64,000 nt of DNA from Microvenator marinus (GTDB lineage Bacteria > Myxococcota_A > Bradymonadia > Bradymonadales > Bradymonadaceae): the NCBI RefSeq assembly GCF_007993755.1, contig NZ_CP042467.1:2256001-2320000 (forward strand), given 5' to 3'. The notes beneath the pieces were generated by a model, which was given only the letters and a program-made list of their open reading frames with translations, was not told the origin of the DNA and ran no database searches. How positions within the stretch are numbered: the first letter of the stretch is position 1; the number at the start of each line of letters is the position of its first letter. Of the stretch, positions 1 to 64,000 are shown one piece after another. Made by a program: the position numbers and the translations under genes.

Positions 1-443
1 TTCTAAACTCCCAACCGGAGGACTTCCGCTCGGAGCTCCGGCTTTGCATTCATTTGGTGTATCTCGCGCAGTTGGCACTGAAGTACAGTAGGCTTGAGCG
101 CCTTTGATCACAGAATTGGAATCACGGAAGACCCTTAGTCCCGATATCGACATTTCACCCTGACCATTTGAACAGCTAAGAGTCGAGTTAGGGCCTGTTT
201 TTTTGACTACTTGGAAGGGTACAATTGACGGTTTGGGATTTCAAGGACCCAGCCCTGGCAACTAAAGTTGCCACAACATAGTGGCCACTAAAGTTTAATC
301 CGCCACCTCTTTTGTGTTAGAATTCACCTGACAAATTAACCAAACTTGGTAAAAGACGCGTGAACTCTCCACTTAGAGAAGAAGCTGTGCTCTGGCACGT
401 GCTTTGCTCCTACTAAGTCGGACCAATGTTTTTTGGAGCACTA
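1..443. other. Intergenic left edge, no gene seen
   Basis: No convincing reading frame is present in this stretch. It holds a perfect hairpin at 257-272 (GGCAAC, loop TAAA, GTTGCC), a GTGGCCAC palindrome at 281-288, and a direct repeat of ACTAAAGTT at 261 and 287. A TAGAAT hexamer at 318-323 could be a -10 box for the downstream lipoprotein gene, but no good -35 box sits 16-18 bases upstream. The cluster of small repeats between 257 and 295 may be regulatory; no function can be assigned. Confidence 0.5.
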
Positions 444-2591
444 ATGATGAAAATACGGGCGCTCATATTTCTTTTGATTATCTCGATGTTCGGAGCCGCA
501 TGTGGCACTGACGACGCCGAATCTCAACTTCCTGCTGATGAGTGGGGACGCACACTTTTTGACCCTACTGGGGATGAAGAGATCGCCCCTACCAAGGACG
601 ATGCGGTCACCGGCCAGCGCGGGCTTCCTGTGTCGGTGGACACAGCTTCCACGGCGGTTTGGGAAGTAAAGAACGCGTGGGAAGACACCAATACGGCAGC
701 GGCACGCGCGGCAGGCATCGCCTGGGGCGAAAACAGCGGCCTGAACTGGGATCAGAAGTATCAGGCGTGGATCAATTCTATGCCCAAGACTCAGACCGAG
801 GGTGGATACAGCAGGGATACCTTCATGCTCAAGACTCCATGGGGAGTCGAGCTTCCTGCGCCTGCCCTTGAGTGCGCCGAAGTCGCCATTTTCCTTCGAG
901 TGGCATTCGCGAGTTGGTACAACCTCCCATTCTTCATGGAAGCGCGTGACCGCGAAGGCCGCATCTACTTTGGCCACTTTGGGATGCGCCGCGACTCGGG
1001 CAAATACGGCTCGATGCCTGACTTTAAAAACCGCTACCGCGACTATAGCGATCGTGCACTTGACGTGATGGCGGGCGGCGACTGGCCTAGCGATCCGGAC
1101 CTTGCGAAAAAGAAGATTCCTGGTTCGTTTGACGACGCTCAGCCGATGATCGGCCCCGATGCTCACGCTGGTGCGTATTTTGACCGCGTCTTCTTGAACA
1201 AGCGAACCGGCCATTTCCTCTCCATCTTGCTCGCCTATTTCGGCTCGGTGAACCTTGCCGACCCTTCGAACACCTTCAATATCAAGGCGGAGGCCGTTCA
1301 AGCTGGTGACGTCTTGGTTGACCGTTGGCAAGCTCAAGGTATTGGCCACGTGATGGTGGTCGTACGACGAAATGATGCCGGCCAGAAGCAGGTGGGTGAC
1401 GAGATGATTCCTCAGATCGAGGCCGAGCTCGCTTCGGGTTCCATGCCTCGCCGTCAGCCAGTTTGGGAGTCGCCAGGCTCGTCCAAGTACGCGTTCACCA
1501 AGTCCAGCACAGGTGGTGAAGGTTATGAAGCAAACAACGGTGGAATCAAGCGATGGAGAACCGCAAAGAATGTTGGCGGCTCTTGGACCAACGTCGTTCC
1601 AGCCACTCACACCCGTGACTGGATCAACAGCACGGATAAAGAGGCTATCGCGGCCCGCCCTGAGCGCTTCAAGGAGATCCTTGTTGAGCTTAGCCCTGAC
1701 CAAAAACGCGACGTTCTCCTCGAGACGATCGAAGCTCGGCGCCAACACCTTCAGCAATATCCGGCGAGCTGCTCGGCACGTATCAAGCGTGAAGAGGCCT
1801 TCGACGCGTTCTATGTCTTGATGAAGGAAGAGTTCAACATGGACCCAGCCACCGTAGACGCTGAGTACAGAACTCTTGCTGACTATGTCTTTGCTGAGCT
1901 CGATTACGGCTCTTCAAAAACCTGCTGCTGGAATCGGTCCACGTCCAACATGTACGAGATCGCCATGGACTATAACGTCAAGCTCCAGGAGACCCAGTGT
2001 ACGGCTCCGGTTGTCTTCATGAACCGTGACGACGCCGGCGACGGATACGACCTCTTCCGCCAACACGCCATCGAACTTGGTCGTGGAGACCAATGGGTTG
2101 CGTGGAGTGCCGACGAGAGCTGCCCACAAGCTGGCGTGGCCGTAGACACCATTGTTGAGTCAGATGTCGCCGACTACTGCTCGATCGCTTCTGACCTTCC
2201 AGAAGATCCCGTCGACCCTGTACAAGGAGAGGCGCTCGACCTTGAGTTCAGTGGTGCCGGAGCGATTCCGGACAACGACCCGGCTGGCCTTTCACTGAGC
2301 GCGTCAACTCAAGACGAGAGACTCATCGCTGAGGCATCCGTATTCGTCGATATCACCCACAGCTGGAGAGGCGATCTCTCGATTACGCTGGTTCACCCAG
2401 ACGGTACTCGTGAAGTCATCCAAGAGGCGAACCCTGGCGATTCGGAAGACAACCTTAACATTCGACTGGCATCGGCTGGCCTAGTGGGTAAATCCGCTGC
2501 AGGCGCCTATGAGCTTATCGTGATCGATAACGCTGGATCGGACACCGGCTCAGTCGTCAAAGCCGTACTTGAGCTCAAAGTCGCTGAGTAA
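444..2591 (+). CDS. Lipoprotein with transglutaminase-like region and C-terminal P-domain
   Basis: A predicted secreted lipoprotein of about 715 residues. The signal peptide ends in a lipobox (FGAAC) with the lipidated Cys near residue 20, followed by GTDD. A segment around residue 144 (ALECAEVAIFLRV) looks like the Cys helix of transglutaminase/papain-like folds, and a His in GIGHVMVVV near residue 302 could be its partner; this enzymatic reading is inference. The last ~115 residues resemble the P-domain of proprotein convertases, with the typical ITHSWRGDLSITLVHPDGT motif; such domains are known in secreted bacterial proteins. The start at 444 (or 447) is preferred over the upstream ATG at 426 because GGAG at 435-438 is correctly spaced only for the later ones. 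Monocistronic or first of a run with the next two genes. Confidence 0.75.
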   Translation: MMKIRALIFLLIISMFGAACGTDDAESQLPADEWGRTLFDPTGDEEIAPTKDDAVTGQRGLPVSVDTASTAVWEVKNAWEDTNTAAARAAGIAWGENSGLNWDQKYQAWINSMPKTQTEGGYSRDTFMLKTPWGVELPAPALECAEVAIFLRVAFASWYNLPFFMEARDREGRIYFGHFGMRRDSGKYGSMPDFKNRYRDYSDRALDVMAGGDWPSDPDLAKKKIPGSFDDAQPMIGPDAHAGAYFDRVFLNKRTGHFLSILLAYFGSVNLADPSNTFNIKAEAVQAGDVLVDRWQAQGIGHVMVVVRRNDAGQKQVGDEMIPQIEAELASGSMPRRQPVWESPGSSKYAFTKSSTGGEGYEANNGGIKRWRTAKNVGGSWTNVVPATHTRDWINSTDKEAIAARPERFKEILVELSPDQKRDVLLETIEARRQHLQQYPASCSARIKREEAFDAFYVLMKEEFNMDPATVDAEYRTLADYVFAELDYGSSKTCCWNRSTSNMYEIAMDYNVKLQETQCTAPVVFMNRDDAGDGYDLFRQHAIELGRGDQWVAWSADESCPQAGVAVDTIVESDVADYCSIASDLPEDPVDPVQGEALDLEFSGAGAIPDNDPAGLSLSASTQDERLIAEASVFVDITHSWRGDLSITLVHPDGTREVIQEANPGDSEDNLNIRLASAGLVGKSAAGAYELIVIDNAGSDTGSVVKAVLELKVAE

Positions 2592-2659
2592 GCGGAGCTC
2601 TTTAATTCACTTTTCTTCCAGTCAAGGTAAGGTGGGACAACGCTATCCTTTGAGGCGCC

Positions 2660-3334
2660 ATGTCTGAAGAAAAAGTCCCATCACGATTTGACTCGAAAAA
2701 AGTCGGCATCTTTGTCGCCATTTTGGCCGCGGTCATACTAGCCGCTGGGAGCATCGGGCACTTCAGCGGTGTCGGCTTCTTTTCGTACCGGCTCTTCCTC
2801 TACGGGCAAGGCGACCTCTACTTGCTCAATATGTCCAAGGAGCCGCTCTTCGTGGAGATCCCAGGTCATGAGAGGGTCGAGGTTCCGGCTGAGAACGCAC
2901 AGGTCGTCGAGTTTGTTGGTGGGGAGATAGAAGCAAAAGTCTTCAACGCGGACTCCAAACTCCTGGACACGCATAAGCTTGACGCACGAAACTCGCACGC
3001 TTTCATCAAGTTGACCCAGGAATCCTGCCTCGCCGTTGTAGAGCTCGACCCATTTTATCAAGGGCAAAAGAAGCAAGACATCTTGTTTAAGGCGCTATTG
3101 AATGAGGATACACGGGTCTGGATTCCGAACTCAAAGAATGTAGTTTGGCCCCGAAAGCCTTTTCCGGCACGGCTATCGAGCGAAGACGGCCCGGGCCTCT
3201 GGGTGGAATTGGTGGGGTGTCCTCTGCTAGAAGATCCCACGTTCCTTGACGCCTACCTCGCGGTGAGGCTCGAAGAAAGAATTGCCAAGGCCATGGGGCG
3301 CAAAGATGAGTCCCAGGGCAAGAAGAGTGAGTAA
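2660..3334 (+). CDS. Single-pass membrane protein of unknown function
   Basis: A 224-residue protein with a short cytoplasmic N-terminus, one strongly hydrophobic helix at about residues 16-36, and an extracytoplasmic remainder rich in beta-type sequence. Two Cys residues (in QESC and VGCPL) could form a disulfide. The C-terminal tail is charged and Lys-rich. I do not recognise the family. GAGG sits just upstream of the ATG. The stop lies 3 bases before the next lipoprotein gene, so the two are probably co-transcribed and may work together at the envelope. Confidence 0.7.
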   Translation: MSEEKVPSRFDSKKVGIFVAILAAVILAAGSIGHFSGVGFFSYRLFLYGQGDLYLLNMSKEPLFVEIPGHERVEVPAENAQVVEFVGGEIEAKVFNADSKLLDTHKLDARNSHAFIKLTQESCLAVVELDPFYQGQKKQDILFKALLNEDTRVWIPNSKNVVWPRKPFPARLSSEDGPGLWVELVGCPLLEDPTFLDAYLAVRLEERIAKAMGRKDESQGKKSE

Positions 3335-3337
3335 GAT

Positions 3338-4483
3338 ATGAAGTGGTTATCTCTGGTTTTTGTTGGATTGTTGGCTGCGTGTTCTAGCGACGACGGAACG
3401 AGCCCGGGTCCAAGACCTATGGACATGGAGTCGGACCAGGCCGTGCAGGACGCAGACATGAATTCGCCTGATGTCACGGTGGAGCCTGACATGCCTCAGC
3501 GGCCGCGGCAGATGGAGATCGACATCCCCGAACTGCTCTTTGATAGCGTTCGTATCGGTGAATCGCGAACTCTGACCTTTGCCGTGACCAATTTGGGCGA
3601 TGAAGATCTGGTGCTGACGCGCGCGGATATCTCTCAGTTCAATCGCACCTCGGAGCCTGAGTTCGTCCCCGGTGAGAACTGGATAGATGGCACTACGATT
3701 GTTGAAGGGCAGACGTTTCGTGAGTTTGATGTGGTCTACACGCCGGTCGATCACGAGACCGACCGTGGATCGGTGACCATTATTAGCAACGACCCCGATC
3801 AGGCTACGTGGGAAGTCCGACTCGAGACCATCAATCCGTACCCCGAGCTCGAAGGCCCACAACTTCTGAAGTTTGGCAGCGTTGCGGCCAACGAAACCGC
3901 CACGCGCCGCGTCAATCTCTACAATAGAGGGCGAGATCCGTTGACGTTGAACTCGATCGAGACGACCGGTTCGAACCGATTCTCGATCGCCCTGATCCCA
4001 ACCGAGCCCCTGCCCCGCGTGGTGCAGCGTGACGAGCTCTACGCGTTTGACGTGGTCTTTAGCCCGAACAATACCAACGTGGCGCGCGGTACGATCGTGA
4101 TCAATTCTGATGACCCAGACGAGCAGCCCTTCGAGATCGCCGTTTCGGGTAACGACCCTGGCCCGTGTATGCAGGTTTTGCCTGATACGCTCGACTTTGG
4201 AGAGGTGGCTCCAAACACCGCACAAACACAAGAGATCACGTTATTCAACTGTTCCAATGCTTTGGATTTGGAGATCAGCGGGCTTGAGATTGTAGACGGC
4301 GAGTTTGCATTTGAATTGGTGGACTCGCCGGAGCTCCCGATTACGCTCAACGCGTTTGAGAATGTGACGCTCGAGGTTCGGGCAAATATAGAGGGGCCAG
4401 AGGCCATTGGTGCACTACGCGTCGAGAATTCGGATTCGAATCGCGATGTGGAACTACGGGTGCGAACCCCAGAAGAAGAGTAA
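3338..4483 (+). CDS. ASH/HYDIN-type repeat lipoprotein
   Basis: A lipoprotein of 381 residues with a short signal peptide and lipobox Cys15 (LLAAC), followed by SSDDG and a Met/Asp/Pro-rich tether (residues ~25-50). The rest consists of about three beta-sandwich repeats of the ASPM-SPD-2-hydin (choice-of-anchor D) type. These are recognised by recurring blocks such as LLFDSVRIGESRTLTFAVTN, LLKFGSVAANETATRRVNLY and LDFGEVAPNTAQTQEITLF, each followed by an ISNDPD or INSDDPDEQPF edge strand. Such domains are structural and often surface-exposed in Myxococcota. It resembles the larger lipoprotein at 29345-31330, so the two are probably paralogues. No catalytic motif is visible. Confidence 0.85.
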   Translation: MKWLSLVFVGLLAACSSDDGTSPGPRPMDMESDQAVQDADMNSPDVTVEPDMPQRPRQMEIDIPELLFDSVRIGESRTLTFAVTNLGDEDLVLTRADISQFNRTSEPEFVPGENWIDGTTIVEGQTFREFDVVYTPVDHETDRGSVTIISNDPDQATWEVRLETINPYPELEGPQLLKFGSVAANETATRRVNLYNRGRDPLTLNSIETTGSNRFSIALIPTEPLPRVVQRDELYAFDVVFSPNNTNVARGTIVINSDDPDEQPFEIAVSGNDPGPCMQVLPDTLDFGEVAPNTAQTQEITLFNCSNALDLEISGLEIVDGEFAFELVDSPELPITLNAFENVTLEVRANIEGPEAIGALRVENSDSNRDVELRVRTPEEE

Positions 4484-4558
4484 GTCTCGGCAGAACTTGA
4501 AATCTTTGTGGAGTTCCTTTAGAGACTCCTGTCTTTGTTGCTTTTGTTTGGATAAATT

Positions 4559-5386
4559 TTGGCGTTAAAGCGACTCGCCGTCATCATTCTGGTTTCGCTC
4601 TTTTGTGTTGCCTTTTCGCACCAGGACACTCCGCCGTGGGAGAGTGCTCCTGAGCCAAGTGCGCTTGAACTTGACCATCCGTGGTACGAAAACGGCAGGT
4701 CCATCAAGCGTGGTGCGATCGAAGTATCAAAAGCCCTGGGGCCTCAAAACAAGTCTGAGCTCATCCTCAAAGGCGGAGACGCCCTGATCGGACTGGCCTA
4801 CAGGGCCACCGAAGCCATCGAGGACTACGAGGCTAAGCGTGTGCCAACCGTCCAGCTGGTGCGGATTTCCAGCCGGTTCGGCATGCGAGTCCATCCTGTT
4901 CTAAAGCGGCGGAAGTTCCACAACGGTGTTGATTTTGCGGCGCCGCGCGGCACACCCGTGAGGGCGGTTGCAGACGGAGTGGTCACCTATGCGGGATGGT
5001 CTGGTGGCGCGGGGAAGATGGTCAAGATCAAGCACGACGGTTTTGAGTCGGGCTACGCACATCTGGCTTCCATAACGCGCGATGTGCGGGTAGGCGAAAC
5101 GATCAAGGCCGGTGAAACCATTGGTGGTGTGGGAGCAACGGGCCTCGCCACTGGAAACCATCTGCACTTCACGATTCGCAAGAACGGACGTTTTGTTGAC
5201 CCCATGAAAGATGGGCTCGAACGAATCGAACCAATGGTCGAGCTCGAAATCATTGCTGGACTTGAAAGGAACGTGGGGAAACTCTTCACCGCGCTTGAGA
5301 ACTCGGCCGCGAGCTTTTTTGATGGCGAGGAGTTGAACCTCAGTGAGCTTGAGCTCGACGAGTTCTGGGACGACAGCTTCCTCTAG
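4559..5386 (+). CDS. Secreted M23 (LytM-type) metallopeptidase
   Basis: Predicted zinc endopeptidase acting on peptidoglycan cross-bridges in the periplasm or outside the cell. The M23 core spans about residues 100-220. The first metal motif HxxxD is present as H121-D125 (HNGVDFAAPRGTPV), and the HxH motif as H201/H203 (GNHLHF), so the enzyme is likely active. An uncleaved or cleaved signal sequence covers the first ~20 residues. The reading frame must start at TTG 4559 because no ATG lies before the catalytic domain; the ribosome-binding site is weak. The C-terminal ~50 residues are acidic (many Glu/Asp). The gene ends 4 bases from the convergent outer-membrane protein gene. Confidence 0.87.
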   Translation: MALKRLAVIILVSLFCVAFSHQDTPPWESAPEPSALELDHPWYENGRSIKRGAIEVSKALGPQNKSELILKGGDALIGLAYRATEAIEDYEAKRVPTVQLVRISSRFGMRVHPVLKRRKFHNGVDFAAPRGTPVRAVADGVVTYAGWSGGAGKMVKIKHDGFESGYAHLASITRDVRVGETIKAGETIGGVGATGLATGNHLHFTIRKNGRFVDPMKDGLERIEPMVELEIIAGLERNVGKLFTALENSAASFFDGEELNLSELELDEFWDDSFL

Positions 5387-5390
5387 GCGC

Positions 5391-6590
5391 TCAGTACCAA
5401 AAGCCAACACCGAGACCGAAGTTTGCGTACTTCGGCGCAAGATCGACGGCGAAGTTTAGACGCCAATCCCAGATCACAGAAACCCTTAGGTCACCACCAA
5501 AAGTGCCGTGAAGGCGCCCCGAGTGCGACGCAACTCGCGAGGGTTCCCAATACGTACCGGCGCGGGCCACAAGCCTGTTCGCCAGAAACTCGGACTCAAT
5601 CCCGAGCCTTGGTGTAAGGCTCACCTCTCGTCCAGAAGCTTCAGGCTGATTCTCAATGAATGAAACTGGGGAAATGGAGTCCTCGGTTGGAAGCTCCATG
5701 CTCAGGTCTGCACTCACGAGTACGTAACGCCTGCCGTCTGTGCGTGCTTTGCCGGGCGCGTCGCCTCGAGTCGACTCCGGGTTGTAGATGCGCTCCCAAC
5801 CCATCCAGGACGCGCCTACGGCGATCCTAGAAGGTACGTTCATGGCGGCTACAGCCCCGTACTCGGAGCCTTCTGGCGGCCTCAACGTCTCTTCAGCTGC
5901 AATTACGGGCGAGGTGTATGCCGCGCCTATCCGATAGGGCTTGTGGGTGGGCGCCCATTGAGCCCCTGCCGAGTACCCGGTGCCTTCGAGTCGCAGAATA
6001 TCTTCCAGATTAGAGTTCTGCAGGGATACCGTAGCGGGCGTAGCCCCGACTCCAAGACTTAGATCTATGGCGCGAATTGTGTAACCAATCCCAACTACGG
6101 CGTAAGTTTGTACGAGTCGGAGTTCCTCTCCACTCTGACTCCTGAACACGAACTCCTTGTTGTAGATGTGGAAACCCATTCCGAGGTCGCCGAAATGCAC
6201 TCCCAAGCCCGCGCCGAGATACGCGGACGCATCCACGGCACCAGGATTGAGCCCAACCTCCGGCGATGATTCTCGGTTTGGAATCCCGTCGAGCCAGTAG
6301 AGGCTAAAGTCCCAATCAAAGAACTCGTCTTTGGCGTACCGATGTCGAACGGCAAACGAGGCTGGATTCAAGAGGTAGGAATCGGCGCCTTCAGCGATTG
6401 AGACGAATGCGCCTCCTAGGCCAATTAGCCTATTGGAGGCGATGACGGGGCCGTTCGTAAACTCGAGGGATTGGTTTGTTTGCGCGTACACGCTCGAAGG
6501 GGCTGCAAACATCGCGAGGCATGTCGCGACCTGTGTGACTCCACGATCAGAAATCCGGCCCACAAACATCTGACGAAGCCAATGACGCAC
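5391..6590 (-). CDS. Predicted outer-membrane beta-barrel protein
   Basis: A 399-residue protein with a signal peptide ending near SSVYA-QT, then alternating amphipathic strands and a terminal aromatic residue (GVGFWY), as in outer-membrane barrels. The opening after cleavage (NRLIGLGGAFVSIAEGADS, NPASFA) is like that of OmpP1/FadL- or PorV-type proteins, in which a Gly-rich stretch precedes the barrel. Specific ligand unknown. The start is GTG at 6590, with AGGAG six bases upstream. That start lies inside the upstream lipoprotein gene, giving a 44-base overlap and implying translational coupling with the lysozyme-like lipoprotein. Confidence 0.72.
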   Translation of the reverse strand: MRHWLRQMFVGRISDRGVTQVATCLAMFAAPSSVYAQTNQSLEFTNGPVIASNRLIGLGGAFVSIAEGADSYLLNPASFAVRHRYAKDEFFDWDFSLYWLDGIPNRESSPEVGLNPGAVDASAYLGAGLGVHFGDLGMGFHIYNKEFVFRSQSGEELRLVQTYAVVGIGYTIRAIDLSLGVGATPATVSLQNSNLEDILRLEGTGYSAGAQWAPTHKPYRIGAAYTSPVIAAEETLRPPEGSEYGAVAAMNVPSRIAVGASWMGWERIYNPESTRGDAPGKARTDGRRYVLVSADLSMELPTEDSISPVSFIENQPEASGREVSLTPRLGIESEFLANRLVARAGTYWEPSRVASHSGRLHGTFGGDLRVSVIWDWRLNFAVDLAPKYANFGLGVGFWY

Positions 6591-7611
6591 CCGAATCTCC
6601 TACAAATCTCTCAAACGTCTCGACCCGCGTGCCCGGAATCTCTGAGCAATAGTCATTGCGATCCTCAGCCTTAGACACACAGCGGCCCTGCCCAACCTCA
6701 AGTTCTACGCAAAACGTTGTGGCTTGACCACTACGGTCTGGACATCCTCCGGCACAAGGAAGCGTACAGAAACCCCGCTCCTCATCGGCTTGGTCTACAA
6801 ACCGGAAACAAAACCCTTCTTTTTGCCCGGAAGAAAATCCACAATCTGCATCCACCGCGCACTGCGTTCCAACCCAGGGTACCGGAACTGGAGAATACGC
6901 CCCCGTCGCCTCCAAATGAGACAGGAAGCGCCGGCCAACGTTCCAAACCAACCAGTTGCCTCCTCGCCCCTGAAGCACCCACGGAGTGTAGGCATAGAGT
7001 GCGGCGGTGGCATGATTTCGAGGTGTCACACTGAGCGGGTCCAAAGAGCGTTTGGTACGACCGGCAGACCAAGCGCCACCATTTTCGGAAAGGTCGAAGA
7101 GTTTGCGATGGGTCTCAGCACCGCAGCGCATCTGATTTTTGAACCCTTTGAACTGAGACATACACGGCCTGTTGTCCGGGCAGCCACAACCAAGCGCACG
7201 GTCTACGCGCGTCTGAGACGGCCGGGTCGTTTTGCTCACCAACCCTTGCTCGACCTGCATACGCAATAAGAGCAGTAGCGGATTGATGCGAAACTCAACG
7301 GAGGCATCCATAATCAAGTCGGCTGCTCGCTTTCCATCGAACCGCGCATCTGCAAGCCACGAGCGCGTGCCGTACGGGGTCTCCTCAAAGAAGTCCTGCA
7401 GTTCGTCGGCGCCAACGCTATCGATGTCCTCGTAAAAGGTGTCGGTCACGACAAAATGGCGGTCAAATACGGGTGTAAAGACGTCACCCGGACCTTCGTA
7501 GTCTTGGATTTCTTCGTAATCGAGTGGGTGAGCTGCGTTGGAGTCTTCTTCCATGCTCTCAGAACACGCCTGCGAGAAAACCAATAGGGCGACCAACCAA
7601 AAACGCGACAT
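6547..7611 (-). CDS. Lysozyme-like fold lipoprotein, putative peptidoglycan lytic enzyme
   Basis: A 354-residue lipoprotein. The signal peptide MSRFWLVALLVFSQAC ends in a lipobox Cys, followed by an acidic Ser/Glu-rich linker. The central region contains a recognisable lysozyme-superfamily pattern: INPLLLLLRMQVEQGLVS (with the Glu of VEQG as candidate catalytic acid), then VDRALGCGCPD, GFKNQMRCGAE, and ATAALYAYTPWV. This series is known from secreted bacterial transglycosylase-like/hemagglutinin-type proteins. The C-terminal third has many paired Cys residues (CAVDADCGFSS, CFRF, CTLPCAGGCPD), like Cys-rich modules of Myxococcota surface proteins. ATG 7611 has AGGAG five bases upstream; longer upstream frames have no such support. 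A CCTACATGTAGG palindrome overlaps that ribosome-binding site. The pairing with an M23 peptidase nearby suggests a role in wall remodelling or in attack on other cells. Confidence 0.7.
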   Translation of the reverse strand: MSRFWLVALLVFSQACSESMEEDSNAAHPLDYEEIQDYEGPGDVFTPVFDRHFVVTDTFYEDIDSVGADELQDFFEETPYGTRSWLADARFDGKRAADLIMDASVEFRINPLLLLLRMQVEQGLVSKTTRPSQTRVDRALGCGCPDNRPCMSQFKGFKNQMRCGAETHRKLFDLSENGGAWSAGRTKRSLDPLSVTPRNHATAALYAYTPWVLQGRGGNWLVWNVGRRFLSHLEATGAYSPVPVPWVGTQCAVDADCGFSSGQKEGFCFRFVDQADEERGFCTLPCAGGCPDRSGQATTFCVELEVGQGRCVSKAEDRNDYCSEIPGTRVETFERFVGDSGASLASSDVCGPDF

Positions 7612-7618
7612 CAACACT

Positions 7619-7630
7619 CCTACATGTAGG
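7619..7630. promoter_or_regulatory. Perfect 12-bp palindrome over ribosome-binding site
   Basis: CCTACATGTAGG is a perfect palindrome in the divergent region between the lysozyme-like lipoprotein (start 7611, minus) and the Cys-rich lipoprotein (start 7761, plus). Its right half supplies the AGG of the AGGAG Shine-Dalgarno of the minus-strand gene. The same half-sites appear as an inverted repeat at 29235-29257. An operator role is inference. Confidence 0.35.
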
Positions 7631-7760
7631 TTCAGCAACCACATCTTTACAAAATGGCGGCCCTCTGCCAAGCGAAAAGCCCGGAAAAGGGTTCCACGGG
7701 TGGACCTTAAGTTCATGGCGCGTTATCTTGGAGACATCTGATTTAAGACGAGTCTGGACG

Positions 7761-9887
7761 ATGAAGAAAATAGCCGTGTTGTGTTTCGTTCTGGGAGTCG
7801 GTGCAAGCTGCACTTACGAGCCTGGCTTTGGGGATTTGAGCTGCTCAGACGAAGGCGCCACCGATGCTCGCGGAAGAACATGCCAGGGTGGTTTCTGGAT
7901 CGGTGGAACCGATACGCCGGACATGGACCTCGACCAACCTGTGGATATGCCTGAGCCCGATATGCCCCAGGTGGATATGACGGACATGGCGGACATGACC
8001 TGCGAGCCCGAAGCTGACTCCGAACTCTGCGAAGGAGTGGAGGCTCAGTGTGGTGCCATCACAACCACGGACCGGTGTGGCGTCCAGCGCACGGTAGACT
8101 GTGGAACGTGCACCGCGCCCGAAGAATGCGGTGCCGTAGAAGCCAATAAGTGTGCGTGCATCCCAGAGACAGCGCTCCAGTTCTGCCTTCGGAACTCGAA
8201 GACATGCGGCGAATTCACCGGCGAAGATAATTGTGGAGAAACGAGGACTGAGGAGTGTGGAACGTGTACGCTGCCGGCCGTCTGCGGCGGCGGTGGTACG
8301 GACAACGTCTGCGCCTGTCCTGATCAAACCGATCAAGAGTTCTGCGACTTTTACGGCGCAGAATGCGGGCAACTTCAGGAGCTCGACGCGTGTCAACAGA
8401 CACGACTTGTAGACTGCGGCGGATGCACAAACCCGGAAACATGCGGTGGCGGCGCACCAGGACAGGACAATATCTGCGGCTGCACTCCCGAAACCAACCA
8501 GGTCTTCTGCGACAGAAACTCAAAGGATTGTGGAACTTTCAATGGCACCGATAATTGTGGTGACCCGCGCACCGCTGAGTGCGGGACTTGCACAAGCCCA
8601 GAAACATGTGGCGGGGGCGCATCGCCCGTAGCCAATGTCTGTGCATGTACGCCAGAATCCAATCAAACGTTCTGCGATAGAAACGGAAAAGATTGTGGGT
8701 CCTTTGCTGGAACCGATAATTGTGGAGCAGCAAGAACCGCAAACTGCGGAACGTGCACAAGCCCTGAAACATGCGGCGGTGGAGCCTCCCCAGTAGCCAA
8801 CGTCTGCGCATGCACGCCAGAATCCAATCAAACGTTCTGCGACAGAAATGGCAAAGACTGCGGCTCCTTTGCTGGAACCGATAATTGTGGAGCAGCAAGA
8901 ACCGCAAACTGCGGAACGTGCACAAGCCCTGAAACATGCGGCGGTGGAGCTTCCCCAGTAGCCAACGTCTGCGCATGCACGCCAGAATCCAATCAAACGT
9001 TCTGCGATAGAAACGGAAAAGATTGTGGGTCCTTTGCTGGAACCGATAATTGTGGAGCAGCAAGAACCGCAAACTGCGGAACGTGCACAAGCCCTGAAAC
9101 ATGCGGCGGTGGAGCCTCCCCAGTAGCCAACGTGTGTGCCTGTACGCCAGAATCTAATCAAGACTTCTGCGATAGAAACGGAAAAGACTGCGGCTCCTTT
9201 GCCGGAACCGATAATTGTGGAGCGGCTAGGACCGCAAACTGCGGCTCATGCACAAGCCCTGAGACATGTGGCGGGGGCGCATCGCCTGAAGCCAACGTCT
9301 GCGCATGTACGCCAGAATCCAATCAAGACTTCTGCGATAGAAATGGAAAAGATTGTGGCTCATTCGCCGGAACCGATAATTGTGGAGCAGCAAGAACAAC
9401 AAACTGCGGCTCATGCACAAGCCCTGAGACATGTGGTGGGGGCGCATCGCCTGAAGCCAACGTCTGCGCGTGTACGCCTGAATCCGATCAGGACTTCTGC
9501 GATAGAAACGGAAAAGATTGTGGCTCCTTTGCCGGAACCGATAACTGTGGCGCGGCCAGAACCGCAAGTTGCGGAAACTGCGCTAACGCGAACGAGACCT
9601 GCGGTGGCGGAGACCCAGGAGAAGCCAATGTTTGTGGTTGCGATCCAGAAGCCCAGACAGATTTTTGCGAGAGACTTGGTGTCTGCGGAGCCGCCGTCAC
9701 GGACAACGATATCTGCGGCAACGAAGTAACCTTCGACTGCTCCGCCGTCGCCTGCCTTGGACAGCTTAGCTGCGACACCAACGAAGAGTGCTCGTGTACA
9801 GATTGTTCCGCCTGTGACACGGGAACTCGTTGTATCAAAGGCGATAGCTCTTACGGGACTTGCAATGCCGGAGGTAATTGCAATTGA
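7761..9887 (+). CDS. Cys-rich repeat lipoprotein with Asp/Met/Pro tether
   Basis: A 708-residue predicted surface lipoprotein. The signal peptide MKKIAVLCFVLGVGASC ends in a lipobox. After a short Cys-containing segment comes an Asp/Met/Pro tether (DMPEPDMPQVDMTDMADM). The rest is built of about ten 55-residue modules plus a degenerate last one, each with eight conserved Cys in the order CACTPESNQ..FC, DRNGKDCG, TDNCG, ANCGTC, ETCGGG. Seven central modules are nearly identical at DNA level. The pattern suggests disulfide-stabilised rod-like modules; no enzyme motif is visible. ATG 7761 is chosen because the longer frame to 7524 runs through the divergent promoter region and lacks a signal peptide. 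The stop overlaps the TTG start of the HAD gene. Confidence 0.85.
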   Translation: MKKIAVLCFVLGVGASCTYEPGFGDLSCSDEGATDARGRTCQGGFWIGGTDTPDMDLDQPVDMPEPDMPQVDMTDMADMTCEPEADSELCEGVEAQCGAITTTDRCGVQRTVDCGTCTAPEECGAVEANKCACIPETALQFCLRNSKTCGEFTGEDNCGETRTEECGTCTLPAVCGGGGTDNVCACPDQTDQEFCDFYGAECGQLQELDACQQTRLVDCGGCTNPETCGGGAPGQDNICGCTPETNQVFCDRNSKDCGTFNGTDNCGDPRTAECGTCTSPETCGGGASPVANVCACTPESNQTFCDRNGKDCGSFAGTDNCGAARTANCGTCTSPETCGGGASPVANVCACTPESNQTFCDRNGKDCGSFAGTDNCGAARTANCGTCTSPETCGGGASPVANVCACTPESNQTFCDRNGKDCGSFAGTDNCGAARTANCGTCTSPETCGGGASPVANVCACTPESNQDFCDRNGKDCGSFAGTDNCGAARTANCGSCTSPETCGGGASPEANVCACTPESNQDFCDRNGKDCGSFAGTDNCGAARTTNCGSCTSPETCGGGASPEANVCACTPESDQDFCDRNGKDCGSFAGTDNCGAARTASCGNCANANETCGGGDPGEANVCGCDPEAQTDFCERLGVCGAAVTDNDICGNEVTFDCSAVACLGQLSCDTNEECSCTDCSACDTGTRCIKGDSSYGTCNAGGNCN
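8475..9632 (+). repeat. Seven tandem copies of a 165-bp coding repeat
   Basis: In-frame tandem units begin at 8475, 8640, 8805, 8970, 9135, 9300 and 9465; the last is 168 bp because of one extra codon. The three units at 8640-9134 encode identical 55-residue modules and differ by only a few silent changes, while the outer units diverge. This points to recent expansion by unequal recombination or slippage. Copy number is likely to vary among strains. Confidence 0.95.
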
Positions 9888-10474
9888 AGCACGCACTTTT
9901 TCTGGACGTCATGGACACGCTTGTCTGGGACCCCTTTAAACTTGAGATGCTTCAGTTCTTTGACTCTTCGATGGAAGAGCTCTTGAGGGACAAAAGCGCT
10001 GACGCATGGCCAAGATTCGAACGCGGCGAAATCAGCGAAGAGGAATTCGCAGCGGAGTTTTTCGCAGATAGACGCTCTTTTGATTATCTGGGGCTCAAGG
10101 ACGCGTTGCATAACGCGTATCGGCTTCTTCCCGGCATTCCTGAGCTACTCGATGACCTAAAGCAGGCGGGCGTGGAGATGCACACGCTTTCCAACTACCC
10201 GGTCTGGCACCAGATGATCGAGGAGAAGCTTCGACTCAGCCGGTGGCTCGAATGGACCTTTGTGTCCTGGCAGCACGGAACCCGAAAACCGGAACCAAAA
10301 GCTTTCGAGAGAGCGCTCGAACTCGTGAATAAGTCACCCGACACATGTGTCTTTGTTGATGACCGCGGCTCCAATTGTGCTGCGGCTGAATCGCTTGGTA
10401 TCCATGCGATTCACTTTGAGTCAGCAGACCAACTCCGAGAAGCCCTAAAGCCATGTTTCCCCGAACTCTCATAG
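9884..10474 (+). CDS. HAD-superfamily hydrolase
   Basis: A 196-residue cytoplasmic phosphatase-like protein of the haloacid dehalogenase superfamily. Motif I is seen as LFLDVMDTL (nucleophile Asp and general acid Asp), motif II as LSNYP, motif III as the Lys in GTRKPEP, and motif IV as VFVDDRGSN. All four are intact, so phosphohydrolase activity is expected; the substrate is unknown. The start is taken as TTG 9884, nine bases after GGAGG (9870-9874) and overlapping the preceding stop as TTGA; TTG 9878 is possible but too close. The 3' end overlaps the next gene by 22 bases. Confidence 0.85.
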   Translation: MKHALFLDVMDTLVWDPFKLEMLQFFDSSMEELLRDKSADAWPRFERGEISEEEFAAEFFADRRSFDYLGLKDALHNAYRLLPGIPELLDDLKQAGVEMHTLSNYPVWHQMIEEKLRLSRWLEWTFVSWQHGTRKPEPKAFERALELVNKSPDTCVFVDDRGSNCAAAESLGIHAIHFESADQLREALKPCFPELS

Positions 10475-12003
10475 CCTTGGCGCTCTTACTCATGGCGTGT
10501 GGCCCAAGCGCCCATGTTGTGGCCGGCGACCAGCATTTAGCTGCCTCCAACTATCGCGCAGCTCTAGCCTCCTACGAAACGGCATTGGCTGAAGACCCGG
10601 ATTCCGAGGAGATATCTAGAAAAGCGGAGCTTGCGCGGGGACGATACTTCGAAGAACTGAGCATACAGGCTCGCGAAGCTCAAAATCGTGGCGACCATAT
10701 CGGGGCCCTCAAAACCACTCGCAAAGCCTGGGAGCTCTATCCAAAGTCCGCAAAAGCCCAAGATCTGGTGAAACAGACGAGCCAGGCCGTAAGCTACGCG
10801 GCGGGCAAGCTCCGCGAAGACCAGGACTATTCTACGGCCCTTCTCCTTCATGAAGTCGCAATGAATGAGCTTCCAGCGCCAAACCCACATGCAGCAGCAG
10901 CAGTGGAGATGCGGAATGCATGGGAGGACGATCTGAGGGCTCAAGCTGAAGAGGCGCGCGCCTCCGGAGATCCTGCAGCTGAGCTACTCTTCGTTGGCAA
11001 GCTAGCCCAGCTCAAGAACACGGCGGACCTCGATAGGCAGAGGCTCGAACTCCTGACTCAGGTCGCCGACGAGGAGACGTTCCTTGTAGACGTCAAAGGC
11101 GAAGGTTTTCCTGACCGAATACAGGCTGACCTTACCCGCCTAAAACTGGGCGTGTTGCAGGTGCGCACCCAGGTCAAAGAGCCCGACGTGAGGTTGAAGG
11201 TATCCGGCAAGAAGCCTGTGTTCATCGAGTCAGAAAACGAAGTCTGGCGGAGCGTGACGTTTCAATCAGGGACGCGCCAGGTATCAAACCCCTCGTACAA
11301 AAACCGCCTCAACGATTTGGAGCGCGCGGAGAGAGATGTGGTGGACGCCGAGAACACGGTAACCCGTGCTGAACAAGACGTTACCGACTACGAATCTAGG
11401 GCTTCTCGCGAAACTCCCGAAGTCTCATCGAGCACCAAGTACGGCCTTGAGCGCGCGCGCAGAGACTTGCAAAGCGCCCGCGACCGCCTCATTCGCGAAC
11501 GAGATGATGTCATGCGCGCAAGGGAAGCCTTGAATCGCGAGCCGCAAACCGTGGAAGAACCCGTCTACTCCGAACACCAGTACGCGGTCAAAATCCACAC
11601 ATTGACCGCGAAGATACAGGTCCAACTCGAATTCAGCGGCCTGCACAAAGAGGAGAAAAGCATTCCACTCGAGGTTTCGGTTTCTGACGAAACTCATCCT
11701 CCGCAACCGAGCATGACAGGCGTCGGAGCCGACCCATTGACCCTCCCATCTGACGAAGCCCTTGCAGAAGACCTGCTCGCGGACGCGCTGGCGGCCACCA
11801 ACAAAGAGATCCTGCGCGTGTTTGACGAGTGGCGGGAGAAGGAGGCTCAGAAGGCACTCGATGAGCCAGGCGCTGGGCGTCTTGATTCCCTGGTGCGAGT
11901 TCTCGTTCGAGACTTAGAGCGCGCTGACCAACGTGTCGCCGGTGAGATCAAGAGTTTGAGTGGGATTCCCGATGCGGTCTCAGCTATTCGCGGCGGGCGT
12001 TGA
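10453..12003 (+). CDS. TPR-containing lipoprotein of unknown function
   Basis: A lipoprotein of 516 residues with the lipobox LLMAC near residue 16, followed by GPSAH with no acidic cluster. Residues ~25-160 look like tetratricopeptide-type helices (GDQHLAASNYRAALASYETA). A long central coiled coil (about 285-365) follows, rich in Arg/Glu/Asp, and then a more globular end. Probably a periplasmic-facing scaffold. It overlaps the HAD gene by 22 bases, so the two are translationally coupled although the functions look unrelated. No catalytic motif. Confidence 0.75.
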   Translation: MFPRTLIALALLLMACGPSAHVVAGDQHLAASNYRAALASYETALAEDPDSEEISRKAELARGRYFEELSIQAREAQNRGDHIGALKTTRKAWELYPKSAKAQDLVKQTSQAVSYAAGKLREDQDYSTALLLHEVAMNELPAPNPHAAAAVEMRNAWEDDLRAQAEEARASGDPAAELLFVGKLAQLKNTADLDRQRLELLTQVADEETFLVDVKGEGFPDRIQADLTRLKLGVLQVRTQVKEPDVRLKVSGKKPVFIESENEVWRSVTFQSGTRQVSNPSYKNRLNDLERAERDVVDAENTVTRAEQDVTDYESRASRETPEVSSSTKYGLERARRDLQSARDRLIRERDDVMRAREALNREPQTVEEPVYSEHQYAVKIHTLTAKIQVQLEFSGLHKEEKSIPLEVSVSDETHPPQPSMTGVGADPLTLPSDEALAEDLLADALAATNKEILRVFDEWREKEAQKALDEPGAGRLDSLVRVLVRDLERADQRVAGEIKSLSGIPDAVSAIRGGR

Positions 12004-12164
12004 GCACCCGAGCGACCTTCCGACAGATCGAAAAATAGACTTTTCCAGCCTTATTCGCAGCCTTTCTCCACTTCTCACGATCTTTCGAACCCTCTTTGGG
12101 GAGTGTGGCTTGAGTCCGATCGGGTTCTGTAGCATGAAGGTCTGGCATCGTTTGAGGATACCAT

Positions 12165-12956
12165 ATGAGTTCAGACCTGCCAGAAGTACTCGTCGAAAAA
12201 GTTGAAAACTCGATCGCCACGCTCACCATCGACCGGCCGGACGCGATGAACTCCATGAATGGCGCGCTCGTGGACGCACTTAAGACCAAATTCTTGGAAA
12301 TGAACACGCGTGAAGACGTGCGCGTGGTAATCCTCACGGCAAGCGGAGACCGCGTCTTTTGTGCCGGCGCCGACCTCAAGGAAAGACGGGGGATGTCTGA
12401 CGAAGAGGTCGCTCAGCGAATCCGTGACTACAAATCAGCGTTCAGCGCGATCGCCGAGTGTTCAAAGCCCGTGATTTGCGCACTCAACGGGCACGCGTTC
12501 GGGGGCGGCCTAGAAATCGCGCTATCGTGCGATATCCGTGTTCTGGCTGAAGAAGCTCAAGTGGGTTTGACCGAGCTGCGACTCGGCATCATCCCAGGGG
12601 CTGGGGGTACTCAACGCCTCGCACGACTCATCGGCGCATCCAAGGCCAAGGAAATGATGTTCAGAGGTTTGCGACTCGGTGGCCAAGACGCCTTGGACTG
12701 GGGCGTAGTCTCGCACTGCGTGCCTCGGTCCGAGCTCAGCACCTATTGCCGCTCCCTTGCCGAAGAAATCGCTAAAGCCGCACCAATCGCCATCAAACAA
12801 GCAAAGCTTGCTGTGGACAGGGGAATTGAACTCCCACTTCAAGACGCCCTTGATTTTGAGGCTGAATGCTACGCGCTGACCATTCCCACCGAAGACAGAC
12901 TTGAAGGGCTCAAGGCCTTCGCCGAAAAACGGGAGCCAGTATGGAAAAACAAGTAA
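12165..12956 (+). CDS. Enoyl-CoA hydratase/isomerase (crotonase) family
   Basis: A 263-residue crotonase-fold enzyme, probably hydrating 2-enoyl-CoA in fatty-acid or branched-chain amino-acid breakdown. The oxyanion-hole segments are clear (FCAGADLKERRG and HAFGGGLEIALSCD). Both catalytic Glu positions of classical hydratases appear to be present: the Glu of GGGLEIAL and the Glu of LTELRLGIIPGAGG. The C-terminal trimerisation helix is complete. Length is typical. GAGG lies seven bases before the ATG. The exact acyl-CoA substrate cannot be read from sequence; the AUH/methylglutaconyl-CoA-type subfamily is a possibility. It overlaps the next small gene by 16 bases. Confidence 0.93.
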   Translation: MSSDLPEVLVEKVENSIATLTIDRPDAMNSMNGALVDALKTKFLEMNTREDVRVVILTASGDRVFCAGADLKERRGMSDEEVAQRIRDYKSAFSAIAECSKPVICALNGHAFGGGLEIALSCDIRVLAEEAQVGLTELRLGIIPGAGGTQRLARLIGASKAKEMMFRGLRLGGQDALDWGVVSHCVPRSELSTYCRSLAEEIAKAAPIAIKQAKLAVDRGIELPLQDALDFEAECYALTIPTEDRLEGLKAFAEKREPVWKNK

Positions 12957-13255
12957 AGTCCAAGATCACCGCGGCGGCTCTCGTGTTGCTGATACTTCTG
13001 GGGGCTGGAATTTGGTCCTACTTGGAATTCTCGGCCGATGTCTTGGTAAGTCGCGACACAAGTATGGATTTCGCGGCAGAGTTCGAAAAACGCTGCCAGG
13101 GCAACTTTGAGCCCGAGTATTGTCTGAAGTTTGCTGGCATGCACCATTCCTCGTGCTTCCGGGCGGCGACAAGACCCGGAGAAGACGGCGCGGTTTACGA
13201 CGAAGACGCGTTTTTCAAATGTATGGACGATGCCCTAAAGACCTATGAACCCTGA
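12941..13255 (+). CDS. Small membrane-anchored protein with conserved-looking Cys
   Basis: A 104-residue protein with one N-terminal hydrophobic helix (about residues 9-28) and a short extracytoplasmic domain holding four Cys (KRCQGN, YCLKF, SCFRA, KCMDD), which would suit two disulfides in a helical hairpin. The family is not recognised. GGGAG is placed five bases before the ATG inside the upstream crotonase gene. Encoded 9 bases ahead of the UbiB-like kinase gene, so an operon is likely. Confidence 0.68.
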   Translation: MEKQVKSKITAAALVLLILLGAGIWSYLEFSADVLVSRDTSMDFAAEFEKRCQGNFEPEYCLKFAGMHHSSCFRAATRPGEDGAVYDEDAFFKCMDDALKTYEP

Positions 13256-13264
13256 GATGCACCC

Positions 13265-14992
13265 ATGTTAGCCCCTGTCAGAACCGCAGTAAAAGACGTT
13301 TTAAGGCTCCGTGAGATCACCCGCGTGCTCACCAAGCACGGGTTCAAGGCCGTGGCACGCAGACTTGGTGCCGAAGAAGAAGTCGAGGATACCGACGCAT
13401 TCGAAGGCCCTCAAAGCTTAATCGGTGAGGATCACGACGAAGCCGCGGTGCGGTTTAGGCGCGTTTTGGAGGAGTTGGGGCCCACTTTCGTCAAGCTCGG
13501 GCAAATCATGTCGACTCGCCCTGACATCATGCCCCCGGCCTTCATCAACGAGCTCAAACACCTTCAGGACCGCGTCCCGCCCCTGCCATTTGAGACCGTC
13601 AAGGAGGCCATCGAAGAAAACCTGGGAAAACCCATGCCCGAGCTCTTCAAAGAGGTGAACGAGAAGCCCATTGGGGCGGCGAGCATCGGGCAGGTTCATC
13701 GCGCGAAGACCCACGAAGGTGATGAAGTCGTCATCAAGATTCAACGGCCGGGGATCGCAGAAGTAATCCGCAGCGACCTCGACATCCTCTACTACCTCGC
13801 CCGGATCCTCGAGGCGACCATTGAAGAGGTCGAACTCTACACGCCGACGGCCATCGTCAAAGAATTTGAGAAGGCGATTCTCTCAGAGCTCGATTTTCGC
13901 CTCGAAGCCCGCAACATCCAGGAGTTCGGGCAGAACTTTGGAGAGGTCGTGGAGGTATCCACGCCGAAGGTCTACGAGGCGTTGAGCAACGACCGAATCA
14001 TGACCCTTGAGTTCATCGATGCGATCAAGCTCTCTGAGCTCGAGTCCGGCTCTGACCGCGCCAAGCGCGTCTTGAACACCTTGCTCGACGCGATGGTGAA
14101 GATGGTGCTCGATGACGGATTTTTTCACGGCGATCCGCACCCTGGAAACATCTTGGTGCGCGAAGACGACACTCTGGTCTTCATCGACTTCGGGCTTGTG
14201 GGCCGCCTCTCAGCCGCCCAGCAGGACGACCTGATTCTGCTGATCGTGAGCGTTCTGACCGGCGATGTAGAGGGAATCTCACGGACACTGCTGCGGATGG
14301 GAAGTCCGGTAGGACGCGTCAACCTGCGCGCGTTTAAAGCCGACGTGGTCAGAATCCGAGACGAATATCTGCTCTCGAACCTCTCGGATATCAACGTCTC
14401 CCAGTTTGTCACCGAGTGCACCACAGCGGCTCAAGCACACAAGATTCGCCTGAATCCGAACTACGCGGTGCTCACTAAAGCCGCAGCCACGATCGAGGGC
14501 ATCATGAGGTTCCTCGACCCGAACCTCGATATCATGGCTATCGGGATGCCTTACGCATCCGACCTGGCGAAGCGACGATTTACAGCCAAGAAGATCGCAC
14601 AGGGTGCCATGACCTCGGCGATGGGCCTCTCGAGCTTTCTGACGCAAGTCCCACAACAACTCGACCAAGTCTTGATGGATTTGGAGGGTGGAAACCTCAC
14701 CATTGAGGTCAAGAATCAGGCCATCGACGAGGTTGGAAAACACCTGAACACGCTCGGGACTCGACTCTTCCTCGGGATCATGGCAGCGGGCTTGAGTATT
14801 TGTGCCGCGATTCTGCTTGCGCCTCATGACTTCAAAGTCATGGACGTCTCAATTGGAATGGTCCTTGGTGTACTCTTGGCCGGTATCGCGACGCTCTTCT
14901 TCTGGTGGGCGCTATCGTGGCACGTGGTGGGCAGCGGCAGCGGGAACAAGCTCAAGCTCGGACCGATTATGCGCCTGATTCGTAGAGAATGA
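13265..14992 (+). CDS. ABC1/UbiB-family atypical protein kinase
   Basis: A 575-residue member of the ABC1/ADCK/UbiB family, ATPase-like kinases that support ubiquinone and other isoprenoid-lipid metabolism at the membrane. Hallmarks are the KxGQ motif (FVKLGQIMSTRPD), the Ala-rich loop replacement (GAASIGQVHRA), the catalytic loop HGDPHPGNIL, and the DFG motif in VFIDFGLVGRL. Two hydrophobic helices near the C-terminus (about 500-520 and 528-550) anchor it in the membrane, as in UbiB. Length is typical. The neighbours do not include quinone-synthesis genes, so its lipid partner is unknown. Followed 12 bases later by a lipoprotein gene. Confidence 0.9.
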   Translation: MLAPVRTAVKDVLRLREITRVLTKHGFKAVARRLGAEEEVEDTDAFEGPQSLIGEDHDEAAVRFRRVLEELGPTFVKLGQIMSTRPDIMPPAFINELKHLQDRVPPLPFETVKEAIEENLGKPMPELFKEVNEKPIGAASIGQVHRAKTHEGDEVVIKIQRPGIAEVIRSDLDILYYLARILEATIEEVELYTPTAIVKEFEKAILSELDFRLEARNIQEFGQNFGEVVEVSTPKVYEALSNDRIMTLEFIDAIKLSELESGSDRAKRVLNTLLDAMVKMVLDDGFFHGDPHPGNILVREDDTLVFIDFGLVGRLSAAQQDDLILLIVSVLTGDVEGISRTLLRMGSPVGRVNLRAFKADVVRIRDEYLLSNLSDINVSQFVTECTTAAQAHKIRLNPNYAVLTKAAATIEGIMRFLDPNLDIMAIGMPYASDLAKRRFTAKKIAQGAMTSAMGLSSFLTQVPQQLDQVLMDLEGGNLTIEVKNQAIDEVGKHLNTLGTRLFLGIMAAGLSICAAILLAPHDFKVMDVSIGMVLGVLLAGIATLFFWWALSWHVVGSGSGNKLKLGPIMRLIRRE

Positions 14993-15004
14993 CCAAGGAT
15001 GGCC

Positions 15005-16780
15005 ATGAAAAATCTCCTTTTGCTTATCGTTGGCCTCGTTTGTTTGGCTGGATGTGAGACATCCAAGCCGAATCCCAAGAACACCGCCCCCGTTAAGAGT
15101 GTGCCGGATATCAGTTTCGACGCGCTGGTAGCTAAGGCCGAAGAGCTCAGAGACCGAGAATTTAAGACGCCCCCAAGACTCACGTGGGTCGAGGCGGCTC
15201 CCGACGCGCTGGTGCTTCCCGATTCCGTTGCGACCGATCGTGAACTCATCTTGAATCTGCTCTTTGGTCTAAGATCTACAAACCAGGCAAAGTGGCCCCT
15301 TCCCGGCGACCGCGCCGCGAGTTGGGATTCGTCGACGAATACCGTTCAGCTCGTCAATATCGGGGTGGATCAGGCCACTCTGCGAGTTCATGTGCTTCAG
15401 GCGCTCACCCGCGGCCTGAACGCCCAGCATTTCGATTCTGGCGCTCAACCCACCTCTTGGGACGCCTGGCTTGCTGCGCGAGCACTCGAGGCCTCAGACG
15501 CGCTCCTCGTAGGTGCGATGGACCAAGTTCAGAACGAGGGAGTCGACGCGAAGATTATCCTGCAAAGACCCGACCTCGCACAAAGTTTGCGCGGCACGCA
15601 GTTCTTGCTCTCCCCGCCTGCGGCTCGTACCCGTCAAGAGTCCACCCTGGCCGACGAACACTTCACGATTCATACTGATGGTCTCGTCTTTGCGGCTTCG
15701 CTGGTCAGAAGTGGGGGTTGGTCAGCGCTCGAGGCCGCGAAGATTCGAGGTGTGGATCAGAGCGCAGGAATCGTTCGACCCGACCTCTGGCTCGCTGGAG
15801 AACTGAAGTCGAGCTGGAAGCATAATGAGCTCCCTATTCCTTCCAAATACAAACTCGCGCACGAGACGCGCGTTGGCCCGGCGATCAACTCGTTCCTGCT
15901 CGCTCGGTCATCCGATCCACAGCTAGCCCGAAGTGTGCTCTCGCTCTGGCAATCCGACTCCTTGCGAGTTTGGAAAAATGGAGAAAAGACCATCGTTGGG
16001 TGGGTGAGCTTCTGGGGACTTCCCGAAGCCGCACTGAAACTCAAGGGCCTCTTTGACGCCGCATTCACGAACCGCAAGGACTTGAAGTTTGTGGTGCTAC
16101 AAGAAGGCGGAACCTTGGTTGTGGTGGGAAGCGACGCCAACATTGACCTCGGTCCCGTCGCCACAACTCTCGCGACCGATTCACCCCGATTCTACCCTGA
16201 ACCTCCACTCAATACCTTTGTTCCGGGCACGATCGACCAGTATCTGGTCGGACTGAGCCAAGCCAAATTGGACCCGGAAACCAAGGTCTGGACGGACCCC
16301 GCTACGCAGTCGGTGATCGACTTCAGCTCTCTTAAGGATTGGAAATTTCAGGCGACCGAGGATGCCAAAGCACGGCTCCTCATCAAGGATTCAACGTCGA
16401 CCCATCACGTCCTGCTCAGCACCGAGCTTCGCGATCCGATGGGCCACCAGTTTGGAGGGGCGGAGTTTGCCAGCGAAGTCACCAAAGCCTTCGAGAGTTC
16501 GATGGACCAACCCAGACTTCTAACGTCCGAGTACGCCTCAATCGGTGGTCTCAAAGCCTTCAAGATCTCGTCAAAGGGCCTGTTTCCAAGCGGAGAAGAG
16601 TCCGTTAGCGCGTGGATCGTCGAATCCGGGGAAACCCTCATAACCTTGAGTGTTCGTGGTCCGATGGATTATGAAACTCAAGCAAACCTGGCGACTCCTA
16701 TTCTTGAAACCATGACGGTTTCAAACAAGCCTGAGCAACCCAAGGATGACGGCATTTTGGAATTTAAAGTGGAAGAGTAA
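15005..16780 (+). CDS. Large lipoprotein of unknown function
   Basis: A lipoprotein of about 591 residues. The signal peptide MKNLLLLIVGLVCLAGC ends in a good lipobox, followed by ETSKPNPKN. I do not recognise the family. The N-terminal half contains a helical segment around HVLQALTRGLNAQHFD, which is peptidase-like in spacing but lacks an HExxH motif. The C-terminal half looks like two alpha/beta repeats. ATG 15005 is preferred to 14999 because AAGGA at 14995-14999 is spaced for it. The stop codon touches the 3' end of the convergent tRNA gene. Confidence 0.72.
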   Translation: MKNLLLLIVGLVCLAGCETSKPNPKNTAPVKSVPDISFDALVAKAEELRDREFKTPPRLTWVEAAPDALVLPDSVATDRELILNLLFGLRSTNQAKWPLPGDRAASWDSSTNTVQLVNIGVDQATLRVHVLQALTRGLNAQHFDSGAQPTSWDAWLAARALEASDALLVGAMDQVQNEGVDAKIILQRPDLAQSLRGTQFLLSPPAARTRQESTLADEHFTIHTDGLVFAASLVRSGGWSALEAAKIRGVDQSAGIVRPDLWLAGELKSSWKHNELPIPSKYKLAHETRVGPAINSFLLARSSDPQLARSVLSLWQSDSLRVWKNGEKTIVGWVSFWGLPEAALKLKGLFDAAFTNRKDLKFVVLQEGGTLVVVGSDANIDLGPVATTLATDSPRFYPEPPLNTFVPGTIDQYLVGLSQAKLDPETKVWTDPATQSVIDFSSLKDWKFQATEDAKARLLIKDSTSTHHVLLSTELRDPMGHQFGGAEFASEVTKAFESSMDQPRLLTSEYASIGGLKAFKISSKGLFPSGEESVSAWIVESGETLITLSVRGPMDYETQANLATPILETMTVSNKPEQPKDDGILEFKVEE

Positions 16781-16854
16781 AGCCGATGACCGGACTTGAA
16801 CCGGTGACCTACTCATTACGAATGAGTTGCTCTACCAACTGAGCTACATCGGCT
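16781..16854 (-). tRNA. tRNA-Thr (anticodon CGU)
   Basis: Read on the minus strand, the 7-bp acceptor stem AGCCGAT/ATCGGCT is perfect. The D arm carries AGCTCAGTTGGTAGAGC. The anticodon stem ACTCA/TGAGT encloses loop TTCGTAA with anticodon CGT, and the T arm has ACCGG, loop TTCAAGT, CCGGT. Length is 74 nt and CCA is not encoded. It reads ACG codons. The 3' end lies directly against the stop codon of the convergent lipoprotein gene. Confidence 0.97.
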
Positions 16855-16935
16855 TTCCGGACACGAGATCCGGGGGCAAGGGAATTACCCAAGCCTCAAG
16901 GCACCGTCAAGCAAAAATAGAGCAGTGAGCGTCAA

Positions 16936-17652
16936 ATGTGTAGTGTTGTGATTCGCCTGGAAAACGGCTCTGAACCCTCGCTCTGGCTCGCCGCAAATCG
17001 CGATGAAAACCTGGACAGGGCAAGCGCACCGAGTCAGCTGCGCGATTTTGGGGGAACTCGTGTGCTTGCACCGGTTGATTTGGTCGCCGGAGGGACCTGG
17101 ATCGGCATCAATGAATTTGGACTCCTCGTGGCCATCACCAATCGCTTCATGGAAGGTAGGCGCACGGATCTTCGCTCGCGAGGTGAATTGGTGAAGACCG
17201 CGCTGAAGTTCGATTCGAGCAAGGCGGCAGCGAGTTGGATGAGGTCGGTCGACCCGCGTGACTACAATCCATTCCATCTCATCGCCGCCGATTTGAGCGG
17301 TATAAACCTCTTGGTGGGCCGCCACGATGCGCCTGAGATTCAGCACTTTGATGGAGGCATTGTGGCTGTGACCGAGCGCAGCTTCTCGTCCCACGAGGAC
17401 ATGAGGGTGGACTACCTGAGCCGCAAAATCGCTGAAGCAAAGCACCTTTCTGACATGAAGGCGGCCATGAGCGAGCACCGCTCGATGGATTTCGGGATGC
17501 CGAAGATCCACGTCCCTGAGATCAACTACGGCTCACGAAGCTCATGGTTGCTCAAGCTAGGCGCATCGAACGAGCTCTGGATAACAGAAAAGCCGCCTCA
17601 AAGAGACGGCTACGAGAACTTTTCTGAGAGTTTGGACGCGCTCTTGGCTTAA
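16936..17652 (+). CDS. NRDE/TANGO2-family protein
   Basis: A 238-residue protein of the transport and Golgi organisation 2 (NRDE) family. It begins MCSVVIRL and contains the signature ANRDENLDR and the GGTWIGINEFGL block that follow each other in this family. Cys2 is the position of a possible N-terminal nucleophile if Met is removed. Family members are linked to haem or lipid handling in other organisms, but the biochemical role is not settled. Length is typical. It stands alone on the plus strand and overlaps the convergent VWA gene by 4 bases at the stops. Confidence 0.88.
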   Translation: MCSVVIRLENGSEPSLWLAANRDENLDRASAPSQLRDFGGTRVLAPVDLVAGGTWIGINEFGLLVAITNRFMEGRRTDLRSRGELVKTALKFDSSKAAASWMRSVDPRDYNPFHLIAADLSGINLLVGRHDAPEIQHFDGGIVAVTERSFSSHEDMRVDYLSRKIAEAKHLSDMKAAMSEHRSMDFGMPKIHVPEINYGSRSSWLLKLGASNELWITEKPPQRDGYENFSESLDALLA

Positions 17653-20324
17653 CGGCGCCGCCTCAAGAGGAAGCCAACCAAGAGGAGTCCGAGCCAACCT
17701 GCATTGGATGAGTTTTGCGTGGCACAGCCTGCTTGTGGTCCAGTCGAGCCGCCGCCGATCGATGCTGGCTCACCTTCGCTCGATGTCGGCTCAAGACCTT
17801 CACCACAGCCACAGATTGCAGACCAGTTATCCACAAACTCACTAAATGTCTGGCCGGAATGCGTGTCAGACACACCATCTGGACACATACACGTGTTAGT
17901 GAAGTTACATGCTTTGGGCTCGTCTACTGGAGCCAGGGTATAGACCCCTTCGAAGTCTTCCCAAGAGTCCGTAATATTATCCACGACGCCATCGCAGTTG
18001 TCGTCCAAGCCGTTGCAAAGCTCCGGCATTGGATCGAGCTTGGAAACACAGACCTCTGCGGCATCGATGCACTCAATACGTCCAAGTGAGCAGCGCCCAA
18101 ATGCGCCCTGAACCGTACAATCACGACTGATTTCATCAACTTCACCGTCACAGTCGTTGTCGAGGCCATCGCAGATTTCTTCAGACGGGAAAGTAACCTG
18201 TTCACAAACTTCCACGCCATTGACGCAGGTGGTCAAGCCCTCGGCGCAAACTCCTTCTAGGCCAGGCACGGTACAGGCATTGCCCGGCACACAACAATCC
18301 GTATCAGGCTGACAAACGTCCACACCTTCGATACAGGTCCAAACACCCTTCGGGCAAAGTCCAAGTGCATCAAAATTAGGGACATCACATTCGGTGCCTT
18401 CCTCTTGTTCGCATAAACACGCCAAGTGGGTTGTCACCTGATTGATGTCGCGCTTCTGCACCATGTTGCAGAAGTGCTCGGACAGGTTGACACGGTCACG
18501 AAGGGAGGGGTTCACGAAGTCCCAGCCCTCGCCCGGTGGTTGCGCATTGGGGCTATCTTTATGGGCAATCGCATCCACACCTCGTCCAGCAACGTAGAGA
18601 TATGGGTACTCGTAGCTGCCGTCTTCGGGCACGCTATTAAGGTTTTGGCCTTCGAAGTTCACATCGAACATACATTGAAGTTCTTGAGTAATGGCCGCAA
18701 TCGCCTCCAAAAGCTCTTGTGAGTTGTTGGTCTGGAACGCACCAGTACAATCGCCTCGCAAGTTCCCCCAGGCTCCCATGTTGGCACATGGGTCCACGTC
18801 CACCCCGCCGACGGAACAGGTACCTGTTCCGCCTGCGGCCGCTAGAATGTCGTTGAACTCAACATCGGTGCCGGAGCCCAGTCCGACAACATAAAGGGCC
18901 GCTACGTCCCTATGCTCACACGCCGCCACGATAGCCTGATAATAGGCATCAGACTGGCAGCAAGGTTGACCGTCATTGATCAACATCGTTGCGGAAGTTC
19001 GCTTGATCGCTTTGTCACTCTTCAACCTAGCGATCGAAATGTTTTGAGAACTCCCACATGTGCCTACATCAGACGACGAATTGCACGTCATTGAAGGTGC
19101 GGCAGGTTCGCCCGAATTTCGCGGGATGACTCGAATCTCAACCTGCCCCGTGGCGGCAAGGGCTCGAGGGACGGTGAACGAGTAAATCATCGACTCTGAG
19201 CAAGAGCGTCTGACAACGTGATAGCCAAGAACCACCGTTTGGGCAGGATTTCCGCCCCGTGCCTCGATCGTAGCCGTCTCGCAATCGTTGTCGTAGTCTC
19301 CCTGGAGATAGAGCAAGAGTTCCATGTCACCGGTCGACGACGCGACGTTGAATTGATGTGAATAATAGGAAGGACGATTGTTGAACTGCCGGTAGTCGTC
19401 CTGAATATCAAAGCTTGCTTCACGCACGCATTCGCTATTAGCGGACACACGAATCGCCGTTCCAGTAGGCGTATTACCGCCTGGGCCGGTTGCATTCAAT
19501 GCGTTCATGATCGCGGTATGGTTATCCGTATTGCAACCTTCGACGGTCCACGCGCTGGTTCCTGCAAAGAGAGAAAGGCCAAATGCAGCGAGGTCTGGGT
19601 CTCGCTCGGACGACTCGTATGTCAACATCGAGATAGCCTTCTTCGCCTGTCCCCACTTGTCTAGTCTTCCGCATGCTTCGCGGTTTGTGATGGTTCCCAG
19701 GTAGGTGTTGGCCCTGTTCTCGAGAGTGACTTCGAGCCAGTTGTTGTTATTGTTGCAATCTAAGCAAGTGTCAGAGGAAGCGATAAACTCGATGGTAATC
19801 TCTCCACCCACGACAGAACTCGGATCAATCAAGATCGAGGTGTTTGCTGTGTTTTGGCACTTTTTATCTGGGTCCCAAGTATCAACTTGGACACCATTGA
19901 CGAAAACACGATAGAATTCGCCTCCACTATTGAAGTTGCCTCGCCCTTCAGCCTGAATCCAAAGCTCTCCGGTCGCGGGAGGTAGACCAGACCATGTAAA
20001 CGTATGCCGATAGCCACACGTTGAATTGGATTTACTCAGTTCGCTGCGATCTGAGACTGCCCAAGACCCCATAGGCGCGCACTCGGCGGCTGAACTCACC
20101 TCAAATCTGTCCCCGTCGAACTCCTGACAAACTTTACACGTTTGGTCAGCTTCGCCCTGATCCATTGATCCCGAGCGGTCCAACATCATCATGATGTTGG
20201 GCGGAAGCTCAGGTTCAATTTCGGTCACGTTAGCCGGGCTACACGTGAAATCCCACGCCATCGCGCTGGCGGGGATAAAGGAAAGAATGGCGCCAAGGGC
20301 CAAGATTCGAGAAAAAAAGTTCAT
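17649..20324 (-). CDS. Large VWA-domain surface protein with MopE-like repeats and MYXO-CTERM-like tail
   Basis: An 891-residue secreted protein. The signal peptide ends near SAMA-WD. The VWA MIDAS motif DRSGSM is at D49-M54. The VWA fold appears to be interrupted by two beta-rich insertions (about 85-210 and 320-430) before it resumes at TMLINDGQPCC and LYVVGLGSGTDVEF. The C-terminal part has Cys/Asp repeats of the MopE putative-metal-binding type (EEICDGLDNDCDGEVDE, ELCNGLDDNCDGVVDN). The tail has a Cys, a short spacer, a hydrophobic helix and RRRR, as in MYXO-CTERM sorting signals recognised by myxosortases. Start: GGGAG lies seven bases before ATG. Likely displayed on the cell surface and possibly adhesive; the ligand is unknown. 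Confidence 0.87.
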   Translation of the reverse strand: MNFFSRILALGAILSFIPASAMAWDFTCSPANVTEIEPELPPNIMMMLDRSGSMDQGEADQTCKVCQEFDGDRFEVSSAAECAPMGSWAVSDRSELSKSNSTCGYRHTFTWSGLPPATGELWIQAEGRGNFNSGGEFYRVFVNGVQVDTWDPDKKCQNTANTSILIDPSSVVGGEITIEFIASSDTCLDCNNNNNWLEVTLENRANTYLGTITNREACGRLDKWGQAKKAISMLTYESSERDPDLAAFGLSLFAGTSAWTVEGCNTDNHTAIMNALNATGPGGNTPTGTAIRVSANSECVREASFDIQDDYRQFNNRPSYYSHQFNVASSTGDMELLLYLQGDYDNDCETATIEARGGNPAQTVVLGYHVVRRSCSESMIYSFTVPRALAATGQVEIRVIPRNSGEPAAPSMTCNSSSDVGTCGSSQNISIARLKSDKAIKRTSATMLINDGQPCCQSDAYYQAIVAACEHRDVAALYVVGLGSGTDVEFNDILAAAGGTGTCSVGGVDVDPCANMGAWGNLRGDCTGAFQTNNSQELLEAIAAITQELQCMFDVNFEGQNLNSVPEDGSYEYPYLYVAGRGVDAIAHKDSPNAQPPGEGWDFVNPSLRDRVNLSEHFCNMVQKRDINQVTTHLACLCEQEEGTECDVPNFDALGLCPKGVWTCIEGVDVCQPDTDCCVPGNACTVPGLEGVCAEGLTTCVNGVEVCEQVTFPSEEICDGLDNDCDGEVDEISRDCTVQGAFGRCSLGRIECIDAAEVCVSKLDPMPELCNGLDDNCDGVVDNITDSWEDFEGVYTLAPVDEPKACNFTNTCMCPDGVSDTHSGQTFSEFVDNWSAICGCGEGLEPTSSEGEPASIGGGSTGPQAGCATQNSSNAGWLGLLLVGFLLRRRR

Positions 20325-20406
20325 CTGGTCACTCCCATCGAGGTCGTCAGAGAGGTAAACAGCAAGTTACATGCCGAGAATATTGCGGCGGACTCGCCGA
20401 ACTACA

Positions 20407-20431
20407 AGGTGTATTCAGGGCGAATACACTT
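20407..20431. promoter_or_regulatory. Hairpin/inverted repeat upstream of VWA gene
   Basis: GTGTATTC (20409-20416), loop AGGGC, GAATACAC (20422-20429) is a perfect 8-bp inverted repeat, extended by a G-T and an A-T pair. It lies 76 bases upstream of the VWA gene start and downstream of the next lipoprotein gene on the same strand. There is no T-run after it in the minus direction, so an operator or mRNA leader structure is more likely than a terminator. Confidence 0.35.
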
Positions 20432-20507
20432 AGGTTGAGACGATCCAAGAGTAGGTGGGGAATGGTCAATGGATTGACAGATCGTGAACTTTTTACGTAA
20501 GGGGGAC

Positions 20508-21677
20508 TTAGTTGATCACGATCGAATAGTTGAAGGGCGTTGAGGAATTGATGACTTTGTCTACGACGATGAAGTAGTCGCCGGCAGCTGGAGCGACCCA
20601 GTCCACATCTTCGATTCCCGTGAAGTGTTGCAAGCAAGTTGGCGTCGCACTGCACCCTTCCATGATGAAAATACCATTGGCATTGGAGTCACCCGTCTCC
20701 GTATCGATGGTCACGATCGCACCAGCCTGAAGCCCGGGCAACGAGAAGACTACGTCGTAGCCAGGTTGATTGGTGTTTCCGCACGAGTCGTTGGTGGAGA
20801 AATTGAAATTGCTATCGTACGCACGACCGCTACCCGCAAATGTACCACCGTTTCCGGTGACTACGATCGGGGCCGCACACACGTTTCCATCGCATGCTCC
20901 GGCGGTACAGGATGCGCCGCACTCTGCAATCTCCGGCTGCCCGGAAGGGTCGCAAATTGCAAGATCGTCGCCCATACAGGTCTCTTCACCGGGCGTACAC
21001 GAGGCGGCCTCGACTTCCAGACTAAGTTCGAACTGACCCGGATTTCCAAACTTCACTTCCAAAACCAGGAAGTGCTCGCCCGCTTCCAAGAATGCTTCGC
21101 CGAATTCGATATCGGTACAACGCTCAGTGGTGCCCGCGTCTTCGCAAGTCCTGCGGAAATCGAGCACACCGTCAAACTGCCCCGACCAAGACGCATCATA
21201 AGAAACCAAGCTGCGTTCGGAGAGCTCAAAGCGGAACACTCGCTCACGGCCTGACATCTCGCCGCCACACTCAGAGGCAGTGGTGTCCACGCCTTCGGTC
21301 ACAAACGATCCCGTTTGAGTAACCGGAGTTCCGGGCACTAGCATCCCCAAGTCCACAGCAATCTCGCACGAGTCACGACTCAGACACTCTTCCTCAATAC
21401 AAACCTGGTCTTGTGTGCACGCATCACAAGGATCCGGTGGATCCATATCAGGGTCCATGTCTGAATCCATGTCGGGATCGGGCATGTCCGTGTCTGCGTC
21501 GGGTTCTGAATCCGGCATATCTTCGCCTGAATCTCCGGCCGCGTCAGGCTCTCCCATATCCGACATGTCCTCCACCGGACCTACGTCAGGGAAAACCACA
21601 TCAGGTGGACCAGTGGGGTCGTCGGAACAACCAAAAGCCACCAACCCCAAGAATAACAACAAGATGATTCGCGCCAT
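20508..21677 (-). CDS. Lipoprotein with long Asp/Met/Pro tether and two beta-sandwich domains
   Basis: A lipoprotein of about 389 residues. The signal peptide MARIILLLFLGLVAFGC has the lipidated Cys at residue 17, followed directly by SDDP. A very acidic Met/Asp/Pro tether of about 60 residues follows (pieces such as EDMPDSEPDADTDMPD and DMDSDMDPDMDP), then a small Cys-rich motif (PCDACTQDQVCIEEECL). Two jelly-roll-like domains come next, separated by a Cys-rich linker (CTPGEETCMGDDLAICD). They resemble bacterial pre-peptidase C-terminal domains, as in FGEAFLEAGEHFLVLEV and WVAPAAGDYFIVVDKV. No enzyme domain is present, so binding or adhesion is likely. The start could also be the ATG at 21683. 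Confidence 0.8.
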   Translation of the reverse strand: MARIILLLFLGLVAFGCSDDPTGPPDVVFPDVGPVEDMSDMGEPDAAGDSGEDMPDSEPDADTDMPDPDMDSDMDPDMDPPDPCDACTQDQVCIEEECLSRDSCEIAVDLGMLVPGTPVTQTGSFVTEGVDTTASECGGEMSGRERVFRFELSERSLVSYDASWSGQFDGVLDFRRTCEDAGTTERCTDIEFGEAFLEAGEHFLVLEVKFGNPGQFELSLEVEAASCTPGEETCMGDDLAICDPSGQPEIAECGASCTAGACDGNVCAAPIVVTGNGGTFAGSGRAYDSNFNFSTNDSCGNTNQPGYDVVFSLPGLQAGAIVTIDTETGDSNANGIFIMEGCSATPTCLQHFTGIEDVDWVAPAAGDYFIVVDKVINSSTPFNYSIVIN

Positions 21678-21781
21678 CCACATATCCCACGTAAAAAATC
21701 TGCCTTTTAGGCGAATTGAGCTACTTGGGAGATTAGTTGAGGATGCCGCCAGAATCAATAAACGAGGGACGCAATCGGCTG

Positions 21782-22705
21782 TTAATGTACGCCCGGGAGT
21801 CCTCTCAACGGCGCGTGAAGCCTCTGATCGTGAGTCTCAGCTTCTTGAGCAGGTTGCACAAAACTGACTACCGCGCTGCAAATCCATGCGATTTTCCCGG
21901 GGAGACTCACCCATACACGGCCTTTGGTTGGATCCGCATTGCCTCGCAACACCTTGAGCCCAATTCCTCGGTAGAGGCGACTCGCCACAAGGATGGCGAA
22001 TCGAGAGCGTGCGGGGATAAATTTCATCCCGATTTGTGCAGACTCATAGTAGCGCTCGGCGAGCTCCAAAACGTCAACGATCACGGACTTGAGCGCCGCA
22101 TGTTCTGCACTCCCACTCAAGACCGATTCGCTCGTGATACCAACGCGATTGAGCCTTTCAGCAGGTAGATAGACACGGCCCCTAGCGGCATCTTCCACCA
22201 CATCACGGCAGATATTTGTGAGCTGCATCCCCACGCCCAAGTCGATCGCGTGCGCCATCGCTTTAGGGTCCTTAACTCCGAGAATTGGGCACATCAAAAG
22301 GCCCACCACACCCGCCACGCGGTACGAGTATCGAAGAAGGTCTTCATCACTCTGGAAAATCACCCGGCCAAGGTCAGACTCCACACCTTCAATGAGCTCG
22401 TAGAGCCCTTGCACGTCCAAGCCGCGGCGCTCGGCCATCTCCAAAAAGGCGGTCACAACGCGCGCTGTCTGCTCGTCCACCAGTGCGTCTTCTTCGCCCG
22501 CGAGCATCTTCCTGAGTCCAGTGAGCTTCACCCTCGCCACATCGGCGTCAGGGGCTTCGTCGGCCATATCGTCGATGACGCGGCAGATCGTGTAGAGAAC
22601 AGCCGCATCATCTCGCTGGTCCGGCGCAAGGAAGAACGCAGCCCACCGAAACGAGCGTGCGTGCTTCGAAAGCGTCTGCCTCGAAAGTCGAACAATATCG
22701 CTCAC
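21782..22705 (-). CDS. crtB: Phytoene synthase
   Basis: A 307-residue trans-isoprenyl diphosphate synthase of the squalene/phytoene synthase family, which condenses two geranylgeranyl diphosphates head-to-head into phytoene. The two Mg-binding Asp motifs are present: DDMAD at D45-D49 and D168-D172 in NICRDVVEDAARGRVYLP. The substrate-binding opening (SKHARSFRWAAFFL) is also typical. Its start overlaps the stop of the phytoene desaturase gene by 4 bases, giving a crtI-crtB operon on the minus strand. Phytoene rather than squalene synthesis is inferred from that partner. Confidence 0.94.
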   Translation of the reverse strand: MSDIVRLSRQTLSKHARSFRWAAFFLAPDQRDDAAVLYTICRVIDDMADEAPDADVARVKLTGLRKMLAGEEDALVDEQTARVVTAFLEMAERRGLDVQGLYELIEGVESDLGRVIFQSDEDLLRYSYRVAGVVGLLMCPILGVKDPKAMAHAIDLGVGMQLTNICRDVVEDAARGRVYLPAERLNRVGITSESVLSGSAEHAALKSVIVDVLELAERYYESAQIGMKFIPARSRFAILVASRLYRGIGLKVLRGNADPTKGRVWVSLPGKIAWICSAVVSFVQPAQEAETHDQRLHAPLRGLPGVH

Positions 22706-24222
22706 GCCGACTTCCTCAGCTTAAGTTCCGGAAGAGGCAGCCGCTCAGATGGCGAGAGATGAGGCACCACTCGCTCCAAGACCTTTGATGTGCAGAGAAC
22801 GCCCGGAACTCCGGCTCCCGGATGCGTTCCAGCGCCTACAAAGTAGAGCCCTTTCACGTCTTCGGACTCGTTGTGGTAACGGAACCATGCGGACTGCTGC
22901 AAAATGGGTTCAGGCCCAAAGGCCGCACCGTCAGCCGAGCGCAATTCCTCTTCGAAATACGTCGGGGTGATGAACTTGGACGTGACGAGGTTTTCGCGAA
23001 GCCCTGGCAGCATACGCTTTTCCAACGATTCCATAATCCGGTCGAAATAGGCTTCGCCCTCTTTCTCCCAGTCGATGCCGCTCTTGGTGTTCGGGACCGG
23101 CGAAAGCACGTACATGTTTTCATGCCCTGGAGGTGCTACGCTTGCGTCACTGCGGGTCGGGGCGTGCAGGTAAAGCGAGAAATCATCAGCGAGAACTTTC
23201 TTATCGAAAATATCGTCGAGCAGGCCCTTATAGCGAGGTCCGAGCACGATCGTGTGGTGTGCCTGCTCAGGCCAAATCTTCTTGGCCCCGAAATAGGCTA
23301 CAAAAAGACTCATCGAGTTCTTGACCCCGTTGACCTTTCGGTTCGAGTGCTTCCGACGATTTTCCGGCGCCACCATCGTGCGGTAGGTCATGGTCGGGTC
23401 TGCGTTGCTAACCACGAAACTCGCCTCAAATCGGCGACCGTCTTCAAGGCGAACGGCACTCGCCTGCCCGTTTGTCACCTCGATCTCAGCAACCGGCGCA
23501 TTGTAATGCACCTCCACCCCAAGCTCGTCGAGGAGGCGCGTCAACGCGTTGACCAGTGCGGTGGTCCCGCCTTTGGCGTAATGAACACCCCACTTTCGCT
23601 CGAGCCAGTGAATCAGCATATAGATCGAGGTCGCTCGGAAGGGGTTTCCGCCGATCAGAAGTGGCTGGAAGCTGAAAGCCTGCCTGAGCCGCTCGTCTTT
23701 GATGTACTTGGAGACGAGCCCGTACACCGAGCGATAATTCTCAAGCTTCATCATATCCGGCACGACTTTAAGCATGTCGGTGACTTTGCCAAACGGAATA
23801 TCGGCGAGCTCTGTGTAGCCTACGTCGAAGATGCGGCGGGAATGCTCAGCGAGCTTTAGGTAGCCATCCACGTCTTCAGGGTTGAGGTCGCGGATGTTGG
23901 CGAGAAGCCTTTCCTCGTCCCCAACATAGTCAAACTGAGAGCCGTCGTCGTACATGATGCGGTAGAAAGGATCGACCGGCATCAGTTCGTAATAATCTCG
24001 CCAGTCTCGCCCCGCTGCTTCGAAAAGCTCCTCGAAGAGATAAGGTGCGGTGATGACGGTTGGTCCGGCATCGAACGAAAACCCATCTTGTTTGAAGACC
24101 CGAGCTCGCCCGCCGGCTTCCGGCAATGCCTCCAAGAGCACAACTGGATAACCGAGTACACGCATTCGAATGGCGGCCGAAAGCCCCCCAAACCCACTCC
24201 CGATGACAACTACTGGCTTCAT
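22702..24222 (-). CDS. crtI: Phytoene desaturase (CrtI family)
   Basis: A 506-residue FAD-dependent carotenoid desaturase that introduces double bonds into phytoene on the way to coloured carotenoids. The N-terminal dinucleotide-binding motif is VVIGSGFGGLSAA, followed by FDAGPTVITAPYLFEELF, a segment typical of CrtI. The C-terminal signature YFVGAGTHPGAGVPGVL is complete. Length and motif set fit bacterial CrtI. First gene of the crtI-crtB pair. A 9-bp inverted repeat lies in the 110-bp upstream region (24248-24284) and may control the operon. The number of desaturation steps cannot be told from sequence. Confidence 0.94.
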   Translation of the reverse strand: MKPVVVIGSGFGGLSAAIRMRVLGYPVVLLEALPEAGGRARVFKQDGFSFDAGPTVITAPYLFEELFEAAGRDWRDYYELMPVDPFYRIMYDDGSQFDYVGDEERLLANIRDLNPEDVDGYLKLAEHSRRIFDVGYTELADIPFGKVTDMLKVVPDMMKLENYRSVYGLVSKYIKDERLRQAFSFQPLLIGGNPFRATSIYMLIHWLERKWGVHYAKGGTTALVNALTRLLDELGVEVHYNAPVAEIEVTNGQASAVRLEDGRRFEASFVVSNADPTMTYRTMVAPENRRKHSNRKVNGVKNSMSLFVAYFGAKKIWPEQAHHTIVLGPRYKGLLDDIFDKKVLADDFSLYLHAPTRSDASVAPPGHENMYVLSPVPNTKSGIDWEKEGEAYFDRIMESLEKRMLPGLRENLVTSKFITPTYFEEELRSADGAAFGPEPILQQSAWFRYHNESEDVKGLYFVGAGTHPGAGVPGVLCTSKVLERVVPHLSPSERLPLPELKLRKSA

Positions 24223-24247
24223 TCACATACCTCTGACATTCGTCGTT

Positions 24248-24284
24248 CTGAGCATCTCATTGTTCTCGCACTTATGATGCTCAG
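24248..24284. promoter_or_regulatory. 9-bp inverted repeat upstream of crtI
   Basis: CTGAGCATC at 24248-24256 and GATGCTCAG at 24276-24284 form a perfect 9-bp inverted repeat around a 19-base spacer. It is placed 26-62 bases upstream of the crtI start on the minus strand, where an activator or repressor could meet RNA polymerase. No clear sigma-70 boxes were recognised. The regulator is not in the window. Confidence 0.4.
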
Positions 24285-24332
24285 GGTCGGCCGCAGATAC
24301 ATCGGACCCCTACTTTTTGAACAGGGTTGGAC

Positions 24333-24932
24333 CTAGCCGAGCTTTGGACGGTGCTCGATCACGTGGTCGATAAGCCCGTACTCTTTGGCTTCTGCCGCAC
24401 TCATGTAGTAATCACGGTCGGTATCTTTATCGATACGTTCTGCGGCCTGGCCTGTGTTTTCGACCAAGATCTCGTTGAGTCGCTCTTTGAGCCGCAGAAT
24501 TTCACGTGCCTGGATCTCAATATCAGTCGCCTGGCCACCGATACCACCCCGCATCAAGGGTTGGTGAATCAGGATCCGTGAGTGTGGCAACGCATAACGC
24601 TTGCCCTTTTGGCCTGAGCTCAACAAAAGCGCGCCCATCGAAGCGGCCTGCCCGAGGCAAATCGTACTCACCTCTGGACGGATGTATTGCATGGTGTCGA
24701 AAATCGCCAAACCCGCAGTCACACTGCCACCCGGCGAGTTGATGTAGAGGTCGATGCCCTTCTCAGGATCTTCGCTCTCAAGAAAGAGCAACTGAGCAAT
24801 GATCGAGTTTGCAATATCGTCGGTTACTGGCGTGCCGAGGAACACAATCCGGTCCTTAAGCAATCGACTAAAAATATCCCAACCGCGCTCACCGCGATGC
24901 GTTTGTTCAACCACATAAGGTATAAAAGACAT
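24333..24932 (-). CDS. clpP: ATP-dependent Clp protease proteolytic subunit
   Basis: A 199-residue serine peptidase that forms the tetradecameric chamber of Clp proteases together with an AAA+ unfoldase. The catalytic Ser is in [11 protein letters not shown] (S98), the His in [10 protein letters not shown] (H123), and the Asp lies in the DTDRD segment near residue 172. The handle region ([18 protein letters not shown]) is intact. Length is standard. It lies 9 bases downstream of tatC, which is unusual because clpP is more often placed with clpX or tig. No clpX is seen in the window. Confidence 0.97.
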
Positions 24933-24941
24933 AAATCCTCT

Positions 24942-25733
24942 CTATGTTTCGCTCATCGCGCTCTCGCGCGCTGCTTTGCGCTCATTTTGGCGCGTGAAGT
25001 ACCATGCGACGCCGATCGACAAAAAGTATAAAACGGATAGCGGAAGAGCCATCAGGACCTGGGTAATCACGTCAGGCGGCGTCAAAATAGCGGCCACAAT
25101 GAATGAAGCCACCACGGAATGGCGCCAGTACGTGATCAAATGACGGTGCGTAATCAGCCCAACTTTGGCCATAAACGACGTCACGACAGGCAACTGAAAG
25201 ATGATCCCAAATCCAATCAAAAGTTTTGAGGTCAGCCCGAGGTATTCGCTCATCATCAACTCGGGTTGAGACACCGTCTCAGAAAACCCAAGCAGGAATT
25301 CGTAGCCTTGCGGCATGACCACCACAAAACAAAAGGTCGACCCTAGGAGAAAGAAGAAGAACGACGAAACCATGAACGGGAGCAAGGTCTTTTTCTCGTG
25401 GTCGTAGAGCCCCGGTGAGACAAAAGACCAGAGCTGGAAAATCACCACCGGCAGCGCGATAAACACACCGCCGAGGATCGATGTCTTCAAGAGCACAAAG
25501 AATGGCTCAGCCAGATCCTTGTGGTGCATTTGCGCCAGATCGGCTTCGGAAGCGGCATTCTGAAGCGGGATGAGTAGGAACTGAAAGAGAGGCTCGGCCC
25601 AAGTCCAGCAAATCCCGAATCCTACAGCGATCGCCACAAAGGATTTCAAGAATCTCACACGGAGTTCTCGAAGGTGCTCAAACACGCTCATTCGCGCATC
25701 GGCATAAGGATCTGGTGTCTCGTCAACGCTCAT
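24942..25733 (-). CDS. tatC: Sec-independent protein translocase TatC
   Basis: A 263-residue polytopic membrane protein, the receptor subunit of the twin-arginine translocase that exports folded proteins. The cytoplasmic N-terminus carries MSVFEHLRELRVR, which matches the TatC signature where twin-arginine signals bind. Six hydrophobic helices follow, with conserved pieces such as FQLWSFVSPGLYDHEKK and GFGIIFQLPV. Length is typical. It overlaps tatB by 4 bases and is followed by clpP. Confidence 0.96.
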   Translation of the reverse strand: MSVDETPDPYADARMSVFEHLRELRVRFLKSFVAIAVGFGICWTWAEPLFQFLLIPLQNAASEADLAQMHHKDLAEPFFVLLKTSILGGVFIALPVVIFQLWSFVSPGLYDHEKKTLLPFMVSSFFFFLLGSTFCFVVVMPQGYEFLLGFSETVSQPELMMSEYLGLTSKLLIGFGIIFQLPVVTSFMAKVGLITHRHLITYWRHSVVASFIVAAILTPPDVITQVLMALPLSVLYFLSIGVAWYFTRQNERKAARESAMSET

Positions 25734-26119
25734 ATCGTTTCGATGTAGGGGATGTGAAGGTAGACTTCGCGCATCTTCTCAACAGTCTTGCGCTCACTTA
25801 ATTCCACTTCGGTAATTTCATCGCTCTTTAATCTTGGCGAACAGGAACTCAACTTGATATCTCGCTGAGGCGTTGGGTCTGGAACCCAATCCTGCTCTTC
25901 TTCCATCGCGGGCTGAGACGCGCGAGGCTGAGGCTTCGGGCGCGCCGAGGGCCCGGGATCGTCGATCATCAGCGCATCACGCATCATATTGCTGGCTTTG
26001 CGCACCTCTCGGATACCCTTTCCGAGCATTCTTGCGACGTCAGGAATTTTCTCCGGACCGAGCACCACAAGTGCCACTGCCAAGATTAACAAAATTTCTG
26101 TGAGCGAGAATCCAAACAT
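25730..26119 (-). CDS. tatB: Twin-arginine translocase subunit TatB/TatA
   Basis: A 129-residue Tat component. The N-terminus MFGFSLTEILLILAVALVVLGPEKIPDVAR is a single short membrane helix with the polar Glu near residue 8, then the FGP-like hinge and an amphipathic helix (IREVRKASNMMRDAL). A long charged, Pro-rich tail follows. The acidic residue in the helix and the length favour TatB over TatA. ATG 26119 has AGAGG just upstream; the longer frame to 26158 lacks a ribosome-binding site. First gene of tatB-tatC-clpP. Confidence 0.88.
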   Translation of the reverse strand: MFGFSLTEILLILAVALVVLGPEKIPDVARMLGKGIREVRKASNMMRDALMIDDPGPSARPKPQPRASQPAMEEEQDWVPDPTPQRDIKLSSCSPRLKSDEITEVELSERKTVEKMREVYLHIPYIETI

Positions 26120-26178
26120 ACTAACCTCTGGAGCGGTGTACCATTGACGCCCATGCAAATCTAGCTCAGCACTTTACT

Positions 26179-27501
26179 ATGCTCCAAACATCCATCATAG
26201 CTTTGAGCCGCGGCTCACTCGTATTCATGGCGCGGCGGCGCCCGGAAATGACCTTCTTGGGCGGTCATTGGGGTTTCGTTGGCGGTCGAGTCGCCGACGA
26301 CGACCATAGCCACTCTGACCCATTTCTAGCGTGCGCGCTTCGAGAAACATTTGAGGAAACTGGAGTCGTCGCAGACGCCGAAGCCTTGCGGCTCATCGGA
26401 GATTGGCGCAACCCAGATTGGGCGCCTTTTCGCTACCACTCGCGATTTTACGAGCTGCAATTAGGCGCGGAAGCGGAGCCTGAGATTAATCACGAGTTTG
26501 ACGACTCCTGCTGGATTCGGCCCGCAGACGCGCTCACGATGTGGGCGCGCGGCGAGTGGCTCCTCTCAGACCCAATCCGGGCGGTACTCGAACACCTAGA
26601 CGGCGCTGAAAACGCGTGGCCACAGTTCTCTGCCGGTACCCACTTTTCAGACAACCAAATCTTCCCCGGTGTCTGGCTTCTATCCGTGCGCTCAAAGACG
26701 ATTCCCGCGGGTATGCACACGCCAGGGCTCGAGCACGAGCCGATGGCTCTCGGGCTTCGTACCAACACCATCGTGCTCGAAGGTGACTCGCTCTTTGTGA
26801 TCGATCCTGGCTCGGATTCCCCAGACGATCACCAACGGTTGAACGCGTTCATCCGCTCGACCGGAAAAGCTGTCGAAGCCGTCATCCTCACGCACCATCA
26901 TCCCGATCACGTTCAGGGGCTAGAGGCGCTCAGACAGGAATTCCCGGCCGAGGTCTGGGCACATACGCACACGCTCGATGAACTTGGACTTCAAGGGCGA
27001 GCTCTCGAAAATCTGGAGTTCACGGTCGGAGGTAACCGATGGGCGATCCACCCCACGCCGGGTCACGCCCAGGGGCATTTAATCCTGCATTCACCCACCC
27101 TGAACACGATTATCTGCGGGGATATGATGGCTTCGGTGGGTACGATTCTTATCTCCCCTCAAGATGGGAACATGGCGGACTACCTGCAGAGCCTCGAGTC
27201 CATGAAGGGCCTGAGTCCAAAGACGATCATTCCCTCCCACGGTTGGCCGTTTCCCGACGCGCAAGCGCGCATCCAACACTATATCGACCACCGTCTTCGA
27301 CGAGAGCAAAAGATCGTTAACGCCATGAATTCAACGCCACAATCCCTCGACGAGTTGCTCGCGGTAGCTTACGCCGACACCCCTCGTTCTGTTTGGCCAC
27401 TCGCCCGACTGAGCCTTGAGGCACACCTCGACTTCCTCGTAGAAAAGCGTGTCGCAAAGGTGGAAAACGGCTTTTTCGTACTCGCCTTGGCGGACGCTTG
27501 A
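26179..27501 (+). CDS. Nudix hydrolase fused to a LACTB2-like metallo-beta-lactamase domain
   Basis: A 440-residue two-domain protein. Residues ~1-160 form a Nudix domain with REx2EExG at R55-G62 (RETFEETGV), the catalytic part of the Nudix box. The stretch between the Gly-rich start (G35-G36) and R55 is about five residues longer than in the canonical box and lacks its first Glu. Residues ~165-360 form a metallo-beta-lactamase domain with THHHPDH (H239, H241, D243, H244), H296, D315 and H354. The ligand set is complete. The last ~70 residues look like the winged-helix tail of LACTB2-type proteins. Predicted to hydrolyse a nucleotide- or CoA-linked substrate; the actual substrate is unknown. 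It is transcribed away from the tat genes. Confidence 0.85.
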   Translation: MLQTSIIALSRGSLVFMARRRPEMTFLGGHWGFVGGRVADDDHSHSDPFLACALRETFEETGVVADAEALRLIGDWRNPDWAPFRYHSRFYELQLGAEAEPEINHEFDDSCWIRPADALTMWARGEWLLSDPIRAVLEHLDGAENAWPQFSAGTHFSDNQIFPGVWLLSVRSKTIPAGMHTPGLEHEPMALGLRTNTIVLEGDSLFVIDPGSDSPDDHQRLNAFIRSTGKAVEAVILTHHHPDHVQGLEALRQEFPAEVWAHTHTLDELGLQGRALENLEFTVGGNRWAIHPTPGHAQGHLILHSPTLNTIICGDMMASVGTILISPQDGNMADYLQSLESMKGLSPKTIIPSHGWPFPDAQARIQHYIDHRLRREQKIVNAMNSTPQSLDELLAVAYADTPRSVWPLARLSLEAHLDFLVEKRVAKVENGFFVLALADA

Positions 27502-27542
27502 TTCAAGGGTAGGCTTCGATTCCCCAAGTTGTTTTAAGGACT

Positions 27543-29207
27543 ATGAACACTCAACGAACTCGAGCAGGAGAGCGCATCGGCGACACCTATACGGTGGATA
27601 AATTGATTGCGCGTGGGGGATTTAGCTCGGTTTATCGCGGAACTCGACTTGTGGACGGCCGCGAGGTGGCCATCAAGATCTTGGAGTTGGACTCCAAGGT
27701 GGAAGCCACGTGGGTGGAGCGATTCGCGCGGGAAGCGCGTCTGATCAACCAGCTCAAGCACCCATCCACCATTCGAATCTTAGATTTTGGGCAGGGTGAT
27801 CGCTTCCTCTACCTTGTGATGGAGTACATCAAAGGTCGCTCACTTTCCCGTCAGATCAAGAAGTTTGGGGCGCTCAGCGCAATCGACACCGCCAAAGTCA
27901 CCCAACAAATCTTGGAAAGTCTCGAAGAGGCTCACTCATTGGGCATTCTCCACCGAGATTTAAAGCCCTCCAACATCATGCTTGGACGCGATCAAGACGG
28001 TGAGATCTACGTCAAAGTCTTGGATTTTGGGGTGGCGAAGATTCTCGACCCTAGCCCCGACGTCGATATCGCACTCACTCAGGTCGGTGCATTTGTTGGC
28101 ACGCCGCGCTACGCATCCCCAGAGCAGATGCGGCGCGAAACCTTGAGCGTTTCCTCGGATATTTATGGCGTTGGGATGGTGATGTGGGAGTGTTTGGTGG
28201 GAGATCCTGCTGTTCCCGGAGTCGACTACCAAAGTGCGGTGGCTGGCCACCTCAGTTCCACACCATGGCGACTCCCTTCTTCGATTGAATGCCCTCCCAG
28301 ACTTGCCGCTATTCTTCACCGGTCGCTCGAGAAGTCGCCCAGCGGGCGCTATCAGAGCGCTACGGCGATGCGCGCCGATGTCGAGGCGTTTATTGCCGAC
28401 GAGCTCGGTTTTGAACCACCGACGATCACGGGCCATTTCGAAGGTTTGGAAAGTGCGAGCGAGTTCGAAGAAATCTCCGATCCGATCTTCGACTTTGAAC
28501 CCGATGGTGGATGGTACAGCCCAGAAGCCGCCTCAGAAGAAGTGCCGCTCCTGCAACCGGCCCGCCCGCCAAAACCGGTTTCCAAGCCGAGGGTGAACAA
28601 AGCGCAGGAGATTCCTGTCGCGGTCGCCCAGCGCGTTCCCGATGAGCCTCCAAAACAAGATTTGGCGTTTAACCCTCGCAACCAAGGGCCAAGACCAACG
28701 ATCGAGAATAACGCCTCGTCGCGCGGAGCTTCGAAGGCTGCGCCCGTATTTATCGCCTTGCTCGCACTCGTTTTGGTCGTCATGGGAGCTGGTCTTGCTT
28801 TTTTTGTGAGCTATTCAACCATTGAGGGGCCGGAACCCATGGCAGAAATCATCGAGCCAGACGACCACGGTCCACCCGCTATCTCCCGAGACCTGGTTCT
28901 CCTCGCCATTCGCACCGGAGGTTGGAGCGTTGGTGCGACCGAAGAGTCGAGCTTTGAGGATGTCCGCCAAACAAGCTTCAAAGCATCCAAGGACCGCCGA
29001 AACGTCTTTGTGACCATCTATGAGTGTTCGAATCAAAAACTTGTCGATGACCTTTTGGCCAGCGTCACATTCCCAGATGAAGCGATTTCGTACGGCAAAA
29101 CAGTGATCAAGGTTTCGCCCACTAAAGAGGACCTCCTGCCAGTCAACGGCATGATGGAGCTCCTCAAAACCTTTGAAGATACCCTTCGAAAAGACGGCCA
29201 TCTTTGA
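27543..29207 (+). CDS. Membrane Ser/Thr protein kinase (PknB type)
   Basis: A 554-residue bacterial eukaryotic-like kinase. The kinase domain spans about residues 15-285, with the Gly-rich loop ARGGFSSVYRG, Lys in VAIKILEL, catalytic loop ILHRDLKPSNIML, DFGVAKI, and the activation segment GTPRYASPEQM. All catalytic residues are present. A Pro-rich juxtamembrane linker (~310-395) leads to one transmembrane helix (about 402-424). The extracytoplasmic domain of about 130 residues is short and not a PASTA repeat. It may sense an envelope signal. No cognate phosphatase or FHA protein is adjacent. Confidence 0.93.
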   Translation: MNTQRTRAGERIGDTYTVDKLIARGGFSSVYRGTRLVDGREVAIKILELDSKVEATWVERFAREARLINQLKHPSTIRILDFGQGDRFLYLVMEYIKGRSLSRQIKKFGALSAIDTAKVTQQILESLEEAHSLGILHRDLKPSNIMLGRDQDGEIYVKVLDFGVAKILDPSPDVDIALTQVGAFVGTPRYASPEQMRRETLSVSSDIYGVGMVMWECLVGDPAVPGVDYQSAVAGHLSSTPWRLPSSIECPPRLAAILHRSLEKSPSGRYQSATAMRADVEAFIADELGFEPPTITGHFEGLESASEFEEISDPIFDFEPDGGWYSPEAASEEVPLLQPARPPKPVSKPRVNKAQEIPVAVAQRVPDEPPKQDLAFNPRNQGPRPTIENNASSRGASKAAPVFIALLALVLVVMGAGLAFFVSYSTIEGPEPMAEIIEPDDHGPPAISRDLVLLAIRTGGWSVGATEESSFEDVRQTSFKASKDRRNVFVTIYECSNQKLVDDLLASVTFPDEAISYGKTVIKVSPTKEDLLPVNGMMELLKTFEDTLRKDGHL

Positions 29208-29234
29208 AAAATTCAAAATTATTTTACCCAAAAA

Positions 29235-29257
29235 CCTACATGGTGCGTAGATGTAGG
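29235..29257. promoter_or_regulatory. CCTACAT inverted repeat upstream of promoter
   Basis: CCTACAT (29235-29241) and ATGTAGG (29251-29257) form a perfect 7-bp inverted repeat with a 9-base spacer, ending 8 bases before a strong -35 box. The same arms occur fused as a palindrome at 7619-7630. A shared regulator of lipoprotein genes is possible but unproven. Confidence 0.35.
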
Positions 29258-29265
29258 AGAAAGCG

Positions 29266-29294
29266 TTGACTCTAGTGGAGTAGCTCCCTATAGT
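29266..29294 (+). promoter_or_regulatory. Sigma-70-type promoter for the ASH/PKD lipoprotein
   Basis: TTGACT at 29266-29271 and TATAGT at 29289-29294 are separated by exactly 17 bases. The lipoprotein start is 50 bases downstream, with AGGAAG before the ATG. This is the best-matching housekeeping promoter seen in the window. Confidence 0.7.
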
Positions 29295-29344
29295 GCGCCC
29301 CTTGATTAACCGCCCTAGTTTGCACGGGTACACCAGGAAGTAAG

Positions 29345-31330
29345 ATGATCAATAACGTAAAGCATTTGAGTTGGTTGGCAGTAGCTGGCGTCCTCTTTGC
29401 CGCAGCCTGCTCTGACGACGAAGGAAAAGATGGCAATATCGGCGAGGTCGATACCGGACAAATCAGTGTTATTCCTAACCCTGTTCAGTTCCCGGACGTT
29501 CCGCTCGGCGGAAGCCAGGAAGAGACGATCATCATCAGCAATGTCGGTGACGGAACCTTGAACATCACGTCGATCGAGTTGGTTGAAGATACTGACTCAG
29601 ATGCTGGTGGCGTGGAGTTCCAAAAAGGGACCTGGCAAAACACCGCTGAGATCGCTCCTGGCGACCAGATCATTTTGACAATAGCTTATACGCCACTTGA
29701 CCAGAATCCGGACAACGGGCGCCTGATCATCAAGAGCAACGATCCAGACGGAGACTTGGAAGTGCCGATTCAGACGGCCGACCTTGCTCCTAGCATCTCC
29801 TCGACGCCGGTCGTGAACTTCCCTCGCGTTGCTCCCGTCACTGAGACCACACGCAACAAGTCATGGCAGTTCCTTGACGTGCAGAACATCGGTCTGGCTC
29901 CGCTTGAAATCAGCCGGGTGGTTGTTTCACCTGCAGACAGCGACTTCTCAATCTCGTTCCCTGAGACCAAAGACGTGATGGTCGACCCTGCAACCGATGG
30001 CACCGAGCCAACGAGCACCGTTGCTCCAGACGAAATCTTCCCAGTTCGCGTGTACTTCAACCCACAAGACAATCTTCCTTCATCGGCAGATCTGATCTTC
30101 TTCAGCAATGACCCAGAGAAGGGCCAGTACACCGTGTCTCTTCAAGGAAACAGCGGCGCTCCATGCATGCGTCTGAGCCGCGAAGATGAAATCAACTTCG
30201 GTGAAGGCGGAATCGGCTACGCGAATAGCCGTACCATCACCATCGAGAACTGCAGCCCAACTCAAGACCTCAAAGTTTCTGAGATCTCGATCACTGACGA
30301 TGGCGGTGGCGTATTCGACCTCCGCGATGGATCTCTTCCAGAGGGACTTCCGGACGCTGAAGCTGTGATTCCTCCAGACAACACGGCGAACTTCGTCGTC
30401 ACCTACACCCCCACCGCTGAAATCGTCTCTACAGGCGAGCTTACCGTGCGCTCGAACGACCCTTCGAAGGCTAACCTTCGAGTTCCAATCGTTGGAAAAG
30501 GCACCACGAACGTCTGCCCACAAGCTATCGCTCAGGGCCGCATTCAGGAGCAGAACGGTACCGCGATCGGTCCGTATCGCCAGCAGTTGAACACGATTCC
30601 TTTGAAGTACATCGGATTCGACGCAACGCAATCAACCGACCCGAACGGCTCCATCGCGAGCTACGAGTGGACCATCGTTCAGCGTCCTCCAAACTCGACA
30701 GCTCGCCTTGAGACGTCGAACACAGTGCCTCAGCCAACTATGTTCCTCGACCTTGCTGGTACGTACATCGTTGAGCTGACTGTTTATGACGACCAGGGCC
30801 TCTCGAGCTGCAACGATGACGAGACTCGTCGCGTTACCATCCTTGCTACGCCAGACGAAGACATCCACGTTCAGCTTGTTTGGGACACCCCAACCGACGC
30901 TGACCAAGAGGACACCTTCGGAACAGACCTTGACTTGCACTACCTGCATCCAAACGGTCGTTGGAACAACGCACCATGGGATATCTTCTGGAGAAACCGC
31001 ACAAGCGATTGGGGCTCCTCCGGCGCTGCTGACGACCCAAGCCTCGATATCGATGATACCGACGGTTCCGGTCCAGAGAACGTCAACCACAACAACCCCG
31101 AGAGCGGACTCTCGTACCAAGTCGGTGTCTACTACTACGCTGACAAAGGCTTCGGTCCTAGCTACGCGACATTGCGTATCTACATCCAAGGCCAACAGCG
31201 CTACGAGTGGAGAAACGAGTACCTCGCAAGCACTGGCACCTTCTGGCGCGCTGCTGCGATCTCCTGGCCATCGGGTTCTATTACAGCCCTGAACCAGAAG
31301 CAGCAAGGCTTCCCAGGAACCACTCCCTGA
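29345..31330 (+). CDS. Large ASH-repeat lipoprotein with PKD-like domain
   Basis: A 661-residue lipoprotein. The lipobox is FAAAC at about residue 22, followed directly by SDDEGKDG. Three or so ASH/choice-of-anchor-D repeats come first (blocks such as VQFPDVPLGGSQEETIIISN, VNFPRVAPVTETTRNKSW and INFGEGGIGYANSRTITIEN, each ending in SNDP-type strands). A PKD-like domain follows at about 405-495 (GFDATQSTDPNGSIASYEW). The final ~165 residues are a beta-rich domain with the pattern DLDLHYLHPNGRWN, known from Myxococcota surface proteins. No enzyme motif. A strong promoter and a strong terminator flank it, so it is a well-expressed single gene. It is related to the gene at 3338-4483. Confidence 0.88.
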   Translation: MINNVKHLSWLAVAGVLFAAACSDDEGKDGNIGEVDTGQISVIPNPVQFPDVPLGGSQEETIIISNVGDGTLNITSIELVEDTDSDAGGVEFQKGTWQNTAEIAPGDQIILTIAYTPLDQNPDNGRLIIKSNDPDGDLEVPIQTADLAPSISSTPVVNFPRVAPVTETTRNKSWQFLDVQNIGLAPLEISRVVVSPADSDFSISFPETKDVMVDPATDGTEPTSTVAPDEIFPVRVYFNPQDNLPSSADLIFFSNDPEKGQYTVSLQGNSGAPCMRLSREDEINFGEGGIGYANSRTITIENCSPTQDLKVSEISITDDGGGVFDLRDGSLPEGLPDAEAVIPPDNTANFVVTYTPTAEIVSTGELTVRSNDPSKANLRVPIVGKGTTNVCPQAIAQGRIQEQNGTAIGPYRQQLNTIPLKYIGFDATQSTDPNGSIASYEWTIVQRPPNSTARLETSNTVPQPTMFLDLAGTYIVELTVYDDQGLSSCNDDETRRVTILATPDEDIHVQLVWDTPTDADQEDTFGTDLDLHYLHPNGRWNNAPWDIFWRNRTSDWGSSGAADDPSLDIDDTDGSGPENVNHNNPESGLSYQVGVYYYADKGFGPSYATLRIYIQGQQRYEWRNEYLASTGTFWRAAAISWPSGSITALNQKQQGFPGTTP

Positions 31331-31359
31331 TCTCCTCCAACTAGGTTGAGTAAGTTCAT

Positions 31360-31395
31360 ACGGCGCGCTACGGTGCGCCGTCTTTGTTTCTTGTG
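31360..31395 (+). terminator. Rho-independent terminator
   Basis: A 9-bp stem (ACGGCGCGC with GTGCGCCGT, one G-T pair) closes a TACG tetraloop at 31369-31372, followed by a T-rich tract TCTTTGTTTCTT. It ends the ASH/PKD lipoprotein transcript just before kal. Confidence 0.85.
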
Positions 31396-31411
31396 ACCTG
31401 CGGAGCATCGG

Positions 31412-31801
31412 ATGGAATCTACAATTCGTTTGAGGATCGGTATGGAGATGGCCCACTACGCCGGCAATCTGGTGGATGGCGCCTTTATGTTGAAATTGTT
31501 TGGAGATGTCGCCACAGAACTCCTAATCCGCCATGATGGTGATGAAGGACTCTTTCGCGCTTACGACTCCGTTGAGTTCCTGGCACCTGTGCGAGCGGGG
31601 GACTACATCGAGGCGCGCGGAAAGATCGAATCTGAAGGTCGAACGAGTCGCAAGATGAGCTTCGAGGCATGGAAGGTGATCGAGCTCATCGAAGGCGCGG
31701 AAGCACCGTCTCAGGCGCATGTTCTCGATCCACCGGTGTTGGTTTGTCGCGCTTCGGGAACCTGCGTGGTGCCCATTGAACTTCAACGGAAAAAATCATG
31801 A
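31412..31801 (+). CDS. kal: 3-aminobutyryl-CoA ammonia-lyase
   Basis: A 129-residue hotdog-fold enzyme. It matches Kal, which removes ammonia from L-3-aminobutyryl-CoA to give crotonyl-CoA in the lysine fermentation pathway. Recognition rests on the opening [20 protein letters not shown] and the block [41 protein letters not shown]. Length fits. It overlaps kce by 4 bases and is preceded by the terminator of another gene, so kal-kce is its own operon. Other pathway genes (kamA, kamD, kamE, kdd) are not in the window. A general thioesterase-like hotdog protein is the alternative, but the neighbour makes Kal much more likely. Confidence 0.82.
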
Positions 31802-32613
31802 AGCCTCTTATCATTACCGCAGCCGTCAACGGCGCGGAAACTATGCGCGAGCAAAATCCGGCCGTTCCCTACACACCGGAAGAGATCGCCCTTGAAGCGA
31901 AGCGATGTCGAGATGCTGGTGCAGCGATGGTTCACGTGCACGGGAGAAAGGAAGACGGGACGCCTACGCAGGACCGTGAGACCTTCTCAGCCATCCTCAG
32001 CGCCGTTCGAGATCAAACAGACGTACTTGTGCAGTTCTCGACCGGCGGAGCCGTCTGGATGGACGTGGAGACCCGTATCGAGGCACTCGATCTCAAACCC
32101 GATATGGCGACTCTCACGACTGGAACCGTCAATTTTGGGGAAGATGTGTTCATGAACCCACTCCCTCTGATTCGCACAATAGCTGAGCGCCTCAATACCT
32201 TTGGCATCCGACCAGAGATCGAGGTTTTTGAGGTCGGCATGTTAGAGACCGCATTTAAGCTCGTGGATCAGGGTCTTTTGCAAGCCCCACTCCACGTCGA
32301 TTTTGTGCTCGGAGTCCCCGGGGCGATGGGTGGAGACTTACGAAACCTCGAATACCTTGTGTCCAGGTTACCCCAAGATTGGACGTGGTCCGTTGCTGGA
32401 ATTGGCCGCTACGAGTTCCCTTTGGCCGAAGCTGCGATCCGAATGGGTGGCCATGTAAGAGTCGGACTCGAAGACAATATCTACGTCTCAAAGGGCGTAC
32501 TTGCCCAAGGTTCGTGGCAATTGGTCGAAAAGGTCGCGCAAATGGCAAAAGAATTCGGCCGTCCTCTCGCAACGCCTGAAGTTGCCTCGGAAATCTTGCA
32601 CTTAACAAAATAA
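31798..32613 (+). CDS. kce: 3-keto-5-aminohexanoate cleavage enzyme (BKACE family)
   Basis: A 271-residue TIM-barrel enzyme of the beta-keto acid cleavage family (DUF849). Kce converts 3-keto-5-aminohexanoate plus acetyl-CoA to 3-aminobutyryl-CoA and acetoacetate. The zinc ligands H46 and H48 (MVHVHGR) and a later Glu (E225 in VGLEDN) are in the family positions, and Glu14 (NGAE) matches a known active-site residue. It overlaps kal by 4 bases, and the product of Kce is the substrate of Kal, which supports both calls. BKACE enzymes vary in substrate, so the assignment depends on this pairing. Confidence 0.85.
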
Positions 32614-32692
32614 AATCAACCACTTAACCACCACAAACCCTAACCCAGATAGTGTATTCCACATGCCTATTCGTGCCGATCATGAAGGTTTT

Positions 32693-32717
32693 TTGCGGTC
32701 TTCCGCAATTTTCTTTT
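32693..32717 (+). terminator. Probable terminator after kce
   Basis: TTGCGG, loop TCTT, CCGCAA (32693-32708) form a 6-bp stem followed by TTTTCTTTT. The stem is short but the T-tract is good. It separates kal-kce from the HU gene promoter. Confidence 0.6.
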
Positions 32718-32727
32718 GGAAATGCGC

Positions 32728-32756
32728 TTGACAAGGATCGGTGGGCATAATTAAAT
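32728..32756 (+). promoter_or_regulatory. Probable sigma-70 promoter for the HU gene
   Basis: A consensus TTGACA at 32728-32733 is followed 17 bases later by TTAAAT at 32751-32756. This leaves a leader of roughly 100 nt before the HU ATG. The leader contains the pieces AGGAGGACGTGAG at about 32792 and further AT-rich sequence, but no recognised riboswitch. Confidence 0.5.
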
Positions 32757-32861
32757 CCGCTACGTTTTCAAGCGGTAAGAGTCGAATCTCAGGAGGACGT
32801 GAGTCCTTGTGGGGTTCAAGTAGGTAAACTAGTTCAACTTAACCTTGATAAGGGGATTGAC

Positions 32862-33149
32862 ATGACGAAATCAGAATTGATCAACAAAGTTCACGAAAGA
32901 GCAGAAAACGAAGGCATCGAGATTACCAAGAAGGCAACGGGCGAGATTCTCGACCTTGCATTCGACGTAATTGCAGCTGCTATCGATCACGAGAAGCGTT
33001 TCTCGTACCCACAGTTCGGTACCTTCAGTGTTAAGCACCGCAAAGCACGCGAAGGCCGCAACCCACGTACGGGCAAGCCAATCAAGATCAAGTCTTCGTA
33101 CACAGTTTCGTTCAAGCCTGCTCCTTCGTTGAAGGACCGCGTGAACTAA
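32862..33149 (+). CDS. HU/IHF-family DNA-binding protein
   Basis: A 95-residue histone-like nucleoid protein. It starts MTKSELINKVHERAE, the usual HU dimerisation helix. The beta-arm region carries the FGTFSVKHRKAREGRNPRTG motif and Pro in the arm tip region, and ends with SFKPAPSLKDRVN. Binds and bends DNA non-specifically as a dimer. AGGGG is six bases upstream of ATG 32862; the longer frame to 32799 is not supported. The gene has its own promoter and is closed by a strong terminator. Confidence 0.95.
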   Translation: MTKSELINKVHERAENEGIEITKKATGEILDLAFDVIAAAIDHEKRFSYPQFGTFSVKHRKAREGRNPRTGKPIKIKSSYTVSFKPAPSLKDRVN

Positions 33150-33176
33150 TTCCAAGTTTTGGAATCTGTTCAAAAG

Positions 33177-33201
33177 AGGCATCCTTCGGGGTGCCTTTTT
33201 T
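33177..33201 (+). terminator. Rho-independent terminator after HU gene
   Basis: An 8-bp stem AGGCATCC/GGGTGCCT (one T-G pair) closes a TTCG tetraloop at 33185-33188 and is followed by a run of six T. Confidence 0.92.
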
Positions 33202-33231
33202 GTTGCCACAAAGTCCCAGAACGCGAAGTAC

Positions 33232-33960
33232 ATGAAAGATAGACTCGATAAACTACTAGTGGACCGAGAACTCGTTGAGACTCGCTCGAAGGCAGCTGCC
33301 CTTATCATGGCCGGACAGGTCTACGTGGACGACGTCAAAGTTGAGAAGGCCGGCACTCGGGTTGATGAGGGCGCAACCATCGAGGTGCGCGGACTTCAGA
33401 ATCCCTACGTTTCTCGCGGAGGACTCAAGCTTGAGGCGGCCCTCGATGCATTCGACTACGATTGCACCGACAAAGTCGTGATCGACGTGGGCGCATCCAC
33501 CGGCGGCTTTACAGACTGCGTGCTACAAAGGGGTGCGGCCAGAGTTTATGCGGTTGACGTGGGGTATGGCCAGCTCGCGTGGAAACTTCGGCAAGATGAG
33601 CGCGTAGTTAACCTAGAGCGCACAAATATTCGAACCCTCGACGCGCTCCCCGAGACGTGCGGCCTCGCCGTTATCGACTGCTCGTTCATTTCTTTGGACA
33701 AGGTTCTGCCGCCAACCCTGCCATTTCTAGGGCCGTCGGCAGACGTGATCACCCTCATCAAACCTCAGTTTGAAGTCGGTCGTGACAATATTGGTAAAGG
33801 TGGTGTGGTTCGCGACCAAGACGCTCGAATCGGGGCCATCGAGGGCGTGATTTCAGACGCAGACACCCTTGGCCTTGAGTTTGTCAACGGAATCGACTGT
33901 CCGGTCCACGGTCCGGCCGGAAACATCGAGTACCTCGCCTGGTTCAGGAGAAAAGCATGA
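33232..33960 (+). CDS. tlyA: TlyA-family rRNA 2'-O-methyltransferase
   Basis: A 242-residue protein with an N-terminal S4 RNA-binding domain (about residues 1-60, RLDKLLVDRELVETRSKA) and an FtsJ-like SAM-dependent methyltransferase domain. The SAM motif is VVIDVGASTGGFTDCVLQ, and the catalytic region holds YAVDVGYGQLAWKLR and KPQFEVGRDNIGKGG. TlyA proteins methylate ribosomal RNA ribose; some have been named haemolysins. Length is typical. It overlaps the next glycosyltransferase gene by 4 bases. Confidence 0.93.
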   Translation: MKDRLDKLLVDRELVETRSKAAALIMAGQVYVDDVKVEKAGTRVDEGATIEVRGLQNPYVSRGGLKLEAALDAFDYDCTDKVVIDVGASTGGFTDCVLQRGAARVYAVDVGYGQLAWKLRQDERVVNLERTNIRTLDALPETCGLAVIDCSFISLDKVLPPTLPFLGPSADVITLIKPQFEVGRDNIGKGGVVRDQDARIGAIEGVISDADTLGLEFVNGIDCPVHGPAGNIEYLAWFRRKA

Positions 33961-35030
33961 AGATTCTTTATGGTGTGGTGGGATCAGGAATGGGTCACGC
34001 CATTCGAAGCGCAGTCGTGATTCAACATCTACTCGATCAGGGCCATGAAGTTCACGCCGTAGCGTCAGGTGGGGCGGTGAAGTACCTGAACCAGAAGTTT
34101 GGGGATCTCACGGAGATTTGGGGGCTCGACATGGTGGTCGAAGACAACGAGGTCGACCGCCTAATGACTGGCGTAGAGAACCTCAAAGGCGCCATTCAAG
34201 GGCTTCCTGGAAACGTCAAAGACTTCTTTCAGGTCGAAGCAAAGTTCAACCCGGACGTGGTGATCAGTGACTTTGAGACGTGGACCTGGCTCTTTGCAAA
34301 GGCGTACGGACTGCCGTTGATCTGCGTAGATAATATCCAAATCATCAACCGCTGCACCCATGACCCTGAGATCCTGGTTGGCGCCTATGACGACTTCAAG
34401 CTCGCGAAGTCGATCGTCAAAGCCCGAACGCCTCACGCCAATGAATACCTGATCACCACGTTCTTCTACCCTGAAGTTAGGAAGCGCCGAACCAAGCTCG
34501 TGCCGCCGATCCTTCGTGAAACCATCTTGCGCGCGAGCCCCCGTCAAGGAGATCACCTACTCGTGTACCAAACTTCAGAGTCGTTTGGCTCGCTGCCTAA
34601 TATGCTCAAGGAGCTCGAGGTCCCGGTCTTCGTCTACGGGCTGCGTCGTGACCTCAAAGAAGAACTTCAGGACGGCAATATCACGTACAAACCATTCAGC
34701 GACCAAGGGTTCGTTGAGGATCTGGCGAGTGCCAGGGGCGTCATCGCTTCTGCTGGATTTACGTTGATGTCGGAATCTGTTCACCTTGCCAAGCCCTACC
34801 TCGCGACTCCGATTCGCGGTCAGTTCGAGCAAATCATGAACGGGCGGTATCTCGAGAAGCTTGGCTACGGCATGAGTGATGAGAATCTCGACCTCAAGAC
34901 CATTGAGCATTTCCTAAGAGAACTCCCAAGGTTTGAGGAGAATCTCGCGACCTATGCGCGTCACGATAATTCGCTCACGCTCGGTGCCCTAGATGAGTTC
35001 CTCGATAGAGTTGAAGCGGGAATGTTCTAA
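33957..35030 (+). CDS. Glycosyltransferase of the GT28/MJ1255 type
   Basis: A 357-residue GT-B-fold enzyme. The N-terminus ILYGVVGSGMGHAIRSAVV has the Gly-rich donor-site loop seen in MurG-like and MJ1255/VC2487-type transferases. The C-terminal half contains SAGFTLMSESVHLAKPYLA, equivalent to the nucleotide-sugar binding helix. No membrane helix is evident. Sugar donor and acceptor are unknown; a lipid acceptor is common in this family. It is translationally coupled to tlyA, and ends 2 bases from the convergent amidase gene. Confidence 0.8.
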   Translation: MKILYGVVGSGMGHAIRSAVVIQHLLDQGHEVHAVASGGAVKYLNQKFGDLTEIWGLDMVVEDNEVDRLMTGVENLKGAIQGLPGNVKDFFQVEAKFNPDVVISDFETWTWLFAKAYGLPLICVDNIQIINRCTHDPEILVGAYDDFKLAKSIVKARTPHANEYLITTFFYPEVRKRRTKLVPPILRETILRASPRQGDHLLVYQTSESFGSLPNMLKELEVPVFVYGLRRDLKEELQDGNITYKPFSDQGFVEDLASARGVIASAGFTLMSESVHLAKPYLATPIRGQFEQIMNGRYLEKLGYGMSDENLDLKTIEHFLRELPRFEENLATYARHDNSLTLGALDEFLDRVEAGMF

Positions 35031-35032
35031 GT

Positions 35033-36469
35033 TCAATCCATCTCAAGGCCCAGAATATCCCAGTTCATTTTTGGTTTGGGCATTGCCGGCATGAGTTGGT
35101 CCAACGCTGCCCCATATCTCAAGACCGCTTCGTCGGCCCAAGGGCGCGCCATGATTTGCAGGCCGATTGGCAAGCCCGCGCGGTCCACTCCGCATGGTAT
35201 CGAAAGCGCGGGAAATCCAGTGAGCGTGCCGCAAAATGTGTAGCGGGCAATCGCATCATTGAGGGCGGTGTCCACCTGCCCCTCTTTTTCAGCCGCCCGC
35301 TCGATCGGCCGAGCGGTACAGGCGAGCGTTGGGTTTAGGAAAAGATCATGTTCGCCGAACACGCCTAGGAACTCGTCGCGAATCAGACTTCGCACCCGCT
35401 GAGCGTGCAGATACTCAGCAGCGCTTACCCTCTCACCGACAGCCAGAAGCAAACGCGTGTCGAGGTTGTATTCTTCGCGATACTTGCGAAGAGAATCCGC
35501 CTGAGATGCCGCAGCTTCCGCCACAAACGTCACGTAGCCGACCTTTTGGATCAGTTCCACGTATTTGAGAGACACCTTTTCAACTTTCGCACCCATCTCG
35601 CGCAATGTGGCTAAAGCCTCGTGAAAGGCGCGCCTGACCTCTTCATCCGCGTCATCGGCGAACTCGGGACACCAGGCAACTTTCAGGTTCTTCGCCTTTG
35701 GGATTCGCAAGGTCGCGATCCGACGCGCGTGTGGTGCAAGTTGCGAGGCACGATCGCTCGAGTCTCGCCCGCAAGTCGCGTCGTAGAACATTGCCACATC
35801 ATTGATGCTCGCCCCGAGTGGTCCGGCGTGGTCAAGACTCCAGGCCAAGAGCGCTCCTCCAGTGGTTGGCAAGCGCCCAAACGTAGGCTTAAACCCGTAG
35901 ATCCCGCAAAGCGAAGCAGGCATTCGAATTGAGCCCCCTGCATCACTTCCAAGCGCGATTGGACAAAGCCCCGCCGCCACGGCCGCTGCAGATCCGCTCG
36001 AGCTTCCACCCGTCATCCGAAATGGATCGAAAGGGTTTCGTGGAGCGGGAAAATGAGGGTTGACGCCCACTCCTCCCATTCCGATCTCGGTCATATGGGT
36101 CTTGCCGAGGATGATGGCACCTTTGCGCCGCAATCTCTCGACGACGCTCGCGTCCTTAGACGCGGCACGCTGCCCTAGAAACGTGGTGCCAGCTCGAGTG
36201 CGATAGCCCTCCACATCGAATTCATCCTTGATGGCCACGGGCACACCGTCGAGCGCGCTTAGAGCCTTGCCCTGACGCCAACGCTCGTCGGACTCCTTTG
36301 CCGCGTCCAAGATCGCAGCGTCTCTCAGCTCGATGAAGGCACCGAGAGAGGGCCGAGCTCGGTCACTCTCACGAATGGCGTGAAGGGTCTTCTCGATGAC
36401 TTCGCTCGGGCTTAGGCGGCCGGACTCATAAGCCTCGTTGTAGTCCTTGGAGGTGGGTCTAAAAAACAT
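35033..36469 (-). CDS. Amidase-signature family hydrolase
   Basis: A 478-residue enzyme of the amidase-signature family (GatA/AmdA-like). The catalytic triad Ser-cisSer-Lys is visible as Lys in [11 protein letters not shown] and the two Ser positions in [14 protein letters not shown] with [13 protein letters not shown]. It could be a stand-alone amidase or a GatA paralogue. No gatB is present nearby, so a tRNA amidotransferase role is doubtful. The upstream 68-residue gene abuts it with a one-base stop/start overlap; that small protein does not look like GatC. Confidence 0.85.
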
Positions 36470-36675
36470 CAGTGCTCCTCACCTTCTGGATGTAGCGGAA
36501 GCGAGGCTGGCTCAGGGTTTCCGTGTTTTGACAAATCGAGTTCAAAGACTCGGTCGAGTCCCAGATCGGCGAAGAGCTGACGCTTGACAAGCTCGCCGCT
36601 CACGGGTGTCTCCGCAGCCCTTACGAGGCCTTTCAAAGCCATTCCCGTAAGAACTAGATCCTTTGTTCGTGCCAT
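36469..36675 (-). CDS. Small protein coupled to amidase, unknown function
   Basis: A 68-residue protein beginning MARTKDLVLTGMALKGLV and ending in a Pro/His/Glu-rich tail. No transmembrane helix or known motif. AAAGGA lies about five bases before ATG 36675, which is preferred to upstream starts as far as 36738. The stop shares one base with the amidase ATG, so translation is coupled. It was compared by eye with GatC, the usual small partner of GatA, and does not match well in length or motif. Confidence 0.6.
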   Translation of the reverse strand: MARTKDLVLTGMALKGLVRAAETPVSGELVKRQLFADLGLDRVFELDLSKHGNPEPASLPLHPEGEEH

Positions 36676-36862
36676 TCTTGGTCCTTTGCAGATGCTTTGC
36701 TCGCTTTTCATACTAATGCTTTCTCTCGATTTGTACACGCGGCGTCTGCGTTGAGAGGCTTGCGATCAAGGTGGTGCGGTGCTAATCAGGCAGTCCTTGC
36801 GGCCAGATAGGCTGGGCGCGTTTGCCGACATCATCCCCAAAAGGGACCACACTGAGTTAATC

Positions 36863-38170
36863 ATGGAACTCCAGATCCTAGGTATTCTCTTGGCGATCGC
36901 CGTGGGCGCGATCCTTTTCCTCGTTCGAGATAATCTCAACTGGAAGAATAAATTCTTGGAAGCCGATGCACGTCCCTCGGGCAAGCGATCGTTGCCAACC
37001 AATGACGCACCGAAGTCTTCCAAAGAATCGACGCCAAAAGAGTCCAAATCCAAGCCCGAAAAAGCCGCCGATACGTCCAAGCTCGAAAAAGAACTCCAAG
37101 ACGCCAAAGATGAAGTCAAGGAACTCAAGGCCAAGATCTATACGCTCAAAGGCGAAGTCAAAGACCTGAAGGTTGCTGAGTCTGAAGCGCCAAAGCCGAT
37201 TGTAGGCTCCGACGACCTCTTCGAATTGCGAGAGGAACTCGCGCGAGCCAAGGCCGAAGCCGCTGAATGGAAGACAAAAGCTGAATCGAAGAAATCGGCC
37301 AAAACCGAGAAGACCGAAAAGGTTGAGCCTGTTGCGGCGACCGCTACGGTTATCAACGAAAAAGACGATGCCGAAGTCAAGGAGCTCAAGGAAGCCCTGC
37401 GCCGTGCAGAATCTCAGCTTGAGAGTGCACGACGCGACGCGAAGAAAGCTCAGGACGAACTCGATGCGACCAAGAAGCGCTCGAAGAAGAGTGGAAGCAA
37501 CGTGGACAAGATGCGGCGCCAGGTCGAAAACAGCGACCGCGCCTACAAGATCACTCAGCGCCAGCTCGATATTTCTTTTGAGAAGATCGCCTATCTCGAA
37601 GGTAAACTGAACGAAGCTGGCGTGGTCTTTGAGACGCCTGAAGTGCCAGAACTCGTGCCTGCGCCTAGGAAGCCCAAAGCACCAGTTGTAGACGTGCGTG
37701 ACGCGGTCCAAGAGCCGGTGGAAGAAGCGCCTGAGCCAGCCGAAACCGTAGTAGCTGCCGAGCCTGCTCCAGAAGCCGAGGCAGCAGCCCAACCGAAAGC
37801 AGCCGAGACAGAAAGTGAGGCTGCTGCTGAGCCTGAGGCAAAGGAAGAAGAGTCAGATGTGGCTCAACCCATCGTCAGAGCTAAGGCTCAGGTCCCGACG
37901 GAAATCGAGGCCCCTGAAGAGGTGAAGGCCCCTGAAGAGGTGAAAGCTCCCGAGGAAGCCGAGAAGAAAGATTCCAACGGGCAGACGAGCCTTCTGGACA
38001 GCAACCCTGGCGGACTCGCCTCCTTCCTCAAGGCAGCTGACGACGCCGCCAAAGAGGCCGACGACGATGATGACGTCAAGAAGACTCAATTTGGTATCCC
38101 AGGCGTGACCGAGTCGTCGCCAGCCCAAGAGGAATCCAGCGTCGATGACGGCTGGGCCGACCTCGAATAG
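36863..38170 (+). CDS. Membrane-anchored coiled-coil protein with acidic Ala/Pro tail
   Basis: A 435-residue protein. One hydrophobic helix is at residues ~3-22 (LQILGILLAIAVGAILFLV). Then comes a long charged helical segment (about 60-250) with heptad-like spacing, interrupted near 110-130, giving a predicted coiled coil. The C-terminal ~180 residues are Glu/Ala/Pro-rich and low in complexity (EAPEEVKAPEEVKAPEE), ending in a short acidic motif (DDGWADLE). The family is not recognised. Such proteins often scaffold envelope or division complexes. ATG 36863 is chosen because it starts directly before the membrane helix; upstream residues back to 36779 look unlike coding sequence. Confidence 0.7.
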   Translation: MELQILGILLAIAVGAILFLVRDNLNWKNKFLEADARPSGKRSLPTNDAPKSSKESTPKESKSKPEKAADTSKLEKELQDAKDEVKELKAKIYTLKGEVKDLKVAESEAPKPIVGSDDLFELREELARAKAEAAEWKTKAESKKSAKTEKTEKVEPVAATATVINEKDDAEVKELKEALRRAESQLESARRDAKKAQDELDATKKRSKKSGSNVDKMRRQVENSDRAYKITQRQLDISFEKIAYLEGKLNEAGVVFETPEVPELVPAPRKPKAPVVDVRDAVQEPVEEAPEPAETVVAAEPAPEAEAAAQPKAAETESEAAAEPEAKEEESDVAQPIVRAKAQVPTEIEAPEEVKAPEEVKAPEEAEKKDSNGQTSLLDSNPGGLASFLKAADDAAKEADDDDDVKKTQFGIPGVTESSPAQEESSVDDGWADLE

Positions 38171-38190
38171 TCGAAATATAAGGATTGATG

Positions 38191-39714
38191 ATGACCCTGA
38201 AAACGCTGCGCGTCTTTGATACACTGAGTGATACCAAGAAGGACATTGTGCCGATTACCCCCGGCAAACTCTCAATGTACGTCTGTGGCGTCACCGTGTA
38301 CGACCTCACCCATATTGGTCACGCACGCGTCTACATCTTTTTTGATGTGGTCCAACGCTTCCTTCGACACCTTGGTTACGAAGTCAAATACGTCCGAAAT
38401 CACACGGACGTCGATGATAAGATCATCAAGCGGGCTGCTGAATTAGGCATGGCCCCTCTCGAACTCTCGGCGAAATTTATCGACGAGTTTCACGAAGACA
38501 TGGGCCGCCTTCACGTCGCCGAGGGCGACGTTGAGCCAAAGGTTTCTGACCACATTCCACATATCATCGCCATGGTTGAGCGGCTGATCGAGCGTGGTCA
38601 CGCCTATAACGCCAATGGCGATGTCTACTTCCGGGTCCAGAGTTTTGACGGTTATGGAAAGCTCTCGCACCGCAAACTCGAAGATATGGAAGCAGGCCGC
38701 TCTGGTCGTGTCTCGGATGACGAAGGTCAAAAGGAACATCCCTTTGATTTTGCACTCTGGAAGAGCACAAAAGGCGATGAGCTCAGCTGGGAGTCCCCTT
38801 GGGGCCCCGGGCGACCTGGATGGCATATCGAATGTTCGGCAATGAGCTCGGAGTATCTCGGGGAAACCTTTGATATTCATGGCGGTGGCCGAGACCTGAT
38901 CTTCCCACACCACGAAAACGAAATTGCGCAATCCGAGGCGTGCTCTGGGAAAACTTTTGCAAACCACTGGATGCATATCGGCATGGTGAATGTGGCCGAG
39001 GTTGACGAAACGGGACGGAAGATCGAGCGCAAAATGTCCAAGTCGCTCGGAAACTTCTGGACAACCCGTGACGTGCTCAAAGGCTATCACCCTGAGGCGC
39101 TGCGCTATTTTGCGCACACCACGCTCTACCGAAATCCTGTGACGTACTCGTCGGATAATCTCGACGAAGCTACCCAACGAATCGAGTACCTCTACACGAC
39201 GCTCGATCGCGTCCAAGACGCTTTGGCGAAGTCTGGCTTCTCAGACGATAACCCGCCCCCAGAGGCTCGATGGTACGAGAACAAGGGGCAGGTGCTTGAG
39301 GGATTCCAAGAGCGTTTGGAAGATGTGCTCTCCGATGACTTCAACACGCCACGTGCGTTGGCTCTTTTTGGCGAGGTTGCTCGAATCGGCAACGAGCTCA
39401 CGGAGTCGAAGAAGAAACTCAACGACGAACGAGCGTGGACGCTCTGGCACGTCCGGGCATCACTCCTGCTCGCTGGCAAAATTCTCGGCCTCCTGGAACT
39501 CGACCCCAAGCAGGCTCTCGAAGAAATTCGAGACCTCAAGGTCGAACTCTTGGGTATCGACCGGGCACGTGTTGAGGAAAAAATCGAAGAGCGCCGTCAG
39601 GCCCGTGAAAACAAAGACTGGGCACAAGCTGACGCTGCTCGAGACGAGCTACTCGCCATGGGTATCGAGATCATGGATTCCCCCGAGGGCACGACCTGGC
39701 GCGTCACGACCTGA
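38191..39714 (+). CDS. cysS: Cysteinyl-tRNA synthetase
   Basis: A 507-residue class I aminoacyl-tRNA synthetase charging tRNA-Cys. The HIGH motif is seen in THIGHARVY, KMSKS in KMSKSLGNFW, and the zinc-binding residues in MYVCGVTVYD, GWHIECSAMS and PHHENEIAQSEA. The C-terminal anticodon domain is complete. AAGGA at 38180-38184 favours ATG 38191 over the two start codons just before it (TTG 38185, ATG 38188). Single-copy housekeeping gene, 20 bases after the coiled-coil gene. Confidence 0.97.
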   Translation: MTLKTLRVFDTLSDTKKDIVPITPGKLSMYVCGVTVYDLTHIGHARVYIFFDVVQRFLRHLGYEVKYVRNHTDVDDKIIKRAAELGMAPLELSAKFIDEFHEDMGRLHVAEGDVEPKVSDHIPHIIAMVERLIERGHAYNANGDVYFRVQSFDGYGKLSHRKLEDMEAGRSGRVSDDEGQKEHPFDFALWKSTKGDELSWESPWGPGRPGWHIECSAMSSEYLGETFDIHGGGRDLIFPHHENEIAQSEACSGKTFANHWMHIGMVNVAEVDETGRKIERKMSKSLGNFWTTRDVLKGYHPEALRYFAHTTLYRNPVTYSSDNLDEATQRIEYLYTTLDRVQDALAKSGFSDDNPPPEARWYENKGQVLEGFQERLEDVLSDDFNTPRALALFGEVARIGNELTESKKKLNDERAWTLWHVRASLLLAGKILGLLELDPKQALEEIRDLKVELLGIDRARVEEKIEERRQARENKDWAQADAARDELLAMGIEIMDSPEGTTWRVTT

Positions 39715-39774
39715 GTCTCGCATCTTCTCAAGCCTAGATGCATCATAGGGTAGATGGCCTTAGGGAGGTTCATT

Positions 39775-40863
39775 GTGGCCCAAATGATGAGTTTTAGTTC
39801 GCCGGATCACCGGCTTGATTCCGAGTATTTCAATTCACCCGGTGGTTTTGCGTGGTGGTATACCGACCTCGTGAACGAGAGCGGGGACGGCGCAGTGATC
39901 ATCTGGTCGTGGGGCCTTCCGTTCTTACCCGGCTACGCCAACGCAGAACGAAGCGGCAAAGCAGAGCTTCCTAGCTCGCGCCCAAGCATCAGCGTGGCCA
40001 TCTACTCAAAAGGAAAGCCCGCTTTCTACTTGCTCCAAGAATTCACGGCGCAAGATGCGAGCTGGGATCAAGACGGGCAATGGCAGTTTGGTCGCTCGAC
40101 CTTCACCACCAAGGTTGTGGACGGCGTGCGGACGTTGCATGGCTCACTCGATCTCGATATCCCTGGGACGAATGAGAGGCTCCAAGGCGAATACCGGCTC
40201 ACCGCGCCAGCACGAAAAGAGTTAGGCACCGAGTCGCGCGACCCCACCCACGATTGGTCACCACTCAGTGGCCCCGCCCAAGCCTCTTTGCAGGCGACGA
40301 TAGGCGACGAAGAAGTTCGAATTGATGGCCGAGGGTATTTCGACCGAAACGGAGGCACTCGAGCATTGCACAGACTTGGGATCAAAGATTGGCTCTGGGG
40401 GCGCGTGCCCTTGGCCGACCGAGAGCGAATCTACTACGTGCTCTGGGGCGAATCGGGCCAAATCGAGAGTCACGGCCTCGATATTCTAGAGGACGGCTCC
40501 ACCATCACCTACCCACTCGAAGCAACGGTTCATCGTGCTAAATGGTCGTATACTGGCGTTTCGTATCCCACAGGACTCAGCCTTAGCTCGGGCGGCAAAC
40601 CATGGTTGGAAGTGAAGCATCACCATACCGTGGATGAAGGGCCCTTCTATTTGAGGTGGATCGTTAGTGCCGAGACCGAAGACCAACGGGCCAAGGGCAT
40701 CGGTGAGTTTGTCGTTCCAGACAACATCGACCAAGACCTCATGCGCCCGCTCGTGCGAATGCGCGTCCATGACCTCAAAGGGCCAAATTCGATGTGGCTT
40801 CCACTTTTTGCGGGTCCGGCTAAAGGACGCGTCAAGAGGCTCGTTCGGAGCCTCGTGTCATGA
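39775..40863 (+). CDS. CrtC-like carotenoid 1,2-hydratase family protein
   Basis: A 362-residue protein of the hydroxyneurosporene synthase (CrtC)/lipocalin-9 family. Typical blocks are SPGGFAWWYTDLVNESGDGA at the N-terminus and GRGYFDRNGGTRAL with WLWGRVPLADRE in the second half, where family members carry catalytic Asp and Glu/His. CrtC adds water to the terminal double bond of acyclic carotenoids. The start is GTG 39775, six bases after GGGAGG, rather than ATG 39754. It overlaps the GT2 gene by 4 bases. Lies 15 kb from crtI-crtB, so a carotenoid role is a good inference but not proof; the family also includes tocopherol-cyclase- and AttH-like members. Confidence 0.7.
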   Translation: MAQMMSFSSPDHRLDSEYFNSPGGFAWWYTDLVNESGDGAVIIWSWGLPFLPGYANAERSGKAELPSSRPSISVAIYSKGKPAFYLLQEFTAQDASWDQDGQWQFGRSTFTTKVVDGVRTLHGSLDLDIPGTNERLQGEYRLTAPARKELGTESRDPTHDWSPLSGPAQASLQATIGDEEVRIDGRGYFDRNGGTRALHRLGIKDWLWGRVPLADRERIYYVLWGESGQIESHGLDILEDGSTITYPLEATVHRAKWSYTGVSYPTGLSLSSGGKPWLEVKHHHTVDEGPFYLRWIVSAETEDQRAKGIGEFVVPDNIDQDLMRPLVRMRVHDLKGPNSMWLPLFAGPAKGRVKRLVRSLVS

Positions 40864-41984
40864 GCATGCTCTGGCTTCTTTTGGTCTTGCCTGCACTCGG
40901 CGCGCTTCTACTTACGGTTTTTAACGAGTTTGTTTGGCCTCGAGGCCGCATAGGCGCTCGTCCCGACGGCTCCATCAGCGTGCTCATTCCCGCTCGGAAT
41001 GAAGCCATGAACATCGAAGCCGCCGTGCGCTCCGTCATGTCCGGCACTGTGAAACCCGACGAAGTCATCGTGTATGACGACGGGTCTACCGACAGCACTC
41101 CAGACATCCTCAAACGACTCTCAGAGGAGTTTAGAGAGCTTCGAGTCGAAAACGGGATTGGTCTCCCGCCCGGCTGGGTCGGAAAGCCTCACGCGTGCCA
41201 CAGGCTCGCCGGATTCGCACGTGGCGACAAACTTCTCTTTCTGGATGCCGATGTGAGACTTCATCCCGAAGGTTTGCAGCGGATCCTGAGTATTTTTGAA
41301 GATTATGGCGCGAAGGTCGTGACCGCTGTACCGCGTCAGGAGATGGTAACCTTTCCGGAAAAGCTCGTCATGCCGCTTCTGCACATGACCTATACAAGTT
41401 GGCTACCAATGCCACTTGTATGGAAAACGAATGACCCTCGGTTTCTCGCAGCCAACGGCCAAGTCCTCGCCTTTGACCGAGACGCTTACGACCAAGTCGG
41501 TGGCTTCGAGGCCATCAAAAAGGAAGTCGTCGACGATATGGCGATCTGTCGGATCGCAAAAACCAAGAAATTGCGTGTGGTTTTCGCCGACGGACACTTT
41601 ATCGCGACCTGCCGGATGTACCGAAACTTCAGGGAAATCTGGGAGGGGTTCTCAAAAAATCTTTACGAAGGGATCGGCGCACACCCAATCGGGCTCGTCT
41701 TCCTTGTCGCGCTCTACATCGGGACTTTTGTCGCCCCCTATCTCGGACTCGTGAGCTTCGCTTGGTCACAGACCTGGGGGCTCGCAGCCCTTGCAGGAGT
41801 GCTTGCGAACCTGAGCTTGAGATTCGTGCTCAGTATTAGACATGGACACCCCTTCGTCTCCGCCCTCCTTCACCCCGTCGCTGTGGTGGTGCTGATGGCC
41901 ATCGCGATCAACTCCTGGTGGTGGAACACCAAGGGTGCAATCTCTTGGAGCGGACGGGTCTATCAGGCCAAAAAGAGCCGCTAG
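40860..41984 (+). CDS. Membrane family-2 glycosyltransferase, probably carotenoid-linked
   Basis: A 374-residue GT-A-fold enzyme. An N-terminal membrane helix (about 2-20) is followed by the GT2 core: SVLIPARNEAMNIEAAV, VYDDGSTDST, DxD in LFLDADVRLHPEG, and FAANGQVLAFDR-type acceptor region (here FLAANGQVLAFDRDAY). Three hydrophobic helices close the protein (about 280-365). Similar enzymes glycosylate carotenoids or hopanoids in bacteria. Its 4-base overlap with the CrtC-like gene suggests it glycosylates the hydroxyl group created by that enzyme. The sugar donor is unknown. Convergent with the next gene, sharing 4 bases at the stops. Confidence 0.8.
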   Translation: MSMLWLLLVLPALGALLLTVFNEFVWPRGRIGARPDGSISVLIPARNEAMNIEAAVRSVMSGTVKPDEVIVYDDGSTDSTPDILKRLSEEFRELRVENGIGLPPGWVGKPHACHRLAGFARGDKLLFLDADVRLHPEGLQRILSIFEDYGAKVVTAVPRQEMVTFPEKLVMPLLHMTYTSWLPMPLVWKTNDPRFLAANGQVLAFDRDAYDQVGGFEAIKKEVVDDMAICRIAKTKKLRVVFADGHFIATCRMYRNFREIWEGFSKNLYEGIGAHPIGLVFLVALYIGTFVAPYLGLVSFAWSQTWGLAALAGVLANLSLRFVLSIRHGHPFVSALLHPVAVVVLMAIAINSWWWNTKGAISWSGRVYQAKKSR

Positions 41985-42940
41985 TTTCGCTCGAAGAATT
42001 CCAAGGCTCTTGACGCGATCAGCGCCGATTCGCCCTTTCCCGACTCTTCCAGAGCACGAAGAATGGAGCGCGCCTCCCACAACGATTCCTTGTCTCGGAA
42101 CACGTTGTAAGTCGACGAGGCTAGCGCCTCATCGAGTTCCGCCCGTTGACCCAAGACGCCGCGGAAGATCGAGACTAGCTCTTCAGCCTGACTCGGCGTC
42201 CAACTCTCATAACCCACGAACTCCACCAACGACTCGGGGACTGGCTCAGACTCTTTGATCAGCGCTTTGACCTCATCCATTCTAAGACCAAGGCTAGCTC
42301 TAAGCGCCACCCAAGCTGCACTAGCTTCGGGTGAAGCAGCGGTAACAGCCTCCAGCTCCTCAACCTCTATCTCCGAGCGCAGGCGTTTTCCGACCTCATA
42401 GAGCCCACGGGCGCAGCGATACCATCCGAGCTTCTTCGAAGCCTCTGATACGGCAACCAATGCCTCCACAGACGGCCGATGGGACGCTAGAATGAAATCA
42501 ACGGCACGCTGACTCTGATGGATATCCTCACCGAGCGCATCAGCCACAAACGTACTTTGTGTCTCGTCATCCGGCAAAAGCGCCTTGAAAAGAAAGGTAC
42601 CCTCAATCTGCTCGCGCGCTTGTGCCAGCTCGCTGGCTCGCTCCACCACATTCTTCAGCTCGATTCCAAGCTGGCTTGAGAGTTTGTCGAGTGTGCCTCG
42701 GTAGAAGCTGAGCCCGAGCCTGAAAGCCCAGTAGAGTTGGTCTTGAGATTCATTGACAGGAAACTCAAAGACCACGGTTGTCTCGTCCGCTCGCGAGGTT
42801 CCAATATAGGGCCCAGCCTCTACTTGATACCGGCGCGCAAACATCACGAGACCATCCCATAGTTCTCGCGCGATGATCTTGGGAGTCAACGCGAGACCGG
42901 GATCCACCACTTCATATCGGATCTCAAGGGTCCGCGTCAT
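41981..42940 (-). CDS. Uncharacterised protein with Arg/Glu-rich helices
   Basis: A 319-residue soluble protein. I do not recognise the family. The first ~75 residues look like an alpha/beta unit (IRYEVVDPGLALTPKIIA, TTVVFEFPVNESQDQLYWAF). The rest is helical with many Glu and Ala, like a TPR- or HEAT-type array (WYRCARGLYEVGKRLRSEI). No signal peptide or membrane helix. It overlaps the FAH gene stop by 4 bases (ATGA), so it is the last gene of the PEGA-FAH group. Confidence 0.65.
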   Translation of the reverse strand: MTRTLEIRYEVVDPGLALTPKIIARELWDGLVMFARRYQVEAGPYIGTSRADETTVVFEFPVNESQDQLYWAFRLGLSFYRGTLDKLSSQLGIELKNVVERASELAQAREQIEGTFLFKALLPDDETQSTFVADALGEDIHQSQRAVDFILASHRPSVEALVAVSEASKKLGWYRCARGLYEVGKRLRSEIEVEELEAVTAASPEASAAWVALRASLGLRMDEVKALIKESEPVPESLVEFVGYESWTPSQAEELVSIFRGVLGQRAELDEALASSTYNVFRDKESLWEARSILRALEESGKGESALIASRALEFFERN

Positions 42941-43557
42941 GAACTGCGCTGGACTGGGTTTCGCAGCACACCTATGCCTTCGACCTCGACCTCGACAACA
43001 TCTTGGTCGTGAATCGGTCCCACGCCCGAAGGCGTTCCCGTGAAGATCAAATCTCCGGGTTCAAGGGTCATAATGCTGGAGATGTACTCGATGCACTCAC
43101 CCACCGAGAAGATCATATCGCTAACCAGACCGCGCTGACGCTCCTCGCCGTTCACACGACAAATCACGGCCTGGTCGCCAGGGATCCACTCGGAGAGCGG
43201 AACGAATCTTGGCAAAACCGGCGCAAACGTATCGAATCCCTTCGCACGGGTGTAACGCTTGTCTTTGCGCTGCAGATCTCTCGCGGTGACGTCATTGCCG
43301 CAGGTAAAGCCCGCCACATAATCGAGAGCCTCGGCAGCATTGACCTTCTTCGCGCGCTTTCCCATCACCACCACCAACTCGGCTTCGTGATGAACCTCTG
43401 AACTTTCTTCAGGAAGGACGATGGGCGAAGACTCCCCATGGAAAGCTGACAAGGCTTTCAGGAAGATCACCGGCTCCTCTGGAATAGGTTTTCCCTGTTC
43501 CAGAGCGTGGAGCCGGTAGTTCAACCCGATACATACGATCTTCGTAGGTGAGAGCAC
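42937..43557 (-). CDS. Fumarylacetoacetate hydrolase (FAH) family protein
   Basis: A 206-residue FAH-superfamily enzyme that would cleave or decarboxylate a 2,4-diketo acid such as acylpyruvate. The metal-binding Glu residues are visible in HHEAELVVVMGK, and other family marks are FTCGNDVTARDLQ, KGFDTFAPV, and the C-terminal GDLIFTGTPSGVGP. The length is that of the short FAHD1-like subgroup. The start is a GTG that shares one base with the TAG of the upstream PEGA-type gene. Aromatic or kynurenine catabolism is possible in view of the ALDH gene 2 kb away, but the link is weak. Confidence 0.88.
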   Translation of the reverse strand: MLSPTKIVCIGLNYRLHALEQGKPIPEEPVIFLKALSAFHGESSPIVLPEESSEVHHEAELVVVMGKRAKKVNAAEALDYVAGFTCGNDVTARDLQRKDKRYTRAKGFDTFAPVLPRFVPLSEWIPGDQAVICRVNGEERQRGLVSDMIFSVGECIEYISSIMTLEPGDLIFTGTPSGVGPIHDQDVVEVEVEGIGVLRNPVQRSS

Positions 43558-44960
43558 TATTCCTCTTTATTCGCTGCTTCGAGACGCTTTCGCTCAGCTT
43601 CGTTATGAGCTTCGATTCGTGCGATCTCTGCGTCGCGGTCAGCGATGAACTGCTTGAGTTCATCAAAGCTAAAGTTGAAATCCCAGGTGTAATTGCACTT
43701 TTTCTGAATGCTATCCGAGTCTGGGTTGAACTTTTCAGCCTTGAGCTCAGCCTCCGACTTCCAGTTACATGTCCACATCTGACGTTGCAGCGCGGTGACG
43801 TACTTCGGATAGTCGCTGTCCGGAATAAAGAGCTCGATCTTGTGGCCCTGATCAATGGTCGTGTCCACGTACACAGGCCGCTCTTCGAGCTTACCTTTGT
43901 CGTCTTTGACCCAGTACTTCTCAAAGGTCACTGGCGTCTTCAACTCTTCGCCTTTCTCGTTGAGAAGCGGATAGTTGTTGAACATCACTGTAGCGCCTGG
44001 AGGCGTAGTGTTGATGGTGACCTTTCCAAAATAATCAGTCTCGATATCCGAGCTCAGTCGAGCATCGTACTCAAGCTTGTGATCAGGACTGAGAGGGGTC
44101 AGGTTCGCCGTGAGATTGTACGTGAAATCTCCGCCTGGGTTCTCATTCCACATTCCCTGAGTCAGCTCCACATTGAGCGGTTGAAACCCTGGCGAGGTAA
44201 TCTCAAAGAGTTGCTTCTCCTTGACCTTGAGGTTTTGGAACGGTGTTGAAGCCGTAAGAAGAACTTCGCGGAATTGACCGGACGATGTCTCTCCATACTG
44301 CAACTTGCCATTGAGCTTCACGGCAGCGTACTTCGCGTTTCCGCTGATAAACACGGTGCCAAAAAGTTCTTGCGCATCGAGGAGCTTTTGCTTGTGCTCC
44401 TCTTCAATGCGGCGTTTCTCAGCTAGTCGCTTTTCTTTAAGCTCACCACGGAAGAGTGCGCCGAGGTCGTCCACATCTCCCACCATGAACACAGCGCCAG
44501 CGGCCAAGGCGAGCACGCCGATCACCACGCCGGCGTAAAGCGCAGTATTGGATTTTTGAGGGGCGTCGTAGTCTCCCAAGTCCTCGGTTCCCAGATAGGG
44601 CGAGCTGAGGTCTACGTCATCGCCACCAGCAAAAATCTCAACCCCTTCAACCTTCTTCTTAGGCTTATCGGACTTAGGCTTCTCCGCTTTTTTCTCGGCC
44701 TTTGGCTTCTCAGCCTTTTTCGGAGCGGGCTCTTCGGCCTCTTCATCCTCAGAATCCTCGTCAGAGGTGTCTTCAACAACCTCTTCCTTTTTCTTCTTTT
44801 TCTTCTTCTTTGCGGGGACATCAAAGATTCCGCCGAGCCCAGCCATCACGTTCTCTGATGACTCATCACTCTCTGGGACTTTCGCATCATCCACACCCAT
44901 CTCTGCAGCGGCATCGTCAACGATCTCGTCTGCACTCTTCTTTTTTTTCTCGTCGGACAC
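43557..44960 (-). CDS. Single-pass membrane protein with Lys/Glu-rich N-terminus and PEGA-like domain
   Basis: A 467-residue protein. The first ~130 residues are highly charged, with a poly-Lys run (KKKKKKKK) and Ala/Glu/Lys repeats. A transmembrane helix follows at about 138-160 (ALYAGVVIGVLALAAGAVFM). The rest is extracytoplasmic, with PEGA-like beta segments (GKVTINTTPPGATVMFNNYP). It starts at GTG 44960 with AGGAG five bases upstream; a TTG at 44975 lacks spacing. Probably a cytoplasm-to-periplasm linker like those on signalling or motility complexes in Myxococcota. Function unknown. Confidence 0.72.
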   Translation of the reverse strand: MSDEKKKKSADEIVDDAAAEMGVDDAKVPESDESSENVMAGLGGIFDVPAKKKKKKKKEEVVEDTSDEDSEDEEAEEPAPKKAEKPKAEKKAEKPKSDKPKKKVEGVEIFAGGDDVDLSSPYLGTEDLGDYDAPQKSNTALYAGVVIGVLALAAGAVFMVGDVDDLGALFRGELKEKRLAEKRRIEEEHKQKLLDAQELFGTVFISGNAKYAAVKLNGKLQYGETSSGQFREVLLTASTPFQNLKVKEKQLFEITSPGFQPLNVELTQGMWNENPGGDFTYNLTANLTPLSPDHKLEYDARLSSDIETDYFGKVTINTTPPGATVMFNNYPLLNEKGEELKTPVTFEKYWVKDDKGKLEERPVYVDTTIDQGHKIELFIPDSDYPKYVTALQRQMWTCNWKSEAELKAEKFNPDSDSIQKKCNYTWDFNFSFDELKQFIADRDAEIARIEAHNEAERKRLEAANKEE

Positions 44961-45056
44961 AGCATCTCCTCGCAAATCCTTGAAACGGCGCGCAGACTAA
45001 TCCCCAGAGAACATATGGTCAAGTCGACGCGCAGTCAGAGAAGCGCGGACGCCAAG

Positions 45057-46520
45057 TCAGTTATGTTTAATGCAGATATTCTTGGTCTCTGAGTAGAAGT
45101 TCAGCGAATACTCGCCCCCTTCTCGCCCGATACCGCTAGCTTTGCTTCCGCCAAAAGGAGTTCTCAAATCGCGCAAGAACCACGTGTTCACCCAGACCAA
45201 CCCGGTTTCCATCGCCGCAGCGACTCGATGCGCGCGATTCAGGTTCTGAGTCCAAATTGCGGCGGCCAGGCCATAATCAGAGTCATTTGCGAGCGCGATG
45301 GCTTCGTCTTCGGAGTCAAAAGGCATGATGTGACACACCGGGCCGAATACCTCTTCCTGCAGACAACGTGCGTCATTGGAAAGCCCCGTCCAGATAGTGG
45401 GTTGAACCCACGAGCCTGCAGCATACTCGGCAGGCATTTCTGGAATACCTCCGCCCATCACCACTTCGGCCCCTTCTGATTTTGCCAGCTCGTAGTAGCT
45501 CAGCACTTTTTCTCGATGCCCTGCAGAAATCAACGGCCCCATCGCCGTAGCCGAGTCGAACGGATCTCCGAGCCGCAATTCTGATGCACGTTTGGCAAGT
45601 TCCTCGACAAACCGATCAAAAACTGAGCGTTCCACATAGACGCGCTCGGAGCACAAACACACTTGCCCACAATTCGAGAAAACGGACCGCATCGTACCTG
45701 CAATCGCAGCCTCAAAATCGGCGTCAGCAAACACAAGTGCGGGATTCTTGCCGCCCAACTCGAAACTCAACTTCTTCAGGCCAGACGCTGCGTTCCGCAT
45801 AATCGCCTGCCCCGTCGCGCTCTCACCAGTGAACGTTATCGCAGCCACATCTTTATGCGTGGTCATCGCCTCACCCGCTGAGCCCGGGCCGAATCCGTGC
45901 ACCACATTAAAGACGCCGGGCGGCACTCCTACGTCTCGCATGACCTCGGCCAACAAGGTAGCCGTCGCCGGCGTCTCCTCGGATGGCTTGACCACCAACG
46001 CGTTGCCCGCTGCAAGCGCCGGCGCGACCTTCCAGGTCATGAGCAACAAAGGAAGATTCCACGGACAAATCACGCTCACAACGCCCACGGGACGCCGAGA
46101 CACGTAGTGCAAGGCCCCTAAGCCATCGGCCGTATCCTGATGAAATGCAGGAACTCCCATGGTTTTGATCTGGTCGGCAAAGATCCGAAAATTGGCGGCT
46201 CCACGAGGGATATCCACCGCCGAAGCCCAGCTCACGGGCTTTCCGGTATCCTCGATCTCGGCGCGCAAAAAGTCATCAAATCGCGCCATGATGCCGTCTG
46301 CCACCTTGTGCAAAAGGCTCGCTCGCTCACTGACGCTCAACTTTCCCCACGGCCCGCTCAAGGCTCGCTTCGCTGCAGCCACGGCCCGGTCGACTTCCTC
46401 GGGTCCCGCCTCCTCCACCTTCGCGATCACTTGACCCGTCGCGGGATTGATATCTTCGAAGGTCGAGCGCCCTCCACAGAATTCACCGTCAATGAACAAT
46501 TTGAAGTGTTTCACTCTCAT
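45057..46520 (-). CDS. Aldehyde dehydrogenase, 2-hydroxymuconic/aminomuconic semialdehyde type
   Basis: A 487-residue NAD(P)-dependent aldehyde dehydrogenase. The catalytic Cys is in FSNCGQVCLCSER and the general base Glu in SFELGGKNPA. The N-terminal region HYVSRRPVGVVSVICPWNLP and TWKVAPALAAGNALVVKPSE is closest in my recollection to 2-aminomuconate/2-hydroxymuconate semialdehyde dehydrogenases (ALDH8A1-like). That would fit tryptophan or catechol breakdown, but no other pathway gene is here apart from a distant FAH. Gene tail of a tight block with the WYL and pentapeptide genes. Confidence 0.9.
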   Translation of the reverse strand: MRVKHFKLFIDGEFCGGRSTFEDINPATGQVIAKVEEAGPEEVDRAVAAAKRALSGPWGKLSVSERASLLHKVADGIMARFDDFLRAEIEDTGKPVSWASAVDIPRGAANFRIFADQIKTMGVPAFHQDTADGLGALHYVSRRPVGVVSVICPWNLPLLLMTWKVAPALAAGNALVVKPSEETPATATLLAEVMRDVGVPPGVFNVVHGFGPGSAGEAMTTHKDVAAITFTGESATGQAIMRNAASGLKKLSFELGGKNPALVFADADFEAAIAGTMRSVFSNCGQVCLCSERVYVERSVFDRFVEELAKRASELRLGDPFDSATAMGPLISAGHREKVLSYYELAKSEGAEVVMGGGIPEMPAEYAAGSWVQPTIWTGLSNDARCLQEEVFGPVCHIMPFDSEDEAIALANDSDYGLAAAIWTQNLNRAHRVAAAMETGLVWVNTWFLRDLRTPFGGSKASGIGREGGEYSLNFYSETKNICIKHN

Positions 46521-46526
46521 CCCCGC

Positions 46527-47192
46527 TCAAAAGAAAGACATCTGACCCGAATCCTCAGGCTCTTTGTCCTTGGCTGGCTTGACCTTCTTGATCTTCGACC
46601 AACCGCCAACCGGTTTTAGGTCAGCGATACGGCTGACCCTGAAAATCCGCTCGTCCCGGCGCATATGGCAATAGGCGTGTAGATAGGTCTCCGCCTCAAA
46701 GCTCAGGGGCGTGATGCGCCTGTGCGTCAACTCGCCACGATTCGCACTGTAATAGTCCAACTCAAGGTCTTGCCCCGTGGCGATAGCGAATCGGATAAGG
46801 TCGGGTGGACCCGACCGCGGGTCCAAATTCTCTACGTCCACCCCTTCTTCTACACGCCATTCCGGGTCGATCGCAGCACCGATCCAAAGCATCATTTCAT
46901 ACGCTTCGATCTCGATATCCATGACTTCTTTCGGGCCAAGTGTCGCAAGCGTCTTCTTCAGAATGGTCTCGAGAGTACGCTCGGGCGCATTGGAGCCGCC
47001 GGCCTCGCGCAGATTCTCCAGCACAAGGCAGGCAAGCGCCACCACAGCTCGCTCCGAAGGCGTCTTCAGCGTGACCTCGCCAATACTCTCGCCAAACGCC
47101 AAATCCTCTGGTTCACGCGGGTTTGCCCGCTGAAGGCGCTCCAGAATTCGCCCACGAATCGTGGGAATGCTCACTCGATCCAACTTATTCAT
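46527..47192 (-). CDS. WYL-domain protein with clamp-binding-like C-terminus
   Basis: A 221-residue protein whose second half (about 130-205) is a WYL-type SH3-like domain (IRFAIATGQDLELDYYS, RRITPLSFEAETYLHAYC, RIFRVSRIADLKPV). WYL domains bind nucleic-acid ligands and regulate DNA-damage or defence genes. The first ~120 residues are helical without an evident HTH. The protein ends in the residues GQMSFF, which looks like the QL(S/D)LF peptide by which bacterial proteins bind the DNA polymerase sliding clamp. That reading is inference. It lies 6 bases upstream of ALDH. Confidence 0.78.
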   Translation of the reverse strand: MNKLDRVSIPTIRGRILERLQRANPREPEDLAFGESIGEVTLKTPSERAVVALACLVLENLREAGGSNAPERTLETILKKTLATLGPKEVMDIEIEAYEMMLWIGAAIDPEWRVEEGVDVENLDPRSGPPDLIRFAIATGQDLELDYYSANRGELTHRRITPLSFEAETYLHAYCHMRRDERIFRVSRIADLKPVGGWSKIKKVKPAKDKEPEDSGQMSFF

Positions 47193-47200
47193 GCTTCGCT

Positions 47201-48022
47201 CTACTTGACGTTCTTTGCCCCGACAAGGTCTTCGGTCAGGGCCTCTTTAAGGCGCGCCTTCTTGAAATTCGCGCCCTTCGCCGCCACGCCGGAAAAATCA
47301 CTTCCGCGTAGATCGGCCTTCTTAAATGCTGCCTTCTCAATATCAGCACCTGAGAAATCGACAGCCTGCGCGAGCGCCTCGGAGAAGTCGGTCTTCCGAG
47401 CACCCGCGCCACTCAAATCCGCGCCTTCAAGCAGGACGCCCTTGAAGATCGCCCCACCAATCTCCACTCCGGAGAGATCCGCATCTTGGAAAATCGCGTC
47501 CAGCGCGTCCGCTTCGTGGAGCGACGCCCCGCTCAAGTCAGACCCCGTAAAATCCGTGTGATGCAATACCGATCCGGCCAAGTCAGCACCAGCCAATGAA
47601 CACTCCATGAAGAGTGCCCCTGAGAGATTCGAGCCGCTCAAATCTGCACCGCTCAGGTCAGATCCGGAAAAATCAGACCCGTCGAGCTCCGCGGCCGAAA
47701 GGTCCGCACCACTCAAGTCGGCCTCGACCACCAATGCCCCTGAGAGCTTTGCGCCGTTGAGTACCGCACCTGCCAGAATGGCCCCGGAAAGGTTCGCACC
47801 CGTCAGATCCGCATCCATCATGTTGACGCCGGCCAGATTCGCGTTGACCAGCACTGCACCCGCAAGCTTGGCCTCACTCAAATCCGACCCAGCAAAATCC
47901 ACGTCTTCGAAGGTATAGCCGGCGAGTACCGCGCGCTCTACATCTTCGACGGTCTCGATATCGTCGAAAGAAATCTCGGGAATCTCCGCAATCTCTTTCG
48001 TCTCTTTTTTCTTCTTCGCCAT
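47201..48022 (-). CDS. Pentapeptide-repeat protein
   Basis: A 273-residue protein with about 40 tandem pentapeptides of the A(D/N)LxG type, covering about residues 35-265 (for example ADLSGADLSAAELDGSDFSG). This folds into a right-handed quadrilateral beta helix. The charged N-terminus begins MAKKKKETK. Pentapeptide proteins include DNA-mimic gyrase inhibitors, but most have unknown roles. The next gene downstream encodes a WYL protein with a clamp-like motif, so a DNA-related role is conceivable. Gene order: coiled-coil, pentapeptide, WYL, ALDH, all within 10 bases of each other. GAGGAGG precedes the ATG. Confidence 0.92.
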   Translation of the reverse strand: MAKKKKETKEIAEIPEISFDDIETVEDVERAVLAGYTFEDVDFAGSDLSEAKLAGAVLVNANLAGVNMMDADLTGANLSGAILAGAVLNGAKLSGALVVEADLSGADLSAAELDGSDFSGSDLSGADLSGSNLSGALFMECSLAGADLAGSVLHHTDFTGSDLSGASLHEADALDAIFQDADLSGVEIGGAIFKGVLLEGADLSGAGARKTDFSEALAQAVDFSGADIEKAAFKKADLRGSDFSGVAAKGANFKKARLKEALTEDLVGAKNVK

Positions 48023-48412
48023 CTAGTCCTCCTCGTTAAAATCGAACGCTGTCTCGTCTAGCTCTTTATCCATCCTGTCTGGGTCTACCAGACCCCCGAG
48101 GCGCACCTGGTCGAGCATGGCCTCAGCCCGCTCCACTTCTCGGCCACTCGGCCGACGCGACTCGTAACGCAGCATGTCCTTATCCATTTCGAGCGTCTCG
48201 AGCTTGAGCTCGATCTCCTTGATCCGGGTCTTCACCTCCACAACGCGCTGCTCGGCTTCTGCAGCCAGATCGTGCATACCCTTTTGTTTCGCGAGGCCCA
48301 CGCGGCGCTCCCAAACCGGCACCTCTTCGATCAATTTAGCCTTCTCCTCAGTGAGTTTTTTCTCATCGAGCATCAACTGCGTCATTCGAGCATGCACCAC
48401 TGGGTCACTCAT
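48023..48412 (-). CDS. Small coiled-coil protein
   Basis: A 129-residue, highly charged helical protein (for example KKLTEEKAKLIEEVPVWERR, EIELKLETLEMDKDM) with an acidic end. Heptad-like hydrophobic spacing predicts a coiled coil over residues 8-80. No known motif. GAGGAGG lies five bases before ATG 48412, which is strong evidence against the longer frame to 48604 that would overlap the divergent Sua5 gene. First gene of the tight coiled-coil/pentapeptide/WYL/ALDH block. Confidence 0.8.
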   Translation of the reverse strand: MSDPVVHARMTQLMLDEKKLTEEKAKLIEEVPVWERRVGLAKQKGMHDLAAEAEQRVVEVKTRIKEIELKLETLEMDKDMLRYESRRPSGREVERAEAMLDQVRLGGLVDPDRMDKELDETAFDFNEED

Positions 48413-48559
48413 CACTGCCTCCTCGTCATGCGGCGAGCCTCGCCTTGGTTCATCGGCGCAACATAGCGGAGTTCTTTTGAACACTCCACCGGTATCACTG
48501 CTCTGGTTCCGCGTGACAAACGTGTTACAATTCGAGTCCCTCCTACTTGAAAGGTCGAT

Positions 48560-49198
48560 ATGAAGATTATCAAGATTCAAGAAGTCGCCGAAAACCCTGA
48601 ACACATCAAAGCCCTGGCTAAGACGCTCGCCAATGGCGGACTCGTTTGTATGCCATGCCGAGGAACGTACAGAATACTCGCCGACCTGCTCAATGAAGAC
48701 GCAGTGATCAACTTAATGCAGTCCAAGAGACGCACATCGAAGGCTCCTTCACTCGTCTTTGTGCCGAGCAAAGATCACCTTTCGAAAATCACGGATGAGG
48801 TGCCAAGCGTGGCCAATCAGCTCGCCAAGGATCATTGGCCTGGGCCGCTCACCATTCTTTTCGAACCCAGCTCAGAAATCCCGCGCTCGGTAGTCAAACA
48901 GCTGACCAAAGCGAACGGTCATATCGGCGTGCGGATCCCGGAAGACGAACTCATGGTTAGACTCCTTCAGGAGTTTGGTGGACCGGTGCTTGTCTCGAGC
49001 GCCAACAAGGAAAAGAAGGCAGGTGCGAGTTCACCTGCTCAGATCCGAAAGAATTTTGTCAGCAGAGTCGACCATTTTGTGGACGCCGGAGACCTCTCGG
49101 GCGATGGTTCCTCGACCATCGTTGAGATTAAAGACGGAAAGGCCCACGTAACCCGCGAGGGCAATATCTCATCGGAGCAACTCAAGAAGTATTGTTGA
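48560..49198 (+). CDS. Sua5/YciO/YrdC-family protein
   Basis: A 212-residue member of the YrdC fold family, which makes threonylcarbamoyl-AMP for the t6A modification of tRNAs reading ANN codons. Recognisable parts are CMPCRGTYRILADLLNE (the KRxxx-type binding edge), KRRTSKAPSLVFV, and WPGPLTILFEPS with VRIPEDELM and VLVSSANKE. The YGLxxx-type N-terminal motif is replaced by RGTYRI, so this may be the YciO subgroup rather than true TsaC. The downstream DUF697-type gene begins within about three bases of its stop. Confidence 0.8.
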   Translation: MKIIKIQEVAENPEHIKALAKTLANGGLVCMPCRGTYRILADLLNEDAVINLMQSKRRTSKAPSLVFVPSKDHLSKITDEVPSVANQLAKDHWPGPLTILFEPSSEIPRSVVKQLTKANGHIGVRIPEDELMVRLLQEFGGPVLVSSANKEKKAGASSPAQIRKNFVSRVDHFVDAGDLSGDGSSTIVEIKDGKAHVTREGNISSEQLKKYC

Positions 49199-49200
49199 GT

Positions 49201-50259
49201 ATGGCCAACGAAACACCTGACGAAAAACCTGACCTAAAGACCGACCTGATATCTCAGGCTGAACAACTCCTAACCGGGCTGAGCGCCGCAGACCGAGACA
49301 AACTCAAAGGCGATTTTCAACTCATCAAGGAGATTGCCCAAGCCGTGTCTGATGCTCACCCTCCGAGCATTCTACTCATTGGCGAGCCCGGGGCTCCTCT
49401 AGGCGAAATCCTGAGCCAGCTGGCCCCACTCTCAGATCCCCCTGAACAATGGGATATCCACCAAGAGATCGGGCGAGGACGCTGGCAGAATTGGAAATTG
49501 GAGCTCGGCGAGTTTCGCGTTTGTGATGCACGAAGCGAATCGCCGCATGAGTCGCTCCCAAAGGCCCTGAACTTCGAGCTCCCCGAGCTGATTCTGAGTG
49601 TCGTTTCTTCAAATACTCGCGCCCCGGGCCGAGTTGAGGAACTACAGATGGTCGTCGAGGGCGTGGAAGATCTGGCGAACAAGCTCCCATCGGGTGCGCT
49701 CGTCATTTGGCGGCCAAGTGCTGGGCGCGAGGTGGGAGATTTTGTGACCTTACAAGCGCTTAAACAGGCGTTTGTGGACCAGGGCATGGCCCGAGACGCC
49801 TTCCCGGTTGTTCAGCTCGCTCGCCCCGGAAAGCTCCTTTCAAGTGCGCTCGCGCAGCTCAATGAATCCCAGCGGCTCGGACTCGCCAGGATCTGCGGCG
49901 ACCCGACCTCCAAGAAGGAAATCGCACAAGCCATCGTGCGCACAGCCACCTCGGTCAATGCGTCGATTGCCGTCGTCCCGATTCCTGTGGCTAGCTCACT
50001 TCCCATCACAACCGTTCAAGTCCTGATGATTTCCTCTATCGCGTGGTTAAGCGGCAGAGAGGTCAACGCCAAGACACTCGGAGAATTCGGTGGCGCACTC
50101 GGTCTCAATATCGGTGCTGCCCTCGCGCTGCGTGAGTTCGCGCGCGCTTTGATAAACTGGATTCCCGTAGCCGGTTCGGTAGTCTCTGCCGCGATCGCCG
50201 CAGCCGCCACGCAGACTCTGGGTAAAGCCGCTATCCGATACTATATCGACAAAGAATAG
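49201..50259 (+). CDS. DUF697 protein with a degenerate GTPase-like N-terminus
   Basis: A 352-residue protein. The C-terminal ~115 residues match DUF697, a helical membrane-associated domain normally fused to Era/YcjF-type GTPases (VPIPVASSLPITTVQVLMI, GREVNAKTLGEFGGALG). The N-terminal part lines up with a small GTPase: beta strand SILLIGEPGAPLGEI where a GxxxxGK(S/T) P-loop would be, but the Gly-Lys-Ser is missing, as are DxxG and NKxD. It is therefore a pseudo-GTPase or a scaffold. Start: ATG 49201, though TTG 49192 or 49195 is possible because the ribosome-binding site is weak. Confidence 0.75.
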   Translation: MANETPDEKPDLKTDLISQAEQLLTGLSAADRDKLKGDFQLIKEIAQAVSDAHPPSILLIGEPGAPLGEILSQLAPLSDPPEQWDIHQEIGRGRWQNWKLELGEFRVCDARSESPHESLPKALNFELPELILSVVSSNTRAPGRVEELQMVVEGVEDLANKLPSGALVIWRPSAGREVGDFVTLQALKQAFVDQGMARDAFPVVQLARPGKLLSSALAQLNESQRLGLARICGDPTSKKEIAQAIVRTATSVNASIAVVPIPVASSLPITTVQVLMISSIAWLSGREVNAKTLGEFGGALGLNIGAALALREFARALINWIPVAGSVVSAAIAAAATQTLGKAAIRYYIDKE

Positions 50260-50271
50260 TCTGTAGGACTG

Positions 50272-52032
50272 CTACGTGAACAACGCGAGTCGCATGGAGT
50301 CGCCGTGAATCGACCGTGTGAGCAGCTCGATCGCCTGGCCCTGCAGCTTGTTGAGAGCCAACGTACGATCACAGAGCCAGGTTGCGCCCGAACCCGGCGA
50401 GGTCCGCACTGCACGAACGCGAATCGGAGGCCCGGTGATTGTAGAGTTTAGGGCCGAGAGGGGTACGTAGAACGGCGTCTGAACGCCCTCCTCAGTGTTC
50501 TGCACGGCAACGACAAGAGTCAACGTAGGAAACGGTGACGGCTCGTCTTGAGAAGGCTTCAAGAATGCATCGATCACCATCGGAACTGTGAGCACCGACT
50601 GAATCCCGGTCACCAAGATGAAATACTGCTCAGGCCTCGGCCGATTGCTCAAACCGAAAAAATGCCTCTCCCAAACCTCGCGGAAATTGGGGAAGAATCC
50701 GTCATACGAATCACGGATTCTCTGCAACATATCGGTCTGAGCCGCCTCATCCAACCCATCAAATTGTTCGCAAAGCCGCGAAATCACAGCGGCCGAAGCC
50801 CTCGTGATCGCATCTTCGGCGATCGGCAGCATCTCGGTGTCGATCGGCGCAAGGTGGACCCCAAGATTCGCAAGGTCCTCCGAGTAATCCAGAGTTGCGC
50901 CTTCGAGGTCCAAACTACCCAAAACAGGATAGCCATCGTCCTGAGGGATGGGCAATGTCCTTGAGAGCCCCACAAAAAGGTCGCGCAACGCGCCTTGCTC
51001 ACGGACCGTCCAACAAACCAGAGGCAGTTCCCAAGGTAAGGTCGTCGGCTGATCGAGCCCGAACGCGTCCCGAGCGACCTCCAGAACCGAAACGCTCGGA
51101 GCCGGAAGGTCATGTAACATCATGCCAAACGCCCGCCGTTCATTCTGAGCGAGTTCGGACCATGCTGTCTTGATATCTTGAAACGAAGGCCAGGTGCTGA
51201 GCTCAGTCGATAACCACTTCTCTTGAACCTTGAGTGCGGCGAACATCGCATCCAGGAGCGCTGCCGCCTCACTGACGTTCGCACCACGAATCGCCCTCCC
51301 CGCGTGCTTAAAGTACGAGTGCGGAGTCAGCCCAAGGCTGTCCCAAAGAAGCTCTACAATCAATTCCGAGGTGGACTCCCATTTGGTTTGACCAAGTGAA
51401 GTCCGAAGCGCCGTGGACACACCCTTAAACGCCTCAATATCCTGAATATCCTGCCACTCAGGCCATGCAGCGCTGCCTTTTAGAGCCCCTCGGAGTTCGT
51501 CGGATATCTCCACATCAAACGAAGTCTCTTGTCCCAAAAGGGCGGCAATCGACTCCAGCCTCGACGTAAACACACCAATCTTTACCGACACATACGAGGG
51601 CACATCTACCGCTCGAACAGGCGCGTTTTCGGCCTTCTTCGCGATTTTCGTGGTTAAACTCTTGAGGCTCTGCTCGTCCCGTGTCTTGAGCGCCAGCGTC
51701 ATCGAAAGGCTTGAAAGCCCAAGAACTTGGGCGATGGGACGGCCCAACGTGGCCACGATCTCCGCATCGCTAATCCTCCCGATTAACTCCTCATTGAGTT
51801 TGAGCACCTGTGGTTCATCTTCGCTCAGGCTCAGCGCTATGCGCCTTCCGCCTTCAAAGATGGTGGGCTCGTACTCGATGCGCTGCATGAGTTGATAGAG
51901 CGTATCGAGCCGACTTGTCTGCTCCTCGGGCTCAACACCCGCTTCAGCCAAGAGATGCGCAAATAGATCGAGATGCGTATCAAAAAGCTCACGAACAATG
52001 CGTCCAATTTTATCTTGAAGTGTCTCAGACAC
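50272..52032 (-). CDS. Large uncharacterised protein, last gene of the phaR/KamB-like block
   Basis: A 586-residue soluble protein of unknown family. It is mainly alpha/beta with many Trp/Phe/Leu residues in the second half (FPNFREVWERHFFGLSNRP, PTLTLVVAVQNTEEGVQTP). No signal peptide, transmembrane helix, Walker A, or catalytic motif was recognised. It was compared with the MutS-like KamC partner of KamB, but no P-loop or MutS motif is present. The start is GTG 52032 with AAGGAG five bases upstream; GTG 52038 is too close. The gap to the KamB-like gene is 9 bases. Confidence 0.65.
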   Translation of the reverse strand: MSETLQDKIGRIVRELFDTHLDLFAHLLAEAGVEPEEQTSRLDTLYQLMQRIEYEPTIFEGGRRIALSLSEDEPQVLKLNEELIGRISDAEIVATLGRPIAQVLGLSSLSMTLALKTRDEQSLKSLTTKIAKKAENAPVRAVDVPSYVSVKIGVFTSRLESIAALLGQETSFDVEISDELRGALKGSAAWPEWQDIQDIEAFKGVSTALRTSLGQTKWESTSELIVELLWDSLGLTPHSYFKHAGRAIRGANVSEAAALLDAMFAALKVQEKWLSTELSTWPSFQDIKTAWSELAQNERRAFGMMLHDLPAPSVSVLEVARDAFGLDQPTTLPWELPLVCWTVREQGALRDLFVGLSRTLPIPQDDGYPVLGSLDLEGATLDYSEDLANLGVHLAPIDTEMLPIAEDAITRASAAVISRLCEQFDGLDEAAQTDMLQRIRDSYDGFFPNFREVWERHFFGLSNRPRPEQYFILVTGIQSVLTVPMVIDAFLKPSQDEPSPFPTLTLVVAVQNTEEGVQTPFYVPLSALNSTITGPPIRVRAVRTSPGSGATWLCDRTLALNKLQGQAIELLTRSIHGDSMRLALFT

Positions 52033-52041
52033 TGTCACTCC

Positions 52042-53085
52042 TTATCGTGCACGTCCTCGGGAGTGTAAGCCATGATTCGGATTGAATATAGTTATTTCCG
52101 GCCATAAAGCGTCAAAGCTTGCCAGCAAGGCTTCCTCCGAAATCTTCCAACCCGTTATCGACGTTGGATTTACGCTGATTCCAAGCACCTTTTGAGAGGC
52201 CAACACTCGGACCTGCCAGTGGCGCCTAAACTTCTGAAACCGAGATGCGTCCGCGTGAATCGAGGTGCCATCTGAGACCAAAAGCGTTCCTTTCGAGCGC
52301 GCAGCCATGAGCCCATCGAGCACCTTGTCGGACACAAGCCCCGGAATTGCCACAGCATCTTCGCCTGCGCTCAGACTTCCCTTGAGCTCCTTGAGAGCAA
52401 GCAACGCAGAACGCGCCTGAAGCGGCCTCGGTGGCTCCGTTTCGCCGCCAACCATCACCCGCTCCTCGCGCATACTCGCCCGCAACAACTCGCGTTCCCA
52501 TTCGGTCTCGACCTCAGGCAGCCTCAAACGCTCCACAAGCTCGCGGGTCTTCGCGATCACCTGGTCTGGTCTAGGACTGATAATGGCCCCCGTTGAGACG
52601 ATCACGGAATCTACTAAGTCCGCGTGTGCTGCGGCCACGCGCCCATAGGCGCCATCGATAAGAACCCGTGTGACGCCATGCGCCTCAAACACGCTCATAA
52701 TCTCATGAAGGTCCGCCCGCTGCCGAACACCGGCGAGCATCAAATCACCCGCCTCAAGCACGCGCGCCAAAACGGGTCGACCCAAAGGAGTCTCAAACGA
52801 GAGCGGCTCCACAAACTCAAATCGTGCGTCACTCTGGTCAAACGCGGACCTGACACTCACGCACCACATCCCTTCCACCACCCTGACCGGAGGTTTTGGC
52901 GTCCCGATGAGATAGTCACTGGTCTCCCCATCGATACCGATCGAGCAAACGCCAAGCTCAAACTGGTCGCGAAACTCTGCCGCATACAGCTCGATCATGA
53001 AGTTTAGCGTTGTGGTTTTCCCACAATTCTTGGCCACTCCAATCACCGCACTTCTTTGGCCAGAAAAGAGATTCAGTAGCCCCAC
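52042..53085 (-). CDS. P-loop ATPase resembling lysine 5,6-aminomutase reactivase KamB
   Basis: A 347-residue P-loop NTPase. Walker A is GVAKNCGKTTTLNF (G16-T24). The following order matches KamB of lysine-fermenting bacteria as I remember it: IGIDGETSDYLIGTPKPPV, TPLGRPVLARVLEAGDLML, VLIDGAYGRVAAAHADL, VIVSTGAIISPRPDQVIAKT. KamB together with KamC removes inactive cobalamin from lysine 5,6-aminomutase. kal and kce in this window belong to the same pathway, which strengthens the call. GTG start at 53085, with AGAGGA seven bases upstream. It overlaps the HEAT-like gene by 13 bases. Another nucleotide-binding role cannot be excluded. Confidence 0.6.
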   Translation of the reverse strand: MGLLNLFSGQRSAVIGVAKNCGKTTTLNFMIELYAAEFRDQFELGVCSIGIDGETSDYLIGTPKPPVRVVEGMWCVSVRSAFDQSDARFEFVEPLSFETPLGRPVLARVLEAGDLMLAGVRQRADLHEIMSVFEAHGVTRVLIDGAYGRVAAAHADLVDSVIVSTGAIISPRPDQVIAKTRELVERLRLPEVETEWERELLRASMREERVMVGGETEPPRPLQARSALLALKELKGSLSAGEDAVAIPGLVSDKVLDGLMAARSKGTLLVSDGTSIHADASRFQKFRRHWQVRVLASQKVLGISVNPTSITGWKISEEALLASFDALWPEITIFNPNHGLHSRGRAR

Positions 53086-53888
53086 GGTGCTGTCCTCTGT
53101 TCTCGAAGCTCCACCAGCAGACTCGCAAACTCTTGGATCATCGCATGCAGGTCGGTGGCAAATCGCAGCTTACGCAAGACGTCCACGTGCAAGGTTGGCA
53201 TCATCTTCAAGGCAAACCCCGTTGGAATGTATGGGTTCTGCACCAGGGCCTCGCGCACACGCATCTCGCGGAACCACTGATCAGACTTCATGACTTCGCG
53301 CAGAAGCTCTGATTTGGTCGGGCGTCGCGCTGCGATGACGAGCACGTCTTGAAGTCGAATATGGGGATTGGCCAGAACCTTCTCGATGACGAGAGGACTC
53401 GACTCGTAAATCAGACGCTCCAAAAACCTCCGATCGGGCCCCGCCGCAAGCTGACGCCTCTCCCCAAGAGTCACTTCTCGGCCAATTGGCATGCGCACTT
53501 CCGGCAGTCTGGCGTTCTCACCCATCGCTCGGTGTGCTGGCAAATCTCTCAAAAGAAAAAGGACCGCTTTGCGGTCGCTCTCGTGGGCTGCCAGGTAATA
53601 TTCTTGGAGCGTTTCATACTCGTCATGCTCTCGCAGACCCACCAACCATGCGGCGCACGTCAACATGGCGTCCATCTCGGCCTCTCGGCCCCAGAGTGCG
53701 CCTCTGACGAGTTGATCCATGAACCAAACGGCAACGTCGGCCTCCAGGCTTCGTATGCCTTCGTCGAGCTTAGCTCGGCGCATTGCGAGCTCGGGAAGAC
53801 TCGTAATCGCTCTCACGACCCTACGGTAGTGCTCAGCAACCGGGTCCGGCGCGTCGACTTCCCCCACAAGGTCTTGATCGACACTCAT
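53073..53888 (-). CDS. Helical-repeat protein of Myxococcota type, unknown function
   Basis: A 271-residue soluble protein, mostly alpha-helical. The C-terminal half has short repeating segments, VIEKVLANPHIRLQDVLVIA and VREALVQNPYIPTGFALKMM, of the leucine-rich-variant/HEAT-like kind seen in many Myxococcota proteins of unknown role. No catalytic motif. TTGAGG precedes the ATG. It overlaps the start of the KamB-like ATPase gene by 13 bases, so the two are likely to be made together and may interact. Confidence 0.68.
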   Translation of the reverse strand: MSVDQDLVGEVDAPDPVAEHYRRVVRAITSLPELAMRRAKLDEGIRSLEADVAVWFMDQLVRGALWGREAEMDAMLTCAAWLVGLREHDEYETLQEYYLAAHESDRKAVLFLLRDLPAHRAMGENARLPEVRMPIGREVTLGERRQLAAGPDRRFLERLIYESSPLVIEKVLANPHIRLQDVLVIAARRPTKSELLREVMKSDQWFREMRVREALVQNPYIPTGFALKMMPTLHVDVLRKLRFATDLHAMIQEFASLLVELREQRTAPWGY

Positions 53889-53894
53889 GCAACC

Positions 53895-55409
53895 TCAAGG
53901 CGATACGACCTCAACTTTAACGCCAAATGCACCCCCGTCGAGCACCGTTTGTGGAACGTCAAAGATGATGCTTTGAACTGGCTGAACCCCATTGGAGCCC
54001 ACGGGCTTTGCCGAGTCCGGGCTAAGCCCGCGCAGGTCCTCGATAGACTTCGCCCCAGAGATATCTGCGAAGGGAATCTGACGCCCTGCGGATACCGTGG
54101 ATTCTCTCAGCACTTTTTGGGTCTCGTCGGTAATCATCACGCGAATCTTGGCCTCGCTGACTTCCGAGTCCGAGCTGTTGAACGCCACACCGCTCACTAC
54201 CAAGATCTGGTCGCGGCGACCGATCGGGACGAGGCGGGCAAAGACATCCTGCACTTCAATCGCAGGAACTTCAGGCACTGGAGGCGCTACCGGCTCTGGA
54301 ATCCACTCCGGGCGAGCTTCAAACGTCTTTCCCTGGAAGCCCACCTCAAGCATGTGGTCGATCCGAGCGAAATCCAGAACGCCGCCAGATTTAAACGCCA
54401 CAAAACCGAGCACACAGGCCACTGCAATCAGCAGAATGAAGAGGAAGTTCGAAAACTTCTGGAAGCCACCACCACCCACGCGGTGCGGCTCAAAGTCGAG
54501 GTCATCCACCACCGCTGCCTTCTTGGGCGGACCAGAACTCTGCAAGTCCTGTGGACGATTCGGCGCTGCCGCCGGAGCAACCCTTTGCGGAGCCACAGCT
54601 TGAGGCGGGGCCTGTGCCGCTGCAGGTGGAGCCACAACCCTACCCGAATTCGGGTCAAACGAAGGAGAGTCGTGCCCGAAGTTCGGGTCGACCAAGTCTT
54701 CGGCGGACCCGAACATAGCATTCGGATCGACGTGTTGCTCAGCGGGTTCAGGCACCTCAGGGAGAGTCGCCATTCTCGGCGCCGCCTTCGGAACCGGAGC
54801 TGACTCGATATCAAATTTCGGTTTCGGTAGCGGTGCTACAGGACCTCCCATGGGAGTTCCGTGATGAGCTCTCGAAGGCAACTGCTTCGGAATCGCACTC
54901 TCATCATCAATACTCGAAGCTTGCTGAAATGCGCCCGCGAACGGATCAGGGTCTTCCTCGGCCACCGAAACAACGGACGGATCCTCGCCGTCGAACAAGT
55001 CGATGCTCGGTTCTTCGAGCGCGGGAGGTGGCGTCATCGCGGACGCGAACGGGAAAGGATTGTAGTCGGGCGCAGCACTCTTGGACTTGCGCTCAGATAC
55101 AGGCAATCCAATCATGGTACTTCGAGGGTCAAACCCATCCTCCTCCGCTGGCATCGGCTTGCCCTTCACTCCGGGAAAAACGTCGTCGAGGCTATCTGCA
55201 ACACTTTCCTCAAACAAATCCGAGAGGTCTTGAGTTGGAGGATCCGCGACGCCTTCATTCTTGTAGAAAACCTCAGCTTCTCCTTCCCCTGTCAGGCGGA
55301 CCCGAAAGGTATGTGAGCATTTTGAGCAACGAACCTTCGACCCTTTTGCAGACATCCGCTCAACCGGAAGCTGAAACGTCGTACTACATTTTGGACACTC
55401 GATGACCAT
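53895..55409 (-). CDS. MJ0042-type zinc-ribbon membrane protein
   Basis: A 504-residue protein. The N-terminus has the MJ0042 zinc-ribbon (Cys5, Cys8, Cys28, Cys31; IECPKCSTTFQLP, KVRCSKCSHTFRV). A long Pro/Ala/Asp-rich low-complexity region follows (about 60-310). One transmembrane helix is at about 325-347, and the C-terminal ~140 residues match DUF3426 in style (SGVAFNSSDSEVSEAKIRV, ESTVSAGRQIPFADI). Such proteins are widespread in Myxococcota and may link signalling to the envelope. AAGGA is six bases upstream. Co-transcribed with phaR, 17 bases apart. Confidence 0.85.
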   Translation of the reverse strand: MVIECPKCSTTFQLPVERMSAKGSKVRCSKCSHTFRVRLTGEGEAEVFYKNEGVADPPTQDLSDLFEESVADSLDDVFPGVKGKPMPAEEDGFDPRSTMIGLPVSERKSKSAAPDYNPFPFASAMTPPPALEEPSIDLFDGEDPSVVSVAEEDPDPFAGAFQQASSIDDESAIPKQLPSRAHHGTPMGGPVAPLPKPKFDIESAPVPKAAPRMATLPEVPEPAEQHVDPNAMFGSAEDLVDPNFGHDSPSFDPNSGRVVAPPAAAQAPPQAVAPQRVAPAAAPNRPQDLQSSGPPKKAAVVDDLDFEPHRVGGGGFQKFSNFLFILLIAVACVLGFVAFKSGGVLDFARIDHMLEVGFQGKTFEARPEWIPEPVAPPVPEVPAIEVQDVFARLVPIGRRDQILVVSGVAFNSSDSEVSEAKIRVMITDETQKVLRESTVSAGRQIPFADISGAKSIEDLRGLSPDSAKPVGSNGVQPVQSIIFDVPQTVLDGGAFGVKVEVVSP

Positions 55410-55426
55410 ACATCGTCCTTGGTTTT

Positions 55427-56005
55427 TCAGGGCAGGTCTTTGAATGGATCATTCGCTGTCACATGGCGTACCGGCTGCCCATCGCGCAGATTACCCTCGA
55501 GCCGTTGCACCATCTTTTCCAAATGCTTTACGCGCTGCTCAAGTTCCTGAACCTCGCGTCGCATCTGAGGAATATGTGTCAGTTGATCCACTGCATCTTT
55601 GAATCGCTCGTCCATCCGATTCTGCATCTCGTCTAGGGAGCGCTGGGTGGACTCGATAAAATCTTTGACCGCTTTGCCACTCTCCTCGAGCGCATCGGTC
55701 TTCCGTTTCACTTCGTCTTTAAACTGGCTTACCGGATTCTGAATCTTCTGGAAGATATCCTCGCCGGACTGCTGAATGATGTATCGTAATGATGCCAGCG
55801 GAAGCAGGCGTTTATGCGCCTTTTCCTGCTCAAAGATAATCTGGGCCAGCGTGACGTTCGTCAGATCCTCTTTCGTCGAGTTATCGATAATCCGAATATC
55901 CTCGCCGTCACGCACCATGTCCCTAATCTCCTCAAGGGTGATGTAGGTACTGCGTTCGGTGTCGTAGAGTTTACGATTCGAATATCGTTTGATGATTTTT
56001 GTCAT
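55427..56005 (-). CDS. phaR: Polyhydroxyalkanoate synthesis regulator PhaR
   Basis: A 192-residue regulator. The first ~60 residues match the PHB/PHA accumulation regulator DNA-binding domain (IIKRYSNRKLYDTERSTYIT, EEIRDMVRDGEDIRIIDNST), followed by a second conserved block (LAQIIFEQEKAHKRLLPLAS) and a long coiled-coil tail. In other bacteria PhaR represses phasin and PHA genes and also binds PHA granules. No phaC, phaA or phaB gene is in the window. The coiled-coil tail resembles that of phasin-like proteins. It is 15 bases downstream of the beta-barrel gene. Confidence 0.93.
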   Translation of the reverse strand: MTKIIKRYSNRKLYDTERSTYITLEEIRDMVRDGEDIRIIDNSTKEDLTNVTLAQIIFEQEKAHKRLLPLASLRYIIQQSGEDIFQKIQNPVSQFKDEVKRKTDALEESGKAVKDFIESTQRSLDEMQNRMDERFKDAVDQLTHIPQMRREVQELEQRVKHLEKMVQRLEGNLRDGQPVRHVTANDPFKDLP

Positions 56006-56020
56006 ACCGCCTCGGGTGGT

Positions 56021-56908
56021 TCAGAAATCCACACCGACAGCGAGCGACGCCTGAGAGACGTCGGCAAAAACACCCTCAAGCACGAAGTTGAGAATCCACA
56101 CGTTCAAGCGCGCACCCACAAAGAATCGGTTCGCCTGCGTGTTATGCTGCTCAAAGACAAACTCTGGACTGAAGGTCGAAGAACCCATGCCAGACGGATT
56201 GTCGAGGTCGAACTGAGGAGGCCGCGGATCTTGCGGATAAGCATTCAAAAGGCGGCTCGACCCGATGGTGAAGAGCATCTGGTAGCCAAGATATGGCGTC
56301 AGCGTCATCACACCGCTAATCCCAAACGCCTTCGACATCGACATATCACCGCCGGCGTTGATCAAGTTCAAATCCGGCGAGCCCATCACGGTGTTCACAC
56401 TGCCGCGTACGGCGAGATCCGGGAAGTAGTAGAACCCTTCGTTAAGCGCCCATTTCAAGTCCGCACCAAGCGCGAACATCTCGGAGTTGTAGAGGTAGCC
56501 AAAATTACCCGCCAACTCGAACGAGAAGGGCAAGCCCTTTCGAACCTGAAGGAACGTGGTGAACATGGTGCCTGGGTCTTGGTCTTCAAGACCGACCTGC
56601 CAGTGTTCTTCCTCAGTAGGGATGAAATTCAGAGACGTGATGATATTGACCGCGAATCCGGCCTCACCAAGCGTTTCTGCGGGCGCAGCAATGCGCGGGG
56701 CCATCAAAAGCCCCATATCACCCACCATATTTTCAAAGAGCACCCTGTTCGGCTGCACGATGCCACAGGCGTTCGGACAGTTGCCGAACTCTTGCGGGTC
56801 AAACGTCGCAAATCGAGAGAGTACAAGATCGTTATCGAGCGCGGATGCAGGGGTCGCTGCTAATACGGCAACCAGACACACCATCACGTTGAGACTATGT
56901 CGAAGCAT
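56021..56908 (-). CDS. Predicted outer-membrane protein
   Basis: A 295-residue protein with a signal peptide ending at PASALDN, two Cys near the N-terminus (GNCPNACG), and alternating beta strands ending in a terminal Phe (SLAVGVDF), as in an outer-membrane barrel. Function and ligand unknown. ATG 56908 is chosen, eight bases after GGAGG; an upstream GTG at 56926 lies before that ribosome-binding site. First gene of the run that continues with phaR, the zinc-ribbon protein and the KamB-like ATPase. Confidence 0.7.
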   Translation of the reverse strand: MLRHSLNVMVCLVAVLAATPASALDNDLVLSRFATFDPQEFGNCPNACGIVQPNRVLFENMVGDMGLLMAPRIAAPAETLGEAGFAVNIITSLNFIPTEEEHWQVGLEDQDPGTMFTTFLQVRKGLPFSFELAGNFGYLYNSEMFALGADLKWALNEGFYYFPDLAVRGSVNTVMGSPDLNLINAGGDMSMSKAFGISGVMTLTPYLGYQMLFTIGSSRLLNAYPQDPRPPQFDLDNPSGMGSSTFSPEFVFEQHNTQANRFFVGARLNVWILNFVLEGVFADVSQASLAVGVDF

Positions 56909-57027
56909 CGAACAATCCTCCAGCACAAAGAGTGCATCGGGTGAGGTCGCAAGGACGGAACACCCTCATCTAGCACCGCACGCAAAAAATCGTCAACACT
57001 CAGAGGGTGAGCGCCGCGAATTTAAGC

Positions 57028-57939
57028 CTAAAGAAAATAAAGTACCGTCATTACACCACCCCAGACTACCAAATTCGCCACAAATGGGATGTCTCGCAAA
57101 ATCAGCTCCGTCGGACTTTCATCTGTATCCTTCGAGAGAAGCAGGTAGAAGCGCGTGATTCCAAGCACCGTAAACGGAATGGTCAGGGGTAAGTACGGGC
57201 TATGAAACGGCGTGTACACTGAGCGCAACGGCTGATCGGGCAACGAGGAACTCAGCGTGTAAATCGTATAACTCGCAATGGTTAGACCCGAGACAAAGAG
57301 CACCGCAAAGTTCAAATGCTCCGAATTATAATGCTTGAGGACCTTCCGGACCTCCTCTGCACGCCCAGACTCCACGAGCTTGAGCTCGTTCATTCGTTTG
57401 CCGAGCGCGAGATAGATGGCCAGCAGGAAGGTACAGATGATGAGCCAATTCGACATCAGAACATCGATGGCCCAAGCGCCGGCCATCACACGCATCACAA
57501 AGCCTATCGCGATGATCGACACATCCAGATAGGGCACGTGCTTGAGCTTGAACGAATACGCCAGATTCATCACCAAGTACGCACCGAGAATCGCCCCAAC
57601 CCTCCAATCCAACACAAACCCCAAAATCACTGAACCAGGGCCCAGAACACCCGAAAGCACGCGCGCAAAACCCACGCTCAGGTCGCCAGCCGCGATCGGA
57701 CGGAACTTCTTGACCGGATGACGCCTGTCCTTCTCCACGTCGAAGAGATCGTTCATGGTGTAGACCGCGCCCGCCACCAATGAAAAAAGCAGCGCCGCCA
57801 AAAGCGCCTGAAGGGTCAACCCAATATCGACAAACGCCTTGGAAAAAAACAAAGGCGCGAGCACGAAGAGGTTCTTGATCCACTGGTGTGGCCGAAGAGT
57901 CCGGATAATCGCGCGTGGTGTGGAAGCAGGTGTACTCAT
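57028..57939 (-). CDS. UbiA-family prenyltransferase, decaprenyl-phosphate phosphoribosyltransferase-like
   Basis: A 303-residue polytopic membrane enzyme with about eight helices. The first motif, NDLFDVEKDRRHPVKKFRPIA, holds the NDxxDxxxD metal site of UbiA enzymes, and the N-terminus TLRPHQWIKNLFVLAPLFF is typical of DPPR synthases (mycobacterial UbiA/Rv3806c type), which transfer phosphoribose to polyprenyl phosphate. The second motif is less clear. The product would feed polyprenyl-phosphoryl-pentose donors. No dprE1/dprE2 gene is seen, so the end sugar may differ. ATG 57939 is used instead of the upstream start at 57987, which has no ribosome-binding site. Divergent from the GT2 gene. 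Confidence 0.8.
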   Translation of the reverse strand: MSTPASTPRAIIRTLRPHQWIKNLFVLAPLFFSKAFVDIGLTLQALLAALLFSLVAGAVYTMNDLFDVEKDRRHPVKKFRPIAAGDLSVGFARVLSGVLGPGSVILGFVLDWRVGAILGAYLVMNLAYSFKLKHVPYLDVSIIAIGFVMRVMAGAWAIDVLMSNWLIICTFLLAIYLALGKRMNELKLVESGRAEEVRKVLKHYNSEHLNFAVLFVSGLTIASYTIYTLSSSLPDQPLRSVYTPFHSPYLPLTIPFTVLGITRFYLLLSKDTDESPTELILRDIPFVANLVVWGGVMTVLYFL

Positions 57940-57964
57940 CACTGACTTTCTTAGAACAAGGTCC

Positions 57965-57978
57965 GTCCTTATAAGGAC
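57965..57978. promoter_or_regulatory. 14-bp perfect palindrome between divergent genes
   Basis: GTCCTTATAAGGAC reads the same on both strands and sits 26 bases upstream of the DPPR-synthase-like gene and 113 bases upstream of the GT2 gene. Its symmetry and central TTATAA suggest an operator, or the -10 region of a promoter serving one of the two genes. No regulator gene is adjacent. Confidence 0.45.
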
Positions 57979-58091
57979 TAAGAACACCTTTTGTCATCAA
58001 AATACCTAAATCTTGCGTCCTGATGCGTGACCAATGCATCCACTTTGAGTATGTAAACGGCGTTGGTCTTTTCTGGTGAAGTGGAAGTTCG

Positions 58092-59618
58092 ATGGTTGAC
58101 CAGGGATATTCGTGGATCCATTTAGCGATCCTGGGCGGATATTTTTTGATGTTGGGGTTGCTCGCGTTTTACGGGTCACACCGCTATCTCATGGTCTACC
58201 TTTACAAGAAGTACGTTGGAAACGACCCGGAGCCGGCCGGCTTCTTTGACCCGTCAGACCTCCCGAAAGTCACGATACAACTGCCTCTTTTCAACGAACG
58301 CTACGTGTGTGAACGGCTCATCGAAGCCGTTGCCGCGATCGAATACCCACACGACAAGCTCGAGATTCAGGTGCTCGACGATTCAACCGACGACACCACG
58401 GACATTTGCCGAAAGGCGGTCGCGCTGCTCAGGGCCCGCGGCATCCCAATCACCCATATCCACCGCGTCGACCGCACCGGATACAAGGCAGGCGCACTCG
58501 CGGAAGGCCTCAAGACCGCAACCGGAGAGCTGGTCGCCATCTTTGACGCAGACTTTCTTCCAGAACCCGACTTCCTGCTCAAGAGTGTCCACCATTTCTG
58601 GGACCCTAAAGTCGGCATGGTTCAGGCCCGTTGGGCTCACCTTAACCGTGACTATAGCTTGCTTACACGGGCCCAAGCCGTGCTCTTGGACGGCCATTTC
58701 GTGATCGAACACACCGCACGAAACCGCTCCGGGCGCTTCTTCAACTTCAACGGAACTGCAGGAATATGGAGGCGCGAAGCCATCGACGAAGCCGGAGGAT
58801 GGGACCACGACACGCTGACCGAAGACCTCGACCTTTCGTACCGCGCACAACTCAAAGGGTGGAGATTCATCTTCCTTAGAGATTTGGCGGTCCCAAGCGA
58901 GCTCCCAGTGGACATGTCGGCGCTAAAATCCCAGCAGCATCGCTGGGCAAAAGGCTCGCTTCAAACGGCTCGAAAACTTCTTCCAACCATTCTTAGAAGC
59001 CCCCTTCCCTTCAAGATCAAACTTGAGGCCTTCTATCACCTCACTGCAAATATCGCCTATCTCTTGCTGGTCGTACTCGCCCTCTTGATGCCGATTGCCA
59101 CAGTTATCCGACTCCACGAAGGCTGGTGGATTACACTCTTTGTGGACCTGCCGATTTTCCTGGGCGCCACATTCTCAATTTGTGTCTTCTACTGGACCTC
59201 ACAGCGTGAGCTTGGCCGCGGCCGCCTCGAGACGCTCAAGCTCCTCCCGGCCGTCATGGCTCTCGGTATCGGCATCTCACTCAATAACTCCAAGGCCGTT
59301 ATCGAGGGCATCATCGGACATCAAAGCCCATTCGTACGCACCCCAAAGTACAACATCACTTCCGGAGAGGCTTGGACTACGCGGGTCTATCTCAAGCCTG
59401 GGAATCTCTTGAGTCTTTTGGAATTCGCCTTTGCCGCATGGTTCACGCTATCGATCTTTTTTGTGATCCTCTTTGAGCCCGGCGGACTCTTCAGCCTGCC
59501 GTTTCTGCTCCTCTTCCAGGCGGGCTTCCTTTACGTGGCCATGACGAGCCTGATGCACACCATCAAATCGCTTCGGGCGCGCCGAATCCTAAGACTCAGC
59601 GCCGAGCTCGAGGCGTGA
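58092..59618 (+). CDS. Cellulose-synthase-like family-2 glycosyltransferase
   Basis: A 508-residue processive-type GT2 membrane enzyme. One N-terminal helix (~10-30) precedes the catalytic domain: VTIQLPLFNERYVCERLI, VLDDSTDDTTD, the DxD in AIFDADFLPEPD, the acidic TEDLDLSYRAQLKGW, and QxxRW in QQHRWAKGSLQ. Further membrane helices (about 320-345, 350-375, 445-490) follow. This is the set seen in glucomannan (CslA-type) or glucan synthases. The neighbouring DPPR-like synthase and GT87-like gene suggest an envelope polysaccharide. Overlaps the next gene by 4 bases. Confidence 0.9.
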   Translation: MVDQGYSWIHLAILGGYFLMLGLLAFYGSHRYLMVYLYKKYVGNDPEPAGFFDPSDLPKVTIQLPLFNERYVCERLIEAVAAIEYPHDKLEIQVLDDSTDDTTDICRKAVALLRARGIPITHIHRVDRTGYKAGALAEGLKTATGELVAIFDADFLPEPDFLLKSVHHFWDPKVGMVQARWAHLNRDYSLLTRAQAVLLDGHFVIEHTARNRSGRFFNFNGTAGIWRREAIDEAGGWDHDTLTEDLDLSYRAQLKGWRFIFLRDLAVPSELPVDMSALKSQQHRWAKGSLQTARKLLPTILRSPLPFKIKLEAFYHLTANIAYLLLVVLALLMPIATVIRLHEGWWITLFVDLPIFLGATFSICVFYWTSQRELGRGRLETLKLLPAVMALGIGISLNNSKAVIEGIIGHQSPFVRTPKYNITSGEAWTTRVYLKPGNLLSLLEFAFAAWFTLSIFFVILFEPGGLFSLPFLLLFQAGFLYVAMTSLMHTIKSLRARRILRLSAELEA

Positions 59619-60955
59619 TTCGGCTCCTTATCCTAGCCTTGATGGTCTCGGCACTTCCCCTCCTTGGCGCGTGGCCGGCCGTACTCCTTGCAATCTACGC
59701 CTTGGCGTTCATCCCCTATTTCGCGCTTTTACCTACGCGTGAATCACACTCAGCCATTTCATGGACGTGGTTGCTCGGTGCGGCCCTACTCGTGCGAATT
59801 TGGCTTGTGTTCTGGCCACCGATTCTCTCGGACGACCTCTTCAGGTACGTCTGGGAAGGCCGAGTTTTTGTCGCTGGACTAAACCCCTTCGTACTCGCCC
59901 CAAATGCCGACGAGCTCGCCTTTTTGAGAGATTCGGAGATTTGGCCCAGCATCAACCACTCACATATCCCAACCATCTATCCGCCGGTTGCGCAATTCGT
60001 GTTCGGCCTCAATGCGTTGTTCGACGGTGGAACGACGAGCTTGAGACTCATCTTCGTGGCGTTCGAACTCATCTTGACGGGACTTATCGTCAAAGAGCTG
60101 CCTGCGCTAAGGCGATATCAATTCTGCCTGATCTACCTGCTCAATCCCCTGGTCATCACCGAACTCGCCTGGAGCGGGCACCTCGATGCACTCGCCTATT
60201 TGAGCGCACTTTGGGGGCTCTTGCTCTGGCTAAATCGACGTTCGGTGGTATTTGTAGGACTGGTCCTCGGCCTGAGCATCTCCACGAAATTCCTCGGGGT
60301 CATGGCCCTCGCTCTCATTCTTCTTACGCCGGGCCGAAGTCTTGGCCAAAAGGCGTGGGTCGCCCTCGTGTCCGTGACCACGGTCGGAGCAACCTATCTA
60401 CCCTTCGCGGAGGCCGGCCCCGATCTCCTGGCTGGTTTCGGGACCTATGCGGCCTCCTGGCGCTCAAACGATATCTTCTTTCGGGCAATTTACTCGCTCT
60501 CAGAAACCGTACTGACGCTTCCCGACGGCCAGAAAGTCGTCTTCGATTTGCCGCAAGGAAGCTTGGCGTCAGACCAGATTAGCGCAACTCTCGGCAAGGC
60601 CTTCGCGGTCCTTGCGATGTCTTGTGCCTTCGTCTGGTCGGTCACGGTGATCAGGCGGCCCGCACAGGGCTTCTTGCTCCTGATGGGGACGCTACTGCTC
60701 TTCGCCCCAACGGTTCACCCCTGGTACGTTGCGTGGCTGGTTCCATTTGCGGCCGTTGCAGAGAAGCCCGAAGACACCCCAATGGCGCGCGCTGCCTTGA
60801 TCTGGAGTACTTCGGTGATCCTCGCCTACCTCGCGTGGCTTTCGTATGGAAACGGTGGCGCATGGCACACCCCGAGTTGGGCCGCGTGGGTTCAGGGTGG
60901 TCTCGTTTTGTTCGCACTTGCGACCACCCGAGCTAAGCCGCATCTGAATTCTTGA
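59615..60955 (+). CDS. Polytopic GT87-like (polyprenyl-phosphate sugar) glycosyltransferase
   Basis: A 446-residue membrane protein with about ten hydrophobic helices and a large periplasmic loop after the first few. The region ILSDDLFRYVWEGRVFVAGL with a nearby acidic pair is typical of GT-C-fold enzymes that use dolichyl or polyprenyl phosphosugars (mannosyltransferase, GT87 style). A further recognisable block is IPTIYPPVAQFVFGLNALF. It starts at GTG 59615, which overlaps the upstream GT2 stop as GTGA. Donor may come from the neighbouring DPPR-type pathway; acceptor unknown. Confidence 0.75.
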   Translation: MIRLLILALMVSALPLLGAWPAVLLAIYALAFIPYFALLPTRESHSAISWTWLLGAALLVRIWLVFWPPILSDDLFRYVWEGRVFVAGLNPFVLAPNADELAFLRDSEIWPSINHSHIPTIYPPVAQFVFGLNALFDGGTTSLRLIFVAFELILTGLIVKELPALRRYQFCLIYLLNPLVITELAWSGHLDALAYLSALWGLLLWLNRRSVVFVGLVLGLSISTKFLGVMALALILLTPGRSLGQKAWVALVSVTTVGATYLPFAEAGPDLLAGFGTYAASWRSNDIFFRAIYSLSETVLTLPDGQKVVFDLPQGSLASDQISATLGKAFAVLAMSCAFVWSVTVIRRPAQGFLLLMGTLLLFAPTVHPWYVAWLVPFAAVAEKPEDTPMARAALIWSTSVILAYLAWLSYGNGGAWHTPSWAAWVQGGLVLFALATTRAKPHLNS

Positions 60956-61042
60956 ATGCCGGAAGCCGAAAAATTCCCGAAATGAATAGACGGCGCCCCT
61001 AACTCGTCGTAACACGAGACAAACTGGAATTTAGGAATGCCA

Positions 61043-62086
61043 ATGAGAATCGTACTTTTTTCAGCACTAATCGCCCTTCTCCTCGTCCCAGGCACTGCAA
61101 TGGGCTGGGGAAAAGGCTCCGGCAAAGTCAGCTCAAAAGACCTCGTCCCCAAGATGAGCTCTGAAGAAGGCTACTCGGAGCGCTACACCTTCGCGGTGGA
61201 CCTCGAGGACGGCGGTCACGTTGGTGTGGATTTTACGATTTCCAACCTCGGCTGGGGTTCCGGCCACGGTGCCGTGCAAGTACGCGTCAACCTGCCCAAT
61301 CAGCCCAAGTACAAGTATTCAGAAAAACTCGATGAAGGCGAATGGTCTTACTCAAAAGGCACGTTCGGCATGAAAGTGGCGAACACCGAGGTCAAGCGAG
61401 TGGGAGACGGATTCAGAATCATCCATACAGGCGCCAAGCCCTTTGATCTGACCTTCGACAACAAGATGCCCGGCTGGAAGCCAGGCTCGGGAAGAATCAA
61501 GGTCGACGGCGGATACTACCAGTATAACCTCATCGCCCCACGCGCCGACGTCTCGGGTACCGTCGCGGGCAAAAAAGTCAGCGCTTCTCGCGCAGGCTAC
61601 GCAGACCATGTCGCCACCAACGTCGCTCCTTTCGACCTCGCGACGCGTTTCATGCGCATGCGCCACTACAACGGCGATATTTTCGTGATCTGGCGTGAAA
61701 TCACGTTGACCAAGGACCACGGCGGAAAATCGCTGACCTGGATGATGGTAGGTTTTAAAGATGAGATCGTTTTCTCTGACGCGCGGGCGCGTATGCGTGA
61801 GGGCAGCATCAAGGTCGACCCAAAAACCAAGTATCGCGTACCCCTCGCCGTGCAAATCGACGGAAAGTCTGGAGATGACAGCGTAAAGTTTGTGGCGCGC
61901 GGCAAGAAGTATAAGCGAAAAGACCTTCTCGATGACTATGGATCCGTAGTCAAAGTGGTGGCTTCAGCGGTTTCCGAACCTATCCAATACACCGTGGACG
62001 TAGAGTACCAACTCCAGATGACCATCAAAGGCGTGACCGCCACCGTGTCGGGAAACACGGCATTCGTGGTTGACCAACTGAACTGA
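61043..62086 (+). CDS. Secreted Svf1/CrtC/AttH-like double-lipocalin protein
   Basis: A 347-residue protein with a signal peptide (MRIVLFSALIALLLVPGTAMG) and a two-barrel, lipocalin-like architecture. Blocks such as HVGVDFTISNLGWGSGHGAV and SRAGYADHVATNVAPFDLAT resemble the Svf1/CrtC/AttH superfamily, which binds hydrophobic ligands (carotenoids, lipids). AGGA six bases before ATG 61043 makes this the start rather than ATG 61037. No catalytic residue set is clear. It could carry a lipid or carotenoid in the periplasm. Family call from sequence style only. Confidence 0.5.
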   Translation: MRIVLFSALIALLLVPGTAMGWGKGSGKVSSKDLVPKMSSEEGYSERYTFAVDLEDGGHVGVDFTISNLGWGSGHGAVQVRVNLPNQPKYKYSEKLDEGEWSYSKGTFGMKVANTEVKRVGDGFRIIHTGAKPFDLTFDNKMPGWKPGSGRIKVDGGYYQYNLIAPRADVSGTVAGKKVSASRAGYADHVATNVAPFDLATRFMRMRHYNGDIFVIWREITLTKDHGGKSLTWMMVGFKDEIVFSDARARMREGSIKVDPKTKYRVPLAVQIDGKSGDDSVKFVARGKKYKRKDLLDDYGSVVKVVASAVSEPIQYTVDVEYQLQMTIKGVTATVSGNTAFVVDQLN

Positions 62087-62192
62087 GGGGCGTTTTCATG
62101 GACCGTTGTGGTTGACACGAAATTTTTCTGTCTGCTACATGTTTCGAGGCTTGTCCAAAGTATTGCGAACGCCAAAAGGCAAGGTTAGCGCC

Positions 62193-62642
62193 ATGAGAAA
62201 TTCCTCGAAGGTGTGGTGGACTCGTTCAGCACTATGCTGTCTGGGCGGATTAACTTTCGTGTTGAGTGCGTGTGGACCCGTTCAGTCCACACAAAGAGTT
62301 AGTGAAGCAGCGGTTGCGCTAGAGCGTGCTCGTGTGGCTGAGGCTGACCAAAAAGCGCCTTACGAATATTATAGTGCCAAGTTCTATCTGCATAAGTCGC
62401 GTGAAGAATGGGGTTATTCGGATTTCGAAGCCTCGTATGACTACGCGACGGAGGCCAAGAGAGCTGCGGAAGCCGCACTTTTGAAGGCCAAAGAGGATCC
62501 CTGGGCCGGCTCTCCAGTCAATCCCAAGATCAAGCCCGTCACCATGCGTGATACCGGTCGACGCGAAGGAAATCCTGCAAAGGATCCTGTACTCGCTGAA
62601 ATGCCTGAACCCAATGAAGTACTTGAGGGAGGCGAACAATGA
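62193..62642 (+). CDS. DUF4398-type lipoprotein
   Basis: A 149-residue lipoprotein. The signal peptide ends in LSAC, followed by GPVQSTQ and a helical domain (VALERARVAEADQKAPYEYY, YDYATEAKRAAEAALLKAKE) as in DUF4398 proteins, which are often encoded just before OmpA-type proteins. The tail is Pro/Glu-rich. ATG 62193 follows the pattern AAGG some nine bases upstream; the longer frame to 62106 lacks a signal peptide at its start. It overlaps the OmpA gene by 4 bases, so the pair is translated together at the outer membrane. Confidence 0.8.
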   Translation: MRNSSKVWWTRSALCCLGGLTFVLSACGPVQSTQRVSEAAVALERARVAEADQKAPYEYYSAKFYLHKSREEWGYSDFEASYDYATEAKRAAEAALLKAKEDPWAGSPVNPKIKPVTMRDTGRREGNPAKDPVLAEMPEPNEVLEGGEQ

Positions 62643-63757
62643 GACGTGTGATCATCAGCGGGCTCGCCATTTCCACGCTCTTCTCCCTCGGCTGCACCAC
62701 CGGTGCAACGCTTCGTGGACGAGCGCTGGAAATTCAAGAGATCAATAAAGACATCCACGTTCGGGCGTACAATTGCGCGCCGAAGCATATTGCATTTGCC
62801 GAGTCGAATGTTGAGTTCGGGCTTTATGAGCTCGGCCAGGGCAACTTCGTCCGCGCCCGTGAGCACTTGGACCTCGCCGAAGAAAATGCGAGATTGGCTG
62901 ATAAACTCTCGGATTTCGAGAAGTGCGTCGACCAAAGCGTGGCCGTGGTGGTGGAACAGAAAGAAGTTGTTGAACTTGAACCAGCGCCTGGCGATCAGGA
63001 CGGTGATGGCATCCTCGACGATGTCGATCAGTGCCCTCTCGATCCGGAAGACTTCGACGGATATCAAGACGAAGATGGTTGCCCAGACCCCGATAATGAC
63101 GGTGACGGCATCCTCGATATCAACGATCTCTGCCCGAATGTCGTTGAAGATAAGGACGGCTTCCAAGATGAAGACGGATGTCCTGACTTCGACAATGACC
63201 TCGACGGAATCGCGGATATCAACGACCAGTGCCCAATCGCGGCCGAAGACTTCGATGGCTTCCAAGATGAAGACGGGTGTCCGGACCCCGATAATGATGG
63301 TGATGAAATCGCTGACCTTATCGACGAATGTCCGTTCGAACCTGAAACCTACAATGGCCATCAGGATGAGGATGGATGCCCTGACAAGGAGCCGAAAGCC
63401 AAAGTGGACGGCGGACAGATCCGACTCAATGAGAGCGTCTTCTTCAAGACCGCCAAGTCGGACATCCTTCCGCAGAGCTACCCGCTACTCAACGAAGTGG
63501 CGCAGATTCTCAAGGATAATCCGTCCATCAACATTCGAGTCGAAGGACACACGGATAACCGTGGGCGCGCAGCCTACAACAAGAAGCTCAGCGACCAACG
63601 TGCCGCAAGCGTCAGGACCTACCTCATCCAGCAGGGTGTGGAACCAAGCCGCATGACTTCCGTAGGCTTCGGTCTTGAGCGTCCGATCGATGATAATACG
63701 ACGGAAGCCGGCAGAGCTGCCAACCGACGTGTTGAGATTCACATCACAAGCCAGTAA
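62639..63757 (+). CDS. OmpA-family lipoprotein with thrombospondin type 3 repeats
   Basis: A 372-residue lipoprotein. The lipobox SLGC lies at about residue 19, with no acidic run after it. A short helical part (about 25-110) precedes five calcium-binding thrombospondin type 3 repeats (DQDGDGILDDVDQCP, DNDGDEIADLIDECP). The C-terminal ~120 residues are an OmpA domain that binds peptidoglycan diaminopimelate (VFFKTAKSDILPQSYPLLNE, RVEGHTDNRGRAAYNKKLSD, NRRVEIHI). It ties the outer membrane to the wall. Followed by a strong terminator. Confidence 0.95.
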   Translation: MRRVIISGLAISTLFSLGCTTGATLRGRALEIQEINKDIHVRAYNCAPKHIAFAESNVEFGLYELGQGNFVRAREHLDLAEENARLADKLSDFEKCVDQSVAVVVEQKEVVELEPAPGDQDGDGILDDVDQCPLDPEDFDGYQDEDGCPDPDNDGDGILDINDLCPNVVEDKDGFQDEDGCPDFDNDLDGIADINDQCPIAAEDFDGFQDEDGCPDPDNDGDEIADLIDECPFEPETYNGHQDEDGCPDKEPKAKVDGGQIRLNESVFFKTAKSDILPQSYPLLNEVAQILKDNPSINIRVEGHTDNRGRAAYNKKLSDQRAASVRTYLIQQGVEPSRMTSVGFGLERPIDDNTTEAGRAANRRVEIHITSQ

Positions 63758-63771
63758 GGTGGCGCGTCTAA

Positions 63772-63798
63772 TGGGGCTTCGGCCCCACTTTTCTTTCT
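63772..63798 (+). terminator. Rho-independent terminator after the OmpA gene
   Basis: TGGGGC, loop TTCG (63778-63781), GCCCCA forms a 6-bp GC-rich stem with a UUCG tetraloop, followed by CTTTTCTTTCT. Confidence 0.88.
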
Positions 63799-63809
63799 GG
63801 TTGGTTGCT

Positions 63810-64000
63810 ATGCGTGCTCTTTCCCGTGTTCTCCTTATTCTCTGCCTTGGCACCTCCTTCACACTCGTGGGCCCCCAAGGTGTTCCCGCGGCCTTTGCCC
63901 AGTCTTCAGTTGAGAAGAAGCTTCAAAGCTCCCTTTCCGACGCCATCGACGACTACGATATCCTGCAGATTCAAGACGCCGAGAAACGGCTTGAAGACGC
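63810..64000 (+). CDS. Start of a secreted protein, cut by the window edge
   Basis: The first 63 codons of a gene running past the right edge. The translation starts MRALSRVLLILCLGTSF, continues with a hydrophobic signal region and a likely cleavage site at AFAQ-SS, and then a helical, charged segment (VEKKLQSSLSDAIDDYDILQ). No family can be assigned from this part. The ATG follows the OmpA terminator by 12 bases; no strong ribosome-binding site is visible. Confidence 0.65.
   Translation, partial: MRALSRVLLILCLGTSFTLVGPQGVPAAFAQSSVEKKLQSSLSDAIDDYDILQIQDAEKRLED

Follow-up and report, generated by a model that had tools for sequence, protein, structure and literature searches.

Six genes are tightly packed on the minus strand of the window analysed here (a 64,000-nucleotide stretch of the Microvenator marinus genome, which is a single contig of 5.85 Mb), raising the question of whether they form one system. 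An earlier note on this DNA had proposed a joint, lineage-specific role linking carbon storage (through PhaR) to the envelope and an ATPase. ORF calling confirmed all six minus-strand genes with their ends, from 56908 down to 50272, and the packing is real: in the 5′ to 3′ direction, the intergenic spacings are 15, 17 and 6 bases, followed by a 13-base overlap between the HEAT and kamB genes and a final spacing of 3 bases. Our preferred reading, which we consider probable, is that the block marks the junction of two modules that are conserved independently of each other and share no pathway. Module 1 comprises the OMP, PhaR-like, zinc-ribbon and HEAT-like genes and module 2 comprises kamB and A588; in module 2, KamB would serve the upkeep of lysine 5,6-aminomutase (KamDE), with A588 and a globin of relatives as accessories. 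On this reading, a 'six-gene mystery system' is resolved into two testable pieces. The features are as follows.

56994–57016, minus strand: terminator-like hairpin (9-pair stem, then a T-rich tail; consensus match only)
56021–56908, minus strand: OMP301, 295 amino acids from ATG, with a signal peptide; first gene of module 1
55427–56005, minus strand: PhaR192, 192 amino acids, PhaR-like paralog
53895–55409, minus strand: Zn504, 504 amino acids, with an MJ0042-type zinc ribbon
53073–53888, minus strand: HEAT271, 271 amino acids, HEAT-like repeat protein; last gene of module 1
52042–53085, minus strand: KamB, 347 amino acids, lysine 5,6-aminomutase reactivase subunit; first gene of module 2
50272–52038, minus strand: A588, 588 amino acids, unnamed family; second gene of module 2

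The hairpin falls within the 119 bases that separate the OMP gene from a UbiA-type gene upstream, a position consistent with a transcription unit that begins at the OMP gene; terminator-like matches in the region did not exceed the number in shuffled sequences. No minus-strand promoter-like site was found from the OMP start to the A588 end, and the two modules probably share one transcript in the window genome. Downstream, a convergent GTPase-like ORF (49192–50259, plus strand) ends 12 bases from A588.

Gene order in relatives

All six genes are joined in order in only the window genome, G009 and G005, and five of the six are joined in G006, in which the OMP gene is missing from the block. The earlier note had staked its proposal on gene order being kept in at least one relative, and to this extent it held. 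Elsewhere in the family (family f1 of the Bradymonadales), the break falls between HEAT and kamB: in most of the family module 1 has no kamB beside it, module 2 likewise recurs without module 1, and in G001 and G013, each a single contig, the two halves are separated by 1.1 and 2.8 Mb. The OMP–PhaR–zinc ribbon–HEAT order was present in nine genomes with all four genes on one fetched contig, and G003 and G008 have the OMP–zinc ribbon–HEAT order without PhaR. Around kamB, A588 recurs in relatives and the other window flanking genes tested do not. Given that both halves recur as neighbours in many relatives and that the other tested flanks do not, their conservation appears to be more than chance.

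Alternatively, the joined genes of the window genome, G009, G005 and G006 might work as a single system, which other genera have split with the parts still cooperating in trans. The joined order has been kept despite deep divergence (A588 is 41% identical between the window genome and G009, and about 28–30% identical to the G005 and G006 proteins), and the 13-base HEAT/kamB overlap is the same in the window genome and G009. With KamD/KamB/KamE from another family as the root, one FastTree tree places G005 and G006 at the base of the family, suggesting that the joined state could be ancestral; in another FastTree tree, built from module 1 proteins, the joined genera form a weakly supported group, and the state may equally be derived. 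The two trees disagree on the ancestry of the joined block, and a single event suffices under either. Retention of all six genes across three deeply diverged genera could reflect a functional tie in those lineages. However, HEAT and PhaR relatives are found in Myxococcota families that have no KamB, including the sister family f2, and in other families KamB has KamD/KamE and not module 1 as its neighbours; we regard a single system as quite improbable. The joint role envisaged in the earlier note is not borne out, given that the halves are apart in most of the family, that the ATPase belongs with lysine 5,6-aminomutase and that PhaR192 is not the copy at the PHA locus; the description 'lineage-specific' applies to A588 and not to the rest of the block.

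The four genes of module 1

Under our two-module reading, module 1 would be an old envelope or regulatory cluster of the Myxococcota. OMP301 (which has an alternative GTG start 18 bases upstream of the ATG) is a predicted secreted or outer-membrane protein with no significant match in Pfam or NCBIfam, the Pfam match to DUF6588 being sub-threshold (E = 0.069). Its orthologs adjoin the PhaR, zinc-ribbon and HEAT genes across family f1 and lie tail-to-tail with PhaR in family f2. The zinc-ribbon identity of Zn504 suggested from the sequence is upheld by both Pfam (PF13717, 50.5 bits) and NCBIfam (TIGR02098, 38.8 bits). Zn504 shares its N-terminal zinc ribbon with MJ0042-type zinc-ribbon membrane proteins, contains a single hydrophobic segment and weakly resembles FxLYD in its C-terminal region; in relatives, its orthologs are flanked by PhaR (or OMP) on one side and by HEAT on the other. 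Only its first 47 residues resemble Myxococcus GltJ (21 bits versus a 450-bit cut-off), the remainder being without similarity. HEAT271 is confidently predicted by AlphaFold to be an all-helical HEAT-like repeat protein (mean pLDDT, 91.6; helices only), so that the predicted fold agrees with the identity first proposed, and a search of this fold against the PDB gave no significant match. HEAT271 relatives were found in 247 of the 284 Myxococcota genomes sampled, and a PhaR-like gene is adjacent to the HEAT271 relative, mostly in divergent orientation, at 5 of 11 other Myxococcota loci examined, indicating that the core of module 1 is independent of KamB. Two other Myxococcota have a TatA-type translocase gene next to the PhaR-like/HEAT pair (L288, 8696–9133; L294, 8977–9354).

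The identity of PhaR192 was confirmed in part. The protein carries the N-terminal DNA-binding domain of PhaR (PHB_acc_N, PF07879; 98.3 bits in Pfam) and a phasin-like coiled coil, but differs from PhaR in lacking the PHB_acc domain, in scoring below the PhaR equivalog cut-off (88.1 versus 109.45 bits; TIGR01848) and in its location away from the pha locus. A second PhaR of the window genome (L143, 6186–9127; contig C1, about 2.15 Mb), which also scores below this cut-off (102.2 versus 109.45 bits), is divergent from a phasin–PhaC–PhaB run that is likely to be the true PHA locus of this genome. At 7 of 9 loci, the one in the window genome included, this second paralog is accompanied by phasin and PhaC, and neither PhaC nor phasin was found within about 1.5 kb of PhaR192-type genes at any of 21 loci.

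The idea that PhaR192 regulates PHA storage, and that the block couples such storage to the use of amino acids, draws on the PHB_acc_N domain and on the accumulation of PHA granules by Bradymonadales (PMC7460792). The presence of another PhaR at the phaC/phasin locus of the same genome leaves this link to carbon storage without support, and the sub-cut-off score of PhaR192 and the separation of its group from phasin and PhaC also speak against it. Moreover, G002, G003, G004 and G008 yielded no PhaR192 ortholog, and G003 and G008 keep the other three genes of module 1. We therefore consider a role in PHA regulation highly improbable. The presence of two old PhaR paralogs, only one of them with phaC, calls for caution in equating PhaR-like genes of Myxococcota with PHA regulators.

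KamB and lysine 5,6-aminomutase

Lysine 5,6-aminomutase (KamDE) is a radical enzyme dependent on coenzyme B12 and PLP that acts in lysine breakdown through 3,5-diaminohexanoate, and its reactivase is known from anaerobic lysine fermenters. The KamB-like ATPase recognized in the earlier note was confirmed by a score of 274.1 bits against the curated cut-off of 210 (NF052386) and by its P-loop (GVAKNCGKTT), in which AKNxGKTT is invariant in 16 members. In score, P-loop, length and tight co-occurrence with KamD across the phylum, the protein resembles KamB of known lysine 5,6-aminomutase operons (kamA-kamB-kamC-kamD-kamE in Clostridia). KamB was present in 58, KamD in 68 and both in 55 of 284 Myxococcota genomes (Fisher P = 3 × 10−42, ignoring relatedness), and the distances of KamB correlate with those of KamD more than the background would give (partial r = 0.66). 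Within the Bradymonadales, KamB was found in 19 of the 21 genomes of family f1 and in none of the five genomes of sister family f2, in which KamD, KamE and the dehydrogenase are also absent and nothing scored above the KamC cut-off.

Most of the KamB loci fetched from outside the Bradymonadales (families f3, f16 and f35) have kamB followed by (kamC)-kamD-kamE, and such an arrangement also occurs in Clostridia and in a Lokiarchaeote. An operon of kamB with kamC, kamD or kamE, which is typical of the family and not required, is not present in the window genome: rather than these neighbours, kamB has A588 next to it (and, in relatives, a globin gene as well). The genome encodes KamD (876 bits; C1:4443052), KamE (401 bits; C1:1876975), a candidate for the MutS-like KamC (289.9 bits versus a cut-off of 300, with a far lower MutS2 score of 127) and 3,5-diaminohexanoate dehydrogenase at separate places, indicating that the kam operon is dispersed. 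These data extend the lysine 5,6-aminomutase reactivase to predatory Myxococcota, here with its gene set dispersed.

By its family name, KamB would be a P-loop ATPase that restores inactivated KamDE, and the likely role of module 2 is the maintenance of this B12 radical enzyme by KamB. 'Reactivase' is the curated name of the KamB family, and we found no paper in the open literature that tests this function for KamB or KamC. Against our reading stand the occurrence of KamD without KamB in 13 genomes, the KamC candidate just under its cut-off, and, in family f12 of the Myxococcota, a P-loop protein resembling KamB whose gene adjoins that for SelA (selenocysteine synthase) and not kamD (L306, 8938–11396; L308, 8712–11235).

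As a separate observation, an M42-type peptidase gene lies 5′ of kamB in seven relatives that have no module 1 at that place (L023, L027, L030 and L031).

A588 and its globin neighbour

A588 occurs in 19 of 284 Myxococcota genomes, all from family f1 and exactly the same 19 that have KamB in this family. The f1 genomes without both genes (G017 and G018) are incomplete assemblies, and the co-occurrence is therefore one family-level fact rather than 19 independent ones. The A588 gene lies directly 3′ of kamB in 12 genomes; in a further three, all of genus g9 (Lujinxingia), the gene for an RCC1-repeat protein intervenes between the two (L026, 10486–12321). The genes are apart in G007, G014 and G019, and the G004 locus is cut by contig ends.

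At the level of sequence, A588 is a previously undescribed protein family: searches against Pfam, NCBIfam and the PDB gave no significant relative, and its sequence matched PDB entries only at chance level and over one helix. Invariant residues are found among the 15 full-length members, with the core motif LPWxxPxxxWxxRExxALxDLxxG, and the structure is predicted with confidence (pLDDT, 86.6). Of the proteins compared, A588 has evolved fastest (mean identity of 32% versus 43% for KamB and 74% for KamD). The N-terminal part weakly resembles the fold of zincin metallopeptidases and the C-terminal part that of PD-(D/E)XK nucleases, both at Z scores of 4–6, a range expected without relationship. 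An active peptidase was rejected given the absence of HExxH in all 15 members, and an active PD-(D/E)XK nuclease given the lack of a conserved (D/E)xK in the C-terminal part of the 15. A diverged KamC, considered for its similar length and place after kamB, was also rejected (hhalign probability of 0.1; a separate KamC candidate is present in the genome).

In 16 of the 17 genomes with enough contig, the exception being the window genome, a Bac_globin (PF01152) gene lies directly 3′ of A588. In our reading of the alignment, a histidine is invariant in these globins, roughly where a heme-binding residue would be expected. Examples are as follows.

L022, 12266–12718: globin after A588
L209, 911–1324: globin after A588
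L210, 3350–3742: globin after A588
G007: globin after A588, convergent

A588 keeps the globin in G007, G014 and G019, where kamB is elsewhere, suggesting that the A588–globin tie is tighter than that between kamB and A588. The two genes may thus be a separate oxygen or nitric-oxide response pair that is unrelated to KamB and often merely beside it. Besides the persistence of the globin, the lack of any specific co-variation between A588 and KamB distances (mirror-tree; partial r = −0.19, 10 genomes) agrees with such a pair; the direct or near adjacency of kamB and A588 in the 15 genomes above, with differing flanks, argues against it, as does the joint absence from G017 and G018, which counts little given the incomplete assemblies. 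We regard a separate pair as possible, if somewhat doubtful.

With KamB upkeep of KamDE as the preferred role of module 2, A588 and the globin of relatives would most likely be accessories of KamDE reactivation or protection in these bacteria, and it is plausible that they help KamB in its work. They offer a concrete candidate for keeping a B12 radical enzyme working in an oxygen-exposed cell, and we know of no A588-type component from anaerobic lysine fermenters. A more far-reaching proposal, that they represent a new B12 radical aminomutase accessory in air-exposed predatory bacteria, working with the KamB ATPase to protect lysine 5,6-aminomutase or to restore it when oxygen or nitric oxide has damaged it, is speculative and in our view unlikely.

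Outside the family, a related globin gene was observed beside kamE at the kamB-kamC-kamD-kamE locus of G050 (L299, about 5070–5415), an arrangement that is suggestive only.
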